Below are positions 1 to 64,000 of a stretch of DNA of 64,000 nucleotides, one piece after another. Each line of letters opens with the position of its first letter. The first letter of the stretch is position 1. The notes under the pieces were generated by a model. It did not search any database, was not told where the DNA came from, and saw nothing but the letters and a program-made list of their open reading frames with translations. Where the stretch lies: IMG/VR virus record IMGVR_UViG_3300032308_001681, positions 1-64,000 of that record; one strand, 5' to 3'. Made by a program: the position numbers and the translations under genes. This DNA is from a virus.

Positions 1-30
1 ATCAGCAAATGCTGTGCTAGTCTATGCAAC

Positions 31-492
31 ATGAATTCCATGACCGGACCACTTATAGGCATAATCATTGGCGCTGGCACGATTATCGGCAGTGCCGTTG
101 GCGTATCCACCGCTGCACCCGAAGCCCCTGTCGAGACTGTGACAGTAGCTTTCGAGACACCTGCTGCTCCTCCGGTTCCACAACAGGCTTCTGCAACAAC
201 CGTTATTGGCGCAGTTGTAGCGGGGTTATCGACGCAGTGTTCTAACGTAAACGGTTCTATTACAAACCCAGATAACTGGATGCTGTGGGACCCAAATGCA
301 GTTAATCACCTTGGCTATTGGGAAGTTGCCGCAAACAGCACTTCTGGCCTTGTTGTGTTGCGCGTAATGCCACAAGATGGCCATGTGTACATCTATCCGT
401 ACAATGCGCCAGAATACGAGTCGTATGCAGATGCCGAACAGGCTTTTGCGGAATGGCAATGCCCCGAATACCTAGACGTAATAAAGGAGTAA
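31..492 (+). CDS. Hypothetical protein with N-terminal membrane segment or signal peptide
   Basis: 153 residues. Residues about 7-29 are a Gly/Ile/Val/Ala-rich hydrophobic stretch with no charge, followed by a Pro/Ala/Val-rich linker (about 30-60) and a polar globular part with two Cys (in STQCSN and WQCPEY) that could form a disulfide outside the membrane. It may be a membrane-anchored or exported phage protein. I do not recognise a family. The next gene starts two bases after its stop, behind the strong ribosome site AAAGGAG at the end of this gene. Confidence 0.6.
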   Translation: MNSMTGPLIGIIIGAGTIIGSAVGVSTAAPEAPVETVTVAFETPAAPPVPQQASATTVIGAVVAGLSTQCSNVNGSITNPDNWMLWDPNAVNHLGYWEVAANSTSGLVVLRVMPQDGHVYIYPYNAPEYESYADAEQAFAEWQCPEYLDVIKE

Positions 493-494
493 CG

Positions 495-770
495 ATGTCC
501 GGAAAGAACCAGCAAAAGCGGATTGCTAAGAACCTCGCGCACGTAGAGATGGTGTGGGAGCGCGAGCAAATCCAAGCAGCAAAAGCAAAAGCTTCTTTGG
601 ATGAGGCTCTTGCCACCATCCGAAAGAACATCGCCGAACTTGATGATGAGAAAATGGCAACTATTGAGACACAGGCCGCTCGTCGTTACAAGGAAATCGA
701 AGAGTTCATCATGTCTGCCCGGGATAAGTACGTCGCAAAAATGAAGGAACTGAACCCAGACTTTAAGTAA
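495..770 (+). CDS. Small charged, predicted coiled-coil protein
   Basis: 91 residues counted from the ATG at 495, which has AAGGAG 5 bases upstream; the frame stays open further upstream but has no equivalent ribosome site. The protein is almost wholly helical in character, rich in Lys, Glu and Ala with heptad-like spacing (residues about 15-75), and has no Cys or membrane segment. Function unknown; small coiled-coil proteins at such places may be structural or regulatory. Confidence 0.6.
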   Translation: MSGKNQQKRIAKNLAHVEMVWEREQIQAAKAKASLDEALATIRKNIAELDDEKMATIETQAARRYKEIEEFIMSARDKYVAKMKELNPDFK

Positions 771-791
771 AGCTTCTGTCAAACTGTATGT

Positions 792-977
792 ATGGGAGCT
801 AATAACGAAGACTTCGGCCTTGGAGCCATACACGCGCGTCTAGGCATGCTGGGTACTCAGCGCAATGACCCTAAATACTCGGGGCCTGACACTCAGACGC
901 AGGAGTTTGAGGGCAGCAATGTCGAGGACACTACTGATGAGAACAAGTTTGCTGGAAACGCACACCGTCGGTTCTAG
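792..977 (+). CDS. Hypothetical protein, SD-less start
   Basis: 61 residues, polar, Gly/Asn/Asp-rich, without a recognised domain. The ATG at 792 has no purine-rich ribosome site; instead a CAAACT hexamer ends six bases before it, a layout that fits a leaderless start. The C-terminal end (EDTTDENKFAGNAHRRF) is charged. The next gene follows behind AGGAG. Function unknown. Confidence 0.5.
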   Translation: MGANNEDFGLGAIHARLGMLGTQRNDPKYSGPDTQTQEFEGSNVEDTTDENKFAGNAHRRF

Positions 978-989
978 GAGTAAATGCTA

Positions 990-1064
990 ATGGAAAAAGA
1001 CAACTACGAGTTTATTGTCATCGAAAATGACGAGTACGACGAGTACGACGAAGAAGACGAGTAG
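990..1064 (+). CDS. Very short acidic ORF (24 residues)
   Basis: ATG at 990 (an in-frame ATG at 984 would add Met-Leu) with TAGGAG upstream. It encodes a highly acidic peptide ending in repeated Asp-Glu-Tyr units. Its TAG stop shares a base with the GTG start of the next gene, an arrangement for translational coupling, which is the main evidence that it is translated. Function unknown; it could be a leader peptide for the following gene. Confidence 0.45.
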   Translation: MEKDNYEFIVIENDEYDEYDEEDE

Positions 1065-1354
1065 TGTTTCCGTACATTGACCAAAATCAGCTGGCCCCGT
1101 ACTACGAGGCCGAGATGCGTAGATATGGTCGTCAAAACATTGAGCGCGGGTATACCGGAATAGGGTACTGGTTTTACGGGTACCCCACGTATATTTCCGC
1201 TATGCAAGGAACTTCAGGCATAACTACAGCAGCGCCACCACAGGGCGACCAAGCTCAGCCAGATGCAGACTCAAAGATGGCTGGGGCTATTCTTGAAGCC
1301 GGTGCTGCAACCTCGGGGGTAAACTCCGGCGCGTCAGGAACTGCCGCCAGCTGA
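1064..1354 (+). CDS. Hypothetical protein, Tyr-rich N-terminus, Ala/Gly-rich tail
   Basis: 96 residues from a GTG start overlapping the previous stop (TAGTG). The first half is rich in aromatic residues (several Tyr, Trp, Phe), the second half is low-complexity Ala/Gly/Ser/Thr. This composition suggests a small virion-associated protein, but no family is recognised. A clear rho-independent terminator follows its stop within a few bases. Confidence 0.5.
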   Translation: MFPYIDQNQLAPYYEAEMRRYGRQNIERGYTGIGYWFYGYPTYISAMQGTSGITTAAPPQGDQAQPDADSKMAGAILEAGAATSGVNSGASGTAAS

Positions 1355-1377
1355 GGCTGTGTAACAGCCATTTTTTT
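1355..1377 (+). terminator. Rho-independent terminator
   Basis: GGCTGT (1355-1360), a 3-base loop, ACAGCC (1364-1369), then A and seven T (1371-1377). Perfect 6-bp stem with a U-tract directly after a stop codon. The next gene begins only 14 bases later, so it must have its own promoter or be reached by read-through. Confidence 0.85.
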
Positions 1378-1391
1378 GTCATCATAGAGAC

Positions 1392-1628
1392 ATGGTTTAT
1401 ATGGTGCCTCGCAAGCAAGTCTTGCCATTTCCGCAACGAAACCTACGCGTAGAGTTTACTTCGGCATCGTTTCCAAAATCGAAAGAACGACCATCTATCA
1501 TTGGGTCTAACGGGCAAGGCCGGGGTGTTCAGGGCGAGCACAGCAACGGAGGAAATAACTCCGGAGGAAGCGATGCTTCCGAGCTGTGGCGGTCAATAAA
1601 CGCTCGCCGCCAGTGGGGCGTCAAGTAA
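1392..1628 (+). CDS. Hypothetical basic protein
   Basis: 78 residues, basic N-terminal half followed by a Gly/Asn/Ser-rich stretch and a C-terminal helix containing WRSINARRQWG. The ATG at 1392 comes 14 bases after a terminator and has a CATCAT hexamer ending six bases before it, so transcription may start at or near the start codon. No family recognised. Confidence 0.5.
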   Translation: MVYMVPRKQVLPFPQRNLRVEFTSASFPKSKERPSIIGSNGQGRGVQGEHSNGGNNSGGSDASELWRSINARRQWGVK

Positions 1629-1661
1629 CCTGTCCTCGGCTACCATTAGGAAAATTCAGCC

Positions 1662-2036
1662 ATGATAACAATCGACTTAAGCATACTTACCTCTATTGCA
1701 GTCATTACGAGCTGTGTGATAGCGGTCCTTTCGGCGGTGGTATTCCCTATGGCTCGAAAATTTAAGACGTTTAGTAGTGGCTGGGATGACTTTATGCGCG
1801 ATTGGAAGGGCGAAGACGCTGAGCCCGGGCGCGACCACGCCCCCGGTGTCATGGAGCGTCTGAATGACATTGATGGCGAGTTTAAAAAGAATTCTGGCTC
1901 CACTTTGAAGGACGCAGTAGCCCGCATTGAGAGTAAGCTTGATGAAGGCGAGACGCGCATGGCGCGCATAGAAGACCGACTACGAAAAGGCGACGAAAAG
2001 ATGAGTCGCATTGAGGAAAAGCTTAACGATGGCTGA
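1662..2036 (+). CDS. Membrane-anchored coiled-coil protein
   Basis: 124 residues. Residues about 8-30 form one hydrophobic transmembrane segment; from about 55 on, the protein is a charged helix with repeated Met-Arg/Ile-Glu heptads (RMARIEDRL, KMSRIEEKL). Short actinophage proteins of this design, with one N-terminal membrane helix and a coiled coil, are common and usually unassigned; they have been discussed as holin or spanin accessories. It overlaps the next gene by 8 bases. A lysis role is only a guess, since no endolysin is seen nearby. Confidence 0.6.
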   Translation: MITIDLSILTSIAVITSCVIAVLSAVVFPMARKFKTFSSGWDDFMRDWKGEDAEPGRDHAPGVMERLNDIDGEFKKNSGSTLKDAVARIESKLDEGETRMARIEDRLRKGDEKMSRIEEKLNDG

Positions 2037-2742
2037 CAACTTCGCAATGCCGAATCAGCAAGTCCCTATTGGAGCTAAGCCAGCAGAGTACAACTATGGC
2101 ACGGGGAATGAGCTAGTCGAACGGGGAGTACAACTTGTAGGCTCCGTCCTTAACAAGTTTGGCAGTTCATTGGAAAAGCGCCGGGATGAGATTGCTAAAG
2201 GCCGTAAAGAACACATGGACGAAGCAGCGGCCAATGCTCGCGGAGACGCCCAAACCGAGTGGAACAAGATTGCTGCAAAAGGCGCCATGAAGTTTGCCAC
2301 TAAAGCCATGATGGCCGATATTAACACAAACAACATTCTTCGAATCGGTGAGAGTGGGCTGGCGTCTAGCGCAAAAACCGGAAGTAAAAACGCGTCTGCA
2401 ACATTTAATCCCCCTCCTGCTAATGCACAGCCTTCAGCAGTAGCGTCTCCTGCAGCAAAGCCTCGTATTAAGCGGACAGAGAGTAGAGTAGACAAACTTC
2501 CTAACGGCGGAACCGTTAGGACTACTGTGCCGATTGGTACAAAGAACATTGACGAGTTGCACAAGGCATCTTTACAAGGTCACAGCACGGCAACTCCAAC
2601 CACGCCAACTCGGGCTAAGGCAACAACGCCTAAGTCCACCACACGCTCCACCGCGCCCAAACCCACTGGTAACAAGGCTCCCACAGCTAAAGCTCCGGCA
2701 GCTAAGCCTCCCGCAGCTCGCAAGCCTCGGCCACCTAAGTAA
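2029..2742 (+). CDS. Hypothetical protein with Pro/Ala/Thr/Lys-rich tail
   Basis: 237 residues from the ATG at 2029 (GAGGAAAAG upstream inside the previous gene). Residues 1-130 look globular or helical and charged; from about 165 to the end the chain is a low-complexity Pro/Thr/Ala/Lys linker resembling histone H1-like or cell-wall-spanning tails. Such a strongly basic tail could bind nucleic acid or the cell surface. No family recognised. Confidence 0.55.
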   Translation: MADNFAMPNQQVPIGAKPAEYNYGTGNELVERGVQLVGSVLNKFGSSLEKRRDEIAKGRKEHMDEAAANARGDAQTEWNKIAAKGAMKFATKAMMADINTNNILRIGESGLASSAKTGSKNASATFNPPPANAQPSAVASPAAKPRIKRTESRVDKLPNGGTVRTTVPIGTKNIDELHKASLQGHSTATPTTPTRAKATTPKSTTRSTAPKPTGNKAPTAKAPAAKPPAARKPRPPK

Positions 2743-2774
2743 CTCTCACCAACATCAATTAAGGAAGTACCACC

Positions 2775-3038
2775 ATGTCTAAATGCGTCAACTGCACTCG
2801 CGAAGCCAACATCGTTTGGGCCGCTCCCGGAGCGGAAGAAGTGCTGTACTGCACTCGGTGCCGTCCGTCTTTTACATACAAAGAGGAGTACGTACGCTAC
2901 GCTCAGCCGGTTCCTCTGGTTGAAGCACCTGTTGAAGAGCCTGCCCCCAAAACGTCAAAGAAGACGTCTAAGGGAGAAGCCCCCTCTGAAGCGCCCGCCG
3001 AAGAGACAACTGCTCCCGCAGAGGAGCCCACACCCTAA
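2775..3038 (+). CDS. Zinc-ribbon protein with acidic Pro/Ala tail
   Basis: 87 residues with AAGGAAG upstream. The N-terminus carries two Cys pairs, CVNC (residues 4-7) and CTRC (26-29), spaced as in a zinc ribbon. From about residue 45 it is a Glu/Pro/Ala-rich tail. Tiny zinc-ribbon proteins recur in this genome (3192, 47901, 57640). Function unknown. Confidence 0.6.
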   Translation: MSKCVNCTREANIVWAAPGAEEVLYCTRCRPSFTYKEEYVRYAQPVPLVEAPVEEPAPKTSKKTSKGEAPSEAPAEETTAPAEEPTP

Positions 3039-3053
3039 GGAGATACCCATCAA

Positions 3054-3134
3054 ATGAAAGAAACAGACAACGTAGACGGCTATGTCGTCGCAATTGACCC
3101 AATGGACCTCCTGCAGTGCGATTCTTGCCAGTAA
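3054..3134 (+). CDS. Short ORF (26 residues) ending in a CDSC motif
   Basis: ATG at 3054 behind AAGGAGAT (about 8 bases spacing), directly after the preceding gene and ahead of a terminator. The peptide ends in LLQCDSCQ, so it carries a Cys pair like its neighbours. The good ribosome site and the terminator just after its stop support translation. Function unknown. Confidence 0.5.
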   Translation: MKETDNVDGYVVAIDPMDLLQCDSCQ

Positions 3135-3153
3135 GTTAGTCTCATCATGCCTT

Positions 3154-3175
3154 AGCCCTCCTTTTGGAGGGCTTT
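3154..3175 (+). terminator. Rho-independent terminator
   Basis: AGCCCTCC (3154-3161), TTTT loop, GGAGGGCT (3166-3173) followed by a short T run. Perfect 8-bp stem. It closes the 1.4-3.1 kb gene group; the next ATG lies at 3192, only 16 bases on. Confidence 0.85.
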
Positions 3176-3191
3176 GTGCTTATATGAGGGT

Positions 3192-3428
3192 ATGCCTGTT
3201 ATCCGTAAGTTTGCCATTCAGGGCCACGCTATTCCTAAAACGGCGCATGCTCCCAGAGGCCCCTTCCCCCCAGAGGTTATGGCGCAACCAAAAGTTTATA
3301 ATGACGACTCTCAAGGGGACTCTCTTCACGAAGCTCTTGACGACGTTAGGCTGTTTCGTTGCAAGGATTGTGGGACGATTTTATATGAGGCAGAGCTTTC
3401 TGACCACGACTGTGATAAGGAAGACTAG
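3192..3428 (+). CDS. Small protein with C-terminal Cys pairs
   Basis: 78 residues from the ATG at 3192; an upstream in-frame TTG at 3174 lies in the terminator and is less likely. A TTATAT hexamer ends six bases before the ATG, consistent with a leaderless start. The C-terminal third has CKDC and HDCD, a plausible zinc site. Function unknown. Confidence 0.55.
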   Translation: MPVIRKFAIQGHAIPKTAHAPRGPFPPEVMAQPKVYNDDSQGDSLHEALDDVRLFRCKDCGTILYEAELSDHDCDKED

Positions 3429-3481
3429 CCTTTCCCCGACGCGTAGGGGACAATCCACTCTCTAGAGAAAGAACAAATATT

Positions 3482-4138
3482 ATGGCAGTAAATGAAAACG
3501 GAAACCTGCTCGATGACGCAGGTAACGTAGCCGTAGATTTCGTGTGGGGCAACATCCCGCTCCAGCCGAATGACGAACGACTTGAAAATGGCGGCGCACT
3601 CCTTGACGCCACTCTCGACAGCCACGAAATTGCCTACCAAGGCTGGAATGGCTACCCCATCTACACCCCCAACGCCGCAGGTGCTGAAGGCTTGGGCTAC
3701 ATCGTAGTTCCTAGCGTTCTTGGCGTGGCTACAGCACTTGCAAGCCGCATCCTTACGGATGATGGGCTTACGGTCACCACAGCTGCTGGTGCAACCAACA
3801 CCGCTACTCAGCCCACTCGCATTAACGTCACGACGACGACTGCTGCAACGGTTACCGTTGCTGGCGGAACTGACACATGGGCAGTTGGCACCAAGGTCAC
3901 CATTACGGCTGGTACGGGTATCCCCGCAGCACTCGTTGGTACTTGGACGGTAACTGGCGGCTCAGGAAGCACCCTCGTTATCTCGGGTACTGGCTGGACT
4001 GTTGCTGACACGGGAGCTATCACGCCCGGAACTCAGCTTAAGGGTGCTGCTGCAACCATCAAGGCTCAGTCGGTCGCTGCTGGTGCTAACACGATTGCAG
4101 TCGGCGCAGCTATCACCATCACGCCTTGGGCTGCTTAG
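3482..4138 (+). CDS. Beta-rich structural protein (fibre or decoration type)
   Basis: 218 residues. The first 80 residues are a mixed N-terminal domain; residues about 105-180 are Thr/Val/Gly-rich and match, by eye, a beta module (V-G-x-x-V-T-I-T then a T-W-T-V and a T-x-V-I-S strand) seen again in the 12323, 14768 and 34534 proteins. Preceded by AGAAAG. Codon choice favours C-ending codons as in the capsid gene, suggesting high expression. Likely a virion surface or decoration protein; exact role unknown. Confidence 0.55.
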   Translation: MAVNENGNLLDDAGNVAVDFVWGNIPLQPNDERLENGGALLDATLDSHEIAYQGWNGYPIYTPNAAGAEGLGYIVVPSVLGVATALASRILTDDGLTVTTAAGATNTATQPTRINVTTTTAATVTVAGGTDTWAVGTKVTITAGTGIPAALVGTWTVTGGSGSTLVISGTGWTVADTGAITPGTQLKGAAATIKAQSVAAGANTIAVGAAITITPWAA

Positions 4139-4153
4139 TCTCTTAGGTAGCTA

Positions 4154-5023
4154 ATGGCTAACGCGTCTCAACGCATGCCTCCATCTCGGCCGTCACAAGC
4201 TGAGATGGAGGCACGCATGGCTGCCATCAGTGCCGGTGACCCCCGGAACAGGCTGTATGGATTCGATAGAGGAAGTGCTAAAGAGGCATACCAAATCGGG
4301 CGAGTTAGCCGCGTAACACCAACTGGCGTTCCTCGCCAAAACCCGTCAGTAAACCCCGACGTTATTGACGAGTCGTTTGCAGCTGCTTTGCCAATTGCTG
4401 CTCAGGGCGGTGAGTTTGCCCGTACTCGAACATACGGCGGGACTCTTCGTAGGTACGGTCCCTCGAGCTTTGTAACTGAAGCTTACGCCGTCCTTACGGA
4501 CCAGCCCGATTCGGCAAACTACGGGCACGACGTAACCGCGGGCACGTACTACAACCCCCAGACGTATGCCAATTACGCCAAGGACCCACGCGATAATGAC
4601 CAAGGTCCGGCGGCTATTACGGTACGCCCGACATCAACGTCAAACCCTCGGCGGCCACGAACTATTGCGGCAGGCTATGACCCTGACCGGCTAACTTTGA
4701 CCGTCATTTTTAGAGACGGAACGTTTTACAACTACTACAACGTGGGCCGAGCAGCGTGGGATGGGTTTAAGGCGGCCACATCTAAAGGACGGTACATCCG
4801 GCAATTCCTTGACCGAAAACCTCGAGGATATGCACAAATGTCTTACTTGTCCCAGCAGGCACAAGAATTGTTCTATAGAGTTGCTCGTGCCAACCAAATT
4901 CTGTTTTCAGGAAATCAAGGGATGCGCCCACTGCGTCAACCTAAGGGCACTTCCCCTAAAGCAACTTTCGGTAAAAATCCTGCTACTGCAAACAAGAACC
5001 CCGCAAAACGACGAAAGCCATAA
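4154..5023 (+). CDS. KTSC-domain protein
   Basis: 289 residues. Residues about 173-225 show the pattern of the small KTSC domain: GYD, then L-x-V-x-F-x-x-G-x-x-Y-x-Y-x-x-V and finally a Ser-Lys-Gly-x-Y segment (SKGRYIRQFLD). KTSC domains are found alone or fused to larger phage and bacterial proteins and have been linked to nucleic-acid or RNA-binding contexts without a proven function. The N-terminal part is polar and Arg-rich; the C-terminus is a basic Lys/Asn/Pro tail. It lies two genes before the terminase. Confidence 0.65.
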   Translation: MANASQRMPPSRPSQAEMEARMAAISAGDPRNRLYGFDRGSAKEAYQIGRVSRVTPTGVPRQNPSVNPDVIDESFAAALPIAAQGGEFARTRTYGGTLRRYGPSSFVTEAYAVLTDQPDSANYGHDVTAGTYYNPQTYANYAKDPRDNDQGPAAITVRPTSTSNPRRPRTIAAGYDPDRLTLTVIFRDGTFYNYYNVGRAAWDGFKAATSKGRYIRQFLDRKPRGYAQMSYLSQQAQELFYRVARANQILFSGNQGMRPLRQPKGTSPKATFGKNPATANKNPAKRRKP

Positions 5024-5024
5024 C

Positions 5025-5372
5025 TTGCCTCAAGTACACAACATCGGTAAAACTCGGTTCACTCAACTTCTTCGCAACTACCGCGCTCAATGGGGCTGGC
5101 GAGTAGTTGTCCGCGGCTGGACTCAGGAGATTGAGGAGCCCTTTAGAACCGCAGAGCCCTTTATTGTGAGACTTCCGTTTCATAACGCGTTAGTATTGGG
5201 GCGTTGGACCGGCAGTCAGGAAACTGAAGAGGCCGCATTAAGTAACGCAATTCAAGGACGGGTGTTAACAGACGATGATTTTTCAGAAGAAAAAGGATGG
5301 GTCCCAGCCCCAGACCAAGCTCCAGAAGAGAGTTGGTATGATATCTACTCCAGAACTGGTGACTTGGGCTGA
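5025..5372 (+). CDS. Hypothetical protein (probable TTG start)
   Basis: About 115 residues. The frame is open from well upstream, but the only plausible start after the previous gene's stop is TTG at 5025, with CGAAAG about 10 bases upstream. Contents are mixed alpha/beta with many Trp, Arg and Glu (WGWRVVVRGWTQE). No family recognised. It overlaps the next gene by 35 bases. Confidence 0.5.
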   Translation: MPQVHNIGKTRFTQLLRNYRAQWGWRVVVRGWTQEIEEPFRTAEPFIVRLPFHNALVLGRWTGSQETEEAALSNAIQGRVLTDDDFSEEKGWVPAPDQAPEESWYDIYSRTGDLG

Positions 5373-5514
5373 AAACTCCCTGTTTGTAATTGGCAAAAAC
5401 GTTACCGGGTGGATGAAGACAAAAGAAGGGTTTCTTTTGGATGAGGCTGACCTTGGGGCTGAGGCGTTGTACGCAATTACGCAGGAATTGAAGAAGCGGG
5501 CCAAGTATGACTGA
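5338..5514 (+). CDS. Small protein preceding terminase
   Basis: 58 residues from ATG 5338, chosen because AGAAGAGAG lies upstream; the longer frame from ATG 5275 has no ribosome site. It ends 8 bases inside the terminase gene. The fold is probably helical (ELVTWAENSLFVIGKNV). Its position matches a small terminase subunit or terminase accessory, but it is shorter than typical small subunits and has no recognisable HTH. Confidence 0.45.
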   Translation: MISTPELVTWAENSLFVIGKNVTGWMKTKEGFLLDEADLGAEALYAITQELKKRAKYD

Positions 5515-7096
5515 CGACGAGCTCGAGAGTAAATTTGAAGAGATTACTCCCGAGTTTTATCAGGAAAACTACGAGACTAATGAGTTTGACGACGTCGATG
5601 ACGACATGGATGAGCTCAGCCAAGAGTTTGTAAATAAACTTATTGAAAAGATTATGCACTTTATGGTGGTGCTGGTAGGCCACGACCTGCACAGCTACCA
5701 AAAGCCTTTGGCACGAAGAATCATTGAATCTGTAATCATCAACGATGGCGAAGAAGTTACCGCTCTAGCCTCTCGTCAGTCTGGAAAAACTGAGACTGTT
5801 TCAGACACCTTGGCAACTCTGATGGTCATTCTTCCGTTGCTCGCAAAGCTGTACCCGGACCTACTGGGTAAGTTTAAAGGCGGTTTGTGGGTCGGCATGT
5901 TTGCCCCCACAGAGTCACAGGCAGAAACCCTGTTCAGTCGAACCGTTACGCGGCTTACCTCAGAGCGTGCTATTGAGATTCTTGGCGACCCAGAGATTGA
6001 CGACTCTGCCAAACGTGTTGGTGGCGTTACCAAAATGATTAGGCTACAGCGTTCTGGGTCCACACTGACCATGATGACGGCCAACCCTCGCGCCAAGATT
6101 GAGTCTAAGTCGTTTCACGTTGTTGTTATTGACGAGTGTCAAGAGGCCGACGACTTTACGGTATCTAAGTCAATTTCTCCCATGCTGGCGTACTACGCCG
6201 GAACCATGATTAAGACCGGTACCCCAACTACAAGCAAAAACAACTTCTACAGGGCCATTCAGCTAAATAAACGCCGAGCTACTGGCCGAGGGGCACGACA
6301 GAACCACTTTCAGTGGGACTGGAAAGACGTTGCTAAAGTAAACGAAAACTACGCCAAATTCATCAGCAAAGAGAAACTTAGAATTGGCGAAGACTCAGAC
6401 GAGTTTCAAATGTCATACAACTGCAAGTGGCTGCTTGAACGAGGAATGTTTGTTACGCAGACTCTCATGGATGAGCTTGGGGATACCAGCCAAGAGCTTG
6501 TAAAGATGTGGCACAAAACGCCCGTGGTTGTCGGCATTGACCCGGCCCGTAAAATGGACTCCACCGTGGTGACTGTCGTTTGGGTCGACTGGGATAGGCC
6601 AGACGAGTTCGGGTACTTTGACCACCGCGTGCTTAATTGGCTCGAGATTCAGGGCGATGACTGGGAAGAGCAGTACTTCCAGATTGTCAACTTCTTGAGT
6701 AACTACGATGTTCTTGCCATTGGTGTAGACGCTAACGGTGTCGGTGACGCCGTGGCCCAACGACTCAAAGTGCTTATGCCCCGAGCAGAAGTCATTGCGC
6801 TTACGTCTAGTCAGTCCGAGCAGTCCAAGCGCTTCAAGCACCTCCAAGCGTTAATGCAACGCCGCATGCTGTCGTTTCCTGCCCATGCAAAGACCCGTCG
6901 ACTTCGACTTTGGAAGCGGTTTACGCAGCAAATGACTGATGCAGAAATCCAGTACAAAGGGCCAAACTTTACAGTGGCTGCTCCAGATGAAACGTACGCG
7001 CACGATGACTACGTAGACTCACTGGCCATTGCTTGCTCAATGACAGTCGATTTGGTCATGCCAGAGGTTCAGGTAAGTTCTAGTGCATTTTTCTAA
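5507..7096 (+). CDS. terL: Terminase large subunit (DNA packaging ATPase/nuclease)
   Basis: 529 residues. ATPase domain: Walker A SRQSGKTE (89-96), Walker B VVVIDE (205-210) and coupling motif TGTPT (238-242). RNase H-like nuclease domain: GIDPARKMDST with Asp 345, GVDANGVGDAV with Asp 408, and HDDYVDS with Asp 500/501 and 504. All metal ligands of the headful or cos-cutting nuclease are present. The enzyme cuts concatemers and drives DNA into procapsids, docked on the portal encoded two genes on. Start ATG 5507 overlaps the preceding gene by 8 bases. Length and domain order are ordinary. Confidence 0.95.
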   Translation: MTDDELESKFEEITPEFYQENYETNEFDDVDDDMDELSQEFVNKLIEKIMHFMVVLVGHDLHSYQKPLARRIIESVIINDGEEVTALASRQSGKTETVSDTLATLMVILPLLAKLYPDLLGKFKGGLWVGMFAPTESQAETLFSRTVTRLTSERAIEILGDPEIDDSAKRVGGVTKMIRLQRSGSTLTMMTANPRAKIESKSFHVVVIDECQEADDFTVSKSISPMLAYYAGTMIKTGTPTTSKNNFYRAIQLNKRRATGRGARQNHFQWDWKDVAKVNENYAKFISKEKLRIGEDSDEFQMSYNCKWLLERGMFVTQTLMDELGDTSQELVKMWHKTPVVVGIDPARKMDSTVVTVVWVDWDRPDEFGYFDHRVLNWLEIQGDDWEEQYFQIVNFLSNYDVLAIGVDANGVGDAVAQRLKVLMPRAEVIALTSSQSEQSKRFKHLQALMQRRMLSFPAHAKTRRLRLWKRFTQQMTDAEIQYKGPNFTVAAPDETYAHDDYVDSLAIACSMTVDLVMPEVQVSSSAFF

Positions 7097-7145
7097 TACT
7101 TAGAGTTTGATAACACTTTGGAGCTAAAACTTGTCAGACTTGTAA

Positions 7146-7163
7146 TTGAAATGCGCATTTCAA
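7146..7163. promoter_or_regulatory. Perfect 18-bp palindrome in the leader of gene 7182
   Basis: TTGAAATGC followed at once by its reverse complement GCATTTCAA, with no spacer. It sits 19 bases before the ATG at 7182, between terminase and the next gene. A spacer-less palindrome is a poor RNA hairpin and is more like a binding site for a dimeric protein. Confidence 0.6.
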
Positions 7164-7181
7164 CATACTAAGGAGTTTCTC

Positions 7182-7577
7182 ATGGGTATTGGACCCGCAC
7201 CCGTTTTCCCGGAGCGTTCGCCTCAGTCTTACGACATGAAGGCCGCTGGCAACCTTGAGCGTCGTGGACCTCTTCGTTTCGAAGAAGGTATTGCGACTGA
7301 CACGGATGTCCCCACCGATTTCCAGAAGGGAATCATGAGCGGCTTTGCTTCCGCTCCCGGTCGTCCGAACCGGAATGCCCCCGTATGGCAGAAGCCTGCC
7401 GCTGAGACCCTTGGCGAGCGTGCTCACGTTGGTTCTTGCTCTTGGATTGAGGCCCCGACGTTCCTCGGAGAGTTTGCTCACGGTTCGTTCTCGAACTACG
7501 CTGAGCAGACTGTTGAGGTCGTTGCTCGCTCGGGTGCTCGCACTCAGCGCCTCAACCCGACTGTCGTAAACGACTAG
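7182..7577 (+). CDS. Probable virion or head-associated protein
   Basis: 131 residues from ATG 7182, which has AAGGAG 8 bases upstream; the in-frame TTG at 7146 lies inside a palindrome and is not favoured. Gly/Pro/Arg-rich, few hydrophobic runs, with strongly biased codons (mostly C/T-ending, CGT, GCT) like the major capsid gene, suggesting high expression. Position between terminase and portal and the codon use suggest a structural protein. No family recognised. Confidence 0.5.
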   Translation: MGIGPAPVFPERSPQSYDMKAAGNLERRGPLRFEEGIATDTDVPTDFQKGIMSGFASAPGRPNRNAPVWQKPAAETLGERAHVGSCSWIEAPTFLGEFAHGSFSNYAEQTVEVVARSGARTQRLNPTVVND

Positions 7578-7588
7578 ACTCTGACGAA

Positions 7589-7637
7589 AGGCTCCACCAC
7601 AGCCCCCGTCGTTACGGCAGTGGTTGTAGTGGAGCCT
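7589..7637 (+). terminator. Long stem-loop, terminator or attenuator-like
   Basis: AGGCTCCAC (7589-7597) pairs perfectly with GTGGAGCCT (7629-7637), extended inward with one mismatch, and the loop contains an inner CCGT/ACGG hairpin. It starts shortly after a stop codon. Only a short C/T tract follows, so it may act as an attenuator or RNA-stability element, not a strict terminator. Confidence 0.6.
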
Positions 7638-7656
7638 CTCTCAGATTGGAGAGCAG

Positions 7657-7959
7657 ATGTATTCGCGTAACGAACGCGGGAGCCTAGTTCACAAGGGTGA
7701 CCACTCTGGTGGACACAAGGTTCCGACTAACGAGCGTCTTTGGAGCATGATTATCATGCAGGCCAAAGCTCGTTTTTCTAAGTACCCGTCCCCGGGCGCA
7801 AGCCACTGGGTGCACGACCAGTACATTAAACATGGCGGTCAGTTTGCGGATGTGTCGGTAAAGACTCGTCAAGAAAAGATGGCAAAAAAGCACTTCGAAG
7901 AGAAGAAGCGCGAACAACTCGCACGGCGGGTTAACAAACAAAAAGAAAAAGGGCGATAA
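7657..7959 (+). CDS. Small basic protein before portal
   Basis: 100 residues, strongly basic, with a C-terminal Lys/Arg/Glu helix (about 65-100). ATG 7657 is preceded by GGAGAG. Contains an aromatic/His-rich middle (SHWVHDQYIKHGG). It ends three bases before the portal start. May be a head or packaging accessory; no family recognised. Confidence 0.55.
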   Translation: MYSRNERGSLVHKGDHSGGHKVPTNERLWSMIIMQAKARFSKYPSPGASHWVHDQYIKHGGQFADVSVKTRQEKMAKKHFEEKKREQLARRVNKQKEKGR

Positions 7960-7962
7960 GTA

Positions 7963-9696
7963 ATGTCATTTGCAGATTTTTCGCCGCCTAGTTATAGGGC
8001 GGCATCTTCTGACCTAACCATCAGCATCTCGCCCCTTGGGCTTGTAGAACTTGCTGATGAAGAGTTTGAGGTTCACGGGCCTCGCCTAAATCGCTACTCG
8101 CTCAACTGGGCAATGTACCTCGGCCACCACTGGGGCTACCGCCGCGAGCAAGGAGAGATGCAGGTATCGTTTAACTACTACCGTGCATTCATTGACTACT
8201 TGACTCGATTTACTTTTGGTAAGGGAATCCACTTCCGCTCTCCCAAGGCAACCGAGGCGATTGTTCCGGACCGTCTCGCGCGCGTGTGGGAAGTAGACAA
8301 TGACAAGCAGCGAATCTTGTTTGAGATGTCTCAGATTGGTTCAATCACTGGTGACTGCTTTGTAAAGATTGCTTACGAAGAGGCGTGGACCGACTCTATT
8401 GGGAGGTTTCACCCCGGGCGTGTCCGTATTCTCCCCTTGAACAGCGCGTTCTGTTTCCCGGAGTTTCACCCCCACGACCGGACTCGTCTGCTACGGTTTA
8501 AGCAGAAGTACCGCTTTTGGGGAACCTCTCTTGAGGGAACCCGTCAAGTTTTTACTTACACGGAGATTTTGACTGATGACATCATTGAAGAGTACATCAA
8601 CGACGAGCTCATTGACTCGCGGCCTAATCCGCTTGGTGAGATTCCCGTTGTACACATCCCGAATATCCCTGTAGCTGGCTCACCGTGGGGACTCGCAGAC
8701 GCCCACGACATCATCACGCTTAATCGGTCGTACAACGAAATAGCTACCGATGTCGCAGACATCATTAACTATCACGCGGCACCCGTTACCGTAATCATTG
8801 GTGCCAAGGCGTCCAATCTTGAAAAGGGTGCCAAAAAGGTTTGGGGAGGTCTGCCCAAAGACTCGAGTGTGTTTAACCTTGAAGGTGGTTCTGCTGGGCT
8901 GTCTGGTGCTATGCAGTACATGGAGACACTCAAGCGCTCAATGCACGAGTTGATGAACATCCCGGAAACCGCTCTGGGTCAAGTTCAGCCCATCTCTAAC
9001 ACCTCGGGTGTTGCTCTGTCTATCCAGTACCAGCCTCTTATGAACCGTTGGTCTCAAAAGACCGCACAGTATGGTGCTGGTCTTGAGAAGATTAACGAGA
9101 TTATCATGCTTAATCTTGCCGTTAAAGAGCCCGAGACATTCCTGTGGAACCCGGACGAGGACGGACCCCTCAAGGAAGGCCAGTTCGACCGGCTAGACCC
9201 AAACGACCCTCTTTCGTATCAAACGTACGCACAATTTCCTCCGCCCCTACCGCTTGACAAGCTGGTTCTACTCAATGAACTTCAGCAGAAGATGGGAATG
9301 GGACTGGAGTCAAAGGAGGGCGCCCTCCGGGCTCTTGGCGAAGAATTCCCCGAAGAGAAGCTGGAAGAGATTCGTCTTGAACTTATTGAGGATGCTGAGG
9401 CCGATGGTGCACTCAACCTCATTAAGCTTCAGGTTCAGAAGCAAATCATGGACATGACAGGAATGATGTCTGGCCCCGATGGCACGGCCATTCCTATGGA
9501 CCCGACCATGCTTGGCGACGGCGACACTATGGGCGATGGTATCCTCGGCCCCTCTACTACGGAATCGCAGCAAGACCCACTTACAAACACTAACGGTGTT
9601 GAGATTCAGGGTGAAGCAGAAATCCGAAACAAGCTTGTTACTGATGCGTACGGAACAAAGCTTCCGTCTCGTCGAGCAGTTGACAGGGACAAGTAA
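7963..9696 (+). CDS. Portal protein
   Basis: 577 residues, the usual size. It forms the dodecameric ring at one capsid vertex through which DNA passes. Evidence: position after terminase and before scaffold and capsid genes; N-terminal region with YYRAFIDYLTRFTFGKGI, typical of portals that begin with a wing domain; central conserved NPLGEIPVVHIPN and the helical stem/clip region (LNRSYNEIATDVADIINY, then SGVALSIQYQPL). The C-terminal 70 residues are acidic and Gly/Met-rich. Start ATG 7963 with GATAAGTA upstream. Confidence 0.85.
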   Translation: MSFADFSPPSYRAASSDLTISISPLGLVELADEEFEVHGPRLNRYSLNWAMYLGHHWGYRREQGEMQVSFNYYRAFIDYLTRFTFGKGIHFRSPKATEAIVPDRLARVWEVDNDKQRILFEMSQIGSITGDCFVKIAYEEAWTDSIGRFHPGRVRILPLNSAFCFPEFHPHDRTRLLRFKQKYRFWGTSLEGTRQVFTYTEILTDDIIEEYINDELIDSRPNPLGEIPVVHIPNIPVAGSPWGLADAHDIITLNRSYNEIATDVADIINYHAAPVTVIIGAKASNLEKGAKKVWGGLPKDSSVFNLEGGSAGLSGAMQYMETLKRSMHELMNIPETALGQVQPISNTSGVALSIQYQPLMNRWSQKTAQYGAGLEKINEIIMLNLAVKEPETFLWNPDEDGPLKEGQFDRLDPNDPLSYQTYAQFPPPLPLDKLVLLNELQQKMGMGLESKEGALRALGEEFPEEKLEEIRLELIEDAEADGALNLIKLQVQKQIMDMTGMMSGPDGTAIPMDPTMLGDGDTMGDGILGPSTTESQQDPLTNTNGVEIQGEAEIRNKLVTDAYGTKLPSRRAVDRDK

Positions 9697-9701
9697 ATAA
9701 T

Positions 9702-9726
9702 TTCCTGAAATCATTGATTTTAGGAA
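9702..9726 (+). promoter_or_regulatory. First of two tandem stem-loops after portal
   Basis: TTCCTGAAATC (9702-9712), three-base loop, GATTTTAGGAA (9716-9726): 11 pairs including one G-U wobble. It begins five bases after the portal stop and is followed one base later by a second stem-loop. No U-tract. Confidence 0.6.
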
Positions 9727-9727
9727 G

Positions 9728-9756
9728 ACAAGTTAATCTTTCGTAGATTGACTTGT
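9728..9756 (+). promoter_or_regulatory. Second tandem stem-loop before scaffold gene
   Basis: ACAAGTTAATCT (9728-9739), loop TTCGT, AGATTGACTTGT (9745-9756): 12 pairs with one wobble. Lies in the 126-base gap between portal and scaffold genes; the scaffold ATG is 66 bases further. May block 3'-exonucleases or tune expression between portal (12 copies) and scaffold/capsid (hundreds of copies). Confidence 0.6.
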
Positions 9757-9822
9757 GTTACATCAGTCAGGTCATGTGTCACTAATTCGGAAAACGACCA
9801 AGAGAATGAAAAGAGAATCATA

Positions 9823-10593
9823 ATGGATGAAAACACAGAGGTTGCGGCCGACCCCGCCACCGATGCACCGCTCATTACCCCGGAATTGACTCCCGAAGAG
9901 AATCCCTTCCCCGCCCAGTTCACAGCAGAAGATATCAAGAAGGCTCGTGAGCAGGAAAAGCAGAAGGTGTACTCCACAATGGAGAAGATGAAGGAAGAAC
10001 TTGCTCAGCTCAAGCAGCAGGAGCAGGAACGCGCGAGCAGGGAAGCTGAGCGTCGTGCACAGCGTACCGCCCGTGAGGCCGAAGCAGCCAAGAAAAAGGC
10101 TGAAGAGGCTGAGCAAGAGATGGGTATGAAGGAACTTCTTAAGAAGAAAGAAGAAGAACTTCAAGCTCAGATTGACGCCGAACGCGCAGCGCGTGAAGCA
10201 GCACTTGCCCTTCTTGAGCGAGAGCGTGAATATCAGGACTTGCAGGCCTACCGCCAGCAGCGTCTTGAGCAGGAGCGCGAAAATATTATTCCTGAGTTGA
10301 TTGACCTCATTCAAGGAAACACCAAGGATGAAATTGAATCCAGCGTTTCTCAGTTGAAAGACAAGTCAACTCGAATTTTCGAATCAGTGGCCTCAGCGTC
10401 ACAGCAGACTCGGAAAGAAATGGTCGGAGCACGCATTACCGTTCCGGCAAACGGACCCCTCGATAATGACTCGGACTCCCAGACGGCTTCTCCGGATGCA
10501 CTTCGGAATATGTCGATGGCAGAGTATGCCAAAAACCGAGACAAGCTTCTCGGCTCTACCGGTACAAATCGCGGTCAGGGATTGTTCGGTTAA
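9823..10593 (+). CDS. Capsid assembly scaffold protein
   Basis: 256 residues from ATG 9823 (AAGAGA upstream); the longer frame from 9748 lies across unpaired leader sequence and is not favoured. Residues about 40-165 form an almost uninterrupted Glu/Lys/Ala/Arg coiled coil, then a polar C-terminal part (MSMAEYAKNRDKLLG) of the kind that binds the capsid protein. Location directly before the major capsid gene and the coiled-coil, acidic/basic composition are those of scaffolding proteins. No protease motif is seen. Confidence 0.75.
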   Translation: MDENTEVAADPATDAPLITPELTPEENPFPAQFTAEDIKKAREQEKQKVYSTMEKMKEELAQLKQQEQERASREAERRAQRTAREAEAAKKKAEEAEQEMGMKELLKKKEEELQAQIDAERAAREAALALLEREREYQDLQAYRQQRLEQERENIIPELIDLIQGNTKDEIESSVSQLKDKSTRIFESVASASQQTRKEMVGARITVPANGPLDNDSDSQTASPDALRNMSMAEYAKNRDKLLGSTGTNRGQGLFG

Positions 10594-10625
10594 TCCACAA
10601 CCTCTAACCTCTTAAGGAGAAAACT

Positions 10626-11759
10626 ATGGCATCCGCCATTACCGGTTCTGGGCAGCTCGCTTCTGCTCCTACCGCTTACTCTGGCTCCAACAGCCAGCTC
10701 TCGCAGGCCATCCAGACCATCTGGTCCAAGGAAATCCTGTTTCAGGCAATGCCCATCCTCCGCTTCGAGCAGTTCGCTGTAAAGAAGACGGAACTTGGTG
10801 TTGCTCCCGGTCTCCGCGTGAACTTCCTGCGTTACAAGAACTTCTCGGTTGACCCGACCCCCCTCACTGAAGGTGTTCGTATGACCACGAACGCACTGAC
10901 GGCTGAGCAGATTGCCATCACCGTTGCTGAGCACGGCTACGCAGTTGCAGTTTCCGAGCTGCTGCTGAACGCCTCGTTCGACGACATCATGGCTTCGGCT
11001 TCGCGTCTTCTCGGTCGCCACATGGCTCAGTACCTCGACGTACAGGCTCGTAACACCCTGTCGGCTGCCACCTCGGCTGTCTTCGGTTACGACCGCTCTG
11101 GCTTCTCGGCATCGACCACCTTCAACACCTACGCTGAAGGTACGGTTGGTACGGGTATCTCGAGCCTCGACGGTAACCACAAGCTGACGACCGGTACCAT
11201 CAAGGACGCTGCTCTTACCCTCGCCGGTAAGAACATCCCCCGCATTGGTGAGACCTACGTCATGTTCATTCACCCCAAGCAGTCGCGTGACCTCCGCTCA
11301 AACCCGGAGTTCATTGAAGTCACGAAGTACGCCGCCCCCGGTAACTTCATGCTTGGTGAGATTGGTCGCCTCTACGACGTTGTGTTCATCGAGACCACTC
11401 AGGTCAAGCTGCTCGCTGCGAACGGCACGTACACCACTTCGACCAACGTTGGCGTTCCTGCTAACGCTGGCGTGGTTCCGGTCAAGGCGAACACCGCCCC
11501 CGGTCAGGGTGGTAACCCTACGTCGGCTGACTTCACGGCTGAGGCTGGTTACCTTACCTCGGCTACCGGTAACACGGCTGACGTGTACGAGTCCATCATG
11601 ATTGGTGACAACGCGTTTGGTCACGCCATCAGCCTTCCGGTTGAGCTCCGTGACGGTGGCGTTCTCGACTTCGGTCGTGAGCACGCTCTCGCATGGTACT
11701 CCATCTGGGGCCTCGGTGTCATCACCGACCAAGCTATCGTTAAGGCTTACACCAACTAA
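10626..11759 (+). CDS. Major capsid protein, N4-gp56-like
   Basis: 377 residues behind TAAGGAGAAA. The N-terminal pattern (short Ala/Ser/Gly-rich leader, then QAIQTIWSKEILFQAMP and RFEQFAVKK), the LTEGV... segment, and the middle YVMFIHPKQSRDLRSNPEF followed by GEIGRLYDVVFIETTQ match the N4-gp56 family of HK97-fold major capsid proteins. The gene shows the most biased codon use in the window, nearly all C- or G-ending or CGT/GGT, as expected for the most expressed protein. A G/C-rich stem-loop with a TTCG loop follows. Confidence 0.9.
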   Translation: MASAITGSGQLASAPTAYSGSNSQLSQAIQTIWSKEILFQAMPILRFEQFAVKKTELGVAPGLRVNFLRYKNFSVDPTPLTEGVRMTTNALTAEQIAITVAEHGYAVAVSELLLNASFDDIMASASRLLGRHMAQYLDVQARNTLSAATSAVFGYDRSGFSASTTFNTYAEGTVGTGISSLDGNHKLTTGTIKDAALTLAGKNIPRIGETYVMFIHPKQSRDLRSNPEFIEVTKYAAPGNFMLGEIGRLYDVVFIETTQVKLLAANGTYTTSTNVGVPANAGVVPVKANTAPGQGGNPTSADFTAEAGYLTSATGNTADVYESIMIGDNAFGHAISLPVELRDGGVLDFGREHALAWYSIWGLGVITDQAIVKAYTN

Positions 11760-11772
11760 CGACTGCTTCATC

Positions 11773-11798
11773 GGGGGGAGGGCTTCGGCTCTCCCCCC
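11773..11798 (+). terminator. Very stable TTCG-capped stem-loop after capsid gene
   Basis: GGGGGGAGGGC (11773-11783), TTCG, GCTCTCCCCCC (11788-11798): 11 pairs with one wobble. No U-tract follows, so it may be a mRNA 3'-end stabiliser or partial terminator that lowers expression after the capsid gene. Confidence 0.7.
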
Positions 11799-11830
11799 AA
11801 CACAAAATTAATACAAGGAGAAATGAAATC

Positions 11831-12205
11831 GTGGCAAACCTTCCCACCAGCCCGTTGGATGCAACGGGCGCAGCTGCCGAGAAGGCAGCTAAACAAAACG
11901 CAAAGGCCATTAAAGAGCGTGCAGACGAGATTTCTATCAGCCGCGCTCAGGAGGCCATTGAGTTGGAGACTCAAGTCTTCGACCCTAAAAGGCCTGACCA
12001 GCCCATCCTTATTGATGAGGTTGTAGAAGTTGGCGTATCGGTCAACAACGATAAGGTCATTATTCGGACCATTACGGATATTGAAGAAATGACCTATGGT
12101 GTAGGAAACCACTACACCTTCAAGGCTGGAGTAAAGTACTCCGTCCCTCGAGATTTGGCAGCATATCTGGAACAGCTCGGATACGTCTGGGCTCCCGGAG
12201 GCTAG
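11831..12205 (+). CDS. Head-tail connector-like small protein
   Basis: 124 residues from GTG 11831 with AAGGAG 10 bases upstream. The alternative ATG at 11823 opens a different, shorter and Arg/Ser-rich frame and is rejected. The C-terminal half contains HYTFKAGVKYSVPRDLAAYL and LGYVW, a pattern seen in small proteins encoded just after the major capsid gene in many actinophages. Probably a capsid or neck accessory. Closed by a strong terminator. Confidence 0.6.
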   Translation: MANLPTSPLDATGAAAEKAAKQNAKAIKERADEISISRAQEAIELETQVFDPKRPDQPILIDEVVEVGVSVNNDKVIIRTITDIEEMTYGVGNHYTFKAGVKYSVPRDLAAYLEQLGYVWAPGG

Positions 12206-12217
12206 TCCTACCAAACG

Positions 12218-12265
12218 GTCCCCCTGCAGGTTCTCGCCCTCCTCCCTGCAGGGGGACTTCTCTTT
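12218..12265 (+). terminator. Strong rho-independent terminator
   Basis: GTCCCCCTGCAGG (12218-12230), 14-base loop, CCTGCAGGGGGAC (12245-12257): a perfect 13-bp stem, followed by TTCTCTTT. It separates the head genes from the connector and fibre genes, and a promoter-like element starts right after it. Confidence 0.85.
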
Positions 12266-12305
12266 GCCCTGTATTTGCGCGCATAATCCGGGAACATAGA
12301 TACAG
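12262..12305 (+). promoter_or_regulatory. Promoter-like element, shared with 34011-34055
   Basis: CTTTGCCCTGTATTTGC at 12262-12278, then ATCCGG and CATAGA. Between TATTTG and CATAGA there are 17 bases, the right spacing for a -35/-10 pair. A close copy with the same spacing lies at 34011, also upstream of a structural gene and behind the end of an earlier transcription unit. Probably a late promoter. Confidence 0.55.
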
Positions 12306-12322
12306 AGGAATACGGAGATTTT

Positions 12323-13663
12323 GTGGCTGACATTAATGGTTTGATTAGCAAGGTCCGCCTAGAACTGGGCGACCTAGGCAAGTCTTTTGCAACCCAGTTT
12401 GTTTCTGATGGAACAACTGGGCGCTTTCAGTTGCACTACGCACCGTGTGACCCGGCAAGCGTCACGGTGATTGCCGACGGGATTGACGTATCTTCAGATT
12501 CGTACGTAGAGGCCTCTACCGGAGCTTTGGTAGTGACACTCACTAACGCAGAGTACCCCGCGCTGGTTAACTCCGGAGAGACTGTGCCGAAGTCGGGTGT
12601 TGAGTTTCTTGTTAGTGGTACGTATTTTAGGTATTTTACAAACGCAGAACTTACAACACTTGTCACGGACGCCGTTGAGCAGCACAGCGCAAAGCACGTT
12701 GATGCTATTGGTCGTAAAATCGTAGTCAGCAACTTGCCCACCATTGAAGAGTACCCAGTGGCTGTGTACGCCACTACCCTAGCGCTGTATACGCTAGCTA
12801 CAGATGCAGCGTTTGACATTGACATTCAAGCTCCCGATGGCGTGACCATTCCTCGAGCCGAGCGTTACCGCCAGCTCATGGAGATGATGCAAACTCGTCA
12901 ACAGCAGTACCGGGACCTGTGTGTGCACCTCGGCGTTGGTCTGTACAAGATTGACGTATTTTCTTTGCGTCGAATCTCCAAAACCACAAACCGGTATGTC
13001 CCCGTGTACAAGCCACAAGAGGTGGACGACCGGTCGTTTGCCCAGCGTGCGAGAATGTCTCTGCCTACGTATGGTGCTCAGCCAATTCCTTTCCCAACAG
13101 AAAACGGAGAGCTCACGGCTTACCAAGGACGCGCTTTCACTACCGACCTTACTCTTACAGCCAAAAACTACGCAGGAAAGACGTTTGTTGCAAACATCGT
13201 TTTGCAACGAGGTTCTTTGCAAATTGTGCAGGGCTTTGAGCTTAACGTTAACTCTAGCCTTCCAAACTTTGCGATTACAAATGCGGCTCGAACAGCAGGC
13301 AGCACAAACATCACGCTAACAACACCATACACGCACAATCTTACGGTTGGCACTTCCGTAGTAATCACTGACGTAGATGGAACCGTAAACGGAACACGGA
13401 CGATTACGGCAGTTACCTCTACAACATTCACGGTAACGGGAACCGCAACTACCGTATTGGCGTTGAGTGCTCTTACCGGAACGGTAGATGTAAACGCCAA
13501 CCAAAACTACATATTTACGATTTCTCTTACTGCGGACCAAACGCGCTACCTTGCAAACCGCACTTGGTGGGAAATCCGTGCCATTGACCCATTCACTGAC
13601 GAGAGTCTCGTTATTTACGAAAGCAACTTCTTTACAGTCAGGGCAAGCGAGGTAATCCTCTAA
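12323..13663 (+). CDS. Connector/neck-like protein with beta module
   Basis: 446 residues from GTG 12323, behind CGGAG. Residues about 1-215 look like a head-completion protein: short helices, RYFTNAELTTLVTDAVEQH, and a helical end (RQLMEMMQTRQQQYRDL). Residues about 320-390 are a Thr-rich beta module shared with 3482, 14768 and 34534. The domain mix suggests a neck protein carrying a surface-exposed decoration. Its TAA stop overlaps the next ATG (TAATG). Confidence 0.55.
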   Translation: MADINGLISKVRLELGDLGKSFATQFVSDGTTGRFQLHYAPCDPASVTVIADGIDVSSDSYVEASTGALVVTLTNAEYPALVNSGETVPKSGVEFLVSGTYFRYFTNAELTTLVTDAVEQHSAKHVDAIGRKIVVSNLPTIEEYPVAVYATTLALYTLATDAAFDIDIQAPDGVTIPRAERYRQLMEMMQTRQQQYRDLCVHLGVGLYKIDVFSLRRISKTTNRYVPVYKPQEVDDRSFAQRARMSLPTYGAQPIPFPTENGELTAYQGRAFTTDLTLTAKNYAGKTFVANIVLQRGSLQIVQGFELNVNSSLPNFAITNAARTAGSTNITLTTPYTHNLTVGTSVVITDVDGTVNGTRTITAVTSTTFTVTGTATTVLALSALTGTVDVNANQNYIFTISLTADQTRYLANRTWWEIRAIDPFTDESLVIYESNFFTVRASEVIL

Positions 13664-13788
13664 TGCCAGAATTGCCAAAAGACATATTTCTATTAAAGTT
13701 TGCCCCGAGTGTCGACTACCCTACCCGTCCTGCGGTGGTGCTTCCTATAAATGGTCCGCGCTATCCTGACAGTGCAGAATACCAGTAA
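13663..13788 (+). CDS. Short protein (41 residues) coupled to neck protein
   Basis: ATG 13663 overlaps the previous stop as TAATG and the frame runs to TAA at 13786-13788. The peptide is Pro-rich (PRYPDSAEYQ end) with an amphipathic start. No SD of its own, so it is probably translated by re-initiation. Function unknown; the tight coupling and a following ribosome site (AAGGATAA) support it as real. Confidence 0.5.
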   Translation: MPELPKDIFLLKFAPSVDYPTRPAVVLPINGPRYPDSAEYQ

Positions 13789-13796
13789 GGATAACT

Positions 13797-14762
13797 ATGC
13801 CTGCTCCTACAAGAACCATTATTCAGCTTCGTCGCGATTTGGCGGCAAACTGGACAACCAATGGCCCAACTTTGGCTGCCGGAGAAGTTGGCTTTGAAAC
13901 CGACACTAACAAGTTCAAGCTTGGTGACGGAACTACGGCATGGGCCTCGCTGCCGTATGCCCCCGCGGGACTGACTTACCTAACTACCTCAGGAACTACG
14001 TCAACAGTAGCTGTGGCCCGTGCCACTAACCTTGCTGGCGGAGGTGCTGGACAGGTGCCGTACAACACAGCTGCAAACACCACAACCTTTTTGGCTGCAG
14101 GAACTTCTGGACAGGTTCTTCTGTCAAACGGAGCTGCTGCCCCTTCGTGGGGGCTTCCTCGACTTGACCAGCTGGCAACCACTACAGCAACTCAACTCCG
14201 CGGGATTATTAACGGTACAACGGGAACCGGTAACGCGGTGTTTGCTTCGGACCCAGCACTCACCTCTCCAGTCATTTCTACAAGCCTTATTGTAAACGGG
14301 GCATCTGCTGGTGTAACCACAATTACAGCAAACGCTAGCGGCACTGTCGCGCTGGCCCTTCCCGCAACTAGCGGAACTGTAGCGCTTGCCGGAGATGTCA
14401 CCACCAACTTTGTTTCTAAGACAAGCGCAACTACACAGACTCTCACTGCAAGTTTGACGGTGCCTTCTGGTAAGGTCCTGACAACCGACGCACTAACAGC
14501 TTCTGGCACAGTTACTCTGTCTGGCTCGAGCGGCGCGTCTACTGGTGTGGCTAAGATTAACGCTTCCGGAGTAGTTACTGGCGGTAACTTGGTTACTCTA
14601 AGCGCTGCTGGACAGGAAGTAACTGGAATTCTTCCGCTTAACCGAGGCGGAACTGGTGCAGACACCGTGGCCGGTGCCCGTGAAGGCCTTCGTATTTTTG
14701 TACAAGCCACTACACCCACACCTGCTGGCGGAGCTGCAGTAGGCGACCTCTGGTTCTGGTGA
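13797..14762 (+). CDS. Fibre/adhesin with Mtd-N-like N-terminus
   Basis: 321 residues. Residues about 8-55 (IQLRRDLAANWT, LAAGEVGFETDTNKFKLGDG) match the N-terminal domain found in the Bordetella phage major tropism determinant and many phage fibres, which attaches the fibre to the virion. The remainder is Gly/Ala/Thr-rich beta repeats with a TTNFVSK and an LNRGGTG motif typical of fibre shafts. The C-terminus GDLWFW is a common last strand of such fibres. It probably forms a tail or head fibre that touches the host. Confidence 0.7.
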   Translation: MPAPTRTIIQLRRDLAANWTTNGPTLAAGEVGFETDTNKFKLGDGTTAWASLPYAPAGLTYLTTSGTTSTVAVARATNLAGGGAGQVPYNTAANTTTFLAAGTSGQVLLSNGAAAPSWGLPRLDQLATTTATQLRGIINGTTGTGNAVFASDPALTSPVISTSLIVNGASAGVTTITANASGTVALALPATSGTVALAGDVTTNFVSKTSATTQTLTASLTVPSGKVLTTDALTASGTVTLSGSSGASTGVAKINASGVVTGGNLVTLSAAGQEVTGILPLNRGGTGADTVAGAREGLRIFVQATTPTPAGGAAVGDLWFW

Positions 14763-14767
14763 TTTAG

Positions 14768-16408
14768 GTGGTTGCATACTCAGGCACTAATTCATCAACA
14801 ATAAACAACTACACCCTTCAAGTAGATGTATCCTCGGACTCTGCTTTTTACAACGCAACAACCAACACGAGTACCGTGTATTACACGGTATACCTTAGCT
14901 CAGGAGCAAACTCTTTCAGCGACTATGCTTCTGCGGCAGTTCGCGGCAGTGGCAACATCACGCAACGTTTTGACGACCAGTTACGCTCATTGGGGCAAAA
15001 CAGCAGCACTGCCATATTTTCTTCGGCGTATACGGTAACTCATAACTCAGACGGTTCGGCAATTGCCACTGTAGACGCATACTATGTTACTGCGGGTCAA
15101 ATTCCATCATACGCAGTTAGGTTTACTTCATACACTGCGGCAGCGACAATAACTCTATTTAATGCGGTCCGACAACCCACCACTCCTACGCTTACGGTAA
15201 CTCGCCCGAAGGCCGGAACCGCCGCTACTGGAACAACAATCAGGCTTGAGTGGACTGCCTCAACGCCGCCATCGGGAACAGCAGCGAATGGAACTGGGAA
15301 TGGGACCTCAGCCATCAGTTGGTACGAGTACCGATACAGTACCGATAACGCAACGTGGACTACCTACAATCTGAATAATGTTAATGGTCTCGGCACGACT
15401 AGAACTGCAGATTTTGGGCCAACAGCCCCTATTACTGTTGTTCCGGGAACCGTGTACTATTTCCAAGTACGCGCCTATGCTAGCAACTCCGAGGGGTACG
15501 GCCCTTGGTCGGCAAGCAGGGTAGCTTACGCGGCCCCAACTATTACTTCGGTTACCTCTGTGGGAACTACAGCCTCCGTAGTAGTGGCTGCACCGTCTTC
15601 AAATGGCGGCTCTGCGATTAGTTCGTACACAGTAGAGTACAGCACTGACTCTGGGTTTGGTGGGACACCCAGCTCAGTAACGATAGCAAGCCCGGGTACA
15701 GCAACCATTACCGGTCTTCTTCCGGGAAGAACCTACTACTTTCGTGCAAGGTACACTAACGCTGCATCGGTGACTTCGCCATATACTGCCACAAGCTCGG
15801 CTTTTATTTCTGCGTATGGACGCCGTTACGCTACTTCTGGCTCAATTACTAATGTCACAACTACTGCACGAACTGCAACAATAACTAGCGTTTTTGGAAC
15901 TGAGTTTGGTACTGATTTTACAACTAGCGCTGCTCACGGTTTTTCTACTGGACAGACCGTAATCGTCTCTGGAATTGCAGCCCCTTATGACTACCTGAAT
16001 CAAACGTACACAAACGTTAGCGTTTTTGGCGTCGATTCGTTTAGCACGGGGGCAAATAATGAAGGACTAGGAACTGTTTCTATTAGTGGCACAGCTGTCA
16101 GTGTTGGGGCTGCCACCTACACTGCTTCAAACGAGTTTTCAGCAGGTAACACAGTGACCATTACGGGCGTAAATCCAAGTGCATACAACTTGACCAACGC
16201 AACAATTACATCAGCAACTGCTAGCCAATTTGTAATTACAAGCTCTGCCCAAGGAACTTACTCCAGCTCTACTGGTACGGCAGTTGGTTGGGTGAGAATG
16301 CTTACGGGGCAGAGATATGTGGCAGACACCGGAAGCGGCAGCCCGGGATGGGTAACGATTGCTACTGCCCAAAAGTTTACCGCAGGTGCATGGACACCGT
16401 TTAGTTAG
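14768..16408 (+). CDS. Fibronectin type III-containing structural protein
   Basis: 546 residues from GTG 14768. Residues about 1-130 are a Ser/Thr/Tyr-rich beta domain; 140-260 and 260-350 look like two fibronectin III domains (second ends with PGRTYYFRARYTNAASVTSP). Residues about 365-500 contain two copies of the Thr/Val/Gly beta module found in 3482, 12323 and 34534. Such domains bind carbohydrate on cell surfaces. Likely a fibre or capsid-surface adhesin co-transcribed with the 13797 fibre. Confidence 0.65.
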   Translation: MVAYSGTNSSTINNYTLQVDVSSDSAFYNATTNTSTVYYTVYLSSGANSFSDYASAAVRGSGNITQRFDDQLRSLGQNSSTAIFSSAYTVTHNSDGSAIATVDAYYVTAGQIPSYAVRFTSYTAAATITLFNAVRQPTTPTLTVTRPKAGTAATGTTIRLEWTASTPPSGTAANGTGNGTSAISWYEYRYSTDNATWTTYNLNNVNGLGTTRTADFGPTAPITVVPGTVYYFQVRAYASNSEGYGPWSASRVAYAAPTITSVTSVGTTASVVVAAPSSNGGSAISSYTVEYSTDSGFGGTPSSVTIASPGTATITGLLPGRTYYFRARYTNAASVTSPYTATSSAFISAYGRRYATSGSITNVTTTARTATITSVFGTEFGTDFTTSAAHGFSTGQTVIVSGIAAPYDYLNQTYTNVSVFGVDSFSTGANNEGLGTVSISGTAVSVGAATYTASNEFSAGNTVTITGVNPSAYNLTNATITSATASQFVITSSAQGTYSSSTGTAVGWVRMLTGQRYVADTGSGSPGWVTIATAQKFTAGAWTPFS

Positions 16409-16416
16409 GATGCAGG

Positions 16417-17034
16417 ATGCGTGGGATTAAGCTTCAAGGCCGATTCAACATGGATTACGAAAGTAAATCCATGTATGAAGGTATTGCTGACGACCTTGGC
16501 GGCACTGTCGGTCAAGAGGTTGACTGGTACGAATGGTCCGAAGAGTACTTTGAGCAGAACTACTCGACTGTTGTAGATGACGTATACGATGTATCCAATG
16601 CGTCTTTTGATACCAATAACCGGGCCAATGGCCGCCGCTGGGCAAAGCCATTCAAGTTGCCCACTGTTATGGCGCAGCTAATCCGTTCAAGCAACGTAAT
16701 GAATGAACGCGGTTTCTATGTCACGGATACTCTTCGGCTGGTGGTTAACGTTGGAGACATTGAGCGCCTGATTCCCGGAATGATGACTGTGCCCAGCACG
16801 CACATTAAAGACCGAGTGATTTACCGCAACCAAGTGTTTGTCCCGACCCGCGTTCTTCCACGCGGCTCTTTTGGTTACCAGTACGCCGTTGTCACCATTG
16901 ACTGCAACCAAGTCAATTCCGAAGAGCTGGTCAACGACCCGCAGTTCCAAGCGTATGCTCTGCCTGCAACTACAGAACCCCGTTTGTCAATTTATGGAGC
17001 CGGAGAATACGGTTCCGGAAAATATGGAGATTAG
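16417..17034 (+). CDS. Structural protein, probable neck/tail or fibre partner
   Basis: 205 residues, acidic and Tyr-rich at the N-terminus (VDWYEWSEEYFEQNY), then a mixed alpha/beta middle and a Gly/Tyr-rich C-terminus (YGAGEYGSGKYGD), a repeat style seen in virion proteins. The start ATG 16417 follows TTAGGATGCAGG. No family recognised. Neighbours are fibre genes. Confidence 0.5.
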   Translation: MRGIKLQGRFNMDYESKSMYEGIADDLGGTVGQEVDWYEWSEEYFEQNYSTVVDDVYDVSNASFDTNNRANGRRWAKPFKLPTVMAQLIRSSNVMNERGFYVTDTLRLVVNVGDIERLIPGMMTVPSTHIKDRVIYRNQVFVPTRVLPRGSFGYQYAVVTIDCNQVNSEELVNDPQFQAYALPATTEPRLSIYGAGEYGSGKYGD

Positions 17035-17037
17035 AAA

Positions 17038-17430
17038 ATGCCTCTTGTAAAACCTACTATTGGTCAAAGTAACTGGGGGGCTGCCCTCAACACTTGCCTT
17101 GACTACTTAGATAAAGACACCGCACTGTCGGTAGCCAATGTCACGACTCCCGTCACGACCGCCACCTTTACCGTGCCACAAACTGCCAAGTTTGTTACGT
17201 TTAACTCTGCTTCGGCGATTGCAGTGACACTGCCAAGTGCCTCAGCATTTCCCGGTCGCACGTTGGGTTTGAAAACGATTAACACAGGCGCAGTAACCTC
17301 GGCCTCTTCTAACGTAATCCCGTTGGCAACCACCACTGCTGCGGCTACGCTCTTCTCCGCCAACACAGCCGGTAAGTGGACAACCATAGTTAGTAACGGA
17401 ACTAACTGGGTAATTATGGCGCAGAACTAA
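17038..17430 (+). CDS. Fibre-like beta protein
   Basis: 130 residues, three bases after the preceding stop. N-terminus KPTIGQSNWGAALNTCLDYL resembles fibre proteins that begin 'W..LN' before a shaft; the rest is Ala/Thr/Val-rich with the end GTNWVIMAQN, a common C-terminal strand in phage fibres. Probably a short fibre or fibre tip. Confidence 0.55.
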   Translation: MPLVKPTIGQSNWGAALNTCLDYLDKDTALSVANVTTPVTTATFTVPQTAKFVTFNSASAIAVTLPSASAFPGRTLGLKTINTGAVTSASSNVIPLATTTAAATLFSANTAGKWTTIVSNGTNWVIMAQN

Positions 17431-17431
17431 A

Positions 17432-17602
17432 GTGCCGTTTAAATCGCAACGCCAACGAGCGTGGATGTACGCAAACAACCCAAAGATGGCGGCACGTTGG
17501 GAAGCCCACACTCCAAAAGATAGGCCGCTTCCTGAGAAGAAATCAGGCGGCCAAGAAACAAAGAATACCCGGACAAAAAAAGGGAGAAGAAGTAGTGTGT
17601 AA
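17432..17602 (+). CDS. Small conserved basic phage protein (RQRAWMYAN type)
   Basis: 56 residues from GTG 17432, one base after the previous stop. It contains FKSQRQRAWMYANNPKMA and RWEAHTP..RPLPE, a pattern I know from very short basic proteins in many tailed phages, usually placed near head-tail genes, with no proven function. The rest is a Lys/Arg tail. First of a chain of overlapping small genes. Confidence 0.65.
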   Translation: MPFKSQRQRAWMYANNPKMAARWEAHTPKDRPLPEKKSGGQETKNTRTKKGRRSSV

Positions 17603-17636
17603 CGGTAACTGCACTTGCGGAAAAGGTAAACGGTAA
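17595..17636 (+). CDS. Cys-rich micro-ORF (13 residues)
   Basis: GTG 17595 with GGGAGAAG upstream, encoding MCNGNCTCGKGKR and ending in TAA that overlaps the next ATG (TAATG). Its Cys spacing and Gly-Lys end recall the N-termini of the proteins at 18389 and 18556 (MAMCKCGxCAACK). The overlap on both sides and the ribosome site favour translation; it may be a remnant or minimal form of that family. Confidence 0.4.
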   Translation: MCNGNCTCGKGKR

Positions 17637-17824
17637 TGGTTGAAAAAAAGAAGGCCAAGTCTCGAGTCAATGAGGCGGGTAACTATACGAAACCTGCTCT
17701 TCGAGAGCGCCTGTTCAAAAAGATTAAAGCCGGTACTAAGGGCGGAGACCCCGGAGAGTGGTCTGCTCGCAAAGCCCAACTGCTGGCCTCAGAGTACAAG
17801 AAAGCAGGAGGTGGCTACAAGTAA
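17636..17824 (+). CDS. Small conserved basic phage protein (NEAGNYTKP type)
   Basis: 62 residues. The pattern N-x-A-G-N-Y-T-K-P, R-L-F-K-K-I-K-A-G-T-K-G-G, W-S-A-R-K-A-Q-L-L and a K-A-G-G-G-Y-K end is a known small family in tailed phages, often beside the next two genes. Strongly basic; may bind nucleic acid or assemble in the head. Stop and next start overlap (TAATG). Confidence 0.65.
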   Translation: MVEKKKAKSRVNEAGNYTKPALRERLFKKIKAGTKGGDPGEWSARKAQLLASEYKKAGGGYK

Positions 17825-18075
17825 TGGCTAAAGCAGCCTCTCAAAAGTCCCTAGATAAGTGGACAAGAGAAAAGTGGACTACGTCTGATGGTAGTCCCTC
17901 TAAAGGTAAGAGACGGTATCTTCCTGCAAAAGCTTGGGACGCCCTAACCCCCGCAGAAAAAGCAGCCACTAATCGCGCAAAGGCGAAGGGTGACGGAGGA
18001 AAGTCGGGTAAGCAGGTTGCTCCTCAACCTAAAAAGATTGCTGAAAAAACCGCCAAGTATAGAAGGAGCAGCTAA
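17824..18075 (+). CDS. Small conserved basic phage protein (KWTREKWTTSDG type)
   Basis: 83 residues from ATG 17824, which overlaps the previous stop; the upstream extension of the frame is a shadow. The motif KWTREKW-TTSDG, then RYLPAKAWDALTPAEKAATNRAK and a basic KIAEKTAKYR end belong to a recurrent phage and environmental family of unknown role (I recall it as DUF5872-like). pI very high. Translationally coupled on both sides. Confidence 0.65.
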   Translation: MAKAASQKSLDKWTREKWTTSDGSPSKGKRRYLPAKAWDALTPAEKAATNRAKAKGDGGKSGKQVAPQPKKIAEKTAKYRRSS

Positions 18076-18389
18076 TGGCAAGTGAAGCATGGCAGAAAAA
18101 AGTTGGTCAGAATGCTAAGGGTGGCCTTAATGAAAAGGGCCGTAAGTCCTACGAACGGGCTAACCCCGGCTCTGACTTGAAAGCCCCGGTAAAGTCTGGC
18201 GACAATCCTCGCCGAGCGTCGTTCTTGGCCCGCATGGGTAACATGCCCGGTCCAGAGCGCAAGCCCAACGGGGAACCCACACGTCTTCTCTTGTCACTTC
18301 AGGCATGGGGAGCATCCAGTAAAGCTGACGCCAAAAGTAAGGCCGCAGCAATAAGCAAGCGTCTTGACGCTAAGAAGGGTAAGAAATAA
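18075..18389 (+). CDS. Small conserved phage protein (GGLNEKGRKSY type)
   Basis: 104 residues. Motifs GGLNEKGRKSYERANPG, LKAPVKSGDNPRRASFLARM and NMPGPERKPNGEPTRL followed by LQAWGASSKADA match a recurrent phage family (I recall DUF6321-like) that travels with the two preceding families in marine and freshwater phages. Function unknown. Coupled to both neighbours by TAATG overlaps. Confidence 0.65.
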   Translation: MASEAWQKKVGQNAKGGLNEKGRKSYERANPGSDLKAPVKSGDNPRRASFLARMGNMPGPERKPNGEPTRLLLSLQAWGASSKADAKSKAAAISKRLDAKKGKK

Positions 18390-18556
18390 TGGCAATGTGC
18401 AAGTGTGGCAAATGTGCTGCGTGTAAAGCCCGTGCAAAGAAAGACGCCCCCACGGGAAAGAACGCAAAGCTTGCTTCGATGTATGGAGACAAAAAGAAAA
18501 TCACCCGTGGCGATGTTATTACTGCCGCCAAGATGAACAAGAAAAAAGGTAAATAA
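18389..18556 (+). CDS. Small Cys-cluster basic protein, copy 1
   Basis: 55 residues. The N-terminus MAMCKCGKCAACKARAKK has four Cys spaced C-x-C-x2-C-x2-C, suited to one zinc ion; the rest is Lys-rich. The first 16 residues are nearly identical to the next protein's, so the two are tandem duplicates that diverged downstream. Coupled by TAATG on both sides. Confidence 0.65.
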   Translation: MAMCKCGKCAACKARAKKDAPTGKNAKLASMYGDKKKITRGDVITAAKMNKKKGK

Positions 18557-18807
18557 TGGCAATGTGTAAGTGTGGTACGTGCGCGGCTTGTAAGAAGCGT
18601 GCAGCCGATAAAAAGAACAAGCCCTATATTGGTTCATCTGCTGATAAGAAGCAGGATGCCAAGACGACGAAGGGCATGACCCCTGCCCAGAAGGCAAAGT
18701 TCAACAAAGAAGACGCCAAGATGGACAGGAACACCAAGCTCACCAAGGCGCAAGACACTAAGAAAGACAACGCTCTTGCCAAGAAGATTAAGGCTGGTAA
18801 GAAGTAG
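18556..18807 (+). CDS. Small Cys-cluster basic protein, copy 2
   Basis: 83 residues. N-terminus MAMCKCGTCAACKKRAADKK repeats copy 1, again C-x-C-x2-C-x2-C, followed by a longer Lys/Ala/Asp-rich tail (MTPAQKAKFNKEDAKMD). Likely a zinc-stabilised, highly basic protein that could bind nucleic acid. Last gene of the chain; a terminator follows 19 bases after its stop. Confidence 0.65.
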   Translation: MAMCKCGTCAACKKRAADKKNKPYIGSSADKKQDAKTTKGMTPAQKAKFNKEDAKMDRNTKLTKAQDTKKDNALAKKIKAGKK

Positions 18808-18826
18808 TTTTAAGTAAAACGAGTTA

Positions 18827-18849
18827 GCCCCGCTAAATGCGGGGCTTTT
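18827..18849 (+). terminator. Rho-independent terminator
   Basis: GCCCCGC (18827-18833), loop TAAAT, GCGGGGC (18839-18845) and TTTT; an outer A-T pair extends the stem. It ends the small-gene chain. The following 80 bases before the 18929 ORF probably hold the promoter for the tail genes; I see no convincing -35/-10 pair. Confidence 0.85.
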
Positions 18850-18928
18850 CTCTATCCTTAAAGTGTAGGTAATCCGTGCGGACCCTATACAGCTTCGGCT
18901 GGCTTGCGTGCCTCGAAAGGGGATTTGA

Positions 18929-18994
18929 ATGTTTACCGCTACTTGTCATGCAGGCGTCTCAACATTCATCCCCGTTAGTGCAGGTGCCAAGTGA
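18929..18994 (+). CDS. Possible 21-residue leader peptide
   Basis: ATG 18929 follows GAAAGGGG; the frame encodes MFTATCHAGVSTFIPVSAGAK and its TGA overlaps the GTG start of the next gene (GTGA). The ribosome site and exact overlap suggest a coupled leader ORF for the tail-completion gene. It is short, so this may be chance. Confidence 0.4.
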   Translation: MFTATCHAGVSTFIPVSAGAK

Positions 18995-19302
18995 AGCGCA
19001 TACAAGAAGGCCTTAAACGAGCCGCGCATGAAACTGCCGTGTACATGACCGCAGACTTGCAAAACCGCGCGCACGAGCACGGCTGGGACGAAGACGTTGC
19101 CAGCAGTATTCGCGTGCACTACGAGGACGGCAAATTTAAAGCAAAAGTCTCACCGGAGCACAGTGACCGTGCGTTCAGGCACGAGTACGGGGATGAGAAC
19201 AACCCCCCAAAAGCTACGGTGCGTAGGTATGACAACTCATCCTCTGCCGAAGAGGCCTACCTAATTAGCCTGCACAAGCATGTTCTGGGAGGGTTGTTTT
19301 GA
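18991..19302 (+). CDS. Tail-completion/neck protein, gp10-like
   Basis: 103 residues from GTG 18991. The helical start (ERAAHETAVYMTADLQNRA type), the DVASSIRVHYEDGKFKAKV middle and EYGDENNPPKATVRR end fit the HK97-gp10/minor neck proteins encoded just before tail sheath genes. It probably seals the head-tail joint. Its stop overlaps the next TTG start. Confidence 0.55.
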   Translation: MKRIQEGLKRAAHETAVYMTADLQNRAHEHGWDEDVASSIRVHYEDGKFKAKVSPEHSDRAFRHEYGDENNPPKATVRRYDNSSSAEEAYLISLHKHVLGGLF

Positions 19303-19973
19303 CATTTCTAATCTCTGAAGATGAGGCCCTTCGAAAGAAGCTTCAAGGAATGACGGTAACTGACCAGAAGTCAGAGGGGGACGGCAATCCTCGCTCGGTA
19401 GGCGTTTGGTTTGGGCAGCCTGACCAAGAAATTCGTTCACAGGGGTATCCGTACATTACGATTGATATGTTGGATATTCAACGTGACCAAGCCCGTGAAA
19501 TGCGTGGAATTGTGTCGCCGTGGTACCTCGACCCAGAAACCCCTAATGCTGATGGCTTTGACATCCAGCTGCCTATTCCGGTAACTATCGATTACCAGAT
19601 TACGTCGTATGCGCGACACCCGCGCCACGACCGAGCTATCGTGAGCCAGTTGCTTCACGAGAAGTTCCCCATAAGATTCGGCTACCTATCTGTAGACACA
19701 GGAAAGGTAGACGGGGAGGGCAACCCCCAACACACACTTCGTCGTTTGGACATCATGGATGTCAATAAACGCGATGTCACGGAACAAGCAAAGCGGTTGT
19801 TTGTAAATGTAATAACCGTACGTGTTTCTAGTGAGGTATCGGTAGATGCAGCACGACGAATCTACGAAGTCACATCTATCGACATAACTACTCCATCATC
19901 GTACCTGTCGCTAAATGGCGGCCGTCCCGGCGACCCGTACTGGGTAGGTATTGATGAAATCCACATCGCCTAA
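19299..19973 (+). CDS. Tail terminator/neck-like protein
   Basis: 224 residues. Start TTG 19299 is chosen because it overlaps the preceding TGA (TTGA) and GGGAGGG lies 6 bases upstream. Central LPIPVTIDYQITSYARHPRHDR and SQLLHEKFP with a following RLDIMDVNK resemble tail-terminator proteins that cap the tube in long-tailed phages. Position between neck and sheath agrees. Confidence 0.6.
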   Translation: MTFLISEDEALRKKLQGMTVTDQKSEGDGNPRSVGVWFGQPDQEIRSQGYPYITIDMLDIQRDQAREMRGIVSPWYLDPETPNADGFDIQLPIPVTIDYQITSYARHPRHDRAIVSQLLHEKFPIRFGYLSVDTGKVDGEGNPQHTLRRLDIMDVNKRDVTEQAKRLFVNVITVRVSSEVSVDAARRIYEVTSIDITTPSSYLSLNGGRPGDPYWVGIDEIHIA

Positions 19974-20015
19974 TATTTGGTCCCCCCACAATACTCATCT
20001 AACTAAGGAGAAACA

Positions 20016-21515
20016 ATGGCCGCATATGGTCGCCCCGGCGTTTACATCACGGAACGTCTTCTTCCTGCCCCCATCTCGTCCGGAGGTGGCACGGCTGCGG
20101 CTGGAGCCGTCATCTGCAGCTTGGGACAGGGCCCCACGGATATTACTCTTGTAAATTCGTGGTACGAATTCACTCAAACTTTTGGTGGATACGACCTCAA
20201 CTACCCCGCAACTTTTGGCATTGGGCAGTTCTTCAAAAGCGGTGGAAATGAGCTTTACGTCCGTCGCGTTCTTGCATCGGATGCAGTTGCTGCCAGTATG
20301 ACTATTGCGGCTTCGGCAGGTACTGTAGGTACCATCACTGCTCGCGCCAAGGGTGTTGACGGGAATAAGCTTGCTGTTCAGTTTATTCAAGTAGGGTCTA
20401 GTGCCTACTACAATGTCATTGTCAGCAAGGACGTTGGAACAACTGCCGATGTAGTTCTTGAGCAGTATGACAATGTCATGTTCGATAACGACCCTGTTAC
20501 AGGCGACTTTATTGTAGATGTCATTAACAATGCCTCGGCCTACATTACGGTGACTGTCAGTGACCAGACCAAGGTTCCTAGCGTAACAACTCCGGTTGGC
20601 TTTACAAGCGGCGCTAATGGTGCGGGGCTTGCAACAGCCGACTTTACGTCTGCGCTGGCCGACTTTAACGCGCTTGACCGTCCTCTTGTTATGTTTAGCC
20701 CAGAGCTTCACCGCCAAACGTTTGCTGCGGGTGGCGCAACTACGGCAGCAACTGTCTTAGACACGATAATTTCGTATGCTGCAACTGCAACCAACGTATT
20801 TGTGGTTGCCGAAACGGCGCCAGACTTGTCGGTAGCTTCCGCAATTACTTACGCCGATGGCCGTGCAAACCAGAGCAATGTCGCAATGTACTACCCCAAC
20901 GTTTTCATTGCTGACCCGTTTGGTCGGAATGCTACGTCGGTCCGTAAGTGCGGTCCTGCAGGTTCTGTGGCTGGGTTGTACATTGCAACTGACCGGGCTC
21001 AAGGGCCGTTCAAATCGCCTGCCGGTTTGCGCACCGAGCTTGGTGGCGTAGTTGCTCTTGAACGCCGCTTTACGTCAGCAGAGTTGGATACCCTTAACTC
21101 CAGCAGCTCGCCGGTAAACGCAATTCGCGATATCCCCGGCGCAGGTGTAGTGGTTATGGGTGCTCGCACCCTGCTGCAGGATGGAACGGCTAACCGTTAC
21201 GTCTCTATGCGACGCTCGCTTATTCACATCCAAAAGCAGCTCAAAGACCTTACGCAGTTTGCTATGTTCGAAAATAACGACTCCAACCTGTGGGGCCGGA
21301 TTCGCACAACGCTGAGTGTGTTCTTGAACGATTACCGCAATATTGGCGGCCTTGCTGGAACCACCCCTGATGAGGCTTTCTTTGTCAAGTGTGACCGGGA
21401 AAACAACCCGGACTCTGATATTGCACAGGGAATCGTAAACATCGAGGTTGGGGTTTCGCTTGAATACCCTGCTGAGTTTGTTGTCATCACTCTCAGTCAA
21501 AAGACTGCAAACTAA
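20016..21515 (+). CDS. Tail sheath protein
   Basis: 499 residues behind AAGGAGAAA. The N-terminal YGRPGVYITE, the FGGYDLNYPATFGIGQFFKSGG and ELYVRRV segment, and the C-terminal IRTTLSVFLNDY, then EAFFVKCDRENNP, IVNIEVGVSLEYPAEFVVITL are standard for contractile tail sheaths. It wraps the tube and contracts on infection to drive it into the host. Highly biased codons agree with an abundant structural protein. Confidence 0.95.
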   Translation: MAAYGRPGVYITERLLPAPISSGGGTAAAGAVICSLGQGPTDITLVNSWYEFTQTFGGYDLNYPATFGIGQFFKSGGNELYVRRVLASDAVAASMTIAASAGTVGTITARAKGVDGNKLAVQFIQVGSSAYYNVIVSKDVGTTADVVLEQYDNVMFDNDPVTGDFIVDVINNASAYITVTVSDQTKVPSVTTPVGFTSGANGAGLATADFTSALADFNALDRPLVMFSPELHRQTFAAGGATTAATVLDTIISYAATATNVFVVAETAPDLSVASAITYADGRANQSNVAMYYPNVFIADPFGRNATSVRKCGPAGSVAGLYIATDRAQGPFKSPAGLRTELGGVVALERRFTSAELDTLNSSSSPVNAIRDIPGAGVVVMGARTLLQDGTANRYVSMRRSLIHIQKQLKDLTQFAMFENNDSNLWGRIRTTLSVFLNDYRNIGGLAGTTPDEAFFVKCDRENNPDSDIAQGIVNIEVGVSLEYPAEFVVITLSQKTAN

Positions 21516-21533
21516 CCGAAGGAGAAATAAATA

Positions 21534-22232
21534 ATGGCAACCATTATTAACAACCGGTCAAATCTTGCGACCGACCCGATTAGGAACTTTCGGTTCCTCG
21601 TCAGCTTCAAACCGCACAACTCCAACCAACTGAACTTGTACGGTGGAGCAGTGCCGATTGGGTTTACCTCAATCTCTGGTCTGTCAGTAACCACTGACAG
21701 CATCCCCTACCGTGAAGGTGGGTACAACACGACGGTTCACCAGATTCCGGGACAGACCACGTTCTCACCAATTAGCTTGCAGCGTGGTGTAATTCTTGGT
21801 TCAAACCAGAACTGGGAATGGATGCGTAAGTTGTTCCGTACGGTACAGGCTGGTGGAAGCACCGACCTCATCACGGACTTCCGCGCTGACCTCGAGATTC
21901 AGGTTCTTAGTCACCCCATTGCGGGGGCTAACCCCGGAGACCCGACAGCTACGCCCTACGGCGACCACGTTGCCCTTCGTTTTCAGGTTTACAACGCATG
22001 GATTACCTCCGTTGCGTACTCTGACCTTAACGCGGGTGACAACGCCATCTACGTGGAGCAGATGACTCTGGTTCACGAGGGCTTTGATGTCAACTGGGCT
22101 CCGGACTTCAACACCTCGGCACCTGACTTTGACACTAACTCGTCAGCCGCAGTAACCCGGGTAGCCACAACTCGCGCGAAGGCTAACCCCCGCGCCCGGG
22201 CGACCCAGCTCCAGCGCACAACAATCGGCTAA
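21534..22232 (+). CDS. Tail tube protein
   Basis: 232 residues, directly after the sheath gene and behind AAGGAGAAA. Residues about 15-110 (RNFRFLVSF, GFTSISGLSV, HQIPGQTTFSPISLQRG, WEWMRKLF) match the gp19-like tube fold; the end (residues 200-232) is a basic Ala/Arg tail. Hexamers stack to form the inner DNA channel. Confidence 0.92.
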   Translation: MATIINNRSNLATDPIRNFRFLVSFKPHNSNQLNLYGGAVPIGFTSISGLSVTTDSIPYREGGYNTTVHQIPGQTTFSPISLQRGVILGSNQNWEWMRKLFRTVQAGGSTDLITDFRADLEIQVLSHPIAGANPGDPTATPYGDHVALRFQVYNAWITSVAYSDLNAGDNAIYVEQMTLVHEGFDVNWAPDFNTSAPDFDTNSSAAVTRVATTRAKANPRARATQLQRTTIG

Positions 22233-22256
22233 CACCTAAACCAAAAGGACTAAATA

Positions 22257-23078
22257 ATGGATACAAATAGTTTAAAAGCAACTGACAACCCAACACTGGC
22301 CAATGAGCTGGTTGCGCAGGCAATTGCTGACCCGACACAAGATGAGCCACAAGAAGTAACTATTGAACTTCCTTCGGACACTCTGGTAGACCTTCCCGGT
22401 GGGTACATCACCACAGAGGGGGAGGTCTACCAGACCGCAGAAGTTCGAGAGCTCAACGGGCGCGACGAAGAGGCGTTGGCCAAGGCGTCTACCTTGGGAC
22501 GCATGCTCAACATTGCCTTGAGCCGCGGCGTGGTGTCTATTGGCGGCAAGCCCGCTACCGAGAACATGTTGGACGGCATCCTCTCGGGTGACCGAGACGC
22601 TCTCTTGCTGGGAATCTACAAGGTAACTTTTGGAAACCCAGCAAAACTGGCTGCGTACTGTGGCGGATGCTCAGAGTACAAAGACATTGAAGTAGACCTA
22701 AATGCGGATATTAAAACTCGTATTTTGGTTAACCCCAAAGAAGACCGCGAGTTTACGGTACAAGGATTGAAGAGCACGTACACCGTTCTGCTTCCTAGCG
22801 GAGCTGTTCAAAAAGAAATGAACATGCTTGAGGATGCAAACATCCCTGCACTAAGCTCCATTCTTCTTAAAGGAACGGTAATTGCTATTAACGGTTCCCC
22901 GGTGTATAGCCCTGAACAAGTGCAGAGCATCGGTATTCGTGACCGTCGAAAAATCAGTGAAGAGATTGCTGAAAGAAACCCCGGCCCAAAGTTCGAAGAC
23001 ATCACAGTAGTGTGCCCGGACTGCGAGTCCGAGGTGGTGGTTCCGATTAGCATCGGAGCTTTGTTTCAGCTCTCGTAA
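22257..23078 (+). CDS. Tail assembly chaperone, T4-baseplate-chaperone type, with Cys pairs
   Basis: 273 residues, behind AAAAGGAC. Residues 60-120 (VRELNGRDEEALAKAS, LNIALSRGVVSIGG, LDGILSGDRDALLLGIYKVTFG) fit the T4 baseplate-hub assembly chaperone family found between tube and tape-measure genes. Two Cys pairs, CGGC (about residue 139) and CPDC (about 254), would form a split zinc site. The gene ends in two stops (TAA TAA). An open +1 frame with no start codon continues past them, so a longer frameshifted product of about 317 residues is likely. Confidence 0.8.
   Translation: MDTNSLKATDNPTLANELVAQAIADPTQDEPQEVTIELPSDTLVDLPGGYITTEGEVYQTAEVRELNGRDEEALAKASTLGRMLNIALSRGVVSIGGKPATENMLDGILSGDRDALLLGIYKVTFGNPAKLAAYCGGCSEYKDIEVDLNADIKTRILVNPKEDREFTVQGLKSTYTVLLPSGAVQKEMNMLEDANIPALSSILLKGTVIAINGSPVYSPEQVQSIGIRDRRKISEEIAERNPGPKFEDITVVCPDCESEVVVPISIGALFQLS
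23064..23067 (+). other. Putative +1 frameshift site (TTT-C)
   Basis: In-frame TTT at 23064-23066 is followed by C, so a Phe-tRNA could slip one base forward from TTT to TTC. Three codons before the TAATAA, this moves ribosomes into the +1 frame, which is open to 23211. The exact slip codon is inferred; other codons between here and the stop cannot be excluded. Confidence 0.55.
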
Positions 23079-23211
23079 TAAGTCTTACGGAGAAATACTT
23101 ACGGAATGGGTAGCCCTTACTCGGGCCTTTACCGGGTGGACTCTCACAGAAATTCAGAACCTGTCATTCCGCGAACGTAAAACGTGGTTAGACATTGCCA
23201 AACATAGTTAA
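23068..23211 (+). CDS. +1-frame C-terminal extension of tail assembly chaperone
   Basis: 47 codons, +1 relative to the chaperone gene, reading SYGEILTEW, RAFTGWTLTEIQNLSFRERKTW and ending DIAKHS-stop. The region has no ATG, GTG or TTG in this frame, yet its amino-acid sequence looks like genuine protein (balanced Trp, Glu, Leu, Arg; helix with RERKTW). It lies between tail tube and tape-measure genes, where tailed phages commonly make a fused chaperone by ribosomal frameshifting. So it is best read as the C-terminal part of the 22257 product. Confidence 0.75.
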   Translation, partial: SSRNKSYGEILTEWVALTRAFTGWTLTEIQNLSFRERKTWLDIAKHS

Positions 23212-23225
23212 GGATAAGTACGCAC

Positions 23226-25928
23226 ATGGCGGATGAGGTCACTAACGGGCTAAATAAGGCCAGTGCGGCCATTGACAAGCAGACAGTCAAGGTAGAAAAG
23301 CTTGTCAAAGAGTATGAAGAGCTTGCTCAAGCTGTCTACAAGGCTATGGGCGGTAGCGGAAAAATTGGTGGCGGAGGAGGCTCCACTGGGCCCATGATGC
23401 CCGGGGGCACTTTTGCGAACATCGCTCCGCCTTCCGGGGGTTCTGGAATGGGCGGCATGGGCGGCATGGGAAGCCTCCTCCCGGGGCTACTCTCAGCCGG
23501 TATTGCCGCAGGTGTAGGAGTTTACCAAGGACGGTTTATGGGAATGCCTGACGTTCAGGCAACCATGAACAGGGCCACCTCGTCCTATAATGCCGGTATT
23601 TCAATGGGCATTGGCGGAAGTGGAATGCGAGGCATGCAGTCCTCAACCCTTTCTGCAATGTCAGGCGGGTTGACTGCCAAAGGCAATGACGCCATGGTTT
23701 CAGAGTTCCTTGGTTCTCGAGGCATGAACTACAATGCCAACCCTAACTCGACGTATATGCAAACTGTTCGCGGAGTTAGCAACTCGGCCAAGTACTTGAA
23801 CATGAGCAACGAACGTTCAATGGCGGCCATTGAAGGCCTTACCAGTGGCGCTACATCTAGGTCTTTGCTTAATAACCTTGGTATTTATACATCAGATGTA
23901 TCTACTGGTAAAGAAAAGGGTCAGGCGCAAATCTTTAATGAGATTTCAAACCGACTTACTGCTGGTAGGGGCGCCTTCTCTGTAGAAGATGTAAACGACT
24001 CATTCCGCAGAGGAAACCTTGGGGCATCTTTGTCAGGCATGGGCCTGTCGGATGACCAACAGCAAATGTTCAAACAGTTCATGATTGCCAAGGCTCAGGG
24101 CAAAACCATGGACTTGTCTGACGATGCGGCTATGGCTGATTTGGCCAAAACTTCTGGGTTAAACCCCGCAACTATGGGCTACAAAAGCAATACGTATGAT
24201 ACACAAGCAATGGCTGTTGCCCAAGAAAACTACACCAAAGCAATTCAAGACATCCTTCCGCATTTAGAAAGTCTTAGCAAGACAGCCGGTGAAGCTGCTG
24301 CGGGGGTTGAGGGCCTTGCAAAAGCCACACTATCCTTTATGCAGGGCAACCAAGCTGGCGCAGGAGATGTCTTTGGAAAAATGGCCATGCTTAGCGCAGG
24401 CGGTGATGTTCTATCCACAGCTGTTGGTACCGCTATGGGCGGCGGATTCGGTGGCGGTGGCGGTGGCCGCCGCGGTGGTGGCGGTGGGGGTGGAGGCCGA
24501 CGTGGCAGCAACAAGCTTCCTCCGGGTTACACCGAGGTAAGCCCCGGTAGATTTCGAAACGATAAAACCGGCCAGTTTGCCGCTGACCCGCGTACCGGAG
24601 CTAGTAACTCTAAGTACTTGGCTCCGGCCGACCAAACACCTAAAGATGGTGCGCCTAAACTTGGAGCGGGTCGTCAAGTCCTTAAAACAGCGGGCCAGCT
24701 CGGTAAGGGCATGGGAATTGCTGGCGCTGTCATTGGAGGCTTGACGCTTGCTGACGACATCGCAAACGGACACGGCTGGGGAACCAAGCAGTTCAGCACT
24801 GATATGGGCTCAACTATCGGCGGAACTGCCGGTGCAGTACTCGGCGGTGCGCTCGGCACGTTTCTTGGTCCTGTGGGTACTGTTCTTGGTGGTATGGCAG
24901 GCAGCTACGTAGGTAGCTGGCTCGGCGGTACAATCGGCGGCATGTTTGGTACAGGTGGAACTAACAGCACCATTAGTGGCAGTCAACCCACAGGCAGTGG
25001 TGCTGGAAACAAGCTGAGCTTTATTATGCCTGTTAATGGCAACATCTCTAGCGGGTTTGGGCCGAGGACTCCTCCGGCTCCGGGGGCTAGCAGTTTCCAC
25101 GATGGAATTGACATTGGCGCTGCTGAGGGCGCGGCCATCGGTGCGTCAGCCGAGGGTGTTGTAACTGTCGCGGGGGACAAGGGCGCATACGGTAAGTACA
25201 TTGAGATTAAACACCCCAATGGTTACATCACCTTTTATGCTCACCAGTCCCGCTTTGCTATTGGTGTAGGCGCAAAAGTTCGTCAAGGCCAGTTGATAGG
25301 TTACGTAGGAAACACTGGAGTGTCTACAGGCGCACACCTTCACTTTGGTATGCACGACGAAAAGGGCGCAAAGATTGACCCCTTGAAGGTTATTAGTGGC
25401 GGTGCTCCAAGTAGCATGAGTGGCGCTGAGGGCAGCAAGGGGTTTGTTTCCGGTGGAGGCGCAGTAGCCAAGGACTTAAACTCGCTGATTGACTCTCGAG
25501 CCAAGGTGGGTGCTGAACGAGTCGGCGGAATATCTGGCGCTAATGGTGGAATGGCAAGAGGCGCTGCTCCCGGTGGCTCGGCTGGTGGCAACAACCTCAT
25601 GGTAGGAAATAGTCAGCAAAACCTTGTGAGCAACAACCGCATGGGAATCTACCTGCCCGGAGCACCTCGAGCCAAGCAGGGAGACTCTTATGTCGCCCAA
25701 GACGGCCCCGTCAACGTGCACGCTGGTGAGGCCATCCTTACCTCACAACAGGCAGACACATGGCGCAAAGCTCTCCAAAGCGGAAAGCTTGGCGGAAGCG
25801 GCGGGAACAACGTCACAATTAACGTTACTGTTCAACAAGCCTCTGAAGCAGAGGCCAAACGATTGGCAAAGATGGTTAAAGAATACATTGACCAAGATGA
25901 CATGTTTAGTCAGATGGGAAGTTCATAA
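23226..25928 (+). CDS. Tail tape measure protein with M23 peptidase domain
   Basis: 900 residues, helical with Gly-rich low-complexity linkers (around 40-100, 395-430, 430-480) and hydrophobic Gly/Ala segments (490-580) that could enter the host membrane. Residues about 598-720 form an LytM/M23 zinc metallopeptidase: GFGPR..., FHDGIDIG (His, Asp), YAHQS and HLHFG, all metal ligands present. The length sets tail length; the peptidase probably opens peptidoglycan during injection. It follows the frameshifted chaperone, the usual order. Confidence 0.92.
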   Translation: MADEVTNGLNKASAAIDKQTVKVEKLVKEYEELAQAVYKAMGGSGKIGGGGGSTGPMMPGGTFANIAPPSGGSGMGGMGGMGSLLPGLLSAGIAAGVGVYQGRFMGMPDVQATMNRATSSYNAGISMGIGGSGMRGMQSSTLSAMSGGLTAKGNDAMVSEFLGSRGMNYNANPNSTYMQTVRGVSNSAKYLNMSNERSMAAIEGLTSGATSRSLLNNLGIYTSDVSTGKEKGQAQIFNEISNRLTAGRGAFSVEDVNDSFRRGNLGASLSGMGLSDDQQQMFKQFMIAKAQGKTMDLSDDAAMADLAKTSGLNPATMGYKSNTYDTQAMAVAQENYTKAIQDILPHLESLSKTAGEAAAGVEGLAKATLSFMQGNQAGAGDVFGKMAMLSAGGDVLSTAVGTAMGGGFGGGGGGRRGGGGGGGGRRGSNKLPPGYTEVSPGRFRNDKTGQFAADPRTGASNSKYLAPADQTPKDGAPKLGAGRQVLKTAGQLGKGMGIAGAVIGGLTLADDIANGHGWGTKQFSTDMGSTIGGTAGAVLGGALGTFLGPVGTVLGGMAGSYVGSWLGGTIGGMFGTGGTNSTISGSQPTGSGAGNKLSFIMPVNGNISSGFGPRTPPAPGASSFHDGIDIGAAEGAAIGASAEGVVTVAGDKGAYGKYIEIKHPNGYITFYAHQSRFAIGVGAKVRQGQLIGYVGNTGVSTGAHLHFGMHDEKGAKIDPLKVISGGAPSSMSGAEGSKGFVSGGGAVAKDLNSLIDSRAKVGAERVGGISGANGGMARGAAPGGSAGGNNLMVGNSQQNLVSNNRMGIYLPGAPRAKQGDSYVAQDGPVNVHAGEAILTSQQADTWRKALQSGKLGGSGGNNVTINVTVQQASEAEAKRLAKMVKEYIDQDDMFSQMGSS

Positions 25929-27076
25929 TGGTATTTTTAAAACCGTGGGAAAACCCAAGACTGACATTCGTCAATTATCGAATGAATACGGGCAAACCGC
26001 CGCCGCCCAAATACGACCCCGCTAAAGGCACAGGGTTTCGCCCCGACGGAACCGCCGTTGGTCGAGGCGGCACGTACTTTAACGGCATCGGCGTCGCCGG
26101 GACCGGAGCCGACATTGAGGCTTGGAAGAAAAAGTGGAACGCTGCTGGCGCGGCCTTGAACGCCGCCGGACCAGCGTTGACCGAGCTGTATAACCAGCGG
26201 GTTGCCGCCGCGGGTGGTGGTGGTGGTGGTGACTCGGCTCCGGCCCCCGCACCCGTTGTTTTGAACTACGACGACAAGAAGTTTTCGTACAATATTGGGT
26301 GTGTACGGGATGCGTACTTCAGTAAACGACAGTCTTTTCATCAAGCATTGACTCCCAACGCTAAGGGTTCGATTAAAGACAGCCCAGTGACAATAGCTTC
26401 TTCTGAAGAACTCTGGTCAAGAGCAGGGACCAATAAAGGAATGATTACCCTGTTTATGCCCAAGGATACGGGCATGGGGCTAGACGCCGTGACGCCCGTT
26501 GAGGGAAGCCCATATTCGCCTAAAGAGTGGGAAAAGTACGGATTTCAATTTCACTACAACCCAACCAGCATTGACATGGTGTACTCTGGCGCGCCAAACA
26601 CAGACGCTGCTTTGGAGATGTCTGGTCAAGAAAAGTTTAACCTTATTGGTGCGCAAGTCAGCCAGAGTACGCTTGCGCTAGACATTGTGTTGAATCGTGT
26701 AGCGGACATGAAGTATTACGACGAAAAAGGAAGAATTAAAGCGAGTGTACCCGACCGCAACAATTTGTATGCGCCCAGATTTCCCAGCCCTACTGAACAA
26801 CTTGAAATATATAAAAAAGGCACAATGTACGATGTAGAGTTTCTGCTTTCTACGGTTATTGGCTACAAAATAGAAACCAAGTACCGCGGCCGAACGGCAG
26901 ATGTTGGTTGGCTCAGTGGCCGACCAGTGACTCTAAATCTTGGAAAAGGACTAAAGTATCTTGGGTATATTAATGCTTTTAGTGTAAAGCACGTTATTTT
27001 CAATGAAAAGATGGTTCCTGTGTTTTCTACACTTAGCCTAAACTTTAACCGTATTCCAGACTATGCAGGAATTTAG
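25928..27076 (+). CDS. Baseplate/tail hub-associated structural protein
   Basis: 382 residues, ATG overlapping the tape-measure stop (TAATG). A Gly/Pro/Ala-rich N-terminal third (to about 110, with a run of Gly) is followed by a beta-rich part with GFQFHYNPTSIDMVYSG, LALDIVLNR, FLLSTVIGYKIETKYRG and a final LNFNRIPD strand. This resembles the proteins linking tube end and hub in contractile tails. Role inferred from order between tape measure and hub genes. Confidence 0.6.
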   Translation: MVFLKPWENPRLTFVNYRMNTGKPPPPKYDPAKGTGFRPDGTAVGRGGTYFNGIGVAGTGADIEAWKKKWNAAGAALNAAGPALTELYNQRVAAAGGGGGGDSAPAPAPVVLNYDDKKFSYNIGCVRDAYFSKRQSFHQALTPNAKGSIKDSPVTIASSEELWSRAGTNKGMITLFMPKDTGMGLDAVTPVEGSPYSPKEWEKYGFQFHYNPTSIDMVYSGAPNTDAALEMSGQEKFNLIGAQVSQSTLALDIVLNRVADMKYYDEKGRIKASVPDRNNLYAPRFPSPTEQLEIYKKGTMYDVEFLLSTVIGYKIETKYRGRTADVGWLSGRPVTLNLGKGLKYLGYINAFSVKHVIFNEKMVPVFSTLSLNFNRIPDYAGI

Positions 27077-27082
27077 ATAACT

Positions 27083-27361
27083 ATGATATTTACAGACAGC
27101 AGGTATGCTACGGGAGTTCTGTTTAAGGCGTTTAACCAAAGAAAACAGGACTACGACGTCACCGTATTTAGAAACTTCCCCTCAGGTAAAGCCCAATACT
27201 TTCTATACGTTTGGCAAGAGTCTGACCGAATTGATTTAGTATGCAAAAAATTTCTCAATACAGCAGGTGCATGGTGGAAAGTTATGGACTACAACCCCGA
27301 GATTCTTAACCCATTCGATATTCCTGTTGGAACAGTTTTGAGGATTCCTAGTGTTGAATGA
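27083..27361 (+). CDS. Small LysM-like/gp53-type baseplate protein
   Basis: 92 residues. The C-terminal half (IDLVCKKFLNTAGAWWKVMDYN, NPFDIPVGTVLRIPS) fits the small baseplate protein with a LysM-like fold (T4 gp53/gpX type) that ends in P-x-G-x-x-L-x-I-P. It sits between the hub-associated and hub genes, the standard place. Its stop overlaps the next gene's start by 11 bases. Confidence 0.75.
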   Translation: MIFTDSRYATGVLFKAFNQRKQDYDVTVFRNFPSGKAQYFLYVWQESDRIDLVCKKFLNTAGAWWKVMDYNPEILNPFDIPVGTVLRIPSVE

Positions 27362-28646
27362 CCCTGCTCACCGGAATAACCCGGCGTTTAAAGCTCGTAG
27401 AAATACAAGCTTTAAGTTGTCGTTCCCCACGATGCCTTCGTTAAAGCGAACCCCCCGCAAAGTAGAGCTTCGGCAAGTACAGAACCACCACGACATTTTG
27501 ATAATCAGCTTCCCTATCACAGGCAAAGTATGGTTTGACGAAATACCGACTGGTCTTCCTGTTCAATTTTCATGGGCGCAAGAAAATAATAGCGCCACAT
27601 GGTATGGCTATGTTTCTTCAGTATCCAAGCTTGTTGCGCAATCTCAACGTGAGCAGACCATGGAAGTTCAGTGTATTGGGGCATCCTTCCCCCTAAAAGA
27701 ACGTGCAAATAGAGTTTTTTCTGATTCAACTATTCCCGAAGCTGTCGAAACTATTGCTAAACAACACGGGTTAGCCTTTGTTGGTGACCAACATCCTCGA
27801 AGGTTTCCGCAGCTAACAATGGCGGGGCATTCTTATTGGGAATGGATTCAAGAGCAGGCAAAAAGAATTGGGTTTGCCGTGGTCATGCACAACACCACGT
27901 TGTACTTTAGAGATTTAGATTCGTATATTAATCAAAAAATTACCCAAGTTCCTCTTCTCTATGCAGGAAATACGCCAAGCCAATATCGAGGCCAGCTACA
28001 CGACCGTACGTTGGATTCCTTTGAAGTTATTAAAGGCGACTTAATTGAGCAAGGGGTAACTCGACGTTCTGAAAAAACAGTTGGTGGGGTGGACCCTTTA
28101 ACAGGACGGGCCAACACATCGACCGCATCGCCAAAAGACGTGGGAGATAGCCTACGAACTACCGCTAATGACGTTTTGTTTTCTGAGTATCGTACAGACC
28201 AAGTTGTTTCCAGCTATACAGACTCCGTACAAATGTCTAAAGGCGCCGCGCAAATGGGTCGCTTTAAACTCCCAGCCAAGGTAAAATGTCAAGGAGACCC
28301 TCGGATACATCCGTACGGTACAGTGCAAATACTTGGCACCGGAGAGAAGACGGACGGGTATTGGCTCGTAAAAGACGTTACCCATATTTTTCAAAAGTTT
28401 GGAGACTACAACATCACTATGACTGTAGTCACAGACGGTACTGGGCAAAATGAAAAAACAGCATTTCGTGGAACTCAAAATCTATTTACTAGTATTTTGA
28501 ATATTCCAGAACTAGTTTCTCGACCAAGCTCTCTTGCACAATCTGCGCAAAACATAACAACAAGGTTAATTCAAACGGTACCGCCAACGGTTAGCTCTCA
28601 ACAAGGGTTTAACCAAACACCCACTCGATGGAAGGCCACGACATGA
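27351..28646 (+). CDS. Baseplate hub protein (gp27/gene D-like)
   Basis: 431 residues from GTG 27351. Residues about 40-110 (VELRQVQNHHDILIISFP, GYVSSVSK) and 125-200 (TIPEAVETIAKQHGL..., WEWIQEQAKRIGFAVVMHNTTLYFRD) are the two domains of phage late-control D/gp27 hub proteins; the latter part has the EYRTDQVVSSYTDSV linker and the final barrel with TDGYWLVKDVTHIF. It forms the trimeric ring that holds the central spike encoded at 30976. Confidence 0.85.
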   Translation: MLNDPAHRNNPAFKARRNTSFKLSFPTMPSLKRTPRKVELRQVQNHHDILIISFPITGKVWFDEIPTGLPVQFSWAQENNSATWYGYVSSVSKLVAQSQREQTMEVQCIGASFPLKERANRVFSDSTIPEAVETIAKQHGLAFVGDQHPRRFPQLTMAGHSYWEWIQEQAKRIGFAVVMHNTTLYFRDLDSYINQKITQVPLLYAGNTPSQYRGQLHDRTLDSFEVIKGDLIEQGVTRRSEKTVGGVDPLTGRANTSTASPKDVGDSLRTTANDVLFSEYRTDQVVSSYTDSVQMSKGAAQMGRFKLPAKVKCQGDPRIHPYGTVQILGTGEKTDGYWLVKDVTHIFQKFGDYNITMTVVTDGTGQNEKTAFRGTQNLFTSILNIPELVSRPSSLAQSAQNITTRLIQTVPPTVSSQQGFNQTPTRWKATT

Positions 28647-29062
28647 CCGCCCCGAACAAAATCTCAGAAACGGCTATTAAGTTGCCCTTTTCTTTTGGAG
28701 CAAACGGTGCAGTAAAAACCACCACAGAACAAACAGAAATTTGGGGAGACAGGGTACGCGGAGCAATTGGGACTGCCATTGGAGAGCGTGTAATGCACTC
28801 CGATTTTGGTACTAACATTCCCTTGTCCGAGTGGGACACCGCCTCTGTCATGGAGGAAACCATCATGGAGGAGGTGTCGTCTATGTTCAATATTGCATTT
28901 CCAACCCTAACGTGGACAAACATAACCACTGAGGTTGACCCTTACACAAACATTGTTTCTGCTGAGATTGAGTACACACTTCCCAATCAAGACGGCGTGT
29001 CAACCGAAGTTGGCATTGCAACCATTTCTAAAAACACACTACTAACTGAGGCAAGCCGATGA
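28643..29062 (+). CDS. Baseplate wedge protein gp25-like
   Basis: 139 residues. ATG 28643 overlaps the hub stop (ATGA) with GGAAGG 7 bases upstream; an ATG at 28628 is possible but has a weaker site. IKLPFSFGANGAVKTTTEQTEI then GERVMHSDFGTNIPLSEWD matches the gp25/GPW lysozyme-like family of wedge proteins which anchor the sheath to the baseplate. ATGA overlap with the next gene. Confidence 0.85.
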   Translation: MTAPNKISETAIKLPFSFGANGAVKTTTEQTEIWGDRVRGAIGTAIGERVMHSDFGTNIPLSEWDTASVMEETIMEEVSSMFNIAFPTLTWTNITTEVDPYTNIVSAEIEYTLPNQDGVSTEVGIATISKNTLLTEASR

Positions 29063-30966
29063 CTACTGACCCAACAACTACGGGGACAAACCCAGTTCCC
29101 CTTTCTATTGATTACACAAACAGAGACTTTTACTCCCTTAGGGAGGCCCTTATTGCGCAGGTAAAAGACCGCATAAATACGGGAAATGACTCCAAATGGT
29201 ACGGAAATGACACCTCTGACTTTGGGGTAGCTCTGATTGAGGCCTTTGCGTACATGGGCGACGTAATGAACTACTATGTCGATAGAATTGCTAACGAAAC
29301 GCTACTAAGAACAGCAACACAGCGCGACAGCGTGTTCAACCTTGCCAAGTCATACGGGTACACTCCCGGGGGTTATCGCGCAGCGACTACTACGCTGACG
29401 TTTAGCAACGCGACACTTACTTCTGGACTTTCTACCCTTCCTGTTGGTACGCAAGTAGTTGGCTCAGTGACTGACGGAGACGTCATCCGGCAGATTAGGT
29501 TTACCACCACCCAACCAGCCATACTTACTGGGAGCCCTGTACCGGCAACCGTGTCAGTTACCGCACAACACGGGTATAACGTAACGTCAGTTTACCCCGC
29601 GGCTAATGCGCAAGATGTTGCCGGAGAAATACTCGGCACTTCGGACGGAACAGCCAACCAAGTCTTTAAACTTGCAGAGAACCAAGTTGTCGATGGAAGT
29701 ATTAAGATATTTGTTCAGGTGGGTGACTCGTACGGTGAGTGGGAGCAGACGCTCCACCTTGCAGACTACGGCCCGGTTGACTCCGTGTATCAAACGGCTA
29801 CTGATGGAGCGGGAAACACGTATGTCCAATTTGGAGACGGTGTATCAGGAGCTATCCCTAATACGTACGCAGCAATAAAGGCGCAGTATGTTGTTGGTGG
29901 CGGTTCTTTGGGTAATGTTGGAGAAAACACGCTTAAAGAATTTGAGTACATTCCCGGCTTTAACAGCACACAGCTTAACGCTGTAAGAGCAGCTCTACAA
30001 ATTTCTAATACAATCGCTACGGGCGGAGTTGAGCCCGAATCTCTAGAGTCAGTTAGGCAAGCGGCTCCGCAAGCGTACTCCAGCACAAACCGAGCAATTA
30101 CATTAGAAGACTACAACGGCCTAGCGCTTCAAGTTGATGGCGTTGGAAAATCCAATAGTTCCGCCAGCATCTGGAACAACGTAACCGTGTACATTGCTCC
30201 TCGCCGCGATGGCACGTTGGTTTCGCTGACCGATGTTTATCCCGGAAAAAACTCGACAAATACCGCAGTAACCCCTGCATGGACAACGCTACAGACTGCT
30301 GTACAGAACGAGCTGGAAACAAAGAAGCTCATTGGTGCAAACGTTACCGTCTCACCCCCGCTGTACACTGATGTGTATTTAAACGTAGTGTACAAATTGG
30401 CGCCCGGATTTGACGGTAGTCAGGTGGAGCTTTCTATGCGCCAGTTCTTAAATACGTATTATTCATACAATCAAATGGAGTTCAACATGGCGTTGTCTCC
30501 TCAAAACATAGAACTATTTTTGCAGTATGTCCCCGGAGTAGAGACCGTTAAAGTAAACAAGCTTTACCGTACTGGTGGGGCAGAAATCCCAGCCACTCTA
30601 ACTGGAGCCGTAAATGAAATCTTTGTGCTGCGGGGAGCTGACGCAGCAAAGGTTACCTTTAACGTTGCGAGCCCCGTTTCTACGTTGTCTGGATTGACAA
30701 TCTTTAACGGAACAACCGCAATTACTCTGAGCCCCTCGTTTAGCGGAACAACCACCAGCTACACCGCAACTGCAACGGGTGCGACCACCTTGCTGGTAAC
30801 GCCAACAAGCGGTTTCAACTCCAGCATTGCGGTCGGCAACGTCCTCACTAGTTCGGGAGCAACGCGGCCGGTAGCGGTGTCTGGGGCAACGTACAACCTT
30901 GTAGTTACCAGCGTTTCCGCGGACGGGTCGTCTACGACTACTTACACAGTCGTTGTTACCCTCTAG
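29059..30966 (+). CDS. Baseplate wedge protein (gp6/gpJ-like) with cadherin-like C-terminus
   Basis: 635 residues. The N-terminus IDYTNRDFYSLREALIAQVK and GDVMNYYVDRIANETLLRTATQRDSV is the gpJ/gp6 signature; the middle VGGGSLGNVGENTL is the conserved barrel loop, and the later part includes AAPQAYSSTNRAITLEDYNGLA. Residues about 545-635 form an extra Ig-like domain (YTATATGATTLLVTP, TYTVVVTL) resembling cadherin-like beta domains. The core forms the wedge ring; the added domain is probably on the baseplate surface. Confidence 0.88.
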   Translation: MTTDPTTTGTNPVPLSIDYTNRDFYSLREALIAQVKDRINTGNDSKWYGNDTSDFGVALIEAFAYMGDVMNYYVDRIANETLLRTATQRDSVFNLAKSYGYTPGGYRAATTTLTFSNATLTSGLSTLPVGTQVVGSVTDGDVIRQIRFTTTQPAILTGSPVPATVSVTAQHGYNVTSVYPAANAQDVAGEILGTSDGTANQVFKLAENQVVDGSIKIFVQVGDSYGEWEQTLHLADYGPVDSVYQTATDGAGNTYVQFGDGVSGAIPNTYAAIKAQYVVGGGSLGNVGENTLKEFEYIPGFNSTQLNAVRAALQISNTIATGGVEPESLESVRQAAPQAYSSTNRAITLEDYNGLALQVDGVGKSNSSASIWNNVTVYIAPRRDGTLVSLTDVYPGKNSTNTAVTPAWTTLQTAVQNELETKKLIGANVTVSPPLYTDVYLNVVYKLAPGFDGSQVELSMRQFLNTYYSYNQMEFNMALSPQNIELFLQYVPGVETVKVNKLYRTGGAEIPATLTGAVNEIFVLRGADAAKVTFNVASPVSTLSGLTIFNGTTAITLSPSFSGTTTSYTATATGATTLLVTPTSGFNSSIAVGNVLTSSGATRPVAVSGATYNLVVTSVSADGSSTTTYTVVVTL

Positions 30967-30975
30967 TAGGTTCTT

Positions 30976-32922
30976 ATGCAGGTAGACAGTTATGGGAACC
31001 GCAGGTTCTACGGCCTTTACCGAGGCGTAGTAGTTGAAAATGCCGACCCATTAAGCCAAAACAGGGTCAAGGTACGGGTTCCGCAGGTCCTGTTTGACGC
31101 CACTACTGACTGGGCTTGGGTTCAACAAGCCCATGGAGTTCAGGTAGACCCGCCAGAAATTGGCCAAGGTGTCTGGGTACAGTTTGAGGGGGGCGACCCG
31201 TCATTCCCTGTCTGGGTTGGTACATTTGCCGATACGGCTAAGTTAAAACTTGCGTTAAATGACCTTACAGACGTCAACACTGCTGGAGTTACTAACGGGC
31301 AAACCATTGTTTACCAAGCTTCGTCTAGCTCTTGGATTCCCGGAGCGGGGGCTCAAGGTGCACAGGGTCCGCAGGGGGCTCAAGGTGCACAGGGTCCGCA
31401 GGGTACCCAAGGCACACAGGGGGCACAAGGTGCCCAAGGAGCCGCCTCTACGGTAGCCGGACCGCAGGGCTCACAGGGACCGCAGGGGACTGTAGGACCT
31501 CAAGGTACGCAAGGCCCACAAGGTGCTCAAGGTGCGACGGGTACGCAAGGACCTCAAGGTGTTCAAGGTTCTCAGGGTGCTACTGGCTCTCAAGGTCCCC
31601 AAGGAACACAGGGGGCACAAGGCTCTCAAGGCTCACAAGGTCCTCAGGGACCTCAAGGAACGCAAGGTCCGCAGGGAAGTCAAGGAGCAGCATCTACAGT
31701 TGCCGGACCTCAAGGACCGCAGGGGAGTACTGGACCTCAAGGTACGCAAGGTCCACAAGGTTCGACCGGTTCTACGGGTGCTGGTGGTGCGCTTGGTTAT
31801 TGGGGCAGTTTTTGGTCTACAAGCACTCAAACAACAGCCAGCTCTTCAGCCGTAAACGCGGTTACGCTAAACACAACTGACCCAGACTCAAACGGCGTTT
31901 CTATAGCATCGTCTTCTCGTGTGACGTTTGCGTACTCTGGAACGTATAACGTACAGTTTTCTGCTCAAGTACACGAGCCTTCAAACGGCTCACCTAGTAT
32001 TGACTTCTGGCTACGGCTTAATGGGACAAACATTCCAGAAACAACCGGAACAGTAAACCTCAGTAATCAAATGCCGTATGCGATGGCCGCGTGGAATTAC
32101 ATCTTAGATTTATCTGCTGGTGATTACCTTGAGCTTATGTGGGCCGCGGATTCGACGAATCCTCGTCTGGAATACAAAGCCGCTCAAACAACCCCTCATG
32201 TGGCTCCTGCTACTCCTTCAGTCATACTTACTGCTCAACAAGTTATGTACACTCAGCTTGGACCGCAGGGGGCGCAGGGGTCTCAGGGTCCTCAAGGAGT
32301 GCAGGGTTCTCAAGGAACACAGGGGGTGCAGGGGTCTCAAGGAACACAAGGAACACAAGGACCACAAGGTGCACAGGGTCCGCAAGGCTCACAGGGTCCT
32401 CAAGGAGTGGGAGTACCCGCAGGAGGTACTGCGGGTCAATTTCTTACAAAAGTTAGTGCGACAAACTATGACACTCAGTGGTCGAACCTTCCCACGGGCT
32501 CCGTTATTCAAGTTCTCTCCACCGCAAAGACGACCGTTTTTTCTACAACGTCCACGTCTATTGTAGATGTGACGGGTATGTCGGTGACCATCACGCCAAA
32601 GTCAACAAGTAGCACTATCCTCGTTATGGTGAATTTTCTACAGAGCACCAACAACACAGCTACTACAAACTCATTTCGCATCATTCGTGGTTCAACCAGT
32701 ATCGGCGCAACTGGTTCAACGTATTACTCAAGTCCCTTTCAGGGCGGTCTTACAGGTTATTGGATGGCACTAACTTTTCTTGACTCACCAGCGTCAACTA
32801 GCGCACTTACTTACAAACTTTCTATGTTGACCGGTGCCTCAACCACCGGCTATGTAGGCGCGTACTCCCAAAACACGGGCTTGCCGTCAACGTCAACAAT
32901 TACAGTTATGGAGGTTGCATAG
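30976..32922 (+). CDS. Baseplate spike protein (gp5/gpV OB-fold) with collagen-like repeats
   Basis: 648 residues. Residues about 10-90 ([44 protein letters not shown]) are the OB-fold domain of the central spike. Residues about 125-270 and 429-478 are Gly-x-Gln collagen-like triplets (GPQ, GAQ, GTQ, GSQ); between and after them are beta domains of C1q/TNF-like type (280-425 and 490-648). The OB fold fits hub contact, the repeats a long trimeric fibre. Such a fusion is unusual; see findings. Confidence 0.75.
31348..31788 (+). repeat. Collagen-like Gly-x-Gln triplet repeat, block 1
   Basis: About 145 codons of Gly-X-Gln and related triplets (third codons CAA or CAG throughout). The DNA is a degenerate 9-base repeat (GGNCNNCAR) interrupted by two near-identical inserts spelling [11 protein letters not shown]. 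Frame +1 and +2 shadow ORFs in this stretch are produced by the repeat. Confidence 0.9.
32260..32409 (+). repeat. Collagen-like Gly-x-Gln triplet repeat, block 2
   Basis: About 50 codons of the same [15 protein letters not shown] triplets as block 1, after an intervening beta domain. Codon choice is mixed between CAA and CAG so the repeat is constrained at protein level. Confidence 0.9.
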
Positions 32923-33203
32923 TGGTCGACATTCAGACCGTCCTAAACCGAATTCGCCCCGGTGCTGAGTGGACATTGGACGGGGACTCTTATGAAGGCC
33001 TTACTTGGCTAGATGACTCACCTAAGCCAACCGCAGAAGAAGTCGACGAGGCTTTCCCCGTTGTCGCTGAGCAAATTGCCGCAGAAGAACAGGCTGCCAA
33101 AGATGCCGCCCAAGAACTTGAAGAGCAGCGCGCTTCTGCTATGGCAAAACTAGCTATGCTTGGTCTAACCCCCGAAGAAGTCCGCGCTGTAATCGGTTTG
33201 TAA
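32922..33203 (+). CDS. Small protein with coiled-coil, XkdW-like context
   Basis: 93 residues from GTG 32922 overlapping the spike stop. Residues 1-40 are a small domain with WTLDGDSYEGLTWLDDSPKP, 50-80 a Glu/Ala/Lys helix, and the end LTPEEVRAVIGL. Small proteins of this composition commonly follow spike or fibre genes and may help fibre folding or attachment. Unproven. Confidence 0.55.
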   Translation: MVDIQTVLNRIRPGAEWTLDGDSYEGLTWLDDSPKPTAEEVDEAFPVVAEQIAAEEQAAKDAAQELEEQRASAMAKLAMLGLTPEEVRAVIGL

Positions 33204-33241
33204 GGCAAAAAGTTTAGCTAACCCACTAGGCTGGTCTTACT

Positions 33242-34009
33242 ATGATATCGGTCATTACACCCACATATAACACACCGCCAGATGTACTTGCCCGCACATG
33301 GGCATCGCTTAAGTCTCAAACCTATAAGGATTGGGAATGGGTTATCTGGGATGACTCTACTGTTCCAGAGACATGGGCGCAGATTTACGGTTTCGCTTCT
33401 GATGAGCGCTTTAAGATAACTGCGCATCGGTCCCACGTCCACTCCGGCTCTATCGGGGAAGTCAAGCGCCGAGGCTTTATGGTGGCGGAAGGCGACATTC
33501 TTGTTGAACTTGACCATGACGACGAATTGACCCCCGATGCTCTTGAGTTAATTGCCAAAGAGTTTGAGGCAGAAAATATCGGGTTTGTCTACTCTGACTG
33601 GACAGAAATACTTGCTGATGGTCAATCTGGAAAATACCCTGACGGCTGGGCTTTTGGCTATGGGCAGCACTATTGGGATGACGACCTACAGCTGTGGGGC
33701 TCCCGTGTTGCGGAGATTAACTCGACTACCTTAGGGCACATCGTGTCCGCGCCCAACCACGTCCGTGCATGGCGCGCATCTGTTTACCGCGAACTTGGCG
33801 GGCACAACCCGCAGTTGGAGATTGCCGATGACTATGAGCTGGTTGTACGTACAGCCCTTGTGACTGACTTTTCACATATCCCCAAGGTAATTTACAAGCA
33901 GCACGTAGGTGCGCACACTGCTCAACGTAAGCAGAATGAAAAAATTCAACAGTATGTTGCAGAGATTTCTGCCCAGTACAAGGACGCCATTGAAGAGGCT
34001 CTTGCCTAG
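33242..34009 (+). CDS. GT-A family 2 glycosyltransferase
   Basis: 255 residues. N-terminal ITPTYNTP (6-13), WDDS (36-39) and DHDD (91-94, the metal-binding DxD position) with LTPDALELIAKEF, followed by YSDW, an acceptor-side region and DDYELVVR near 200. These are GT-2 nucleotide-sugar transferase motifs. It may glycosylate virion proteins or host surface molecules. A TAGGCT hexamer lies nine bases before the ATG and no SD is seen. Confidence 0.85.
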   Translation: MISVITPTYNTPPDVLARTWASLKSQTYKDWEWVIWDDSTVPETWAQIYGFASDERFKITAHRSHVHSGSIGEVKRRGFMVAEGDILVELDHDDELTPDALELIAKEFEAENIGFVYSDWTEILADGQSGKYPDGWAFGYGQHYWDDDLQLWGSRVAEINSTTLGHIVSAPNHVRAWRASVYRELGGHNPQLEIADDYELVVRTALVTDFSHIPKVIYKQHVGAHTAQRKQNEKIQQYVAEISAQYKDAIEEALA

Positions 34010-34010
34010 C

Positions 34011-34055
34011 CTTTGCCCTATATCTGCCTAGGTATTCCGGCAGAATAGAAGTAAG
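34011..34055 (+). promoter_or_regulatory. Promoter-like element, copy of 12262-12305
   Basis: CTTTGCCCTATATCTGC, TATTCCGG and AATAGA, with 17 bases between TATCTG and AATAGA. The similarity to the 12262 element spans more than 40 bases with one gap. A weak inverted repeat (TCTGCC/GGCAGA) overlaps it. It precedes the fibre genes 34072-36909. Confidence 0.55.
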
Positions 34056-34071
34056 ACTTTAAGGAGACACT

Positions 34072-34518
34072 GTGGCTAATTACCCCGCTGGGCCAATTTC
34101 GTTTACCAATAAGGTAGACGGTGTAGACGCGGTTGTTGCGGCGGATGTTAACGTTGTCTACGGTGAGGCGGCTGCACTTGGCCTTGAACTTGGGCTTAAC
34201 CCAAGGCAGAGGTCTTCAAGCACATGGCTAACTACATGGACGTCGAGCGGAAACGCCGCACACACTGACGTAAAGTCACGGTTAGATAACGTAGAGAATG
34301 GCGCATTTCGAGCCAACACACTCCTTGTCAGCAACGTAGGTGGCTCAAGCATTGTTGCCTCGGCCGCAAACGTCAAGGGGCTCGTCATTGCCGGTGCAAC
34401 TAGCCAGTCCGCTAATCTTTTGGAGCTCAAAGCAACTTCAGCCGGAGACCCTGTGACACTTGTTACTCACGAAGGCAAGTTCATTACGCAAAACATCGAT
34501 GGCGGAACATCTGCCTAA
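34072..34518 (+). CDS. Fibre-like protein
   Basis: 148 residues from GTG 34072 behind AAGGAG. The N-terminus FTNKVDGVDAVVAADVNVVYGE is a pattern from phage tail-fibre N-terminal domains that attach to the baseplate; the rest is Ala/Ser/Val-rich with the end KFITQNIDGGTSA. Likely short fibre or fibre adaptor. Confidence 0.6.
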   Translation: MANYPAGPISFTNKVDGVDAVVAADVNVVYGEAAALGLELGLNPRQRSSSTWLTTWTSSGNAAHTDVKSRLDNVENGAFRANTLLVSNVGGSSIVASAANVKGLVIAGATSQSANLLELKATSAGDPVTLVTHEGKFITQNIDGGTSA

Positions 34519-34533
34519 TAGGAGCACGCCATA

Positions 34534-36909
34534 ATGGCACGGTATAACTCATTTATATACAACACGAGTGTTCTTTATGGAGACACCTCAGGAACAACCT
34601 ATGGGATTGAGCCCTTTGAAGTTCGCGCAATTAATTACGACAATATAGTCGTTTCTTGGCAGCAACCTGTAAACGTTCCTGTTACTAGTCCGTATACCCG
34701 CTTCCGTATTGTTAGAAGCCATACGCATCCTCCGGAAACACAAGAAGACGGCATCATCATCGTAGACGTCGAAGCCCCGTTTAACTCTGGACTTACGCGA
34801 GTTATTGACGGTGTGTCTAGAGAGGGGACTGCTTCAAAGACGGTTTATTTTACGGACCATCGTGAAAGTGTTCCTTTCTCTACAATAAACACCCGTGCCA
34901 TTGCTCCGGGTAGAATAATCTACTACGCTGCATGGATTCTTCGTACAGATGGCGGGAATACCCTGTGGTACCGTGCAGGTGTAGCGCAAACTCTTCTTGC
35001 TAAATCGCACGATACACTTTTGGCCAACACCGACGATGAATTACTAAACAGCACGTCACGTACGCGTACACGTACGACACATGAAAAAATGATGGAACTG
35101 CTTCCACGAGTGTACACAACCGCCAGTCAAAGTCCGCTCGATGTTGTAGATGAAGGAAGCGACCTGTACTTGTTTATGCAAGGGCTGGCTTACTCTTACG
35201 ATGAGGCGATGACCTACGCAGATTTGCTTTTGCCAAACCATACAGCAGAAAACTTCTCTAAAGAGATAGTTGACTCAAAAGCTTACGAGCTTGCACTTAT
35301 GCCTGATAGTCAAGGCTCGCTTAAAACACAGCGCGCTCTTGTGCGAGAGTCTCGGTATATTTACACTCGAAAAGGAACTGCCCTAGCGTTAGGTACTTTG
35401 ATTGAGGCAATGACGGGGTATAACGCCTCCATTATTGACTTCACAAACTACATGGCTAATCAACAAGACAGCACATTTCGTGGAGGAATTGGTAGTTGGG
35501 TAGCGGGAGCAGGGGTGACTTTAACCGCCGACTTTGCGGAAGCGCCCCCTGTTCCAGAAGATTTTGACGGCGACCTGTCCAATGCTGCAACGTCTAGTGA
35601 GTACGCGTTAGACCGGTCATACTGCGGAAAAGTAGTCACTACAGGTTCTAGCCAAGTTATCTCAAATGGAGTAACTGCACCAACTACTTTGGGTGTTCCG
35701 GTACGTGCGTCTACAAAATACCGTTTTTCTTTTTACGCAAAAAGGCTTTCTAGCTCAGCAAACATTACGCCAACCATAACTTGGTACGACTATAACGGAA
35801 CGGTTATAGGAACTCCGGCAGCCAGTACTGCTGTTTCCGCCACTACTAGCTGGGCCAAAAAAACTACGGACCTAACATCTCCGGCAGGTGCTGTATATGC
35901 GTCTATTAGTCTGTCTTTTGCATCCGCTGGAACGTATTATTTAGACGCAGTAATGTTTTCTCCTCGGTATACCGTGACTGCCGCATCGGCCAGCGGGGGA
36001 ATCGTGACGTACACGTCAACCAACTCTTTAGTTTCTGGACAACGTGTCTCTATTTCTGGGTTGTCTACCGCGGCGTTTAATCTAACAAACGTATTTGTAG
36101 AAGACGCTACAGCTACAGGGTTTACTGTACGAAACCCCGCTACTGGAACCGCCGTTAGTGGGGCCACGGCAAACTGCGACCACCCTTACGAAGAGGCTCG
36201 AGTAGCCAATGTTCGAGTATCGGCGAATAAGGTTAACTATATCTACAACCCGTCATTTGAAGCGAGCAGCACGGGATGGACAGCAACAAGCTCTAGTAGA
36301 CCAACCGACAGTCCTCTTGGCCTTGTCGGTGGGACAAAATGTCTTCAAGCAACACTGTCTTCGGGCAACCCCATCAATACAACGACAACGGGTGGAGTAA
36401 GCTACGGGGGAGCACTTTTGGCGGGAAAATGGTACACATTTTCTATTTACGCCAAATCAACCGGAAGCACAGTAAACGCAAGCGTTTACTTAAAAGCAAC
36501 TAGCGGAGCCAACTCCGTACAAACCCCAGCAAACCCTACGGCCGCGTATGCAACCGCGATAACTTCTTCTTGGGCAAGATATTCAGTTACTTTGTTTGTT
36601 CCCAGTAGCTACACAAACATTACCTTAGAAGCAGGAATTGTAGGTACTACTGGAACCATCCGCGTAGATGCGGCTCAACTAGAGCCGAGTTATCTGCCTA
36701 CGGATTACTTTGATGGCAACTACATCATTGGCGGTGCAGAGTGGGAGGGAGGCAATGCAAACATCCACAATGCAATCTCTTACCTGTATGTCAACAAACC
36801 GTTTAGATTCCCACGACTTGTTGAAGAAATGAAAATGTACTTGCCTTCAAACACCCCCTATACGGTTGAAACCGTAGAGGGTGTCGAGTTTTCTGGATTT
36901 TCATCGTAG
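34534..36909 (+). CDS. Large tail/fibre protein: gpI-like domain plus carbohydrate-binding-like domains
   Basis: 791 residues. Residues about 1-180 form a fibronectin-like domain; 185-310 (MMELLPRVYTTASQSPLD, FMQGLAYSYDEAMTYADLL, YIYTRKGTALALGTLIEAMTG) match the P2 gpI/baseplate wedge-end domain that attaches to the gpJ-type ring. Residues 330-480 and 580-710 look like two beta-sandwich carbohydrate-binding modules (KYRFSFYAKRL and KWYTFSIYAKSTG), and 490-555 carry the shared beta module. It probably links wedge to receptor-binding fibre. Confidence 0.7.
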   Translation: MARYNSFIYNTSVLYGDTSGTTYGIEPFEVRAINYDNIVVSWQQPVNVPVTSPYTRFRIVRSHTHPPETQEDGIIIVDVEAPFNSGLTRVIDGVSREGTASKTVYFTDHRESVPFSTINTRAIAPGRIIYYAAWILRTDGGNTLWYRAGVAQTLLAKSHDTLLANTDDELLNSTSRTRTRTTHEKMMELLPRVYTTASQSPLDVVDEGSDLYLFMQGLAYSYDEAMTYADLLLPNHTAENFSKEIVDSKAYELALMPDSQGSLKTQRALVRESRYIYTRKGTALALGTLIEAMTGYNASIIDFTNYMANQQDSTFRGGIGSWVAGAGVTLTADFAEAPPVPEDFDGDLSNAATSSEYALDRSYCGKVVTTGSSQVISNGVTAPTTLGVPVRASTKYRFSFYAKRLSSSANITPTITWYDYNGTVIGTPAASTAVSATTSWAKKTTDLTSPAGAVYASISLSFASAGTYYLDAVMFSPRYTVTAASASGGIVTYTSTNSLVSGQRVSISGLSTAAFNLTNVFVEDATATGFTVRNPATGTAVSGATANCDHPYEEARVANVRVSANKVNYIYNPSFEASSTGWTATSSSRPTDSPLGLVGGTKCLQATLSSGNPINTTTTGGVSYGGALLAGKWYTFSIYAKSTGSTVNASVYLKATSGANSVQTPANPTAAYATAITSSWARYSVTLFVPSSYTNITLEAGIVGTTGTIRVDAAQLEPSYLPTDYFDGNYIIGGAEWEGGNANIHNAISYLYVNKPFRFPRLVEEMKMYLPSNTPYTVETVEGVEFSGFSS

Positions 36910-36921
36910 ACTGACTACATG
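36907..36921 (+). promoter_or_regulatory. Leaderless-type start TAGACT-N6-ATG
   Basis: TAGACTGACTACATG, matching 13 of 15 bases with the start at 60603-60617. The -10-like TAGACT ends six bases before ATG 36919, and there is no ribosome site, so transcription would start at or next to the A of the start codon. The TAG at 36907 is also the stop of the upstream gene. Confidence 0.5.
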
Positions 36922-37194
36922 GATATACTTATTAGCATTTTCATTTCTAGTTTGGCCGTCGGTTTTTTTGTAGAGGTTATTGCAACTGCATTAAACGGAT
37001 ACGTGACAATTCCTGCAGGCATTAAAGGAATTATTGCCGCTGGCCTGTCTGTTCTTTCGTGCTGGATTTTAGGTGTTTCTGGATGGACACTTGTAATCGG
37101 CGGGTTTGCTTCAGCCTTTATTTACATTTCAATACTGCGTTGGCTTGACCGTCCAGTACAAATTCAGCAAGTCATGTCGCGCAGACTTCAGTAA
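36919..37194 (+). CDS. Small integral membrane protein, possible holin
   Basis: 91 residues with three hydrophobic segments (about 4-25, 30-52, 55-76) and a short charged end (RWLDRPVQIQQVMSRRLQ). Position at the end of the structural module fits a holin, but no endolysin gene is next to it. No family recognised beyond shape. Confidence 0.5.
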   Translation: MDILISIFISSLAVGFFVEVIATALNGYVTIPAGIKGIIAAGLSVLSCWILGVSGWTLVIGGFASAFIYISILRWLDRPVQIQQVMSRRLQ

Positions 37195-37224
37195 TGGTAT
37201 ACGCTTAGTGCCGCGAGGAGGCAT

Positions 37225-38211
37225 ATGCAATTACCATCTGAATTTTTCAGTGCAGAGCTGACCCCAACGGAGTTCCGTGTGGCGGTTGGTATGTTCCATT
37301 TGTCAACACCTACCGGAAAGGTAGATGTCACCATGGAAGAGCTTGGCGTGCTCACAGGTTACGGCCGTGAAGCACTTCGTCGCGCCATTCGCCGGATGGA
37401 AGAACTCGGCTTTCTGGAGACTACTCGTACCAAACGTAATCTTGGAAAGTATCACAAAAACGCGTACCAGTTCTTGTTACCATGCCTCCAGCCAGAGGCA
37501 TCAGAGACTGTACCATGCCTCCCACCAGAGGCATCAACAGCTGATGAGGTGACAGCTGGTACAGATATACCAGTAAGTACTAGTAATACCAGTACAAGAA
37601 ATACTTCGTATTTCTTGGTACGCGCCGGGGGCGCGACTCGAGAGGAGATTGTTGTGGGCCGATGGAACCCTGAGGAAGACGAAGGCATTGCCGGATTTGG
37701 TTTGTTCGAAGATGAGATGGAGGCTGGTCAGCCAAAGCCCAAAGCGGATAAGCGCGACAGCAAGACTCGTGGGCAGCGGACCCGCTCTGAATGGACTGCG
37801 AATGACGTGGCTACGGAGTTTTCCCAAAAGCTGGGACGAAAGCTGCCCTACACCGCTGGCATGGTCAACGTCGGTAAGATTCGCGGTGCTTTAGCGTCTT
37901 ATCGAAAGAATTATCGAACGAATGCCGACATTGAGTTGGAAATTATGGAAATGTTTTTCGATGACGCCCACATCATGCGGGTCGTTGATAAAGACCCCTA
38001 CAAAGCCTCTAACATCTACCTCGGAATGTTCAAGTCCCATTTGCCAAAGGCCCTTGAAAACCTTGGTCACACAGGCTCTGCCATGGAAGTACACGAGCCT
38101 TCCGACACGCCAGAGTACATCTTCGCCAGCGATGGTCGCCGGTTTGACAATACTCTGGTTGGACGTAAGCTTGCCGAACGGCATGAAGAGCGCCTGAAGG
38201 GGAAAGTATGA
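37225..38211 (+). CDS. Winged-helix replication-initiator-like protein
   Basis: 328 residues with GAGGAGG upstream. Residues about 10-80 (LTPTEFRVAVGMFHLS, VTMEELGVLTGYGREALRRAIRRMEELGFLETTR) are a winged HTH with replication-initiator or DnaD-like recognition helix. The middle is a Ser/Thr-rich linker; residues about 190-290 (WTANDVATEFSQKLGRKL, MVNVGKIRGALAS) could be a second domain binding the helicase. It lies just before a DnaC-like loader and overlaps it by 4 bases, as phage O-like initiators do. Confidence 0.65.
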   Translation: MQLPSEFFSAELTPTEFRVAVGMFHLSTPTGKVDVTMEELGVLTGYGREALRRAIRRMEELGFLETTRTKRNLGKYHKNAYQFLLPCLQPEASETVPCLPPEASTADEVTAGTDIPVSTSNTSTRNTSYFLVRAGGATREEIVVGRWNPEEDEGIAGFGLFEDEMEAGQPKPKADKRDSKTRGQRTRSEWTANDVATEFSQKLGRKLPYTAGMVNVGKIRGALASYRKNYRTNADIELEIMEMFFDDAHIMRVVDKDPYKASNIYLGMFKSHLPKALENLGHTGSAMEVHEPSDTPEYIFASDGRRFDNTLVGRKLAERHEERLKGKV

Positions 38212-38924
38212 CCTACCAAATTGGAGAGCTAGTCCCAATAAAGCGTTACTGGATAGCGCGCAACGGAAACATACCGGAGCGATTCTGGGGCCGCAATTTT
38301 GCAGACATCCAAAGAGACACCGGGCAAGAACTGCCGGATGTCAAGGACTGGGTGTCCGACCTGCTGGCCGGAAAGATTATCAAGAACCCCGGTGGCTTGG
38401 GCGAGACTGGTGTGGGAATCCTGCTGGAAGGTGACCCGGGCCGCGGTAAAACCACCACCGCAGTAACAACCATCATGGAGATTGTCCGACAGTTACCTGA
38501 CGCTCCGGCCGACATTGCTAAAGTGTTTCACTACGCACCTACTGACTGTGGGTTCAACACCCGTGGAGTGTACTACTTGACCATGCCCGACTTCATCAAC
38601 CAGAAGAAGGCAGTATGGGATGCAGACCCTGATGAGAAGCGGGAGCTTCAGCGCGAGCTAGACGGGTTCTACGGGCGAGCCAAGGAGGACTGGCTAAACG
38701 TCCGCGTGCTTATCCTTGATGACCTTGGCAAGGAATATGGGTCGGAGTTCAACAAGGTTACCTTCGACGACATTCTCCGCGCTCGATACGACAAGGGAAT
38801 GCCCACCATCATCACCACCAACAAGCCCTTGGCCCAATGGAAGAAAGATTATTCGGAGGCAATGCACTCTTTTGCCCGTGAAGCTTTTCGACGCGTTACA
38901 CTAGAAGGTAAGGACCAACGCTGA
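38208..38924 (+). CDS. DnaC/IstB-like AAA+ helicase loader
   Basis: 238 residues. Walker A GDPGRGKT (75-82), Walker B LILDD (168-172), sensor region KGMPTIITTNKP (about 200), and an arginine in the final REAFRRVTLEG. This architecture is that of AAA+ loaders, which place a DnaB-family helicase onto origin DNA. It overlaps the initiator gene at GTATGACC and the next gene by one base. Confidence 0.85.
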   Translation: MTYQIGELVPIKRYWIARNGNIPERFWGRNFADIQRDTGQELPDVKDWVSDLLAGKIIKNPGGLGETGVGILLEGDPGRGKTTTAVTTIMEIVRQLPDAPADIAKVFHYAPTDCGFNTRGVYYLTMPDFINQKKAVWDADPDEKRELQRELDGFYGRAKEDWLNVRVLILDDLGKEYGSEFNKVTFDDILRARYDKGMPTIITTNKPLAQWKKDYSEAMHSFAREAFRRVTLEGKDQR

Positions 38925-39232
38925 TGAAAGGCTCAACCTCAATGCCTGACTGGCGCACTATTCAAATCTTCCTTGAGGATGACGGTGTGTACGAGCTTGA
39001 AGCCGACTCAGAAGATTACCAAAAGATGCGCTGCAGTTGCTCCTTTTACAAAACCGGTAGACGGTGTAAGCACATACGCCACGTTCGTCGCCGTATTGAA
39101 GAGAACGACGGAACGTACGCCATTCAGATTCCCTCGACTGTAAACGACGAAGAAGTCATTGCGGCAATGAAAGACCGCGAACTCTTTCGAAAGTTTTTAA
39201 TTGACAACGCCAAGATTGAAGTAATCGAGTGA
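38924..39232 (+). CDS. SWIM-type zinc-finger protein
   Basis: 102 residues; ATG 38924 overlaps the loader stop (TGATG), with an alternative ATG at 38942. Residues about 39-55 read CSCSFYKTGRRCKHIRH, i.e. C-x-C-x(n)-C-x-H, the SWIM pattern associated with DNA or protein binding, including in recombination factors. Function in this phage unknown; position between loader and helicase suggests a replication accessory. Its end overlaps the next GTG. Confidence 0.65.
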   Translation: MKGSTSMPDWRTIQIFLEDDGVYELEADSEDYQKMRCSCSFYKTGRRCKHIRHVRRRIEENDGTYAIQIPSTVNDEEVIAAMKDRELFRKFLIDNAKIEVIE

Positions 39233-39648
39233 TAAATGGGGACATCTCCAATGAGACTCCTCCCCGCCTCATTGTCAATATTGACACCGTAGTAACTTCG
39301 GAAATTGCCGAAGAACGTCGGCTTCTTGTTTCAACCAAATTAACTCGCCGTGTCCTTGGCCTAAACAACCCCGCATTGTCGTTTCTTTGGAATAAGTCAG
39401 CTAAGTTTGGGTTGTCCGTAGAACTGGCTGCTTTTGCAACTGACTTGTGGACACAGGAACACCTCGATAAGCTGATGGCTCGGCTGGATAGCCGTGGGGC
39501 TAACCCCTTCAACTATGCAGAACTGTACGACAGTATTGAAGATTTCATCGGGGAACTTCCATATCGACCAAATCTAAAGGGTGTCATAGACATTCGAGAC
39601 CGAGTTGCGCGGTATGGTTCTTGGGGCATTGAACTAGAGAACTTGTAA
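39229..39648 (+). CDS. Hypothetical replication-module protein
   Basis: 139 residues from GTG 39229 overlapping the previous stop (GTGATAA). Helical, with WNKSAKFGLSVELAAFATDLWTQEHLDKLMARLD and a C-terminal GSWGIELENL. No metal ligand or ATPase motif. Lies between the zinc-finger protein and the DnaB-like helicase, so probably a replication accessory. Not recognised. Confidence 0.55.
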   Translation: MINGDISNETPPRLIVNIDTVVTSEIAEERRLLVSTKLTRRVLGLNNPALSFLWNKSAKFGLSVELAAFATDLWTQEHLDKLMARLDSRGANPFNYAELYDSIEDFIGELPYRPNLKGVIDIRDRVARYGSWGIELENL

Positions 39649-39662
39649 AAAGAGGGAACAAC

Positions 39663-40928
39663 ATGGCACACGATAACGAGTACCGACTAATCAGCAAGGT
39701 CATTGCAGACCGGCACATCATACCTGTCATAGAGGCCGGACTTAAAGATGACTGGATTGTCGACGACGACCTACGCCGTGTCTGGAAGTTCACTCGCGAG
39801 CACTATGCAAAGTACCGCGAAGTTCCTACGTACACTTCTGTCAAAGATAACTTTCCCAACTTTCAAGCGCTCAATGTCGAGGACACCATTGAGTACCTTA
39901 TCGACAAGATGGTGGAGTTTCGTCGACGTACCTTGACGCTTTCCGGCGTCAGTAAGATGGTCGACGAGTTGCAGGGTAACGACCACGAGTCCGCCATTCT
40001 GGAGATGTCGAAAACAGTAACGCTCATTAATGAGCAGGGCGTTATTGGTACACACCACATTGACTTGTCAAAAAACCCTGACGCTCGTTTTGAAGAGTAC
40101 GAGAGTGTACAGAATCAAACACTGCTTGGCATACCTACCGGGTTTGCAAAGATTGACGACGCCACTGCCGGGTTGCAGGGCGGTCAGCTGATTACAATCA
40201 TCGCTCCACCCAAGACTGGTAAGTCACAGATTGCCTTAAAGATGGCTATCAACGTACACGAGGCCGGTAAGACTCCCATGTTCCAATCTTTTGAGATGAA
40301 CAACCACGAGCAGGCTCAACGGCATGACGCAATGCGTGCGCATATCTCTCACAAAAATCTTCGTCTAGGAAAGCTTCCCATCGTGGAGGAGCAGCGTTAC
40401 CGCGACATGCTCAAAGCAATGGCCACGCGACACCCCTTTCATCTCGTCGACGCCATCAACGGGTTGACCATTGACTCTTTGGTAGCCAAAGCAGAGCAAC
40501 TGAAGCCCGACATCCTTTTCGTAGACGGCGTCTACCTGATGCTTGACCAAGTAACTGGTGAGGCCAACACACCACAGGCTTTGACCAACATCACCCGAGG
40601 TCTGAAGCGCGTAGCCCAGCGGTTGGACATTCCTGTGATTATTACTACTCAGACTCTGCTGTGGAAGATGAAGGGCGGAAAGGTAACCGCGGACTCCATC
40701 GGGTACTCCTCGTCATTTTTCCAAGACTCCGATGTAATTCTTGGCCTCGAGCCGACTGCGGAAGAAGACGCTATGTCCCGAATCCTCAAGGTAGTCCAGT
40801 CTCGAAACTGTGGTCCGGTTGACGCCCTTTTGGTTTGGGACTGGGAACGCGGGTGCTTTCACGATGAGGATGAGCGCAATACCTGTAAGTTCTGCGTTCC
40901 TTGGTCACCTACCATAGGAACCCCGTGA
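39663..40928 (+). CDS. DnaB-like replicative helicase
   Basis: 421 residues. RecA-fold core with Walker A APPKTGKS (181-188), preceded by GIPTGFAKIDDATAGLQGGQL, and FQSFEM (about 205-210). Later segments PDILFVDGVYLM (Walker B) and PVIITTQTLLWKMKGGK match the RecA-fold of DnaB/DnaB-like proteins. The N-terminal 120 residues are helical, a shortened DnaB N-domain. It is next to the loader and primase, completing a helicase set. Confidence 0.85.
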   Translation: MAHDNEYRLISKVIADRHIIPVIEAGLKDDWIVDDDLRRVWKFTREHYAKYREVPTYTSVKDNFPNFQALNVEDTIEYLIDKMVEFRRRTLTLSGVSKMVDELQGNDHESAILEMSKTVTLINEQGVIGTHHIDLSKNPDARFEEYESVQNQTLLGIPTGFAKIDDATAGLQGGQLITIIAPPKTGKSQIALKMAINVHEAGKTPMFQSFEMNNHEQAQRHDAMRAHISHKNLRLGKLPIVEEQRYRDMLKAMATRHPFHLVDAINGLTIDSLVAKAEQLKPDILFVDGVYLMLDQVTGEANTPQALTNITRGLKRVAQRLDIPVIITTQTLLWKMKGGKVTADSIGYSSSFFQDSDVILGLEPTAEEDAMSRILKVVQSRNCGPVDALLVWDWERGCFHDEDERNTCKFCVPWSPTIGTP

Positions 40929-41902
40929 GCGTAGACATAGAGCAAGTTCTAGACGAACTGGGATTTGACTACACCGTTCGCGGTTCGGAGGCCAACGCCC
41001 TGTGCCCCATGCACAAAACTCGGACAGGTAAAGATGACAACTCACCTTCTTGGTGGATAAACCTAGACAGCGGACAGCACATCTGCTTCTCTTGCCAGTA
41101 CAAAGGTAACTTGTTCCACCTTATCGCTGACGTAAAACAGTTCTATCTGCCGTCATGGGGAGACATCGTTGACCACGACATCGCTGCCGCGCACGGTTGG
41201 CTGGCCTCTATTGCGGACATTTCTCCGGATAAACTTGCCGTAGCTTTCCAGCGGATACCCTCCAGAGTAGAGCAGTACGCTCCTCTTCCAGAGATGTCGG
41301 AGGCCCGCCTTGCTGTCTTCGGTTCCCCACCCCCGGACAAGCTAGAAGAACGAAATGTTTCTTGGGAGTCGGCAGCAGCGTATGAAGTTATGTGGGATGC
41401 TTCACGAGAAACTTGGGTACTTCCTTTTCGTGACCCAATTACTGGACGCCTTCTTGGGTGGCAGGAAAAGGGGACTAAAGAGCGAACGTTTATGAACCGT
41501 CCTCCCGGGTTACCTCGTTCAAAAACGTTGTTTGGGTTATCCCAACTTCGAGACGATGTGGCGTACTTGGTCGAGTCTCCGCTTGATTGCTTACGGTTCC
41601 ACACCGCGGGGTTCCCCGGGGCCCTTGCTATTTGCGGAGCCACAATAAACGAAACCCAGATAAAGCTGATTCGTAACGCCTCTCGTATTATTGTTGCCTT
41701 TGATAACCCCAAGGTAGACGCCGCGGGTAAAGCCGCCTCCGCACAAATCAAAGAGTACGCCTTGAAATACGGACTAAACATGTCGTACTTCAACTACGGA
41801 GATACTGGCAAGAAAGACCCGGGAGACATGACCAACGAAGAGATTGCTTGGGGCGTTGAGAACTCACAGTCCTTTTTAAAGGGAGAGTCCGCCTATGTTT
41901 AA
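40925..41902 (+). CDS. DNA primase, DnaG-like (zinc finger plus TOPRIM)
   Basis: 325 residues from GTG 40925, which overlaps the helicase stop (GTGA) with ATAGGAA upstream; the frame's TTG at 40901 is less likely. Zinc motif CPMH (about 29) and CFSC (57-60). TOPRIM: YLVESPLDCL with the conserved Glu (about 217), and ASRIIVAFDNPKVDAAG (about 252-268) with an Asp pair. RNA primer synthesis for the lagging strand. The end overlaps the next gene by 8 bases. Confidence 0.85.
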   Translation: MSVDIEQVLDELGFDYTVRGSEANALCPMHKTRTGKDDNSPSWWINLDSGQHICFSCQYKGNLFHLIADVKQFYLPSWGDIVDHDIAAAHGWLASIADISPDKLAVAFQRIPSRVEQYAPLPEMSEARLAVFGSPPPDKLEERNVSWESAAAYEVMWDASRETWVLPFRDPITGRLLGWQEKGTKERTFMNRPPGLPRSKTLFGLSQLRDDVAYLVESPLDCLRFHTAGFPGALAICGATINETQIKLIRNASRIIVAFDNPKVDAAGKAASAQIKEYALKYGLNMSYFNYGDTGKKDPGDMTNEEIAWGVENSQSFLKGESAYV

Positions 41903-43478
41903 GGGAACGCTAAAGCCGTACCAAGTAGATGCCGTACAAGAGATGGTTGACAAGAAGAAGATGCTTGTGGCGTATGAGATGGGCCTCGGAAAGACGCCAA
42001 TGACTATTGCCGCCATAGAGTCTTCTGTACATACATTACCGTACGATGTGTACAAAACAACTGTTCTGGTACTCTGCTTGGCCAGCCTAAAGTACCAATG
42101 GAAGTCTGAAATCGAGAAGTTCAGTGACTCGACTGCGCTTGTCATTGACGGTACGCCCAAGCAAAGACAGGCGTTCTACGATTCGTATTACGAATACGAC
42201 TACATCATCATGAACTATGAGCAAGTAGTTAATGACTGGGATACCATAAAAACACTTGACATTTCTGCAATTGTGTGCGATGAGGCCACGGCCATCAAAG
42301 GGTTTAGAGCCAAGCGAGCTAAGAAGGTAAAAGAGCTCGCCAAAAAGATTCCAATTAGGTTTGCACTTACAGGAACTCCCATTGAGAATGGCCGTCCTGA
42401 AGAAATCTTCTCCATCATGCAATTTGTTGATGCCGATGTTCTGGGTAGGTTTGACCTCTTTGACAAGACGTTTATTGTACGTAACCACTTTGGCGGAGTT
42501 CAGCGTTACCGCAACTTACCCACGCTGCATAAAACGTTGTCTGAGTCAACCGTTAGGAAATCGCAGAAAGACCCAGACGTAGCACCGTATCTTCCTGACG
42601 CAGTGTACCGAGCCCCGCTAATGGTTCCTTTAGACAGAGCCAGTAAGTTGCTCTACAACTACATTGCCAATGACCTACAGGAGTTGTTGGTGGAGGTTAG
42701 CCAGTTGTTTGGTTCTGGGTTTAGTCTTGAACACCACTACGGTCAGGGTGGAAGTTTTGGCGACCCAGCCAATGAATACCGCGGGAAGATAATGTCACGA
42801 ATCACCGCTCTTAGGATGCTCTGCTCCAACGCGTCCTTGCTAACAACCAGTTACGCGGAATTCAGCAAACAAAATGGCAAGGGAAGCGCGTATGTTCATG
42901 GCCTAGGCACAGAGGGGTTGTTAGACGGGTTAACTAAATCTCCTAAACTCGATGCCACCGTCTCATATTTAGCAGAGCACCTAGACATTGACCCTACGTA
43001 CAAAGCCGTTGTGTTCTCTTCGTACCTTGGCTCCGTTGACCAGATAGTTAATCGACTAAACGCCAAAGGCTATTCAGCCGTTGCTTACACGGGAGAGATG
43101 AATGCCAAAGAAAAAGAAGCAACCAAAGTCAAATTTCAGACTGAGGCAGAAGTACGCGTTCTTGTATCTTCGGACGCAGGGGGCTATGGAGTCGACTTGC
43201 CGCAGGCCAATCTTTTGGTCAATTACGACCAACCTTGGTCAGCAGGTCTATCTGTACAACGAAACGGAAGAATCAACCGAACGTCCTCCACTTGGCAAAC
43301 AATAACTATTCAAGACATTCTCATTCAGGGTTCGATTGAACAACGTCAATACGACACGCTTAAGCAGAAAAAGAACGTGGCCGGTGCAGTTATTGACGGT
43401 AAGGGTATAAACTCCAAAGGAGGAGTTGACCTGACAGTAGGCAGCTTGATAGAGTTTCTTAGTATCAAAATGATTTAG
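41895..43478 (+). CDS. SNF2-family ATP-dependent DNA translocase
   Basis: 527 residues. Motif I MGLGKT (29-34), motif II DEAT (about 133; DEAH/DEGH position), III LTGTPIENG, V GGYGVDLPQA, VI QRNGRINR. Two RecA-like lobes are complete. SNF2 members in phages are thought to move along DNA, removing proteins or remodelling junctions; unlike UvrD/RecQ no helicase strand-separating features are visible. It sits between primase and small genes near SSB. ATG 41895 is inside the primase end. Confidence 0.85.
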   Translation: MFKGTLKPYQVDAVQEMVDKKKMLVAYEMGLGKTPMTIAAIESSVHTLPYDVYKTTVLVLCLASLKYQWKSEIEKFSDSTALVIDGTPKQRQAFYDSYYEYDYIIMNYEQVVNDWDTIKTLDISAIVCDEATAIKGFRAKRAKKVKELAKKIPIRFALTGTPIENGRPEEIFSIMQFVDADVLGRFDLFDKTFIVRNHFGGVQRYRNLPTLHKTLSESTVRKSQKDPDVAPYLPDAVYRAPLMVPLDRASKLLYNYIANDLQELLVEVSQLFGSGFSLEHHYGQGGSFGDPANEYRGKIMSRITALRMLCSNASLLTTSYAEFSKQNGKGSAYVHGLGTEGLLDGLTKSPKLDATVSYLAEHLDIDPTYKAVVFSSYLGSVDQIVNRLNAKGYSAVAYTGEMNAKEKEATKVKFQTEAEVRVLVSSDAGGYGVDLPQANLLVNYDQPWSAGLSVQRNGRINRTSSTWQTITIQDILIQGSIEQRQYDTLKQKKNVAGAVIDGKGINSKGGVDLTVGSLIEFLSIKMI

Positions 43479-43488
43479 GAGGGTATCC

Positions 43489-43932
43489 ATGGCTAACGCA
43501 ATTCCAGAGGAGCAGGTCCGGTTTACCGACCCTGACAGCCTTGAAGCGCAGGTGCGCGAGTACGTAAAAGTCAAGTCTACAATTGAGACGATGGAGGCTC
43601 GACAGAAGGTTCTGCGCGAAGCCTTGTTTGCCCGTCTTGATGAGGATGGCTACGAAGACGACAAGGGTAACGTCCTTATTGAGTTTGACGCAGAGATTGA
43701 CGGCGTTGTTCGGATTGAAAAGAACCGCCGAGTTCAACGAAAGCTAGATGAGAGCATTGCTGACGAGATTATTGCTGAACACGGCCTCGAAGATGCGGTT
43801 TACGAGATGAAGCGCGTAATCAATGAAGACGCGCTTATGGCTTCTATGTACGATGGCAAGGTAACCGAAGAAGAAATTGACCGGATGTTTCCGGCCAAGG
43901 TTATCTGGGCACTCGTTACAAAGAAGAAGTAA
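43489..43932 (+). CDS. Conserved phage protein of unknown function
   Basis: 147 residues behind AGGAGGGT. An amphipathic helix (about 20-55) with many Glu and Arg, then acidic segments (DEDGYEDDKGN). No Cys or motif. The organisation resembles small Gp157-like host-nuclease-inhibitor-like or recombination accessories in other actinophages, but I cannot confirm it. Stop overlaps the next ATG (TAATG). Confidence 0.5.
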   Translation: MANAIPEEQVRFTDPDSLEAQVREYVKVKSTIETMEARQKVLREALFARLDEDGYEDDKGNVLIEFDAEIDGVVRIEKNRRVQRKLDESIADEIIAEHGLEDAVYEMKRVINEDALMASMYDGKVTEEEIDRMFPAKVIWALVTKKK

Positions 43933-44414
43933 TGGCTGGCTTACGTAGCGAAGAAGAGATTCTCAAAGCATTTGAGGGTCTTGACAAGGTTCCGGGGTCA
44001 AAGAAACCTCGACGAAGCAGCACTGAAGCTGCAGACCGTCGACGGGCAAAAGCCTACGGAGAATCAAACGGTTGGGATGAACGTCCTACCATCAAGGTTC
44101 TTCAAGGAGTGGAGACTGAAATCTTTACCATCGGCGCGTTAGCACACGCGTTGGAGAAAAAGATTGTCACAATCCGCTTGTGGGAGAATAAGGGGTATAT
44201 CCCTATCGCTCCTTATCGTTTGCGTTCAAAGACGCTTCAAGGTAAAAAGGTAAACGGGAATCGCGTGTATACTCGTGACCTGATTGAAATTGCCATTGAA
44301 GAGTTTAACCGACGTGGACTTCTTGGCTCTTCTCGTATAGAGTGGAGTCAACACGGGGACTTGACTGAGACGCTAGTGCGTCGCTGGAAAGAGTCCGTGC
44401 ACCGAGAGCAGTAA
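43932..44414 (+). CDS. MerR/excisionase-like helix-turn-helix protein
   Basis: 160 residues. Residues about 67-120 (FTIGALAHALEKKIVTIRLWENKGYIPIAPYR) fit the winged HTH of MerR-like or excisionase-like DNA-binding proteins, with a second wing and TRDLIEIAIEEFNRRG helix. Probably a transcription or recombination factor for the replication region. Overlaps the previous stop by one base. Confidence 0.65.
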   Translation: MAGLRSEEEILKAFEGLDKVPGSKKPRRSSTEAADRRRAKAYGESNGWDERPTIKVLQGVETEIFTIGALAHALEKKIVTIRLWENKGYIPIAPYRLRSKTLQGKKVNGNRVYTRDLIEIAIEEFNRRGLLGSSRIEWSQHGDLTETLVRRWKESVHREQ

Positions 44415-44462
44415 TGCCTCACATCCAACCGAGTGCGTAAGCCTCATTACCAAAGGAACAAA

Positions 44463-45128
44463 ATGCAGAACCCCACCATGGATGCCACAGATTACGACAT
44501 CCCCATCGCCCTTGCGGAGGACGCGCCTGACGCGGCTCCCAAGCACGGCACTTCCGTCCAGTCTGGATGGGGAGCAGCCGACGCTCTTCTGAAGCCCGCG
44601 CGGGACAAGGGAGACTACCCGAACGATTTCCGTTTCAGCGACTCGGCCCAGTTGGTCCGTTTCCTTGAGAACGAGCCGTTCTCTGTGTACTACCAGCACT
44701 GGCTTGACCGCACTGAGGGAAAGCGTTCGTTCGTTTGCCTCGGCGACCAGTGCCCGTTGTGCGACATCCTTGGCGACAAGCCTCGTGGCAAGTTCGCCTT
44801 TAACGTTCTCGTTGTAAGTGACGAGAATCCAACTGTCCAGATTCTCACTGCTCCGCCGATGTTCGCTCGTCAGCTCCGTGCTGCAAACGACGACGCTCGT
44901 CGCGGTCCTTTGAGCAAGTACTACTGGTCAATCTCTCGGCAGGGAACCGGGCCCCAGACCACGTACGGCCTTGAGCGTGTACGTGCGACCGACCTTGCCG
45001 ATGAGTGGGAGCTCGATGCTGAGAAGCTCGATGCGCTCGCGCAGGAAGCCGTAATGTACGGCCCTGAAACAGTCTACGTAACCCCTCGCGAAGAACTGCT
45101 TCAGATTGCGCGTTCGCTCGTAAGCTAA
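44463..45128 (+). CDS. Single-stranded DNA-binding protein, gp32-like with zinc site
   Basis: 221 residues from ATG 44463 (AAAGGAAC upstream); the frame's ATG-like extension at 44433 is less likely. Residues about 96-108 read CLGDQCPLCDILGD: C-x4-C-x2-C as in the zinc site of phage gp32-like SSBs; the flanking FRFSDSAQLVRFLE and KFAFNVLVVSDE are OB-fold strands. Codon bias is strong (C-ending, like capsid), as expected for an abundant SSB. A 13-bp stem-loop follows. Confidence 0.75.
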   Translation: MQNPTMDATDYDIPIALAEDAPDAAPKHGTSVQSGWGAADALLKPARDKGDYPNDFRFSDSAQLVRFLENEPFSVYYQHWLDRTEGKRSFVCLGDQCPLCDILGDKPRGKFAFNVLVVSDENPTVQILTAPPMFARQLRAANDDARRGPLSKYYWSISRQGTGPQTTYGLERVRATDLADEWELDAEKLDALAQEAVMYGPETVYVTPREELLQIARSLVS

Positions 45129-45138
45129 CCCACTCCAC

Positions 45139-45178
45139 GGGGGCTGAGATGTCTTATCCTTTCTTCATCTCAGCCCCC
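45139..45178 (+). terminator. Stem-loop after SSB
   Basis: GGGGGCTGAGATG (45139-45151), 14-base loop, CATCTCAGCCCCC (45166-45178): perfect 13-bp stem, with only CC and TT after it. Terminator-like but with a poor U-tract; it might limit read-through from the SSB to the polymerase. Confidence 0.7.
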
Positions 45179-45201
45179 CCTTCATCATCTGAGGGGATGG
45201 T

Positions 45202-47205
45202 ATGAACATAATTACAACTGAAGCTCAGTTGCAGGAATTCGTCGACGCCTATTCAAAGGTCGACGCATTTGCATTTGACGTAGAGACCATCGGCGAGAAC
45301 CGCATCTACCCCATCATCAATGACGTGTGCTGGATTTCGTTTGCCATTGAAGGCCGTGTAGACGTCATTCCAATGGGACATCCTAACGGTTCGTTCTTGT
45401 TTCACACCAAGCCCGTCTTGCTTGAGGGCAAGCGCCGAATTGCTGCAGGCAAGCCGTTAACTGACGCGCACTATTCAAAGAACTCTAAATTGTGGGTACC
45501 TGTCTTTGATGATGCTCCGGCGCAACTTACTCCAGCACAGGTATTCCGGGCGATTGAACCGCTCATGTTTTCTGACGCACTCAAGATTGGTCATAACGTA
45601 AAGTTTGATTTGAAGTCTGTTGCCAAGTATTTCCGTGGACGAGTCCCTACAAAGCCCTTCTTTGACACTCTCATGGCCTCCTTTATTGCCAATAACCTCA
45701 CAAAGAATAACCTTGGCCTTGCCGCGTGTGTTAAGCGCGAACTCAGCATAGATGTAGAGAAAGGTGTAGGAGCCAACGTGGCTGAGCACTCCTTCGAGGA
45801 TGTTGCGAAGTACTCCGGCATTGATGCAGAAGTTACGTGGAAGTTGTACAAAAAGCTTGCCCCACAATTGGTGGGTTCACTGGCCCGTGTTTGGAAACTC
45901 GAGATGGATGTCCTTGCGGCCCTCTGCGACATGGAGCAGGCCGGAGCTTACATTGACGAGGCTCAGCTAGATTCTCTGGCGGAGCAGATTAGCGCGGATA
46001 AGCAAGCTGCAGAAGCTCGGGCTTACAAGATTGTTGGCAAGGCTTTCTCGATTAACTCCATACCCGAGAAGCAACGTCTTTTGTTTACAGAGATTGACGG
46101 AAACAAGCCTCGTATTAAACCAAACGTAAACATCCCGACATCGCTTACACCAAAGGGCAAGGATGCCAAACGTGCCGGAGAAGAGTTGGTTCCGGCGTAC
46201 TTCTCAGTATCAGCAGACGCGCTTGAGTTTCACCGGGGTAAGGACGCTCTTGTTGACGCTCTCTTAGAATACCAAGACCTCAACAAGTTGATGACTACGT
46301 ACGTTACTCCGTACAAAGGCGGTTCGGTTAAGCACGTCACTAACGGTAAAGAAAAGATTACTGAGCGTAAGAGCCTTCTCATCAATGGGCGTGTCCACAC
46401 AAACTTTAAAGCTCATGGGGCAGAGACTGGCCGGTTCTCTTCTAGTGAGCCCAACTTGCAAAACATCCCCTCATCAGGGAAGTACGGCAAGTTAATCCGA
46501 AACCTGTTCATTGCTCCTCCGGGGTGCAAACTTATTGTTGCCGACTACTCGCAGATTGAGCCGCGAGTTATTGCCGCATTTTCGCAAGACCCAATCATGG
46601 TAGAAAACTACCTTAATGGTGGGGACATCTACACCACCATTGGTGACACTATGGGAGTCGACCGTAAGGCTGGGAAGGTGCTTGTGCTTGCCATCTCGTA
46701 CGGCGTAGGCCCAGACAAGATTGCCTCCAGCATTGGGTGTAGCGTAACGCAAGCGCGTGACCTGCTTAAAAACTTTGAGCAGCGGTTCCGCAACATCCCT
46801 CTGTACAAGGCTCGAGTAGTCGCACTGGCACGTAACCGTTCTCCAGTACCTTTTGTCGAAACTATCTTCGGACGTCGTCGGTATATCCCCGAGCTGACCA
46901 CCGCCACTGAGCGTGGACTAATCTCGCGTGCCGAACGGCAGGCCTTCAACACGGTCATCCAAGGTTCGGCTGCAGACATCATGAAGTTGGCCATCGCCCG
47001 CGCACACTCTTGCTTTATAGACGAGCCGGATATAAATGTTGTACTTACTGTACACGACGAGTTGGTTACTATTTGCCCCGAGGACCGGGCCGAAGAGGCG
47101 GCAGAGGCTATCCGCGTGTCCATGGAAGGAATACATCTTAAGGAGATTACACTTCCATTAAAGGCAGAAGTATACATTGTAGACAAATGGGGAGAGGCAA
47201 AGTGA
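45202..47205 (+). CDS. Family A DNA polymerase (PolI-like) with 3'-5' exonuclease domain
   Basis: 667 residues. Exonuclease: FDVETIG with Asp 26 and Glu 28, later KIGHNVKFDLKS and the Y-x3-D type DAEVTWKLY region. Polymerase: motif A LIVADYSQIEPRVIA, motif B KAGKVLVLAISYGVG, motif C VVLTVHDELV, all present. No 5'-3' exonuclease domain. Replicates the genome together with helicase, primase and SSB. Start ATG 45202 behind GAGGGGATGGT. Confidence 0.93.
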   Translation: MNIITTEAQLQEFVDAYSKVDAFAFDVETIGENRIYPIINDVCWISFAIEGRVDVIPMGHPNGSFLFHTKPVLLEGKRRIAAGKPLTDAHYSKNSKLWVPVFDDAPAQLTPAQVFRAIEPLMFSDALKIGHNVKFDLKSVAKYFRGRVPTKPFFDTLMASFIANNLTKNNLGLAACVKRELSIDVEKGVGANVAEHSFEDVAKYSGIDAEVTWKLYKKLAPQLVGSLARVWKLEMDVLAALCDMEQAGAYIDEAQLDSLAEQISADKQAAEARAYKIVGKAFSINSIPEKQRLLFTEIDGNKPRIKPNVNIPTSLTPKGKDAKRAGEELVPAYFSVSADALEFHRGKDALVDALLEYQDLNKLMTTYVTPYKGGSVKHVTNGKEKITERKSLLINGRVHTNFKAHGAETGRFSSSEPNLQNIPSSGKYGKLIRNLFIAPPGCKLIVADYSQIEPRVIAAFSQDPIMVENYLNGGDIYTTIGDTMGVDRKAGKVLVLAISYGVGPDKIASSIGCSVTQARDLLKNFEQRFRNIPLYKARVVALARNRSPVPFVETIFGRRRYIPELTTATERGLISRAERQAFNTVIQGSAADIMKLAIARAHSCFIDEPDINVVLTVHDELVTICPEDRAEEAAEAIRVSMEGIHLKEITLPLKAEVYIVDKWGEAK

Positions 47206-47654
47206 GCTTAAGAAGAAGACCACCATCTCCTAATTTTTCTTTGACCGAGATTACTTCCCGCATCCGAGGGTTTATTTTAGATTCCCAAGTTAATGAGGCC
47301 GACCACATAAGCGGTCTTCTCGGGTGCCCACCAACTAGCGATGAGGTTGCCGACAAAGAATCCGATGAAAGCAATATCCGGATGTCTCGTGTAGAGCACC
47401 TTATTCCCATCATGTACATGTACGCAAAGACAATGGCTGATGGCGTTGTAGACCACCAGCGCACCCACGCTGAAGCCGAACTCGATGACGAAGACCTCAA
47501 CGGAATGAACGCTGCTGCTTGGGCAGCAACTCGGAAGGCGTTTACCCACGTTGCTTTGAATACCCTTATGGGAGCCGTATCTCAAATGGTGGATATGGGA
47601 TACCTTAACCTCGAACCGGAAAAGAAGAGGAAGTCAAGATGGAAGAACCGTTAA
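47202..47654 (+). CDS. Hypothetical protein after DNA polymerase
   Basis: 150 residues from GTG 47202, which overlaps the polymerase stop (GTGA) with GGGGAGAGG upstream; an ATG at 47187 is possible. Helical, with LNGMNAAAWAATRKAFTHVALNTLMGAVSQM and an acidic middle (HAEAELDDEDLNG). No motif. May regulate polymerase or be an accessory. Overlaps the next gene by 16 bases. Confidence 0.55.
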   Translation: MSLRRRPPSPNFSLTEITSRIRGFILDSQVNEADHISGLLGCPPTSDEVADKESDESNIRMSRVEHLIPIMYMYAKTMADGVVDHQRTHAEAELDDEDLNGMNAAAWAATRKAFTHVALNTLMGAVSQMVDMGYLNLEPEKKRKSRWKNR

Positions 47655-47908
47655 AGAAGACTATGACTTACGAGGAAAAGTTTGACATTGCTATTGCCAA
47701 ACTAAAAAAGATGTCAGACAAACATCCCGCTATGGTCTGGTACTCAGAGGCAAAGTTTTTGTACTCATTGCTACCGGAATTGGTTGCAATGCTTGAGCTG
47801 GGTAAGCAGTACAACATCGATAGTTTTACTTTTGAAGAAGACATCGCTGCTCATTGGGAGCACATTCAATTTGTCAATAAAGTTGTAGGAGAAAAAATCA
47901 GTGAATAA
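47639..47908 (+). CDS. Small helical hypothetical protein
   Basis: 89 residues. Mostly helical (EEKFDIAIAKLKKMSDKH, LLPELVAMLELG), acidic C-terminus. No recognised family. Overlaps the preceding gene by 16 bases and ends 8 bases inside the next. Confidence 0.5.
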   Translation: MEEPLKKTMTYEEKFDIAIAKLKKMSDKHPAMVWYSEAKFLYSLLPELVAMLELGKQYNIDSFTFEEDIAAHWEHIQFVNKVVGEKISE

Positions 47909-48278
47909 CGCAGACTGGTGGGCTAAGAAGTTAGGTCAACAGGCTCCAACACCACAACCCCGGCAAGACCCAACTCCCCAAGCGCCCATAAGCCAGCAAC
48001 CCATGGCGCAAATGCCGCAGCTCCAACGACCTTCGAGTGAAAGGGCCCAAAGTGCAGCACAAACGGCTTCATGTCCTGATTGTGGGTCTGGTAACTACAT
48101 GTCAGTGGCTAATACTGCTCCCCGTTGTTTTGATTGCGGTTACCCTCTGGAGCAGTCTGGCTCTCGTTACGGCTCTCTTGCTGGCGCTCACGTCGAAGGG
48201 GCTGCGCGCTCGGCGGCAGGAAACAACCCCGTTAGTAACTGGAACCCCCAAGGCATCATTGGAAGGATTGGCGAATAA
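47901..48278 (+). CDS. Zinc-ribbon protein with Gln/Pro-rich linker
   Basis: 125 residues from GTG 47901 (GTGA overlap). Residues 15-50 are a Pro/Gln-rich linker, then CPDC (about 60) and CFDC (about 77), a zinc ribbon, and a Ser/Ala/Gly tail. This is the third zinc-ribbon protein of this style in the window. Function unknown. Stop overlaps the next ATG (TAATG). Confidence 0.6.
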   Translation: MNNADWWAKKLGQQAPTPQPRQDPTPQAPISQQPMAQMPQLQRPSSERAQSAAQTASCPDCGSGNYMSVANTAPRCFDCGYPLEQSGSRYGSLAGAHVEGAARSAAGNNPVSNWNPQGIIGRIGE

Positions 48279-48685
48279 TGGGTAAGGCATTTTCAAACTT
48301 TGACATTGACTTAAAGTTTGGTCAACTCGGCGAAGCGTATGTTGAAGAGGTTTTTACCGGCGGGTTTAAAAGTGAAGTAAAGACTGACCGTCGTTGGAGA
48401 GACACCAACAATATTTACGTTGAAACCCGTTGCTGGAAAAACGCAACTCGAACATGGGAAGCTTCAGGGGTATACGCCCCGACGCTCGAGGCAGAGATTT
48501 TTACGTACAATCTTGATGGCATGTTAATCTGTGTTCCAATCGAGTCGTTTATTTATACCGTAGAAAATCACGGTCGACCGATTACTTGCGACATCGAGCC
48601 CAACCCAAGTGAGGGCGTTTTGCTTACGGTTTCTGAAATTGCACGAGGACACCGAGAATGGATTAGGGATAATGACAATGATTAA
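48278..48685 (+). CDS. PD-(D/E)XK-like nuclease
   Basis: 135 residues. FGQLGEAYVEEVF (Glu near 20), then FKSEVKTDRRWRDTNNIYVETRCWKN: an Asp and an E-x-R in place of E-x-K, as in PD-(D/E)XK nuclease cores; the variant R (ETR) is noted. Small size fits a Holliday-junction- or structure-specific nuclease. It overlaps the RecA-like gene by 14 bases, consistent with a joint role in recombination. Confidence 0.6.
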   Translation: MGKAFSNFDIDLKFGQLGEAYVEEVFTGGFKSEVKTDRRWRDTNNIYVETRCWKNATRTWEASGVYAPTLEAEIFTYNLDGMLICVPIESFIYTVENHGRPITCDIEPNPSEGVLLTVSEIARGHREWIRDNDND

Positions 48686-49724
48686 CGCTGAAGCACGAAA
48701 GATTATGCTTGCCATCAATAAGCGGTTTGGCGAGAATGTTGTAGTAGTTGGTGAAGACATCCGTGCGGGTCTTATCTCCAAAATTACAACAGGGTCTACG
48801 ACGTTTGACTATGTTCTCGGTGGAGGATTCCCCGGCAACCAGTGGAACGAACTCATTGGAGAAGCCAGCCACGGAAAGACCGCCATTGCGCTCAAGTGCA
48901 TCGCCGCTAATCAAGCGTTGAACCCTGAGCACACCACGGTGTGGGTCGCGGCTGAGCAGTGGGTTCCTGAGTACGCCGCGATGTGCGGTGTCGACACCAG
49001 CCGCGTCATTGTTGTTGAAACTAACATTATGGAAGAGGCATACCAAGCAGTCATTGAGTTCGCCAAGTCCAAAGCAGTGGACGCCATTGTTATTGACTCG
49101 CTTCCGGCGCTGGTTCCTCAGCCCGAGATGGACAAGACAATGGATGAGATGACTGTTGGTCGTGGAGCCCTGCTTACCAACAAGTTCTTCCGTGTAGTGG
49201 GGGATGCCATGAAGCGCAGTCTCATTGAAGAAGAGCGCCCAGTTCTGGGACTTATTATTAATCAGTACCGTATGAAGATTGGCGTCATGCACGGCGACCC
49301 TCGTACGACACCCGGTGGACAGGGCAAGGACTACGCTTTCTTTACCCGCTCTGAGATTCGTCGCGATGAGTGGATTGAGACGGGTTCCGGAAACAACAAA
49401 GTACGCGTAGGTCAGCGAATCAAGATTCGTACGATAAAGAACAAGGTCGCCCCGCCTCAGCAGGTTGCGTACATTGACTATTACTTCAAGAACCACAGCA
49501 TCTACTCCGCAGGTGATTACGATTTTGCCAAGGAAATTGCGGCAATGGTGATTGTCAAGGGAATTGTAGACCGCAAGGGCGGTTGGATATACTACGGTGA
49601 GCGCAAGTGGAATGGCCAAGAGGCATTGGTATCTTCTATTCGTGAAGAGGTAGACTTCATGGAAGAACTTCGTGAAAAAATTCTAGATACACCCGACAGC
49701 ATTATGGAGGCAGTTAATGACTAA
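48672..49724 (+). CDS. RecA-like recombinase
   Basis: 350 residues taken from ATG 48672 (an ATG at 48678 is equally good; the frame upstream to 48609 is the previous gene's shadow). Walker A GEASHGKT (63-70), with preceding FDYVLGGGFPG; Walker B DAIVIDSLPAL, and loop L2-like region LLTNKFFRVVG; C-terminal MVIVKGIVDRKGG domain. UvsX/RecA-type recombinases perform strand exchange in phage recombination-dependent replication. Overlaps the preceding nuclease. Confidence 0.85.
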   Translation: MTMINAEARKIMLAINKRFGENVVVVGEDIRAGLISKITTGSTTFDYVLGGGFPGNQWNELIGEASHGKTAIALKCIAANQALNPEHTTVWVAAEQWVPEYAAMCGVDTSRVIVVETNIMEEAYQAVIEFAKSKAVDAIVIDSLPALVPQPEMDKTMDEMTVGRGALLTNKFFRVVGDAMKRSLIEEERPVLGLIINQYRMKIGVMHGDPRTTPGGQGKDYAFFTRSEIRRDEWIETGSGNNKVRVGQRIKIRTIKNKVAPPQQVAYIDYYFKNHSIYSAGDYDFAKEIAAMVIVKGIVDRKGGWIYYGERKWNGQEALVSSIREEVDFMEELREKILDTPDSIMEAVND

Positions 49725-49956
49725 AGACTTTGTAATCAACGATGTTGAGTGGGCAAAGGTACTCGAATTCCAGTACGAGGTGTACATGGAGGCTTGTTTT
49801 GAATCTTTAGACGCGGATGCTGATGATGAGCCTTTTGAGACTCTTTCTGGAGAACCGTTTTGTGGTTGCAACACCTGCACAACCCGAGAGACGCTGTTCT
49901 TTTTTACCCCCCGCCTTCTTAAGGCAGCCGATGAGGGCAAGGTTGAGCTTGCGTAG
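49717..49956 (+). CDS. Small acidic protein with Cys cluster
   Basis: 79 residues; ATG 49717 overlaps the RecA-like stop by 8 bases. Acidic, with CGCNTC near 49-54 and few motifs otherwise; the Cys could bind metal. No family. It also overlaps the next gene by 26 bases. Confidence 0.5.
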   Translation: MTKDFVINDVEWAKVLEFQYEVYMEACFESLDADADDEPFETLSGEPFCGCNTCTTRETLFFFTPRLLKAADEGKVELA

Positions 49957-50263
49957 CGAAGGCCAAAAACAATCACAGGCGCACGAGAAACGTATTGCCA
50001 AAGCAATCGGAGGCAGCACTACTGCTGCCTCCGGTGCTTTTTGGAGCCGTAAAGGCGACGTGCGCAACGCTGATTTGTTGATTGAGCATAAGTGGACAGG
50101 CAAAAAAACTAAAACAATTAGTTCTGTTGAATTAAAGAAGATAACTCTTGAAGCCATCATGGATGGTCGGTTACCTGTATTTGGCATCCATCTAGACGGA
50201 GAAGACTACGTCATCCTTCTGGAAACTGATTTTCTAGAAATGTGGAACAAGCATGAAGGATGA
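49931..50263 (+). CDS. Holliday-junction-resolvase-like PD-(D/E)XK nuclease
   Basis: 110 residues from ATG 49931 (AAGG at -8 in the overlapped gene). Core: HEKRIAKAIGG with Glu (about 17), GDVRNADLLIEHKWTGK with Asp and E-x-K (about 47-55), then SSVELKKITLEAIMDGR helix. This D...ExK layout with a Lys/Gly-rich turn is that of small archaeal/phage Holliday-junction resolvases (Hjc-like) or VRR-type nucleases. Start frame is chosen since it alone makes the Glu-containing helix. Confidence 0.65.
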   Translation: MRARLSLRSEGQKQSQAHEKRIAKAIGGSTTAASGAFWSRKGDVRNADLLIEHKWTGKKTKTISSVELKKITLEAIMDGRLPVFGIHLDGEDYVILLETDFLEMWNKHEG

Positions 50264-50567
50264 AACGTGGCGCGAACGCGCACGGTGTTCTGGAATAGAC
50301 ACGGAGTTATTCTTCCCTCCTAGGGATAAAAATAAGTACAAAGACATTGCTACACAGGCCAAGGCCTACTGCTTTGGCGCAAATGGGAACACCCCCTGCC
50401 CAGTTCTTAAAGAGTGCTTGTGGTATGCGATAGACTCAGACGAGGTTCATGGCATCTGGGGCGGCATGAGCCATAGGGAAAGAAACGCTCTTGTAAGAAA
50501 GTGGAAGAAGTCTCCACAAGGAATGACCTTGCAGGAGTACATCATGAATCCAGAAAGAGGGAAATAA
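50253..50567 (+). CDS. WhiB-family transcription factor with insertion between Cys 2 and 3
   Basis: 104 residues. Cys 12, 40, 49 and 55 with CPVLKECLWYA, followed by GIWGGMSHRERN. This is the WhiB signature (Fe-S cluster and G-[VI]-W-G-G). Canonical WhiB spacing is C-x(n)-C-x2-C-x5-C; here it is C-x27-C-x8-C-x5-C, an insertion of 6 residues. WhiB-like proteins are limited to Actinobacteria and their phages, so this supports the host. Likely controls host or phage transcription. Confidence 0.88.
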   Translation: MKDETWRERARCSGIDTELFFPPRDKNKYKDIATQAKAYCFGANGNTPCPVLKECLWYAIDSDEVHGIWGGMSHRERNALVRKWKKSPQGMTLQEYIMNPERGK

Positions 50568-51421
50568 TGCCAGAGCCAAAGTCAGACTTGCGTAAATTCT
50601 TAGACGCAAAAGCCCGCCCATCTCGAGTTATGGGGGACATTGAGCGCCACCTTATGGCAAAGCCACCGGGTGACCGGTCTACCACCGTCCTTCACCCCTC
50701 CGAAATTATTAAGCGAGACTGGTGTAAGCGTGCTTCGTACTTCTTGCTGAACGGTGTACCAAAGGTACACGAGAAGATTCCTCTTCGACTTCAGTCCATC
50801 TTTGATGAAGGACACGCCATTCACTCTAAGTGGCAACGCTGGTTTCAAGAAATGGGTGTACTTCACGGACAGTTTCTTTGTTTGGTGTGTGACAAGGTAA
50901 CTTTGGGAACTTCCCCAAAAGAGTGCGTGCACTGTGACGCCCCATGGGCAAAGTTGATTTACAACGAAGTAACCCTCCGCGACGAAGAACTGCGCATTGC
51001 AGGCCACACCGACGGCTGGCTAAAGGGTATGGGCGATGATTGTCTTATTGAGATTAAGTCCATTGGTCCGGGCACCATCCGCGTAGAGGCTCCCAGCCTG
51101 ATGCAGGATGCTGGCGGAGACTTTATGAAGGCATGGGGCAACGTCCGTCGCCCGTTCTCTCCGCACATTCTTCAGGGGCAGGTGTACCTCGAGCTTATGC
51201 GTCGAATGGGTAACCCTGTAGAAGAGATTGTGTTTATCTACGAACTCAAGGCCGACCAGTCCTCGAAAGAGTTCACTATAAAAAGAGACTATGAACTTGT
51301 TCGCCATGTGTTTGATGGCGCAGAGAAAGTTCTAAAAGCAATCGACGCTGGAGTTGCCCCCGTATGTTCTAACAATTTGGGAGGAACCTGCAAGCAGTGC
51401 GCTCCCTACGAGGAGGTCTGA
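50567..51421 (+). CDS. Cas4/RecB-like exonuclease with Cys clusters
   Basis: 284 residues from ATG 50567, overlapping the WhiB-like gene's stop by one base. RecB-type motifs: WCKRASYF (first Cys), IAGHTDGWL, then CLIEIKS (D...E-x-K) and ILQGQVYLELM (Q-x-x-Y). C-terminal CSNNLGGTCKQC with the early Cys matches the four-Cys Fe-S cluster of Cas4/AddB nucleases. An inserted CLVC...CVHC pair is extra. Recombination or DNA end-processing nuclease. Confidence 0.8.
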   Translation: MPEPKSDLRKFLDAKARPSRVMGDIERHLMAKPPGDRSTTVLHPSEIIKRDWCKRASYFLLNGVPKVHEKIPLRLQSIFDEGHAIHSKWQRWFQEMGVLHGQFLCLVCDKVTLGTSPKECVHCDAPWAKLIYNEVTLRDEELRIAGHTDGWLKGMGDDCLIEIKSIGPGTIRVEAPSLMQDAGGDFMKAWGNVRRPFSPHILQGQVYLELMRRMGNPVEEIVFIYELKADQSSKEFTIKRDYELVRHVFDGAEKVLKAIDAGVAPVCSNNLGGTCKQCAPYEEV

Positions 51422-51882
51422 TGTCTGCTTTGGATAAGTTTGAAGAAATGGGGCTGGTGTTTACCAAGCCTTCTTTAGAGCAAGTAACCCTGCCCCCAGA
51501 CATCACCATGCTGAGCAGTGAGCAGCTGGCGGAGAAGTTTACCGCGTTGACCGCATGGGCAGACTACATTGCCTCTCAACTGGCCGTGGCTCAAATTGAA
51601 GAGCGAGCTGCGCAGCGAGCCCTTGACTTTGAAGAGAACAAGCAACTCGTTACCAAGATGGGTTCCGCAGCTCGGGGCGAGCGCATCACCCTTGTCAAAG
51701 CACAGATTTCTGTTGATGATAAAATTGTTAGCCTGTCTCAAAAATACGAAGACAATTACGCATATCGCAAGTTGATGGAGATGCTTCTCAACAACCACGA
51801 AAGAGACCTGTCTTTAGTTTCTCGTGAGATTACTCGACGTGGCAGTGACCAACGTGCTTTGCGTAAGGACTGGGGAGTTTGA
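51421..51882 (+). CDS. Hypothetical helical protein
   Basis: 153 residues from ATG 51421 overlapping the previous TGA (TGATG) with GAGGAGG upstream. Mostly helical with a probable coiled coil (residues 35-110); no Cys or ATPase motifs. Could be a recombination accessory because of its place. Not recognised. Confidence 0.55.
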   Translation: MSALDKFEEMGLVFTKPSLEQVTLPPDITMLSSEQLAEKFTALTAWADYIASQLAVAQIEERAAQRALDFEENKQLVTKMGSAARGERITLVKAQISVDDKIVSLSQKYEDNYAYRKLMEMLLNNHERDLSLVSREITRRGSDQRALRKDWGV

Positions 51883-52076
51883 TGGGTGACCGTAAACTTA
51901 CAGACGCTTACTGGATGGAAATAGGCGCAAAAGCAGAGCGCGCAAAGATACTTGCAAGTCTGCACCAACTGCTGTCAGACGAAGTCAAAGATGTAGCAGG
52001 AGACATGGACCGCGCACGCGGTATTGAAATGGCGATTGAACTGATTAATGGCAAAACGCCCAAAACATATACATGA
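51882..52076 (+). CDS. Small helical protein, paralogue of 52172
   Basis: 64 residues from ATG 51882 (GGGGAG upstream). Contains IGAKAERAKILASLHQLL, similar to TGAKQERERILALLEAEV in the 52172 protein. Both are short, helical and acidic. Function unknown; tandem paralogy suggests a small regulator or accessory pair. Confidence 0.55.
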   Translation: MGDRKLTDAYWMEIGAKAERAKILASLHQLLSDEVKDVAGDMDRARGIEMAIELINGKTPKTYT

Positions 52077-52161
52077 ATTTGAAGCGTGGGCTTGGTGGAT
52101 AACCATACTTATCGTGGTTATCGTTTCACCAATAGCTGTAATTATTTTATTAAACCTTTAG
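52048..52161 (+). CDS. 37-residue membrane protein
   Basis: ATG 52048 lies inside the previous gene. The peptide starts with KRPKHIHEFE and continues as one 20-residue hydrophobic helix rich in Trp, Ile and Val up to LLNL. No strong SD. The composition fits a short single-span phage membrane peptide. Confidence 0.5.
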   Translation: MAKRPKHIHEFEAWAWWITILIVVIVSPIAVIILLNL

Positions 52162-52171
52162 GAGAACTCAA

Positions 52172-52375
52172 ATGAAGGAGAAAAGCCCTCTTCGCCAGCA
52201 CGACATCCGAACTGGCGCAAAGCAAGAGCGGGAACGCATCCTTGCGCTACTAGAAGCCGAGGTGTGGGATGCACCCGAGATTGCTGACCCATACGTGCGA
52301 CACATTATTGGGCTTATCACTGGAGAAAATAAGGTAAAAGAAATAAACGATTTGTTAGGAATCATAGGCAAATGA
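52172..52375 (+). CDS. Small helical protein, paralogue of 51882
   Basis: 67 residues behind AGGAG. Shares the RTGAKQERERILALLE-type helix with the 51882 product, then WDAPEIADPYVRHIIGLITGEN. Its ATG-based end overlaps the next gene (ATGA). Unknown function. Confidence 0.55.
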   Translation: MKEKSPLRQHDIRTGAKQERERILALLEAEVWDAPEIADPYVRHIIGLITGENKVKEINDLLGIIGK

Positions 52376-52575
52376 CTGCTCGCAAGTACTTTCTTATTGC
52401 CGACAAAGCACTGGAGTTGCGTTTCGACGGGTGGACTAAATCTCAACGGTTGTCGTACTTTTTAGGGTTTATATCTGCCGAAATAGGAGACGCTCAATTC
52501 TCAGTAATTGTAGATAGGTTAATCCAAAAACAAGGTAGACAATTGGCAGAGTTTGCAGAAGAAGGAAACAAATGA
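52372..52575 (+). CDS. Small helical protein
   Basis: 67 residues, ATG overlapping the previous stop. Helical, with KSQRLSYFLGFISAEIGD and IVDRLIQKQGRQLAEFAE. It ends overlapping the next ATG. Not recognised. Confidence 0.5.
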   Translation: MTARKYFLIADKALELRFDGWTKSQRLSYFLGFISAEIGDAQFSVIVDRLIQKQGRQLAEFAEEGNK

Positions 52576-53159
52576 CTGCCGGTAGAGAAAAGCACTTTGG
52601 TCCCGGAGTATCCAAGACCAAGTTCATTGCCATCGGCATTGACCAGTCACTTACCGGATTTGCCCTGTCAGCGGTCAGTTTAGACGACCCTAGCCATCAC
52701 GACACATGGGTGTACAAGTCCCCGTACAACGGCGTACAGAGGCTGTACGACATATCCCAGTGGATGCGTGGAAAGTTCATGCTGATGTCTGGCCACAAGA
52801 TTGTAGACGTTGCCATGGAGGGTACGGTTCTGGCGTCTCAGTCCGCGTTGGTGCTTGGTGAGCTGTCTGCTGTTGTCAAACTGACACTGTGGGTAATGCA
52901 CGGAAATCAGCCAGAACTACGTACACCATTGCAGATTCCGCCCATGACACTAAAGAAGTACGCGTCAGGTAAGGGCACCTCCAAGAAGCAAGAGATGCTA
53001 CTTCAGATTTACAAGCGGTGGGGCATCGAGTTTAACGACGACAACGCGGCCGATGCGTACGCCCTCGCCAGATTGGCTGGAAGCGTGCACATTGACGCCA
53101 TAGAAAAGGCGATTGTCGAACAAGTTTCTGACCCAAAGTATAGGGACCAAATACAGTAG
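52572..53159 (+). CDS. RuvC-like Holliday junction resolvase
   Basis: 195 residues. IGIDQSLTGFALS (Asp 24), VDVAMEGTVL (Glu 83), the RNase H-like core, and DDNAADAYALA near the end with the third and fourth acidic residues. All RuvC catalytic residues are seen. Resolves four-way junctions created by RecA-like recombination and branched replication intermediates. It follows several small genes and overlaps the preceding stop. Confidence 0.85.
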   Translation: MTAGREKHFGPGVSKTKFIAIGIDQSLTGFALSAVSLDDPSHHDTWVYKSPYNGVQRLYDISQWMRGKFMLMSGHKIVDVAMEGTVLASQSALVLGELSAVVKLTLWVMHGNQPELRTPLQIPPMTLKKYASGKGTSKKQEMLLQIYKRWGIEFNDDNAADAYALARLAGSVHIDAIEKAIVEQVSDPKYRDQIQ

Positions 53160-53215
53160 GACTTCTGTACCCTGAGTATGAGGACGGGCATCGCTAATAT
53201 TAAGGAACACTACCC

Positions 53216-53509
53216 GTGTCAGAAGACATCGTTATTAATTCGTCAGAAGAGCCGTTTCTCCGAGTGAGTGCAGGCTCCAATCCCCAAAACGTGGCATCAG
53301 CAATCGCTCACGCAATCTACGACACTCACGCCGTAAAGGTTAGGGCCGTAGGTGCAGGCGCTGTAAATCAGGCTGTTAAGGCCATCGCCATTGCTCGCGG
53401 GTACGTAGCCCCTCGTGGCCTAGACCTCACGTGTAAGCCGGGGTTTGCAACAATCTCGTCTCGAGATGGCGATATTTCTGCAATTGTTTTTGCCGTTACA
53501 GCGAGTTAA
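53216..53509 (+). CDS. SpoVS-like protein
   Basis: 97 residues from GTG 53216 behind TAAGGAAC. Residues about 14-90 (LRVSAGSNPQNVASAIAHAI, VRAVGAGAVNQAVKAIAIARGYVAP, DLTCKPGF) match the SpoVS/Alba-like fold of stage V sporulation protein S, with the same AGAVNQAVKAIAIARG signature. SpoVS is a small nucleic-acid-binding protein linked to sporulation and cell division in bacteria. In phage it may alter host development or bind nucleic acid. Confidence 0.85.
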   Translation: MSEDIVINSSEEPFLRVSAGSNPQNVASAIAHAIYDTHAVKVRAVGAGAVNQAVKAIAIARGYVAPRGLDLTCKPGFATISSRDGDISAIVFAVTAS

Positions 53510-53547
53510 ATAACCTCTACTCTTGATATAAGAGCTAAGGAGTTCTC

Positions 53548-53961
53548 ATGGCAAATTGGTCCGACATGGGTCACGGTATGCGCCGCCGCATGAGTGCGCC
53601 ATCAAACCACCACGAATCGGCAGGTCACGAAATGGCAGAACGTAATCACATGACCTCTGACGAGGCAATGGAGCAGTCCGCATACATGGGCAGCGCTCGC
53701 GTCCCCGTTGGAGCCACGCCCGAGTTTCAGGGCACTATGATGCCCCGGAACAACACGCAGGCCGCTGACCCATCAGACCCCGGTTCAAAGCAGAACCGCG
53801 TAAACATTGAGCGCCTTGGTGCTACCTATCGCGTTACTGCAAAGATGGGCGTATCCATTGACCCTGCTGCAGGTGCCACGATGGCTTCTGCTCGCATTGT
53901 CCCCTCGATTCAGGGCCGCGTTAACCCGAACTTCGATTCGGGTATGCAACAGAGCTACTAA
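53548..53961 (+). CDS. Hypothetical, possible virion protein
   Basis: 137 residues behind TAAGGAG. His/Met-rich N-terminus (MGHGMRRRMSAPSNHHESAG), then Pro/Asn-rich stretches and NIERLGATYRVTAKMGVSI near 85. No family. Codon use is biased to C-ending codons as in structural genes, so it may be a virion protein although it lies in the late non-structural half. Confidence 0.5.
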   Translation: MANWSDMGHGMRRRMSAPSNHHESAGHEMAERNHMTSDEAMEQSAYMGSARVPVGATPEFQGTMMPRNNTQAADPSDPGSKQNRVNIERLGATYRVTAKMGVSIDPAAGATMASARIVPSIQGRVNPNFDSGMQQSY

Positions 53962-53972
53962 GGGGCAAAGCC

Positions 53973-54266
53973 ATGTCAGTAGGCAACTTGTCTTCTGCTG
54001 CGTTTGGTGCTGGGAAGTACTTGGGGACAGCCGGTCCTCCAAGCAACTACGGCATTAAAGGCATGCACGAAAACAACTTTGATGACCGTGCGGCTAAAGA
54101 TGCCACGTCGTTTGCCTCTCACTCCTCAGCCACCAACACGTCAATGGGTTCCATGACTGCGTGGAAAGCCCGTAATCCAAGCCACGTTGTCGGTCAGGGC
54201 GCTTGGAACAAGGGTTGGAGCGTTTCGTTTGACAACCCCGCGGCCACACCGCGTCCGCCGGTATAA
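53973..54266 (+). CDS. Hypothetical protein
   Basis: 97 residues, Ser/Asn/Gly/His-rich, low hydrophobicity, C-terminus Pro-rich (TPRPPV). SD-like GGGGCAAAG upstream. Few features; strongly polar composition and biased codons resemble its neighbour at 53548. Unknown. Confidence 0.45.
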   Translation: MSVGNLSSAAFGAGKYLGTAGPPSNYGIKGMHENNFDDRAAKDATSFASHSSATNTSMGSMTAWKARNPSHVVGQGAWNKGWSVSFDNPAATPRPPV

Positions 54267-54268
54267 CG

Positions 54269-55060
54269 ATGGCCCGGAACGTTCGTGACCTTCAAGAAGG
54301 CGCCTCTGTAGGACGGGATGCCTCGGCTCCAAATGCAGCGCAGGGAGCCGCTGAGTACGCGCGACAGATAGGCTTGGTACGACCTAACCGGTTTGACAAT
54401 GTTCTTGTTAACGAACCTCAAGCTCGACGCATTGCCCAAGACTATCTTACCGCACCGGAATACGACCCGGCAGCCGAGCCACACTTCCGTGCAATGGCTG
54501 AAGAGACAAAACATCAATTTGACTACATGACTCGTCCCCGTAATCGCGGTGGAATGGGGATGTCGTTTGAAGTGTCTGCTACTGACCCGTACACCAAACC
54601 GTCTATTCACCCAGACTCTGAGTACGACGCACCGGACCCCGCGGCAATGATGCGGGACGTTTCGGAAAACAACCGTATTAAAGTGCTTTCTACCCGTACA
54701 ACAGGTTCGCATCCGTATTTTACAGACGATGAGAATGACATGTTTCGTGGTGTGCACGACGTGTTTGGGCACGCAGCAATAGGTAGAGGGTTTGACGCTC
54801 ACGGTGAAGAGGCCGCTTTTCGAAGCCACTACGCTATGTACGGACCATTGGCGCGTCAAGCCATGGCCGTTGAAACTCGTGGCCAGAATTCAACAAACAA
54901 TTATGGTGGATTGACCCGAGGTGCGTATGCCCCAAACAAAGTGATAACATTGCCTTCAACGCAATTAATCACTCCGATTGGTCGTCGTACTGTTTTTGAA
55001 ACAGCATTTGCGCAGGCCAAGCGGGCACACGAGAGGGCATTTGGACCAGTAAATGAATAA
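54269..55060 (+). CDS. Protein with HDVFGH motif, possible metalloenzyme-like
   Basis: 263 residues. Residues about 158-190 contain FRGVHDVFGHAAIGRGFDAHGEEAAFRSHYAMY: H-D-x-F-G-H with a nearby Glu. This H-x4-H plus Glu layout resembles the metal-binding segment of aromatic amino-acid hydroxylases (H-E/D-L-L-G-H), and similar domains occur in large polyvalent phage proteins, but the rest is unlike them. N-terminal half helical, C-terminal half basic. Enzymatic role is only possible. Confidence 0.5.
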   Translation: MARNVRDLQEGASVGRDASAPNAAQGAAEYARQIGLVRPNRFDNVLVNEPQARRIAQDYLTAPEYDPAAEPHFRAMAEETKHQFDYMTRPRNRGGMGMSFEVSATDPYTKPSIHPDSEYDAPDPAAMMRDVSENNRIKVLSTRTTGSHPYFTDDENDMFRGVHDVFGHAAIGRGFDAHGEEAAFRSHYAMYGPLARQAMAVETRGQNSTNNYGGLTRGAYAPNKVITLPSTQLITPIGRRTVFETAFAQAKRAHERAFGPVNE

Positions 55061-55256
55061 GAAAACTGTAGGAGTAGACATTCCTACCGCAGAGTATATG
55101 CTTGACCTTCCTGAAGGAACGCGGATTCTTTCTGCCTCGGTTTCCGGAGGAAAGCTCATGCTTACGTTGGATACAGTGCATGACTTTCCAGATGGAAGTA
55201 CGTTGGTTTACCAGCGAGATGACTACGGTAACACGGCATTGATTGGCGCTAACTAA
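55053..55256 (+). CDS. Small beta-rich protein
   Basis: 67 residues overlapping the preceding gene by 8 bases. Sequence such as YMLDLPEGTRILSASVSGGKLMLTLDT suggests a small beta barrel. No recognised family. Confidence 0.5.
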   Translation: MNKKTVGVDIPTAEYMLDLPEGTRILSASVSGGKLMLTLDTVHDFPDGSTLVYQRDDYGNTALIGAN

Positions 55257-55278
55257 CCGCCAGTTTACTGGGATATTA

Positions 55279-55299
55279 CATGTTCTATACGGGAACATG
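55279..55299. promoter_or_regulatory. Operator-like inverted repeat before gene 55305
   Basis: CATGTTC (55279-55285), 7-base spacer containing TATAC, GAACATG (55293-55299). Perfect 7-bp arms centred near a -10-like sequence and ending 6 bases before the ATG at 55305. Compatible with a repressor site or short RNA hairpin. Confidence 0.5.
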
Positions 55300-55304
55300 G
55301 ATAT

Positions 55305-55784
55305 ATGACCCGCCTTTCTGCCGCAATCTGGGACAAGGCACTCTCAGACTCAGATAAACAAACAAAGTTTTTGGGCAACCCCGTTATCAGCGCCGTTGCG
55401 TTTGGTGCTGCCATTCGCAATACCGGCGGAGCTTCAATCAATCTGAAGACAAACGAGTTCCTTAAAAAGAATGAGCCTGTGTACATGGTTGGTGGCGAAG
55501 AGGGTGTAGCCCCAGCAGAGTTGCCCCCTATCGCAGGTTCAAATGAACCTCCTTTGAGCGATATTGTTAACCAGTTGCATCGAGTAAAGACTTCTGTTGG
55601 AAACTCCGGAGAGGTTTACCTTGGAGCATGGAATAACGAAAGAGGAAACGTAGTCTTCGACGCTTCTCGTAAATACGAGGATATGGGTCAAGCTATGGGG
55701 GTTGCCCGTACTCGTCGTGAAGACGCTATTTATGATGTAAAAAACGAACGTGATATTCCCGTAGATTACTCGAAGGACAGCTAA
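55305..55784 (+). CDS. Hypothetical protein with VVFDASRKY-type domain
   Basis: 159 residues. The C-terminal half (GAWNNERGNVVFDASRKYEDM, ARTRREDAIYDVKNE) is a beta/alpha pattern I associate with a small domain found in polyvalent phage proteins. No SD; an inverted repeat is next to its start. Overlaps the next gene by one base (TAATG). Confidence 0.5.
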   Translation: MTRLSAAIWDKALSDSDKQTKFLGNPVISAVAFGAAIRNTGGASINLKTNEFLKKNEPVYMVGGEEGVAPAELPPIAGSNEPPLSDIVNQLHRVKTSVGNSGEVYLGAWNNERGNVVFDASRKYEDMGQAMGVARTRREDAIYDVKNERDIPVDYSKDS

Positions 55785-56317
55785 TGGCCGGTGGATTTAA
55801 TAACATGTCCCCGTCCCAAAACTGGCAGTCAATCGGTGCCGGGGGACTGAACGGGTACAACAACCAAGGTGGCTCTGGTACGCCGATTGCGCGTTCAGAC
55901 CTAGACGCCGTTCGCATTGGTACCGGCCGCGTTCCCTCGGCCGAATACCCCGACGGTTATCTTGGCACCATCCGCTCGCGCCGTGATGACCGCATTCTTG
56001 ACAGCATTAAAAACCGTGTCAACCAAAAGTCGTACCAACGTGGTGTACACAAGGGTGAGCGGATTGAACCCTCGTCATACTTTTGGGCACCAGAGTTTGG
56101 TGCAGAGGACGGAATCCGTCGCCAAATGAAGGCAAAACCTGTTCGGGTTAATGGCGTCATGTCTTACCAGATTCCTCGATTTACGCAAGATATTCGACTT
56201 ACTCCTGCACCGCACCTTGTTAACGACGGAAAAGCCAACACGCGAGCCGGAGAACCGGGAACAATCAACGTCCGCCGCGCGGATATGCTGAACTATCTCA
56301 AACCGGTTTGGAGATAA
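55784..56317 (+). CDS. Hypothetical protein, possible virion protein
   Basis: 177 residues. N-terminus Asn/Gly/Ser-rich; middle RVPSAEYPDGYLGTIRSRRDDRIL and SSYFWAPEFGAEDGIRRQM; C-terminus ends NYLKPVWR. Polar with Tyr/Pro-rich ends. TAATG coupling to the previous gene. Not recognised. Confidence 0.45.
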   Translation: MAGGFNNMSPSQNWQSIGAGGLNGYNNQGGSGTPIARSDLDAVRIGTGRVPSAEYPDGYLGTIRSRRDDRILDSIKNRVNQKSYQRGVHKGERIEPSSYFWAPEFGAEDGIRRQMKAKPVRVNGVMSYQIPRFTQDIRLTPAPHLVNDGKANTRAGEPGTINVRRADMLNYLKPVWR

Positions 56318-56318
56318 C

Positions 56319-57251
56319 ATGGCCGAGCGGTTTGTTGCGGGTCGTCAGAAGAACAGCGCTGTGTTACGTATCTCTAACGGAGATATTAGCCAACAGGTTT
56401 TGCATAACGCTGGAATTGAAGCAGTTAATTTTGGGAATACCAGCACGACTAACACCATTCCCCCTAAGCAAGCTGGGCTGTACTTGCTACCCCATGGACG
56501 TAGGACTCTAGACCTAAGCCGTCAGTTTGACACCATGATAGGGAATACAAACGCGCTCATGGATTACGCTTCTTCTCGGGGAAAAACCCGGGAGTGGAGC
56601 CAGTTTTATGTGCATGCCCATGATTACGCTCACGAGTTGTCTCACCGTTACCGCATCTCTCACGAACAGGCTTCGGGAATCATCGCCTCGATGTCTGGTG
56701 GTGGTGGTGAATGGGAAAAGAATAAGGCAAATGCAGAGAAGTTTTTGTCTGCTTACGAAGCAGGGGTTGTTATCAAGCCGTCTCAGCTTAAGGGTGTAGA
56801 ACGCAGCCGAATTGCAAACGCTCACAGGATTTTGGCTGGTGAAGACCCTCAAGAAGTTCTTGGAGACTTGAAGGAGGGTAACTTCATGCGAAGCATCCAT
56901 AACCCTTCTGGTGATTCAATTACTGTAGATACCCACATGCACCACGGAATGACCGGTTGGGTGCGTCCGTGGAAGGTTGAGAACAACCCATCCCTTGGGC
57001 GAGTCAATACAGGGGGTGGAGGTGCCCCCGGACTTCAGCATAAAAATGTATACCACTTTATGGCAGAGGCTGTACGAAACGTAGCAAACGAACACGGCCT
57101 TAACCCTAATGAAGCCCAGTCCACCATTTGGTACGCAAAGAAGACATTGACTAACAATGTTTTAGGCTCACCTCCGCCACACCACCCCAACTTTGAAAGC
57201 TATTACCCCAAAGTCCGTCCCGGAGTTCGCTATAGAAAGCCGACACAGTGA
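56319..57251 (+). CDS. Helix-hairpin-helix glycosylase-like protein (DUF7178-like)
   Basis: 310 residues, starting one base after the previous stop. Residues about 100-215 (YRISHEQASGIIASMSGGGGEWEKNKANAEKFL, LKEGNFMRSIHNPSGDSITVDTHMH) and about 250-285 (GLNPNEAQSTIWYAKK) fit a domain that I recall from phages and which resembles DNA glycosylase HhH folds: a helical array followed by TVDTHM. The catalytic Lys/Asp of true glycosylases is not convincingly placed. Possible DNA repair or modification role. Confidence 0.55.
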   Translation: MAERFVAGRQKNSAVLRISNGDISQQVLHNAGIEAVNFGNTSTTNTIPPKQAGLYLLPHGRRTLDLSRQFDTMIGNTNALMDYASSRGKTREWSQFYVHAHDYAHELSHRYRISHEQASGIIASMSGGGGEWEKNKANAEKFLSAYEAGVVIKPSQLKGVERSRIANAHRILAGEDPQEVLGDLKEGNFMRSIHNPSGDSITVDTHMHHGMTGWVRPWKVENNPSLGRVNTGGGGAPGLQHKNVYHFMAEAVRNVANEHGLNPNEAQSTIWYAKKTLTNNVLGSPPPHHPNFESYYPKVRPGVRYRKPTQ

Positions 57252-57640
57252 CGACTAGATTCGATGGAAACTACGACCAGACTAAGCCGTGGGCAGGTCC
57301 GGGCGATAGTGGTGCAAACGCCACTAATCGTTATGCCCCAACTTCGGCAGAAAAGTCTTGGTCGTACCTTGGCCCTTGGGCATCCAACGAAGAACGGCTA
57401 ACTCAGCAGGCTTTGGTGGTTGCAACCCTACCGGGAATTACCATTCAAGACATTGTTCGACCTAATCTGCCCCAGTTGCGATTGTTTCCCGACCGTTTTG
57501 GATACGGGCCCCGTACTCAACCCGACATTGAAGACGTTGTAAGTATCGACCGTGTGTACACCGAGCCTCGCGTATCATGGTACTCGGGGGGCGTTGGAAG
57601 CTACTCCGGTTCTTCCCGCAACAGTTTGGAAGGAAACTAA
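57248..57640 (+). CDS. Hypothetical protein, polar/Pro-rich
   Basis: 130 residues from GTG 57248 overlapping the previous stop (GTGA). Contains LTQQALVVATLPGITIQDIVRPNLPQL and PDRFGYGPRTQPDIEDVV; ends in Gly/Ser. Composition again like a virion-related protein. Not recognised. Confidence 0.45.
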   Translation: MTTRFDGNYDQTKPWAGPGDSGANATNRYAPTSAEKSWSYLGPWASNEERLTQQALVVATLPGITIQDIVRPNLPQLRLFPDRFGYGPRTQPDIEDVVSIDRVYTEPRVSWYSGGVGSYSGSSRNSLEGN

Positions 57641-57840
57641 TGGACGACGGCGACGGCGCGTACACTATGGAGTTGCAGGCTCGTACAATTGCGCAAAATG
57701 CAATGGTTTACAGGGGGTCTGCACCCTGCCCGCAGTGCGGTGTAGTTATGAACCCTGTGGAGTACATGTACAGCAAGGGATTGTGTACGGTTTGTCACGC
57801 TGACCGTATGGCCATGCGGGTTCGGAAACGATTGGCCTGA
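57640..57840 (+). CDS. Small zinc-ribbon protein
   Basis: 66 residues from ATG 57640 (AAGGAAAC upstream); the open frame to 57577 is upstream shadow. CPQC (about 29) and CTVC (about 49) form a zinc ribbon, with a basic end (MAMRVRKRLA). One of a series of zinc-ribbon genes. Unknown function. Confidence 0.6.
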   Translation: MDDGDGAYTMELQARTIAQNAMVYRGSAPCPQCGVVMNPVEYMYSKGLCTVCHADRMAMRVRKRLA

Positions 57841-58217
57841 TGGAAAAGACTCCGAAACCACCCCTGACTGGTGAGCCTGCCTCGGCACAAACTCAGGAAG
57901 AGATTACAACGACCGTACGGTCTGGCAGAGCAGCTGCTCGCTCTGGCGCAATGACCCCCGCTGAACGTGCCCTAAAAGACCAGACTTTTTTAGGACGTCA
58001 ATTTCGTAAGACTGTTGCTAAAAACCCAAATGCAATTGAAGAAGTTCCGGACAAGTACGAGATTCAAGTAAATAAAGAAGACAAGGGTTGGAAAACCGTT
58101 AAGGTACACAACAATGAACGCGCCGCGGCGGCACACTACCGTCGAACTCAAGTTGGTCCGAAAATTTCAAAGAGGATTCTTGTAAACGGCAAAGTTGTTC
58201 ACGTAGAAAAGGGTTAA
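57840..58217 (+). CDS. Basic hypothetical protein
   Basis: 125 residues, ATG overlapping the previous stop (TGATGG). Thr/Ser/Pro-rich N-terminus, then basic helical part (KTVKVHNNERAAAAHYRRTQV) and a KVVHVEKG end. Possibly nucleic-acid binding. No family. Confidence 0.5.
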   Translation: MEKTPKPPLTGEPASAQTQEEITTTVRSGRAAARSGAMTPAERALKDQTFLGRQFRKTVAKNPNAIEEVPDKYEIQVNKEDKGWKTVKVHNNERAAAAHYRRTQVGPKISKRILVNGKVVHVEKG

Positions 58218-58219
58218 GC

Positions 58220-58807
58220 ATGCCATCATCAGACGCTCGAAAGGCACGTCGTGCCGCCAGTCCACAGGCTGGGCTTCCTAAAGCCACGCCTACAATTGGC
58301 GCTGACATCGGAGACACTGATGTCACTCGACGCAAAGTTGTTGCTACGCAGACCAGTGACCCAGAAAACCCAACAACGTACACGCCTGTTCAGGAAGAAA
58401 GTTCTGACCAGCTGTACTACGCAACTCCCGGCGCATCGCCAGAGGCGGTTACCCTTAGCACGCCTAACCTGCCTCCTCACCACACCGTTATGTCAAACTT
58501 AATTAGCGCACTGCATTCCGCAAATTCTGCTCTTGTTTCAGACGAGTCTGAGCGTAACGGTGTAGAGACTGCTTTGAATAGGTCACTAGAGCACTTGCAC
58601 GAATCCGCACGGTTCCACGTAAATGGGCAACGCAATGAGGCTATTCCGGGAATGGTTGCTGCGGGGGTTGGTGTACGTGCAGCTATACGTACAATACAGA
58701 AGGGTGCCGCCGATACTCGCCGTCGTGGTCACCTCGAACGAGGGTTCCCAACTCCACCCACCAAAATCTTAGACAGCACAATCAAGGCTTACCTAGAAAG
58801 CGACTAA
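58220..58807 (+). CDS. Hypothetical protein
   Basis: 195 residues. Ser/Thr/Pro-rich N-terminal half; residues about 90-165 are helical (LISALHSANSALVSDESERNG, GVRAAIRTIQKGAADTRRRG). Ends the 53.5-58.8 kb block. Unrecognised. After it, a weak CACGC/GCGTG hairpin without U-tract lies at 58808-58820. Confidence 0.5.
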   Translation: MPSSDARKARRAASPQAGLPKATPTIGADIGDTDVTRRKVVATQTSDPENPTTYTPVQEESSDQLYYATPGASPEAVTLSTPNLPPHHTVMSNLISALHSANSALVSDESERNGVETALNRSLEHLHESARFHVNGQRNEAIPGMVAAGVGVRAAIRTIQKGAADTRRRGHLERGFPTPPTKILDSTIKAYLESD

Positions 58808-58871
58808 CACGCTAAGCGTGCGCAACTACCTACCAACTGCAATACTAGAAGTATCGTTTTAGGAGAAAACA

Positions 58872-59078
58872 ATGGCAGTCAACACCTCTCGCTCAATGAA
58901 TCAGGGCCTCAATGAGGGCGCCACCGACGGTAAGTACCGCAAGGCTCGCCCCGACACCGAGGTAATCCCCGGAGTTAGTTCAGAAGAAACCCTCGACAAC
59001 AAGCAGACCCTCCACCCTTTCTACGGCTACGGGTTTGCCACTTCTGAGTACCCAAATCCTGTAATTCCCGGCAAGTAA
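58872..59078 (+). CDS. Small hypothetical protein
   Basis: 68 residues behind TAGGAGAAA. Polar, Gly/Asn/Pro-rich; sequence end YGFATSEYPNPVIPGK. Codon bias is C-ending, hinting at high expression. A small inverted repeat ATACT/AGTAT lies in its leader at 58842-58854. Unknown. Confidence 0.5.
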   Translation: MAVNTSRSMNQGLNEGATDGKYRKARPDTEVIPGVSSEETLDNKQTLHPFYGYGFATSEYPNPVIPGK

Positions 59079-59109
59079 GGTACTTGCGCTCCCGCGTCTA
59101 AGGCGGTAG

Positions 59110-59143
59110 TCTTTCTTTACTGGCTTCGGCTAGCTAAGAAAGA
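59110..59143 (+). promoter_or_regulatory. TTCG-loop stem-loop in leader of 59152
   Basis: TCTTTCTTTACTGGC (59110-59124), TTCG, GCTAGCTAAGAAAGA (59129-59143): 12 of 15 positions complementary, one of the others a wobble. The 3' arm abuts the ribosome site AGAGGG of gene 59152, so folding could mask or expose that site or stabilise the mRNA start. Confidence 0.55.
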
Positions 59144-59151
59144 GGGAAAAC

Positions 59152-59712
59152 ATGCACGTTCCAAATTGCTATTTATGCAATCGCCAAGACGGCTTACAGT
59201 TTATTGGCACAATACTAGACGCTGGAACCACCAACACTCGAGGGCAAGGCTACACGTATATGTTGGGAGCCCAAAATGGGATGGCGTTTACGGCGTACAA
59301 CTCCACAAACGTTTCGGGACTTGCCCAACGGTTTGCTCACCCCGCAGTCCCCGGTAATCCAACTCCATGGAAGCTGCTTGGGTGGTGGCTGGTCATACTC
59401 TTTGTTTGGATTTTTGTAGAAGCCATTCCATTTTCTGACTCTTGGGTAACCGGCTTAATTACAGTATTCCCTTCAGCGTTTTTTGTCTCGGGGATACTGG
59501 CTTTTGGACTAACCCTGCTGATAGGGTACCTTGGCCGAAAAACAAGCCGTGCCAAACGGTGGCTGTATGCAGTGAATACTCTGCGTAATTCACTATACTG
59601 TTCATGGTGTGACGTTGCTTTCAGCCGAGATGCTGTGGCCATTCCTGAAGAGTTTGTTCAGCATGTGTTTTACAACAACGTACCCTACGAATACCACGAA
59701 ATTGCTCGCTAA
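59152..59712 (+). CDS. Membrane protein with two TM segments and Cys pairs
   Basis: 186 residues. CYLC (residues 6-9) at the N-terminus, two hydrophobic segments (about 78-98 and 103-130) and CSWC (about 153) at the C-terminus. Both Cys pairs would be on the same side, possibly binding one zinc ion. Function unknown; maybe alters host envelope functions. Confidence 0.6.
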   Translation: MHVPNCYLCNRQDGLQFIGTILDAGTTNTRGQGYTYMLGAQNGMAFTAYNSTNVSGLAQRFAHPAVPGNPTPWKLLGWWLVILFVWIFVEAIPFSDSWVTGLITVFPSAFFVSGILAFGLTLLIGYLGRKTSRAKRWLYAVNTLRNSLYCSWCDVAFSRDAVAIPEEFVQHVFYNNVPYEYHEIAR

Positions 59713-59726
59713 CAAAAGGACAACAA

Positions 59727-60290
59727 ATGGCGGACGCACCCCTTATCGGTAAACGCGAGTTTGAGCACGATGGGCCAGTTATTCGGTTGTTGATGTGTTT
59801 TGTATGCAACTCTATTGAGGAACTTCCGTCGTACAACGGTCCAAGCGACCAAGACTACTTGCTACAAATTTCTGTTGAGAAGCACGTATTCCCGTCAGGA
59901 GAGCCGCACAAGGGTAAGCTCTTTCTTCTTCCGGTAAAAACATGGGCAAATGAAAGCTCTCGTAAGGAAATCATCCAGCAACTGCGTGGAGGGGCTTCTG
60001 CCGGTCTTGATGCGCTTTCCCCCGAGGGAAACTACTACGCCACCAAGAGCCAGTTTGCCGAAGACGCCATGACGTGCTACGAACGGCATAACCGACCGCA
60101 AGTAGGCTGTCCTGATTATGGCACTCCCGAGAAGCGCCTGCTGCCAAACACGGCAAAAGAACGTGCTGACGTGGGTATTGAAAGCCCAGAGAACGCCCCC
60201 GGCCCAAAGATTTATCTGTGCAACTTCTGTCCTATGCACAGCATCGTAACCAGCAACAAGCGTATGGCGAAAGGGTTGTACAGTGCCTAA
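59727..60290 (+). CDS. Cys-rich zinc-binding protein
   Basis: 187 residues. CFVC (24-27), middle Cys in CYERHNRPQVGC (about 118-129) and CNFC (about 167-170) near the end. Conserved style: PVIRLLMCFVCNSIEELP at the start and IYLCNFCPMHS at the end, seen in actinophage proteins without known function. Overlaps the next gene by 8 bases. Confidence 0.6.
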   Translation: MADAPLIGKREFEHDGPVIRLLMCFVCNSIEELPSYNGPSDQDYLLQISVEKHVFPSGEPHKGKLFLLPVKTWANESSRKEIIQQLRGGASAGLDALSPEGNYYATKSQFAEDAMTCYERHNRPQVGCPDYGTPEKRLLPNTAKERADVGIESPENAPGPKIYLCNFCPMHSIVTSNKRMAKGLYSA

Positions 60291-60570
60291 TACTCGATTC
60301 CAGTTCACAGTGTCCATGAATGTAGATGGGTCTGCTTCTGTAGACCCCAACATTCCGGAAGGAAAAGAGTCAGAGATTGAACGAGAAGCAAACATCTTTG
60401 ACATCATAGACGCCTCTCGCAAACTCGTCAGTGACCTTGAACGTCAACTTATTATTGAGCGAGTTGAGCAGATGCTCTTTGCACTTGCCCCAAAACCAGT
60501 TGCTACTCCCGCGGACATGGTGAAGGACGCTTTGAACAAACGAGGCATCGAGCCGTCAGAGACCGTCTAG
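60283..60570 (+). CDS. Small helical/acidic protein
   Basis: 95 residues from GTG 60283. N-terminal strand pair (RFQFTVSMNVDGSASV), then helices with ERQLIIERVEQMLFALAP. No motif. Probably functions with the Cys-rich protein it overlaps. Unknown. Confidence 0.5.
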   Translation: MPNTRFQFTVSMNVDGSASVDPNIPEGKESEIEREANIFDIIDASRKLVSDLERQLIIERVEQMLFALAPKPVATPADMVKDALNKRGIEPSETV

Positions 60571-60602
60571 TATTAGCCCAGAGATAACGGGCGTACACCA
60601 AG

Positions 60603-60617
60603 TAGACTGGTTACATG
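60603..60617 (+). promoter_or_regulatory. Leaderless-type start TAGACT-N6-ATG
   Basis: TAGACTGGTTACATG, nearly identical to 36907-36921, with the same six bases between TAGACT and the ATG of gene 60615. No ribosome site is present. A usual -10 sits 6-7 bases from the start point, so mRNA would begin at the start codon. Confidence 0.55.
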
Positions 60618-61502
60618 TACGAAACGTCGTATTTTAGTAAGCCAGCAACTAGCCTTGACCCCACCCTCTTTGAGGGCCGAACGATAAAGTCGTGGGTTCG
60701 TCAAGGTATTTTGTCGTTGCTGTACGACTTTCTAAACAGGTACTACCGACACCCAGAGTTGTGGGCACACGCATGGCTTGCCGGGTCGGGTGTGTCTTAC
60801 CAATGGTCGGCCGCTCGCTCTCCCGGAGACTTAGATTGTCTAGTGGGGGTTGACTACATCCAGTTTCGTAAAGCAAACCCTGAGTTTGCAGGGCTTTCCG
60901 ACACCGAGATTAGCCAGCAGATAAATGAAGGCTTTCGCTCTGACCTCCAGCCCGGTACAGAAGACTGGAATGGCTACGAGCTGACGTTTTACGTCAACCC
61001 CGGTGCAACAGACATCCGTACAATAAAGCCGTATGCTGCATACGACTTGACGTATAACGAGTGGACAGTCACACCTAACCCAATGGCCAGTGCTCCGGAA
61101 GATGCCGATTGGGAACACTCTGCCGAGTCGGATGCGACTATGGCTAAACAAATAGGCCTTAGGTTTGCGCAGGCTACGCAAGACATCAAGTATTCTCAAA
61201 GCGATGCGCATCGACGCAACGCCGAAGCACGTTTACTGGCAGCGCTTCAACAGGGCAACGCATTGTTCGATGAGATTCACGCAAACAGAAACCTTGCTTT
61301 CTCTGGTAGCGGAGAAGGGTACTCGGATTTCAACAACTATCGCTGGCAGGCCGGAAAGCGTCTTGGTACTATACAAAAACTTAGGCAGATTAGAGAGTAC
61401 AGCGACACTCTAAAAACAAAACAAGAGGCTTCTACTTATGGGGTAGAACTCCCCACCGCGGACACACTTATTCGACGCGCTGCTTTATACGGGAGAAACT
61501 AA
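60615..61502 (+). CDS. Nucleotidyltransferase-like protein (Pol beta fold)
   Basis: 295 residues. LAGSGVSYQWSAARSPGDLDCLVG (about 53-77) has the Pol-beta superfamily G-S...D-x-D arrangement; YELTFYVNPGATDIRTIKPYAAYDL supplies the third strand. This protein type is common in actinophages next to TGT-like and HAD-like neighbours. Whether it is catalytic (nucleotide addition to RNA, or antitoxin-like) is unknown. C-terminal half helical. Confidence 0.7.
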   Translation: MYETSYFSKPATSLDPTLFEGRTIKSWVRQGILSLLYDFLNRYYRHPELWAHAWLAGSGVSYQWSAARSPGDLDCLVGVDYIQFRKANPEFAGLSDTEISQQINEGFRSDLQPGTEDWNGYELTFYVNPGATDIRTIKPYAAYDLTYNEWTVTPNPMASAPEDADWEHSAESDATMAKQIGLRFAQATQDIKYSQSDAHRRNAEARLLAALQQGNALFDEIHANRNLAFSGSGEGYSDFNNYRWQAGKRLGTIQKLRQIREYSDTLKTKQEASTYGVELPTADTLIRRAALYGRN

Positions 61503-61516
61503 CTTCGGAGAACTAA

Positions 61517-62002
61517 ATGTACATACTTGTAGAACTTGATACCGTGCTAAAAAACCAAGAAGACAAACCGATTCCTGCAGGAGTCATTATGGCCTCCACG
61601 CTTACGGCGTACAACAGGCTTACATATATGACTTCATCTGCTGAGGATGAGGCTATTCGTTGGTTAGACACACACAAAATTGTGGACTTTGACAACATCA
61701 TCGACAGGTCTGTTGGTCTTGTAGACGAGCCTTTGGCTAAACGTCAACTAATCTTTGCTCGGGCTCGAGGCCCTGTCGAACTGTTCATAACAGGTAACCC
61801 CAGCATGTGGGTCTTTGCGTTTGAGCAAGGCATTCCTTCGGTGCTGTTTGGTGCACCGGAGTACTCTCGCCCAGAGTTCCGTCCAGACGCTCCAAAGCGG
61901 GTACGCTCATGGGATGAGGTGCAGGCGGCCATAGACAAACAAAACGCGGTTCGTACACAAGACCTGCGTCTAACCCGTACAGAAAGTCTCCCCTTCGAAT
62001 GA
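61517..62002 (+). CDS. HAD-like protein with degenerate active site
   Basis: 161 residues behind GGAG. The start ILVELDTVL could be the first strand of a HAD-type hydrolase (usual D-x-D replaced by E-L-D), and VELFITGNPSMWVFAFEQGIPSVLFG, PEFRPDAPKRVRSWDEV match a phage family beside the TGT-like gene. Catalytic residues look changed, so activity is doubtful. Ends 4 bases inside the next gene. Confidence 0.5.
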   Translation: MYILVELDTVLKNQEDKPIPAGVIMASTLTAYNRLTYMTSSAEDEAIRWLDTHKIVDFDNIIDRSVGLVDEPLAKRQLIFARARGPVELFITGNPSMWVFAFEQGIPSVLFGAPEYSRPEFRPDAPKRVRSWDEVQAAIDKQNAVRTQDLRLTRTESLPFE

Positions 62003-63495
62003 AGTTGATTTTTGGCGGAGTAGAGATTCCCAGTAACAGGACTCTTCTTGAGCGCAACGGCGTTGAGCAAGTCATGCTTTCTTACTGGGGCTTGCGCAAA
62101 CGCGGGCTTCCTAAAACCAAGTTGTACCTCATTGACGAGCACTTCTTTCCCGGCATGAAAGTCTGGGTTGACTCTGGTGCTGTACAGGCCGACAAATCTA
62201 ACTTGTCTGAACGTGAACTTGAAGAGTACGCTGCAGATTACGAAGATTTTATTGCTGTAAACCATGACCGCATTGAGGGCTGGGTTGAGTTTGACAGCCA
62301 GAAATTTGGGTTGCCCAAGATTCAGCAGAACCGTGCAGCCTTTGAACATGACCCCAAGATGTGGGTGGTCTGGCATGAGGCGTACGGCACAATGGTGCTC
62401 CAGCGATGGGCAGCGGAGTACTCCAACATTGCTATTCCATCTTCTACCATCGAGTCGGTGACTTCTTTGGCTGGCCTGACTCGAGGCTTGTTGAGCAAGC
62501 ACCCCGTCACGTTCCATGCACTGGCTACGGCCAAGCCAGACAACCTTCGTCAGATTCCTTTTGCTTCTGCTTCTACTCTGTCTTACTTGTCGCCTATGCG
62601 ACGCGGAGAAACCATCGTATGGGATGGTACAAAACTCGTACGTTACCCCAAGAAGATGAAGGCTCAAGCTCGTCCTCGTTACCGAGCGGTAGTGACAAAC
62701 GCCGGACTAGACTTCGATAAGTTCATTTCAGACGACACTCTTGAGGCCACCCGCTTAGCAATCTGGTCATATTTACAGTTGGAGAAGACCATGGATAAAG
62801 ACAAACCAGACTTGAAAGCCATCAAAGGTGGCAAGATAGTAGACAACAGTGACGACACCCTATACACCGGTTTGATGGATTTGATAGGGGGTACTTCTAC
62901 TAACAGCGGTGTTGAGATGCGGAAACCCGAACGGGCAGAGGTAATTCAGCGAGACCCACAAGAAGTCACTTCCATGCCTGTCTTTGGCTACCAAATGAAG
63001 ACTATTGTGGACACCGACGATGCGGGCAACGACATCCTCAAACAGGTTCCTGTTGTACACACAAATGCAACATCTATCCGCCAGTGCGACACTTGCTTTG
63101 TGGCCTCTACATGCCCTGCTTTCAAAGAGAATAACACCTGTGCTTTCAATCTTCCAGTAGAGGTAAAAACCAAAGAACAACTCAAGTCTCTGCTCACTGC
63201 AATAATTGAAATGCAAGGGCAAAGAGTGGCTTTTATGCGTTTCTCTGAAGAAATGAATGGCGGTTACGCCGACCCAAACACCTCGCAAGAAATCGACCGG
63301 TTGTTCAAACTTGTCCAGTCTGTAAAGGAGTTGGAAGAGAACCGGGAGTTTGTACGAATCACCGCAGAACGACAGTCTGCTGGAGGTGTGCTCTCGGCTA
63401 TATTTGGCGACAGAGCACAGGCACTTAGAGAAATGGAACAACCGCTCAACGAAGAGCAGACGACGACAATTATCCGCCAGTCAATCGAAGACTGA
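61999..63495 (+). CDS. TGT/DpdA-like barrel fused to Cys-rich C-terminal domain
   Basis: 498 residues. N-terminal half: VWVDSGAVQ (about 55-63), YEDFIAVNHDRIEGWVEFD, WHEAYGTMVLQRW, FHALATAKPDNL, then FASASTLSYLSPMRRGETIVWDG and KLVRYPKK; these are motifs of TIM-barrel proteins related to tRNA-guanine transglycosylase and DpdA, in actinophages usually with WDS.STSWLS. Here that Asp is Ala. The C-terminal part (360-498) has CDTCFVAST.CPAF and CAF, then FMRFSEEMNGGYADP, a domain I recall as a separate phage protein. May take part in base modification, or have lost activity. Confidence 0.6.
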   Translation: MKLIFGGVEIPSNRTLLERNGVEQVMLSYWGLRKRGLPKTKLYLIDEHFFPGMKVWVDSGAVQADKSNLSERELEEYAADYEDFIAVNHDRIEGWVEFDSQKFGLPKIQQNRAAFEHDPKMWVVWHEAYGTMVLQRWAAEYSNIAIPSSTIESVTSLAGLTRGLLSKHPVTFHALATAKPDNLRQIPFASASTLSYLSPMRRGETIVWDGTKLVRYPKKMKAQARPRYRAVVTNAGLDFDKFISDDTLEATRLAIWSYLQLEKTMDKDKPDLKAIKGGKIVDNSDDTLYTGLMDLIGGTSTNSGVEMRKPERAEVIQRDPQEVTSMPVFGYQMKTIVDTDDAGNDILKQVPVVHTNATSIRQCDTCFVASTCPAFKENNTCAFNLPVEVKTKEQLKSLLTAIIEMQGQRVAFMRFSEEMNGGYADPNTSQEIDRLFKLVQSVKELEENREFVRITAERQSAGGVLSAIFGDRAQALREMEQPLNEEQTTTIIRQSIED

Positions 63496-63521
63496 TAGTA
63501 GACAATAGGACTACATAGGCT

Positions 63522-63893
63522 ATGAAACAACGGACTCTCGAAAACAGCGAAGTAATTATCATTGACGAACCTGTCACTACCCGTGTTAGGCGAAAGGCTT
63601 TTAGCCAAAAACGTTATCTGTACGGAATTGACGAAGACCAGTACATGGCTATCGCCAAGGCTCAAAACTATAAGTGTGCTTCCTGCGGAGACGACGCGCG
63701 AGGATACGAGCATACGCTTTGCCTTGACCATGACCATGTTACTAATGAAGTTAGGGGGCTCTTGTGTTCGGGCTGCAATACAGCTTTGGGGTGGCTTGAA
63801 GATAGCCCGGAACGAATCACCAAACTTGCACGCTATATTCGCAAAGGTGGCCTTGGGGTTTTTGTAACCGACAAGCACGCTGAGCGCATGTAA
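63522..63893 (+). CDS. Endonuclease VII-like HNH nuclease
   Basis: 123 residues. YLYGIDEDQYMAIAKAQ, then CASC, LCLDHDHVTNEVRGLLCSGCN and ALGWLEDS. Two Cys pairs hold zinc and DHDH supplies the catalytic His of endonuclease VII. These enzymes cut four-way junctions and branched DNA before packaging. Starts without SD, after TACATAGGCT. It is followed by a strong hairpin. Confidence 0.88.
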   Translation: MKQRTLENSEVIIIDEPVTTRVRRKAFSQKRYLYGIDEDQYMAIAKAQNYKCASCGDDARGYEHTLCLDHDHVTNEVRGLLCSGCNTALGWLEDSPERITKLARYIRKGGLGVFVTDKHAERM

Positions 63894-63930
63894 AAGAGGA
63901 AGCCCCACCCTTCTGGTAAGGCTTCCTCTT
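63894..63930. terminator. Strong stem-loop, possible bidirectional terminator
   Basis: AAGAGGAAGCC (63894-63904), 15-base loop, GGCTTCCTCTT (63920-63930): perfect 11-bp stem. It begins at the stop of the nuclease gene and has A-rich and T-rich flanks, so it could stop transcription from either side. Confidence 0.7.
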
Positions 63931-63943
63931 CTGGTACGGCTTC
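63911..63943 (+). repeat. Tandem 18-base direct repeat
   Basis: TTCTGGTAAGGCTTC (63911-63925) is repeated as TTCTGGTACGGCTTC (63929-63943), one mismatch in 15, overlapping the 3' arm of the terminator. May be slippage-generated or a protein site. Confidence 0.5.
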
Positions 63944-63946
63944 TCT

Positions 63947-63972
63947 ACATGAAGTCTGCTACTGCTTCATGT
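63947..63972. other. Inverted repeat near the right edge
   Basis: ACATGAAG (63947-63954), 10-base spacer, CTTCATGT (63965-63972), perfect 8-bp arms. It overlaps the presumed 3' end of the - strand gene and lies just beyond the terminator. Confidence 0.5.
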
Positions 63973-64000
63973 GCTTTCGATACTTGCTGACGGACTCGGT
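63959..64000 (-). CDS. Possible C-terminal end of a convergent - strand gene
   Basis: Read on the - strand, the last 42 bases give 13 codons TESVSKYRKHMKQ then a TAG stop at 63959-63961, right before the hairpins. Only the stop side is in the window. The converging layout and the bidirectional hairpin support it; the sequence is too short to identify the product. Confidence 0.35.
   Translation of the reverse strand, partial: TESVSKYRKHMKQ

Follow-up and report, generated by a model that had tools for sequence, protein, structure and literature searches.

The window, i.e., the whole 64,000-nt stretch of DNA that we analyzed, belongs to a viral record of 94.5 kb. Its tail genes occur in the order sheath, gp19 tube, chaperone ORF (22257-23078) and tape measure with an M23 domain (Table 1), and the phage is contractile-tailed, with a host probably among the actinobacteria. 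The chaperone ORF ends with the codons GCT TTG TTT CAG CTC TCG TAA TAA, where the TTT (23064-23066) is located three codons from the stop and is followed by a C (23067). From position 23068, the +1 frame is open as far as a stop at 23209-23211, giving 47 codons past the slip, SSRNKSYGEILTEWVALTRAFTGWTLTEIQNLSFRERKTWLDIAKHS, none of them ATG, GTG or TTG. This agrees with the initial annotation, which had described a start-less +1 frame of 47 codons after the TAATAA of the chaperone, a TTT-C three codons ahead of this stop, and a location of both between tube and tape-measure genes; we were able to identify the genes on either side as a gp19 tube and an M23 tape measure. Elsewhere in the window, a row of small lysine-/serine-rich ORFs is present upstream of the sheath region (17636-18807), and a tail fibre protein with a collagen-like repeat (GPQGXQG; 30976-32922) is followed downstream by a glycosyltransferase-like gene (33242-34009).

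Table 1. Positions of the tail genes and of the predicted frameshift features in the window
Feature	Position	Strand	Basis
Sheath	20016-21515		
Tail tube protein, gp19 family	21534..22232	+	PF06841, E 3.3e-27
Tail/hub assembly chaperone, short form, 273 aa, two CxxC pairs	22257..23078	+	T4 gp26/gp51 family (PF12322)
Predicted +1 slip site TTT_C	23064..23067	+	TTT-C in 87/87 sequences; zero changes on tree
+1-frame extension, 47 codons + TAA; predicted long form 317 aa	23068..23211	+	Conserved motif; pN/pS 0.37
Tandem 0-frame stop TAATAA closing the short form	23076..23081	+	Sequence
Tape measure protein with peptidase M23 domain	23226..25928	+	PF01551, E 1.4e-29; position after chaperone

Conservation of the +1 extension and of TTT-C

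We compared 87 sequences, made up of the window, 78 viral contigs, five Streptomyces phages and three bacterial assemblies, i.e., 84 phage sequences with the window included and three bacterial assembly loci. An alignment search of IMG/VR gave 80 loci, 79 of which extend to the 0-frame stop; one viral locus (L007), encoding a protein identical to that of the window, was omitted from the counts. In all 79 loci reaching the 0-frame stop, TTT-C is present, and the +1 frame after it is open and encodes a conserved motif. The Streptomyces phages BRock, LuckySocke, Alone3, GiJojo and pSt2308, at 37-41% identity, have the same gene layout, with 0-frame proteins that end in LF.., and with TTT-C and then a +1 extension. 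A genome scan identified loci in assemblies of Streptomyces, Terracoccus and a Proteobacteria MAG (26-34% identity), with slip contexts of TTT CGC, TTT CCG and TTT CGC, respectively, and with similar extensions. The +1 extension is therefore open and conserved in 87/87 sequences, with a length of 47 to 79 codons, and since all 84 phage sequences and all three bacterial loci carry both TTT-C and this extension, the arrangement in the window is not due to chance. The programmed frameshift put forward in the initial annotation gains support from the retention of extension and slip codon in every relative compared; a stop or frame change in relatives, or a separate start, had been named as evidence against it, and we found neither in the 86 relatives where we looked.

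The extension is under purifying selection as a protein in the +1 frame. Its motif is ..Y..L..EW..L...Y.GWTL.EIK.LSPRER.NWLE, and its pN/pS is 0.37 in the +1 frame vs 0.89 and 1.33 in the other two. Differences fall at +1-frame codon positions 1, 2 and 3 in the numbers 721, 438 and 911, and the other two frames hold stops in 72/72 distinct sequences. Searches of Pfam and PHROGs with the extensions alone gave no match over the cut-off, and weak matches to DUF6760, P2 GpE and Phage_TAC_7 were obtained with a few fused members only. From one genome taken alone, and from nothing beyond it, the extension could be read as a sequencing or assembly artefact or as a decayed gene end, but the arrangement is found in 87 sequences, cultured Streptomyces phages among them, and with the pN/pS value above; this conservation refutes such a reading, to which we attach a negligible probability.

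Alternatively, the extension could be a small gene of its own, expressed through re-initiation coupled to the chaperone stop and possibly from a non-canonical start. Distant family members do seem to re-initiate, for example jumbo phage LR756511 and a Streptomyces injection locus (both described below), and the annotators of the Streptomyces phages called separate ORFs. However, 28 loci lack a start codon within the first 25 codons of the extension, and five of these loci, the window included, lack one altogether; no conserved start codon is present in the extension across the relatives compared, annotated starts vary among close phages, and re-initiation would need no invariant TTT-C in the 0 frame. 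We consider a separate gene improbable. In the annotations of the Streptomyces phages, the extension appears as separate hypothetical ORFs with varying starts or is left uncalled, i.e., current annotation misses or mis-starts it in these phages.

Examination of the slip codon demonstrated that UUU followed by C in the frame overlap is under selection beyond amino acid identity. In an alignment of 76 members, the slip column has a TTT:TTC ratio of 76:0, with C next every time, and three other conserved Phe columns have ratios of 60:14, 55:16 and 49:13; on a tree built from these proteins, neither the slip TTT nor the C after it changes, and the other Phe columns change 8, 15 and 9 times. Away from the slip site, TTT is almost missing from GC-rich relatives: among the Terracoccus tail genes examined, 75 of 76 Phe codons are TTC and the sole TTT is the slip codon, and Phe codons in Streptomyces are TTC 44 times vs TTT 3 times. 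In the A site, 86/87 sequences have CGN or CAR (CAG in the window) and one has CCG, and the stop of the short form differs within the family (TAG, TAA or TGA). A stop in the +1 frame is located four codons upstream of the TTT in 26 of 79 viral loci, and the shift is therefore confined to the last few codons. An avoidance of TTT ahead of codons starting with C (0.40 vs 0.65-0.81 ahead of purines) was discarded as evidence, since Asp is similarly biased.

A real +1 shift might instead take place on a different codon close to the stop, or through a -2 slip, as the net frame change would be identical, and the distantly related SP-15 group retains a +1 extension despite a variable TTT context. Codons from the TTT to the stop nonetheless vary freely on the same 76-tip tree, with 26 changes at the third base of the A site and 13 in the stop codon, and TTT-C is invariant; in a -2 slip, tRNA-Phe would face UGU, with poor pairing. 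We consider a shift of this kind improbable as well.

A predicted +1 shift at UUU_C and its precedents

Based on these comparisons, we read the gene as a tail assembly chaperone of the T4 gp26/gp51 type that would be made in two forms through a +1 shift at UUU_C, with a probability of about 0.88. Most ribosomes would halt at TAATAA and release the 273-aa short form, and a fraction would shift +1 while UUU occupies the P site and CAG the A site, the latter codon being CGN or CAR in almost every relative. The anticodon of tRNA-Phe, GAA, makes a wobble pair with UUU but is fully matched to UUC; a forward move of one base would therefore be favourable, with the tRNA re-pairing from UUU to the better-matched UUC. 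Translation past the slip would yield the 317-aa long form with a helical tail at its end. We infer that the shift occurs and that the two products divide binding roles between them: the part common to both would hold the tape measure protein, and tube subunits would be recruited by the tail.

No conserved RNA structure was found downstream of the slip site, where a consensus fold of 14 relatives gave no pairs and single-sequence folding z-scores were scattered from -2.9 to +0.8; the signal is thus probably UUU_C itself. As there is also no obvious upstream stimulator at the site, the efficiency of frameshifting may be modest. In bacteria, UUU_Ynn is reported as a particularly +1-prone site with no stop adjacent to it (PMC5009743). 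The sequences form a large, clean bacterial family of predicted +1 frameshifts with a signal that seems to be four bases, and would be of use in the study of UUU_C slippage where neither a neighbouring stop codon nor an RNA structure assists.

The short and long forms probably act like lambda gpG and gpGT, by analogy with a system where one gene, in the same tube/tape-measure position, likewise gives a short and a C-terminally extended form. Of the marks of a G/GT-type gene, the window gene has this position and a conserved out-of-frame extension without its own start; it does not have the -1 slip of lambda, as the predicted shift at UUU_C is +1 and 87/87 sequences have their extension in the +1 frame, the direction that the initial annotation had assigned. 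The window chaperone also differs from that of lambda in belonging to the T4 gp26/gp51 family.

Shifting of the UUU_CGN type at this gene position has already been proposed, and what is new here is much deeper conservation evidence and the link to T4. In the HF1 group of haloviruses, UUU_CGC has been proposed as a +1 site at the same gene position, and HSTV-2 is likewise reported as likely +1 (PMC7230728). Our examination of the HF2 sequence (L106, 31028-31811, minus strand) showed a chaperone ending TTT CGC AGA TAG, followed by a +1 extension. These viruses therefore share with the window a +1 arrangement between tube and tape measure, with the TTT-CGC of HF2 two codons from the stop, but have a smaller chaperone of 156 aa and archaeal hosts, and the proposal was made from six genomes; the likeness is one of position and motif. 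UUU_CGN sites of +1 shifting are also known from influenza A PA-X and plant amalgaviruses (PMC3498833, PMC5052127). The tetranucleotide is the same, and the CGN A-site codon is that of most window relatives, but eukaryotic ribosomes and unrelated genes are involved, and the A site of the window is CAG.

Family of the chaperone and the T4 gp26/gp51 pair

The window chaperone is a member of the T4 gp26/gp51 hub-assembly family (PF12322, phrog_150) and not a homologue of lambda G. PF12322 matches the 0-frame protein at E 2.3e-5 (24.6 bits, with a cut-off of 24.5) and the fused protein at 24.1 bits, and 43/43 fused family members match it, with a best E of 1.9e-11. An AF2 model of the 0-frame protein (pLDDT 87) gave 50 matches in BFVD at E < 1e-3 (best E 3.6e-18), with T4-like baseplate hub assembly proteins among them, and with gp26 of Aeromonas phage 25 matched at E 4e-4. 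A fold search of the PDB with this model found nothing significant; in sixth place was the HK97 tail assembly chaperone 2ob9_B (E 1.7, prob 0.66), which is suggestive only. No PDB match was found with a model of gp51.

T4 gp26 and gp51 are paralogues, matching PF12322 at E 9e-64 and 4e-52, respectively. In the aligned pair, gp26 stops at ..EFFELL, where the gp51 tail begins. Profile comparison showed the fused window family to be colinear with gp51 (P 1.5e-3, in a single pairwise test). With the extension profile, a short, weak match to the gp51 tail was obtained (P 3.5e-4 in pairwise hhalign, about 5 bits in HMMER), and none to gp26. It appears from these comparisons that gp51 corresponds to gp26 with an added tail similar to the window extension, to be read with caution, as the tests are short and single pairwise ones. 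The T4 pair and the window gene thus have in common PF12322 and a C-terminal tail at the position of the extension, but T4 has two separate genes on opposite strands and no frameshift.

According to a review, G-T frameshifting is widely conserved, with T4 excepted (PMC5009743). Given this exception, the paralogy of gp26 and gp51 and the likeness of the gp51 tail, we lean slightly toward the view that gp26 and gp51 are counterparts of the short and the frameshifted long chaperone, with a duplication in T4 having replaced the frameshift, +1 or -1, kept by other family members. If true, this explains T4 as an exception to the G/GT rule and gives gp51 a defined role. A point against it is that T4 gp26 has been assigned to the hub itself in some studies (PMC3004832). 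In the non-subscription literature, we found no paper that equates gp26/gp51 with G/GT or that states a duplication in T4. In cyanophage S-SSM4, gp26 and gp51 were not located. A separate protein family, phrog_634 (121 aa), matches T4 gp51 residues 147-246, with its start within the chaperone domain and its end in the gp51 tail; its members may be extension ORFs that lie out of frame and were called from internal starts.

Other arrangements among PF12322 relatives

More distant PF12322 phages, each case below consisting of one or a few genomes, contain extensions whose relation to that of the window is one of shape and position only. A +1 extension with a variable TTT context occurs in Bacillus SP-15, Listeria LIS04 and Streptococcus GXN1, and because LIS04, in the distant SP-15 group, is without TTT-C, this signal is not universal in PF12322 phages. 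A +1 extension is also present in jumbo phage LR756508, with TTT CTA, and in Microcystis Mel-JY01, with TTT TTT TGG, where the chaperone was recognised solely by SP-15 similarity and position, its own Pfam scan being negative. In Agrobacterium Atu_ph07 (L118, near 1984) and Pseudomonas PA5oct (L119, near 2470), a -1-frame extension follows T_TTT_TTC, and these PF12322 genes are likely to be unannotated classical -1 frameshifts. In jumbo phage LR756511, an ATG overlaps the chaperone stop (TAATG). A contractile injection locus of Streptomyces diastatochromogenes (L111, 6574-7139) encodes a 139-aa zinc-ribbon homologue of the chaperone (E 3.3e-5 with the fused profile), and the TGA of this homologue is overlapped by the GTG start of a DUF6760 ORF; in the injection system, DUF6760 may correspond to the extension.
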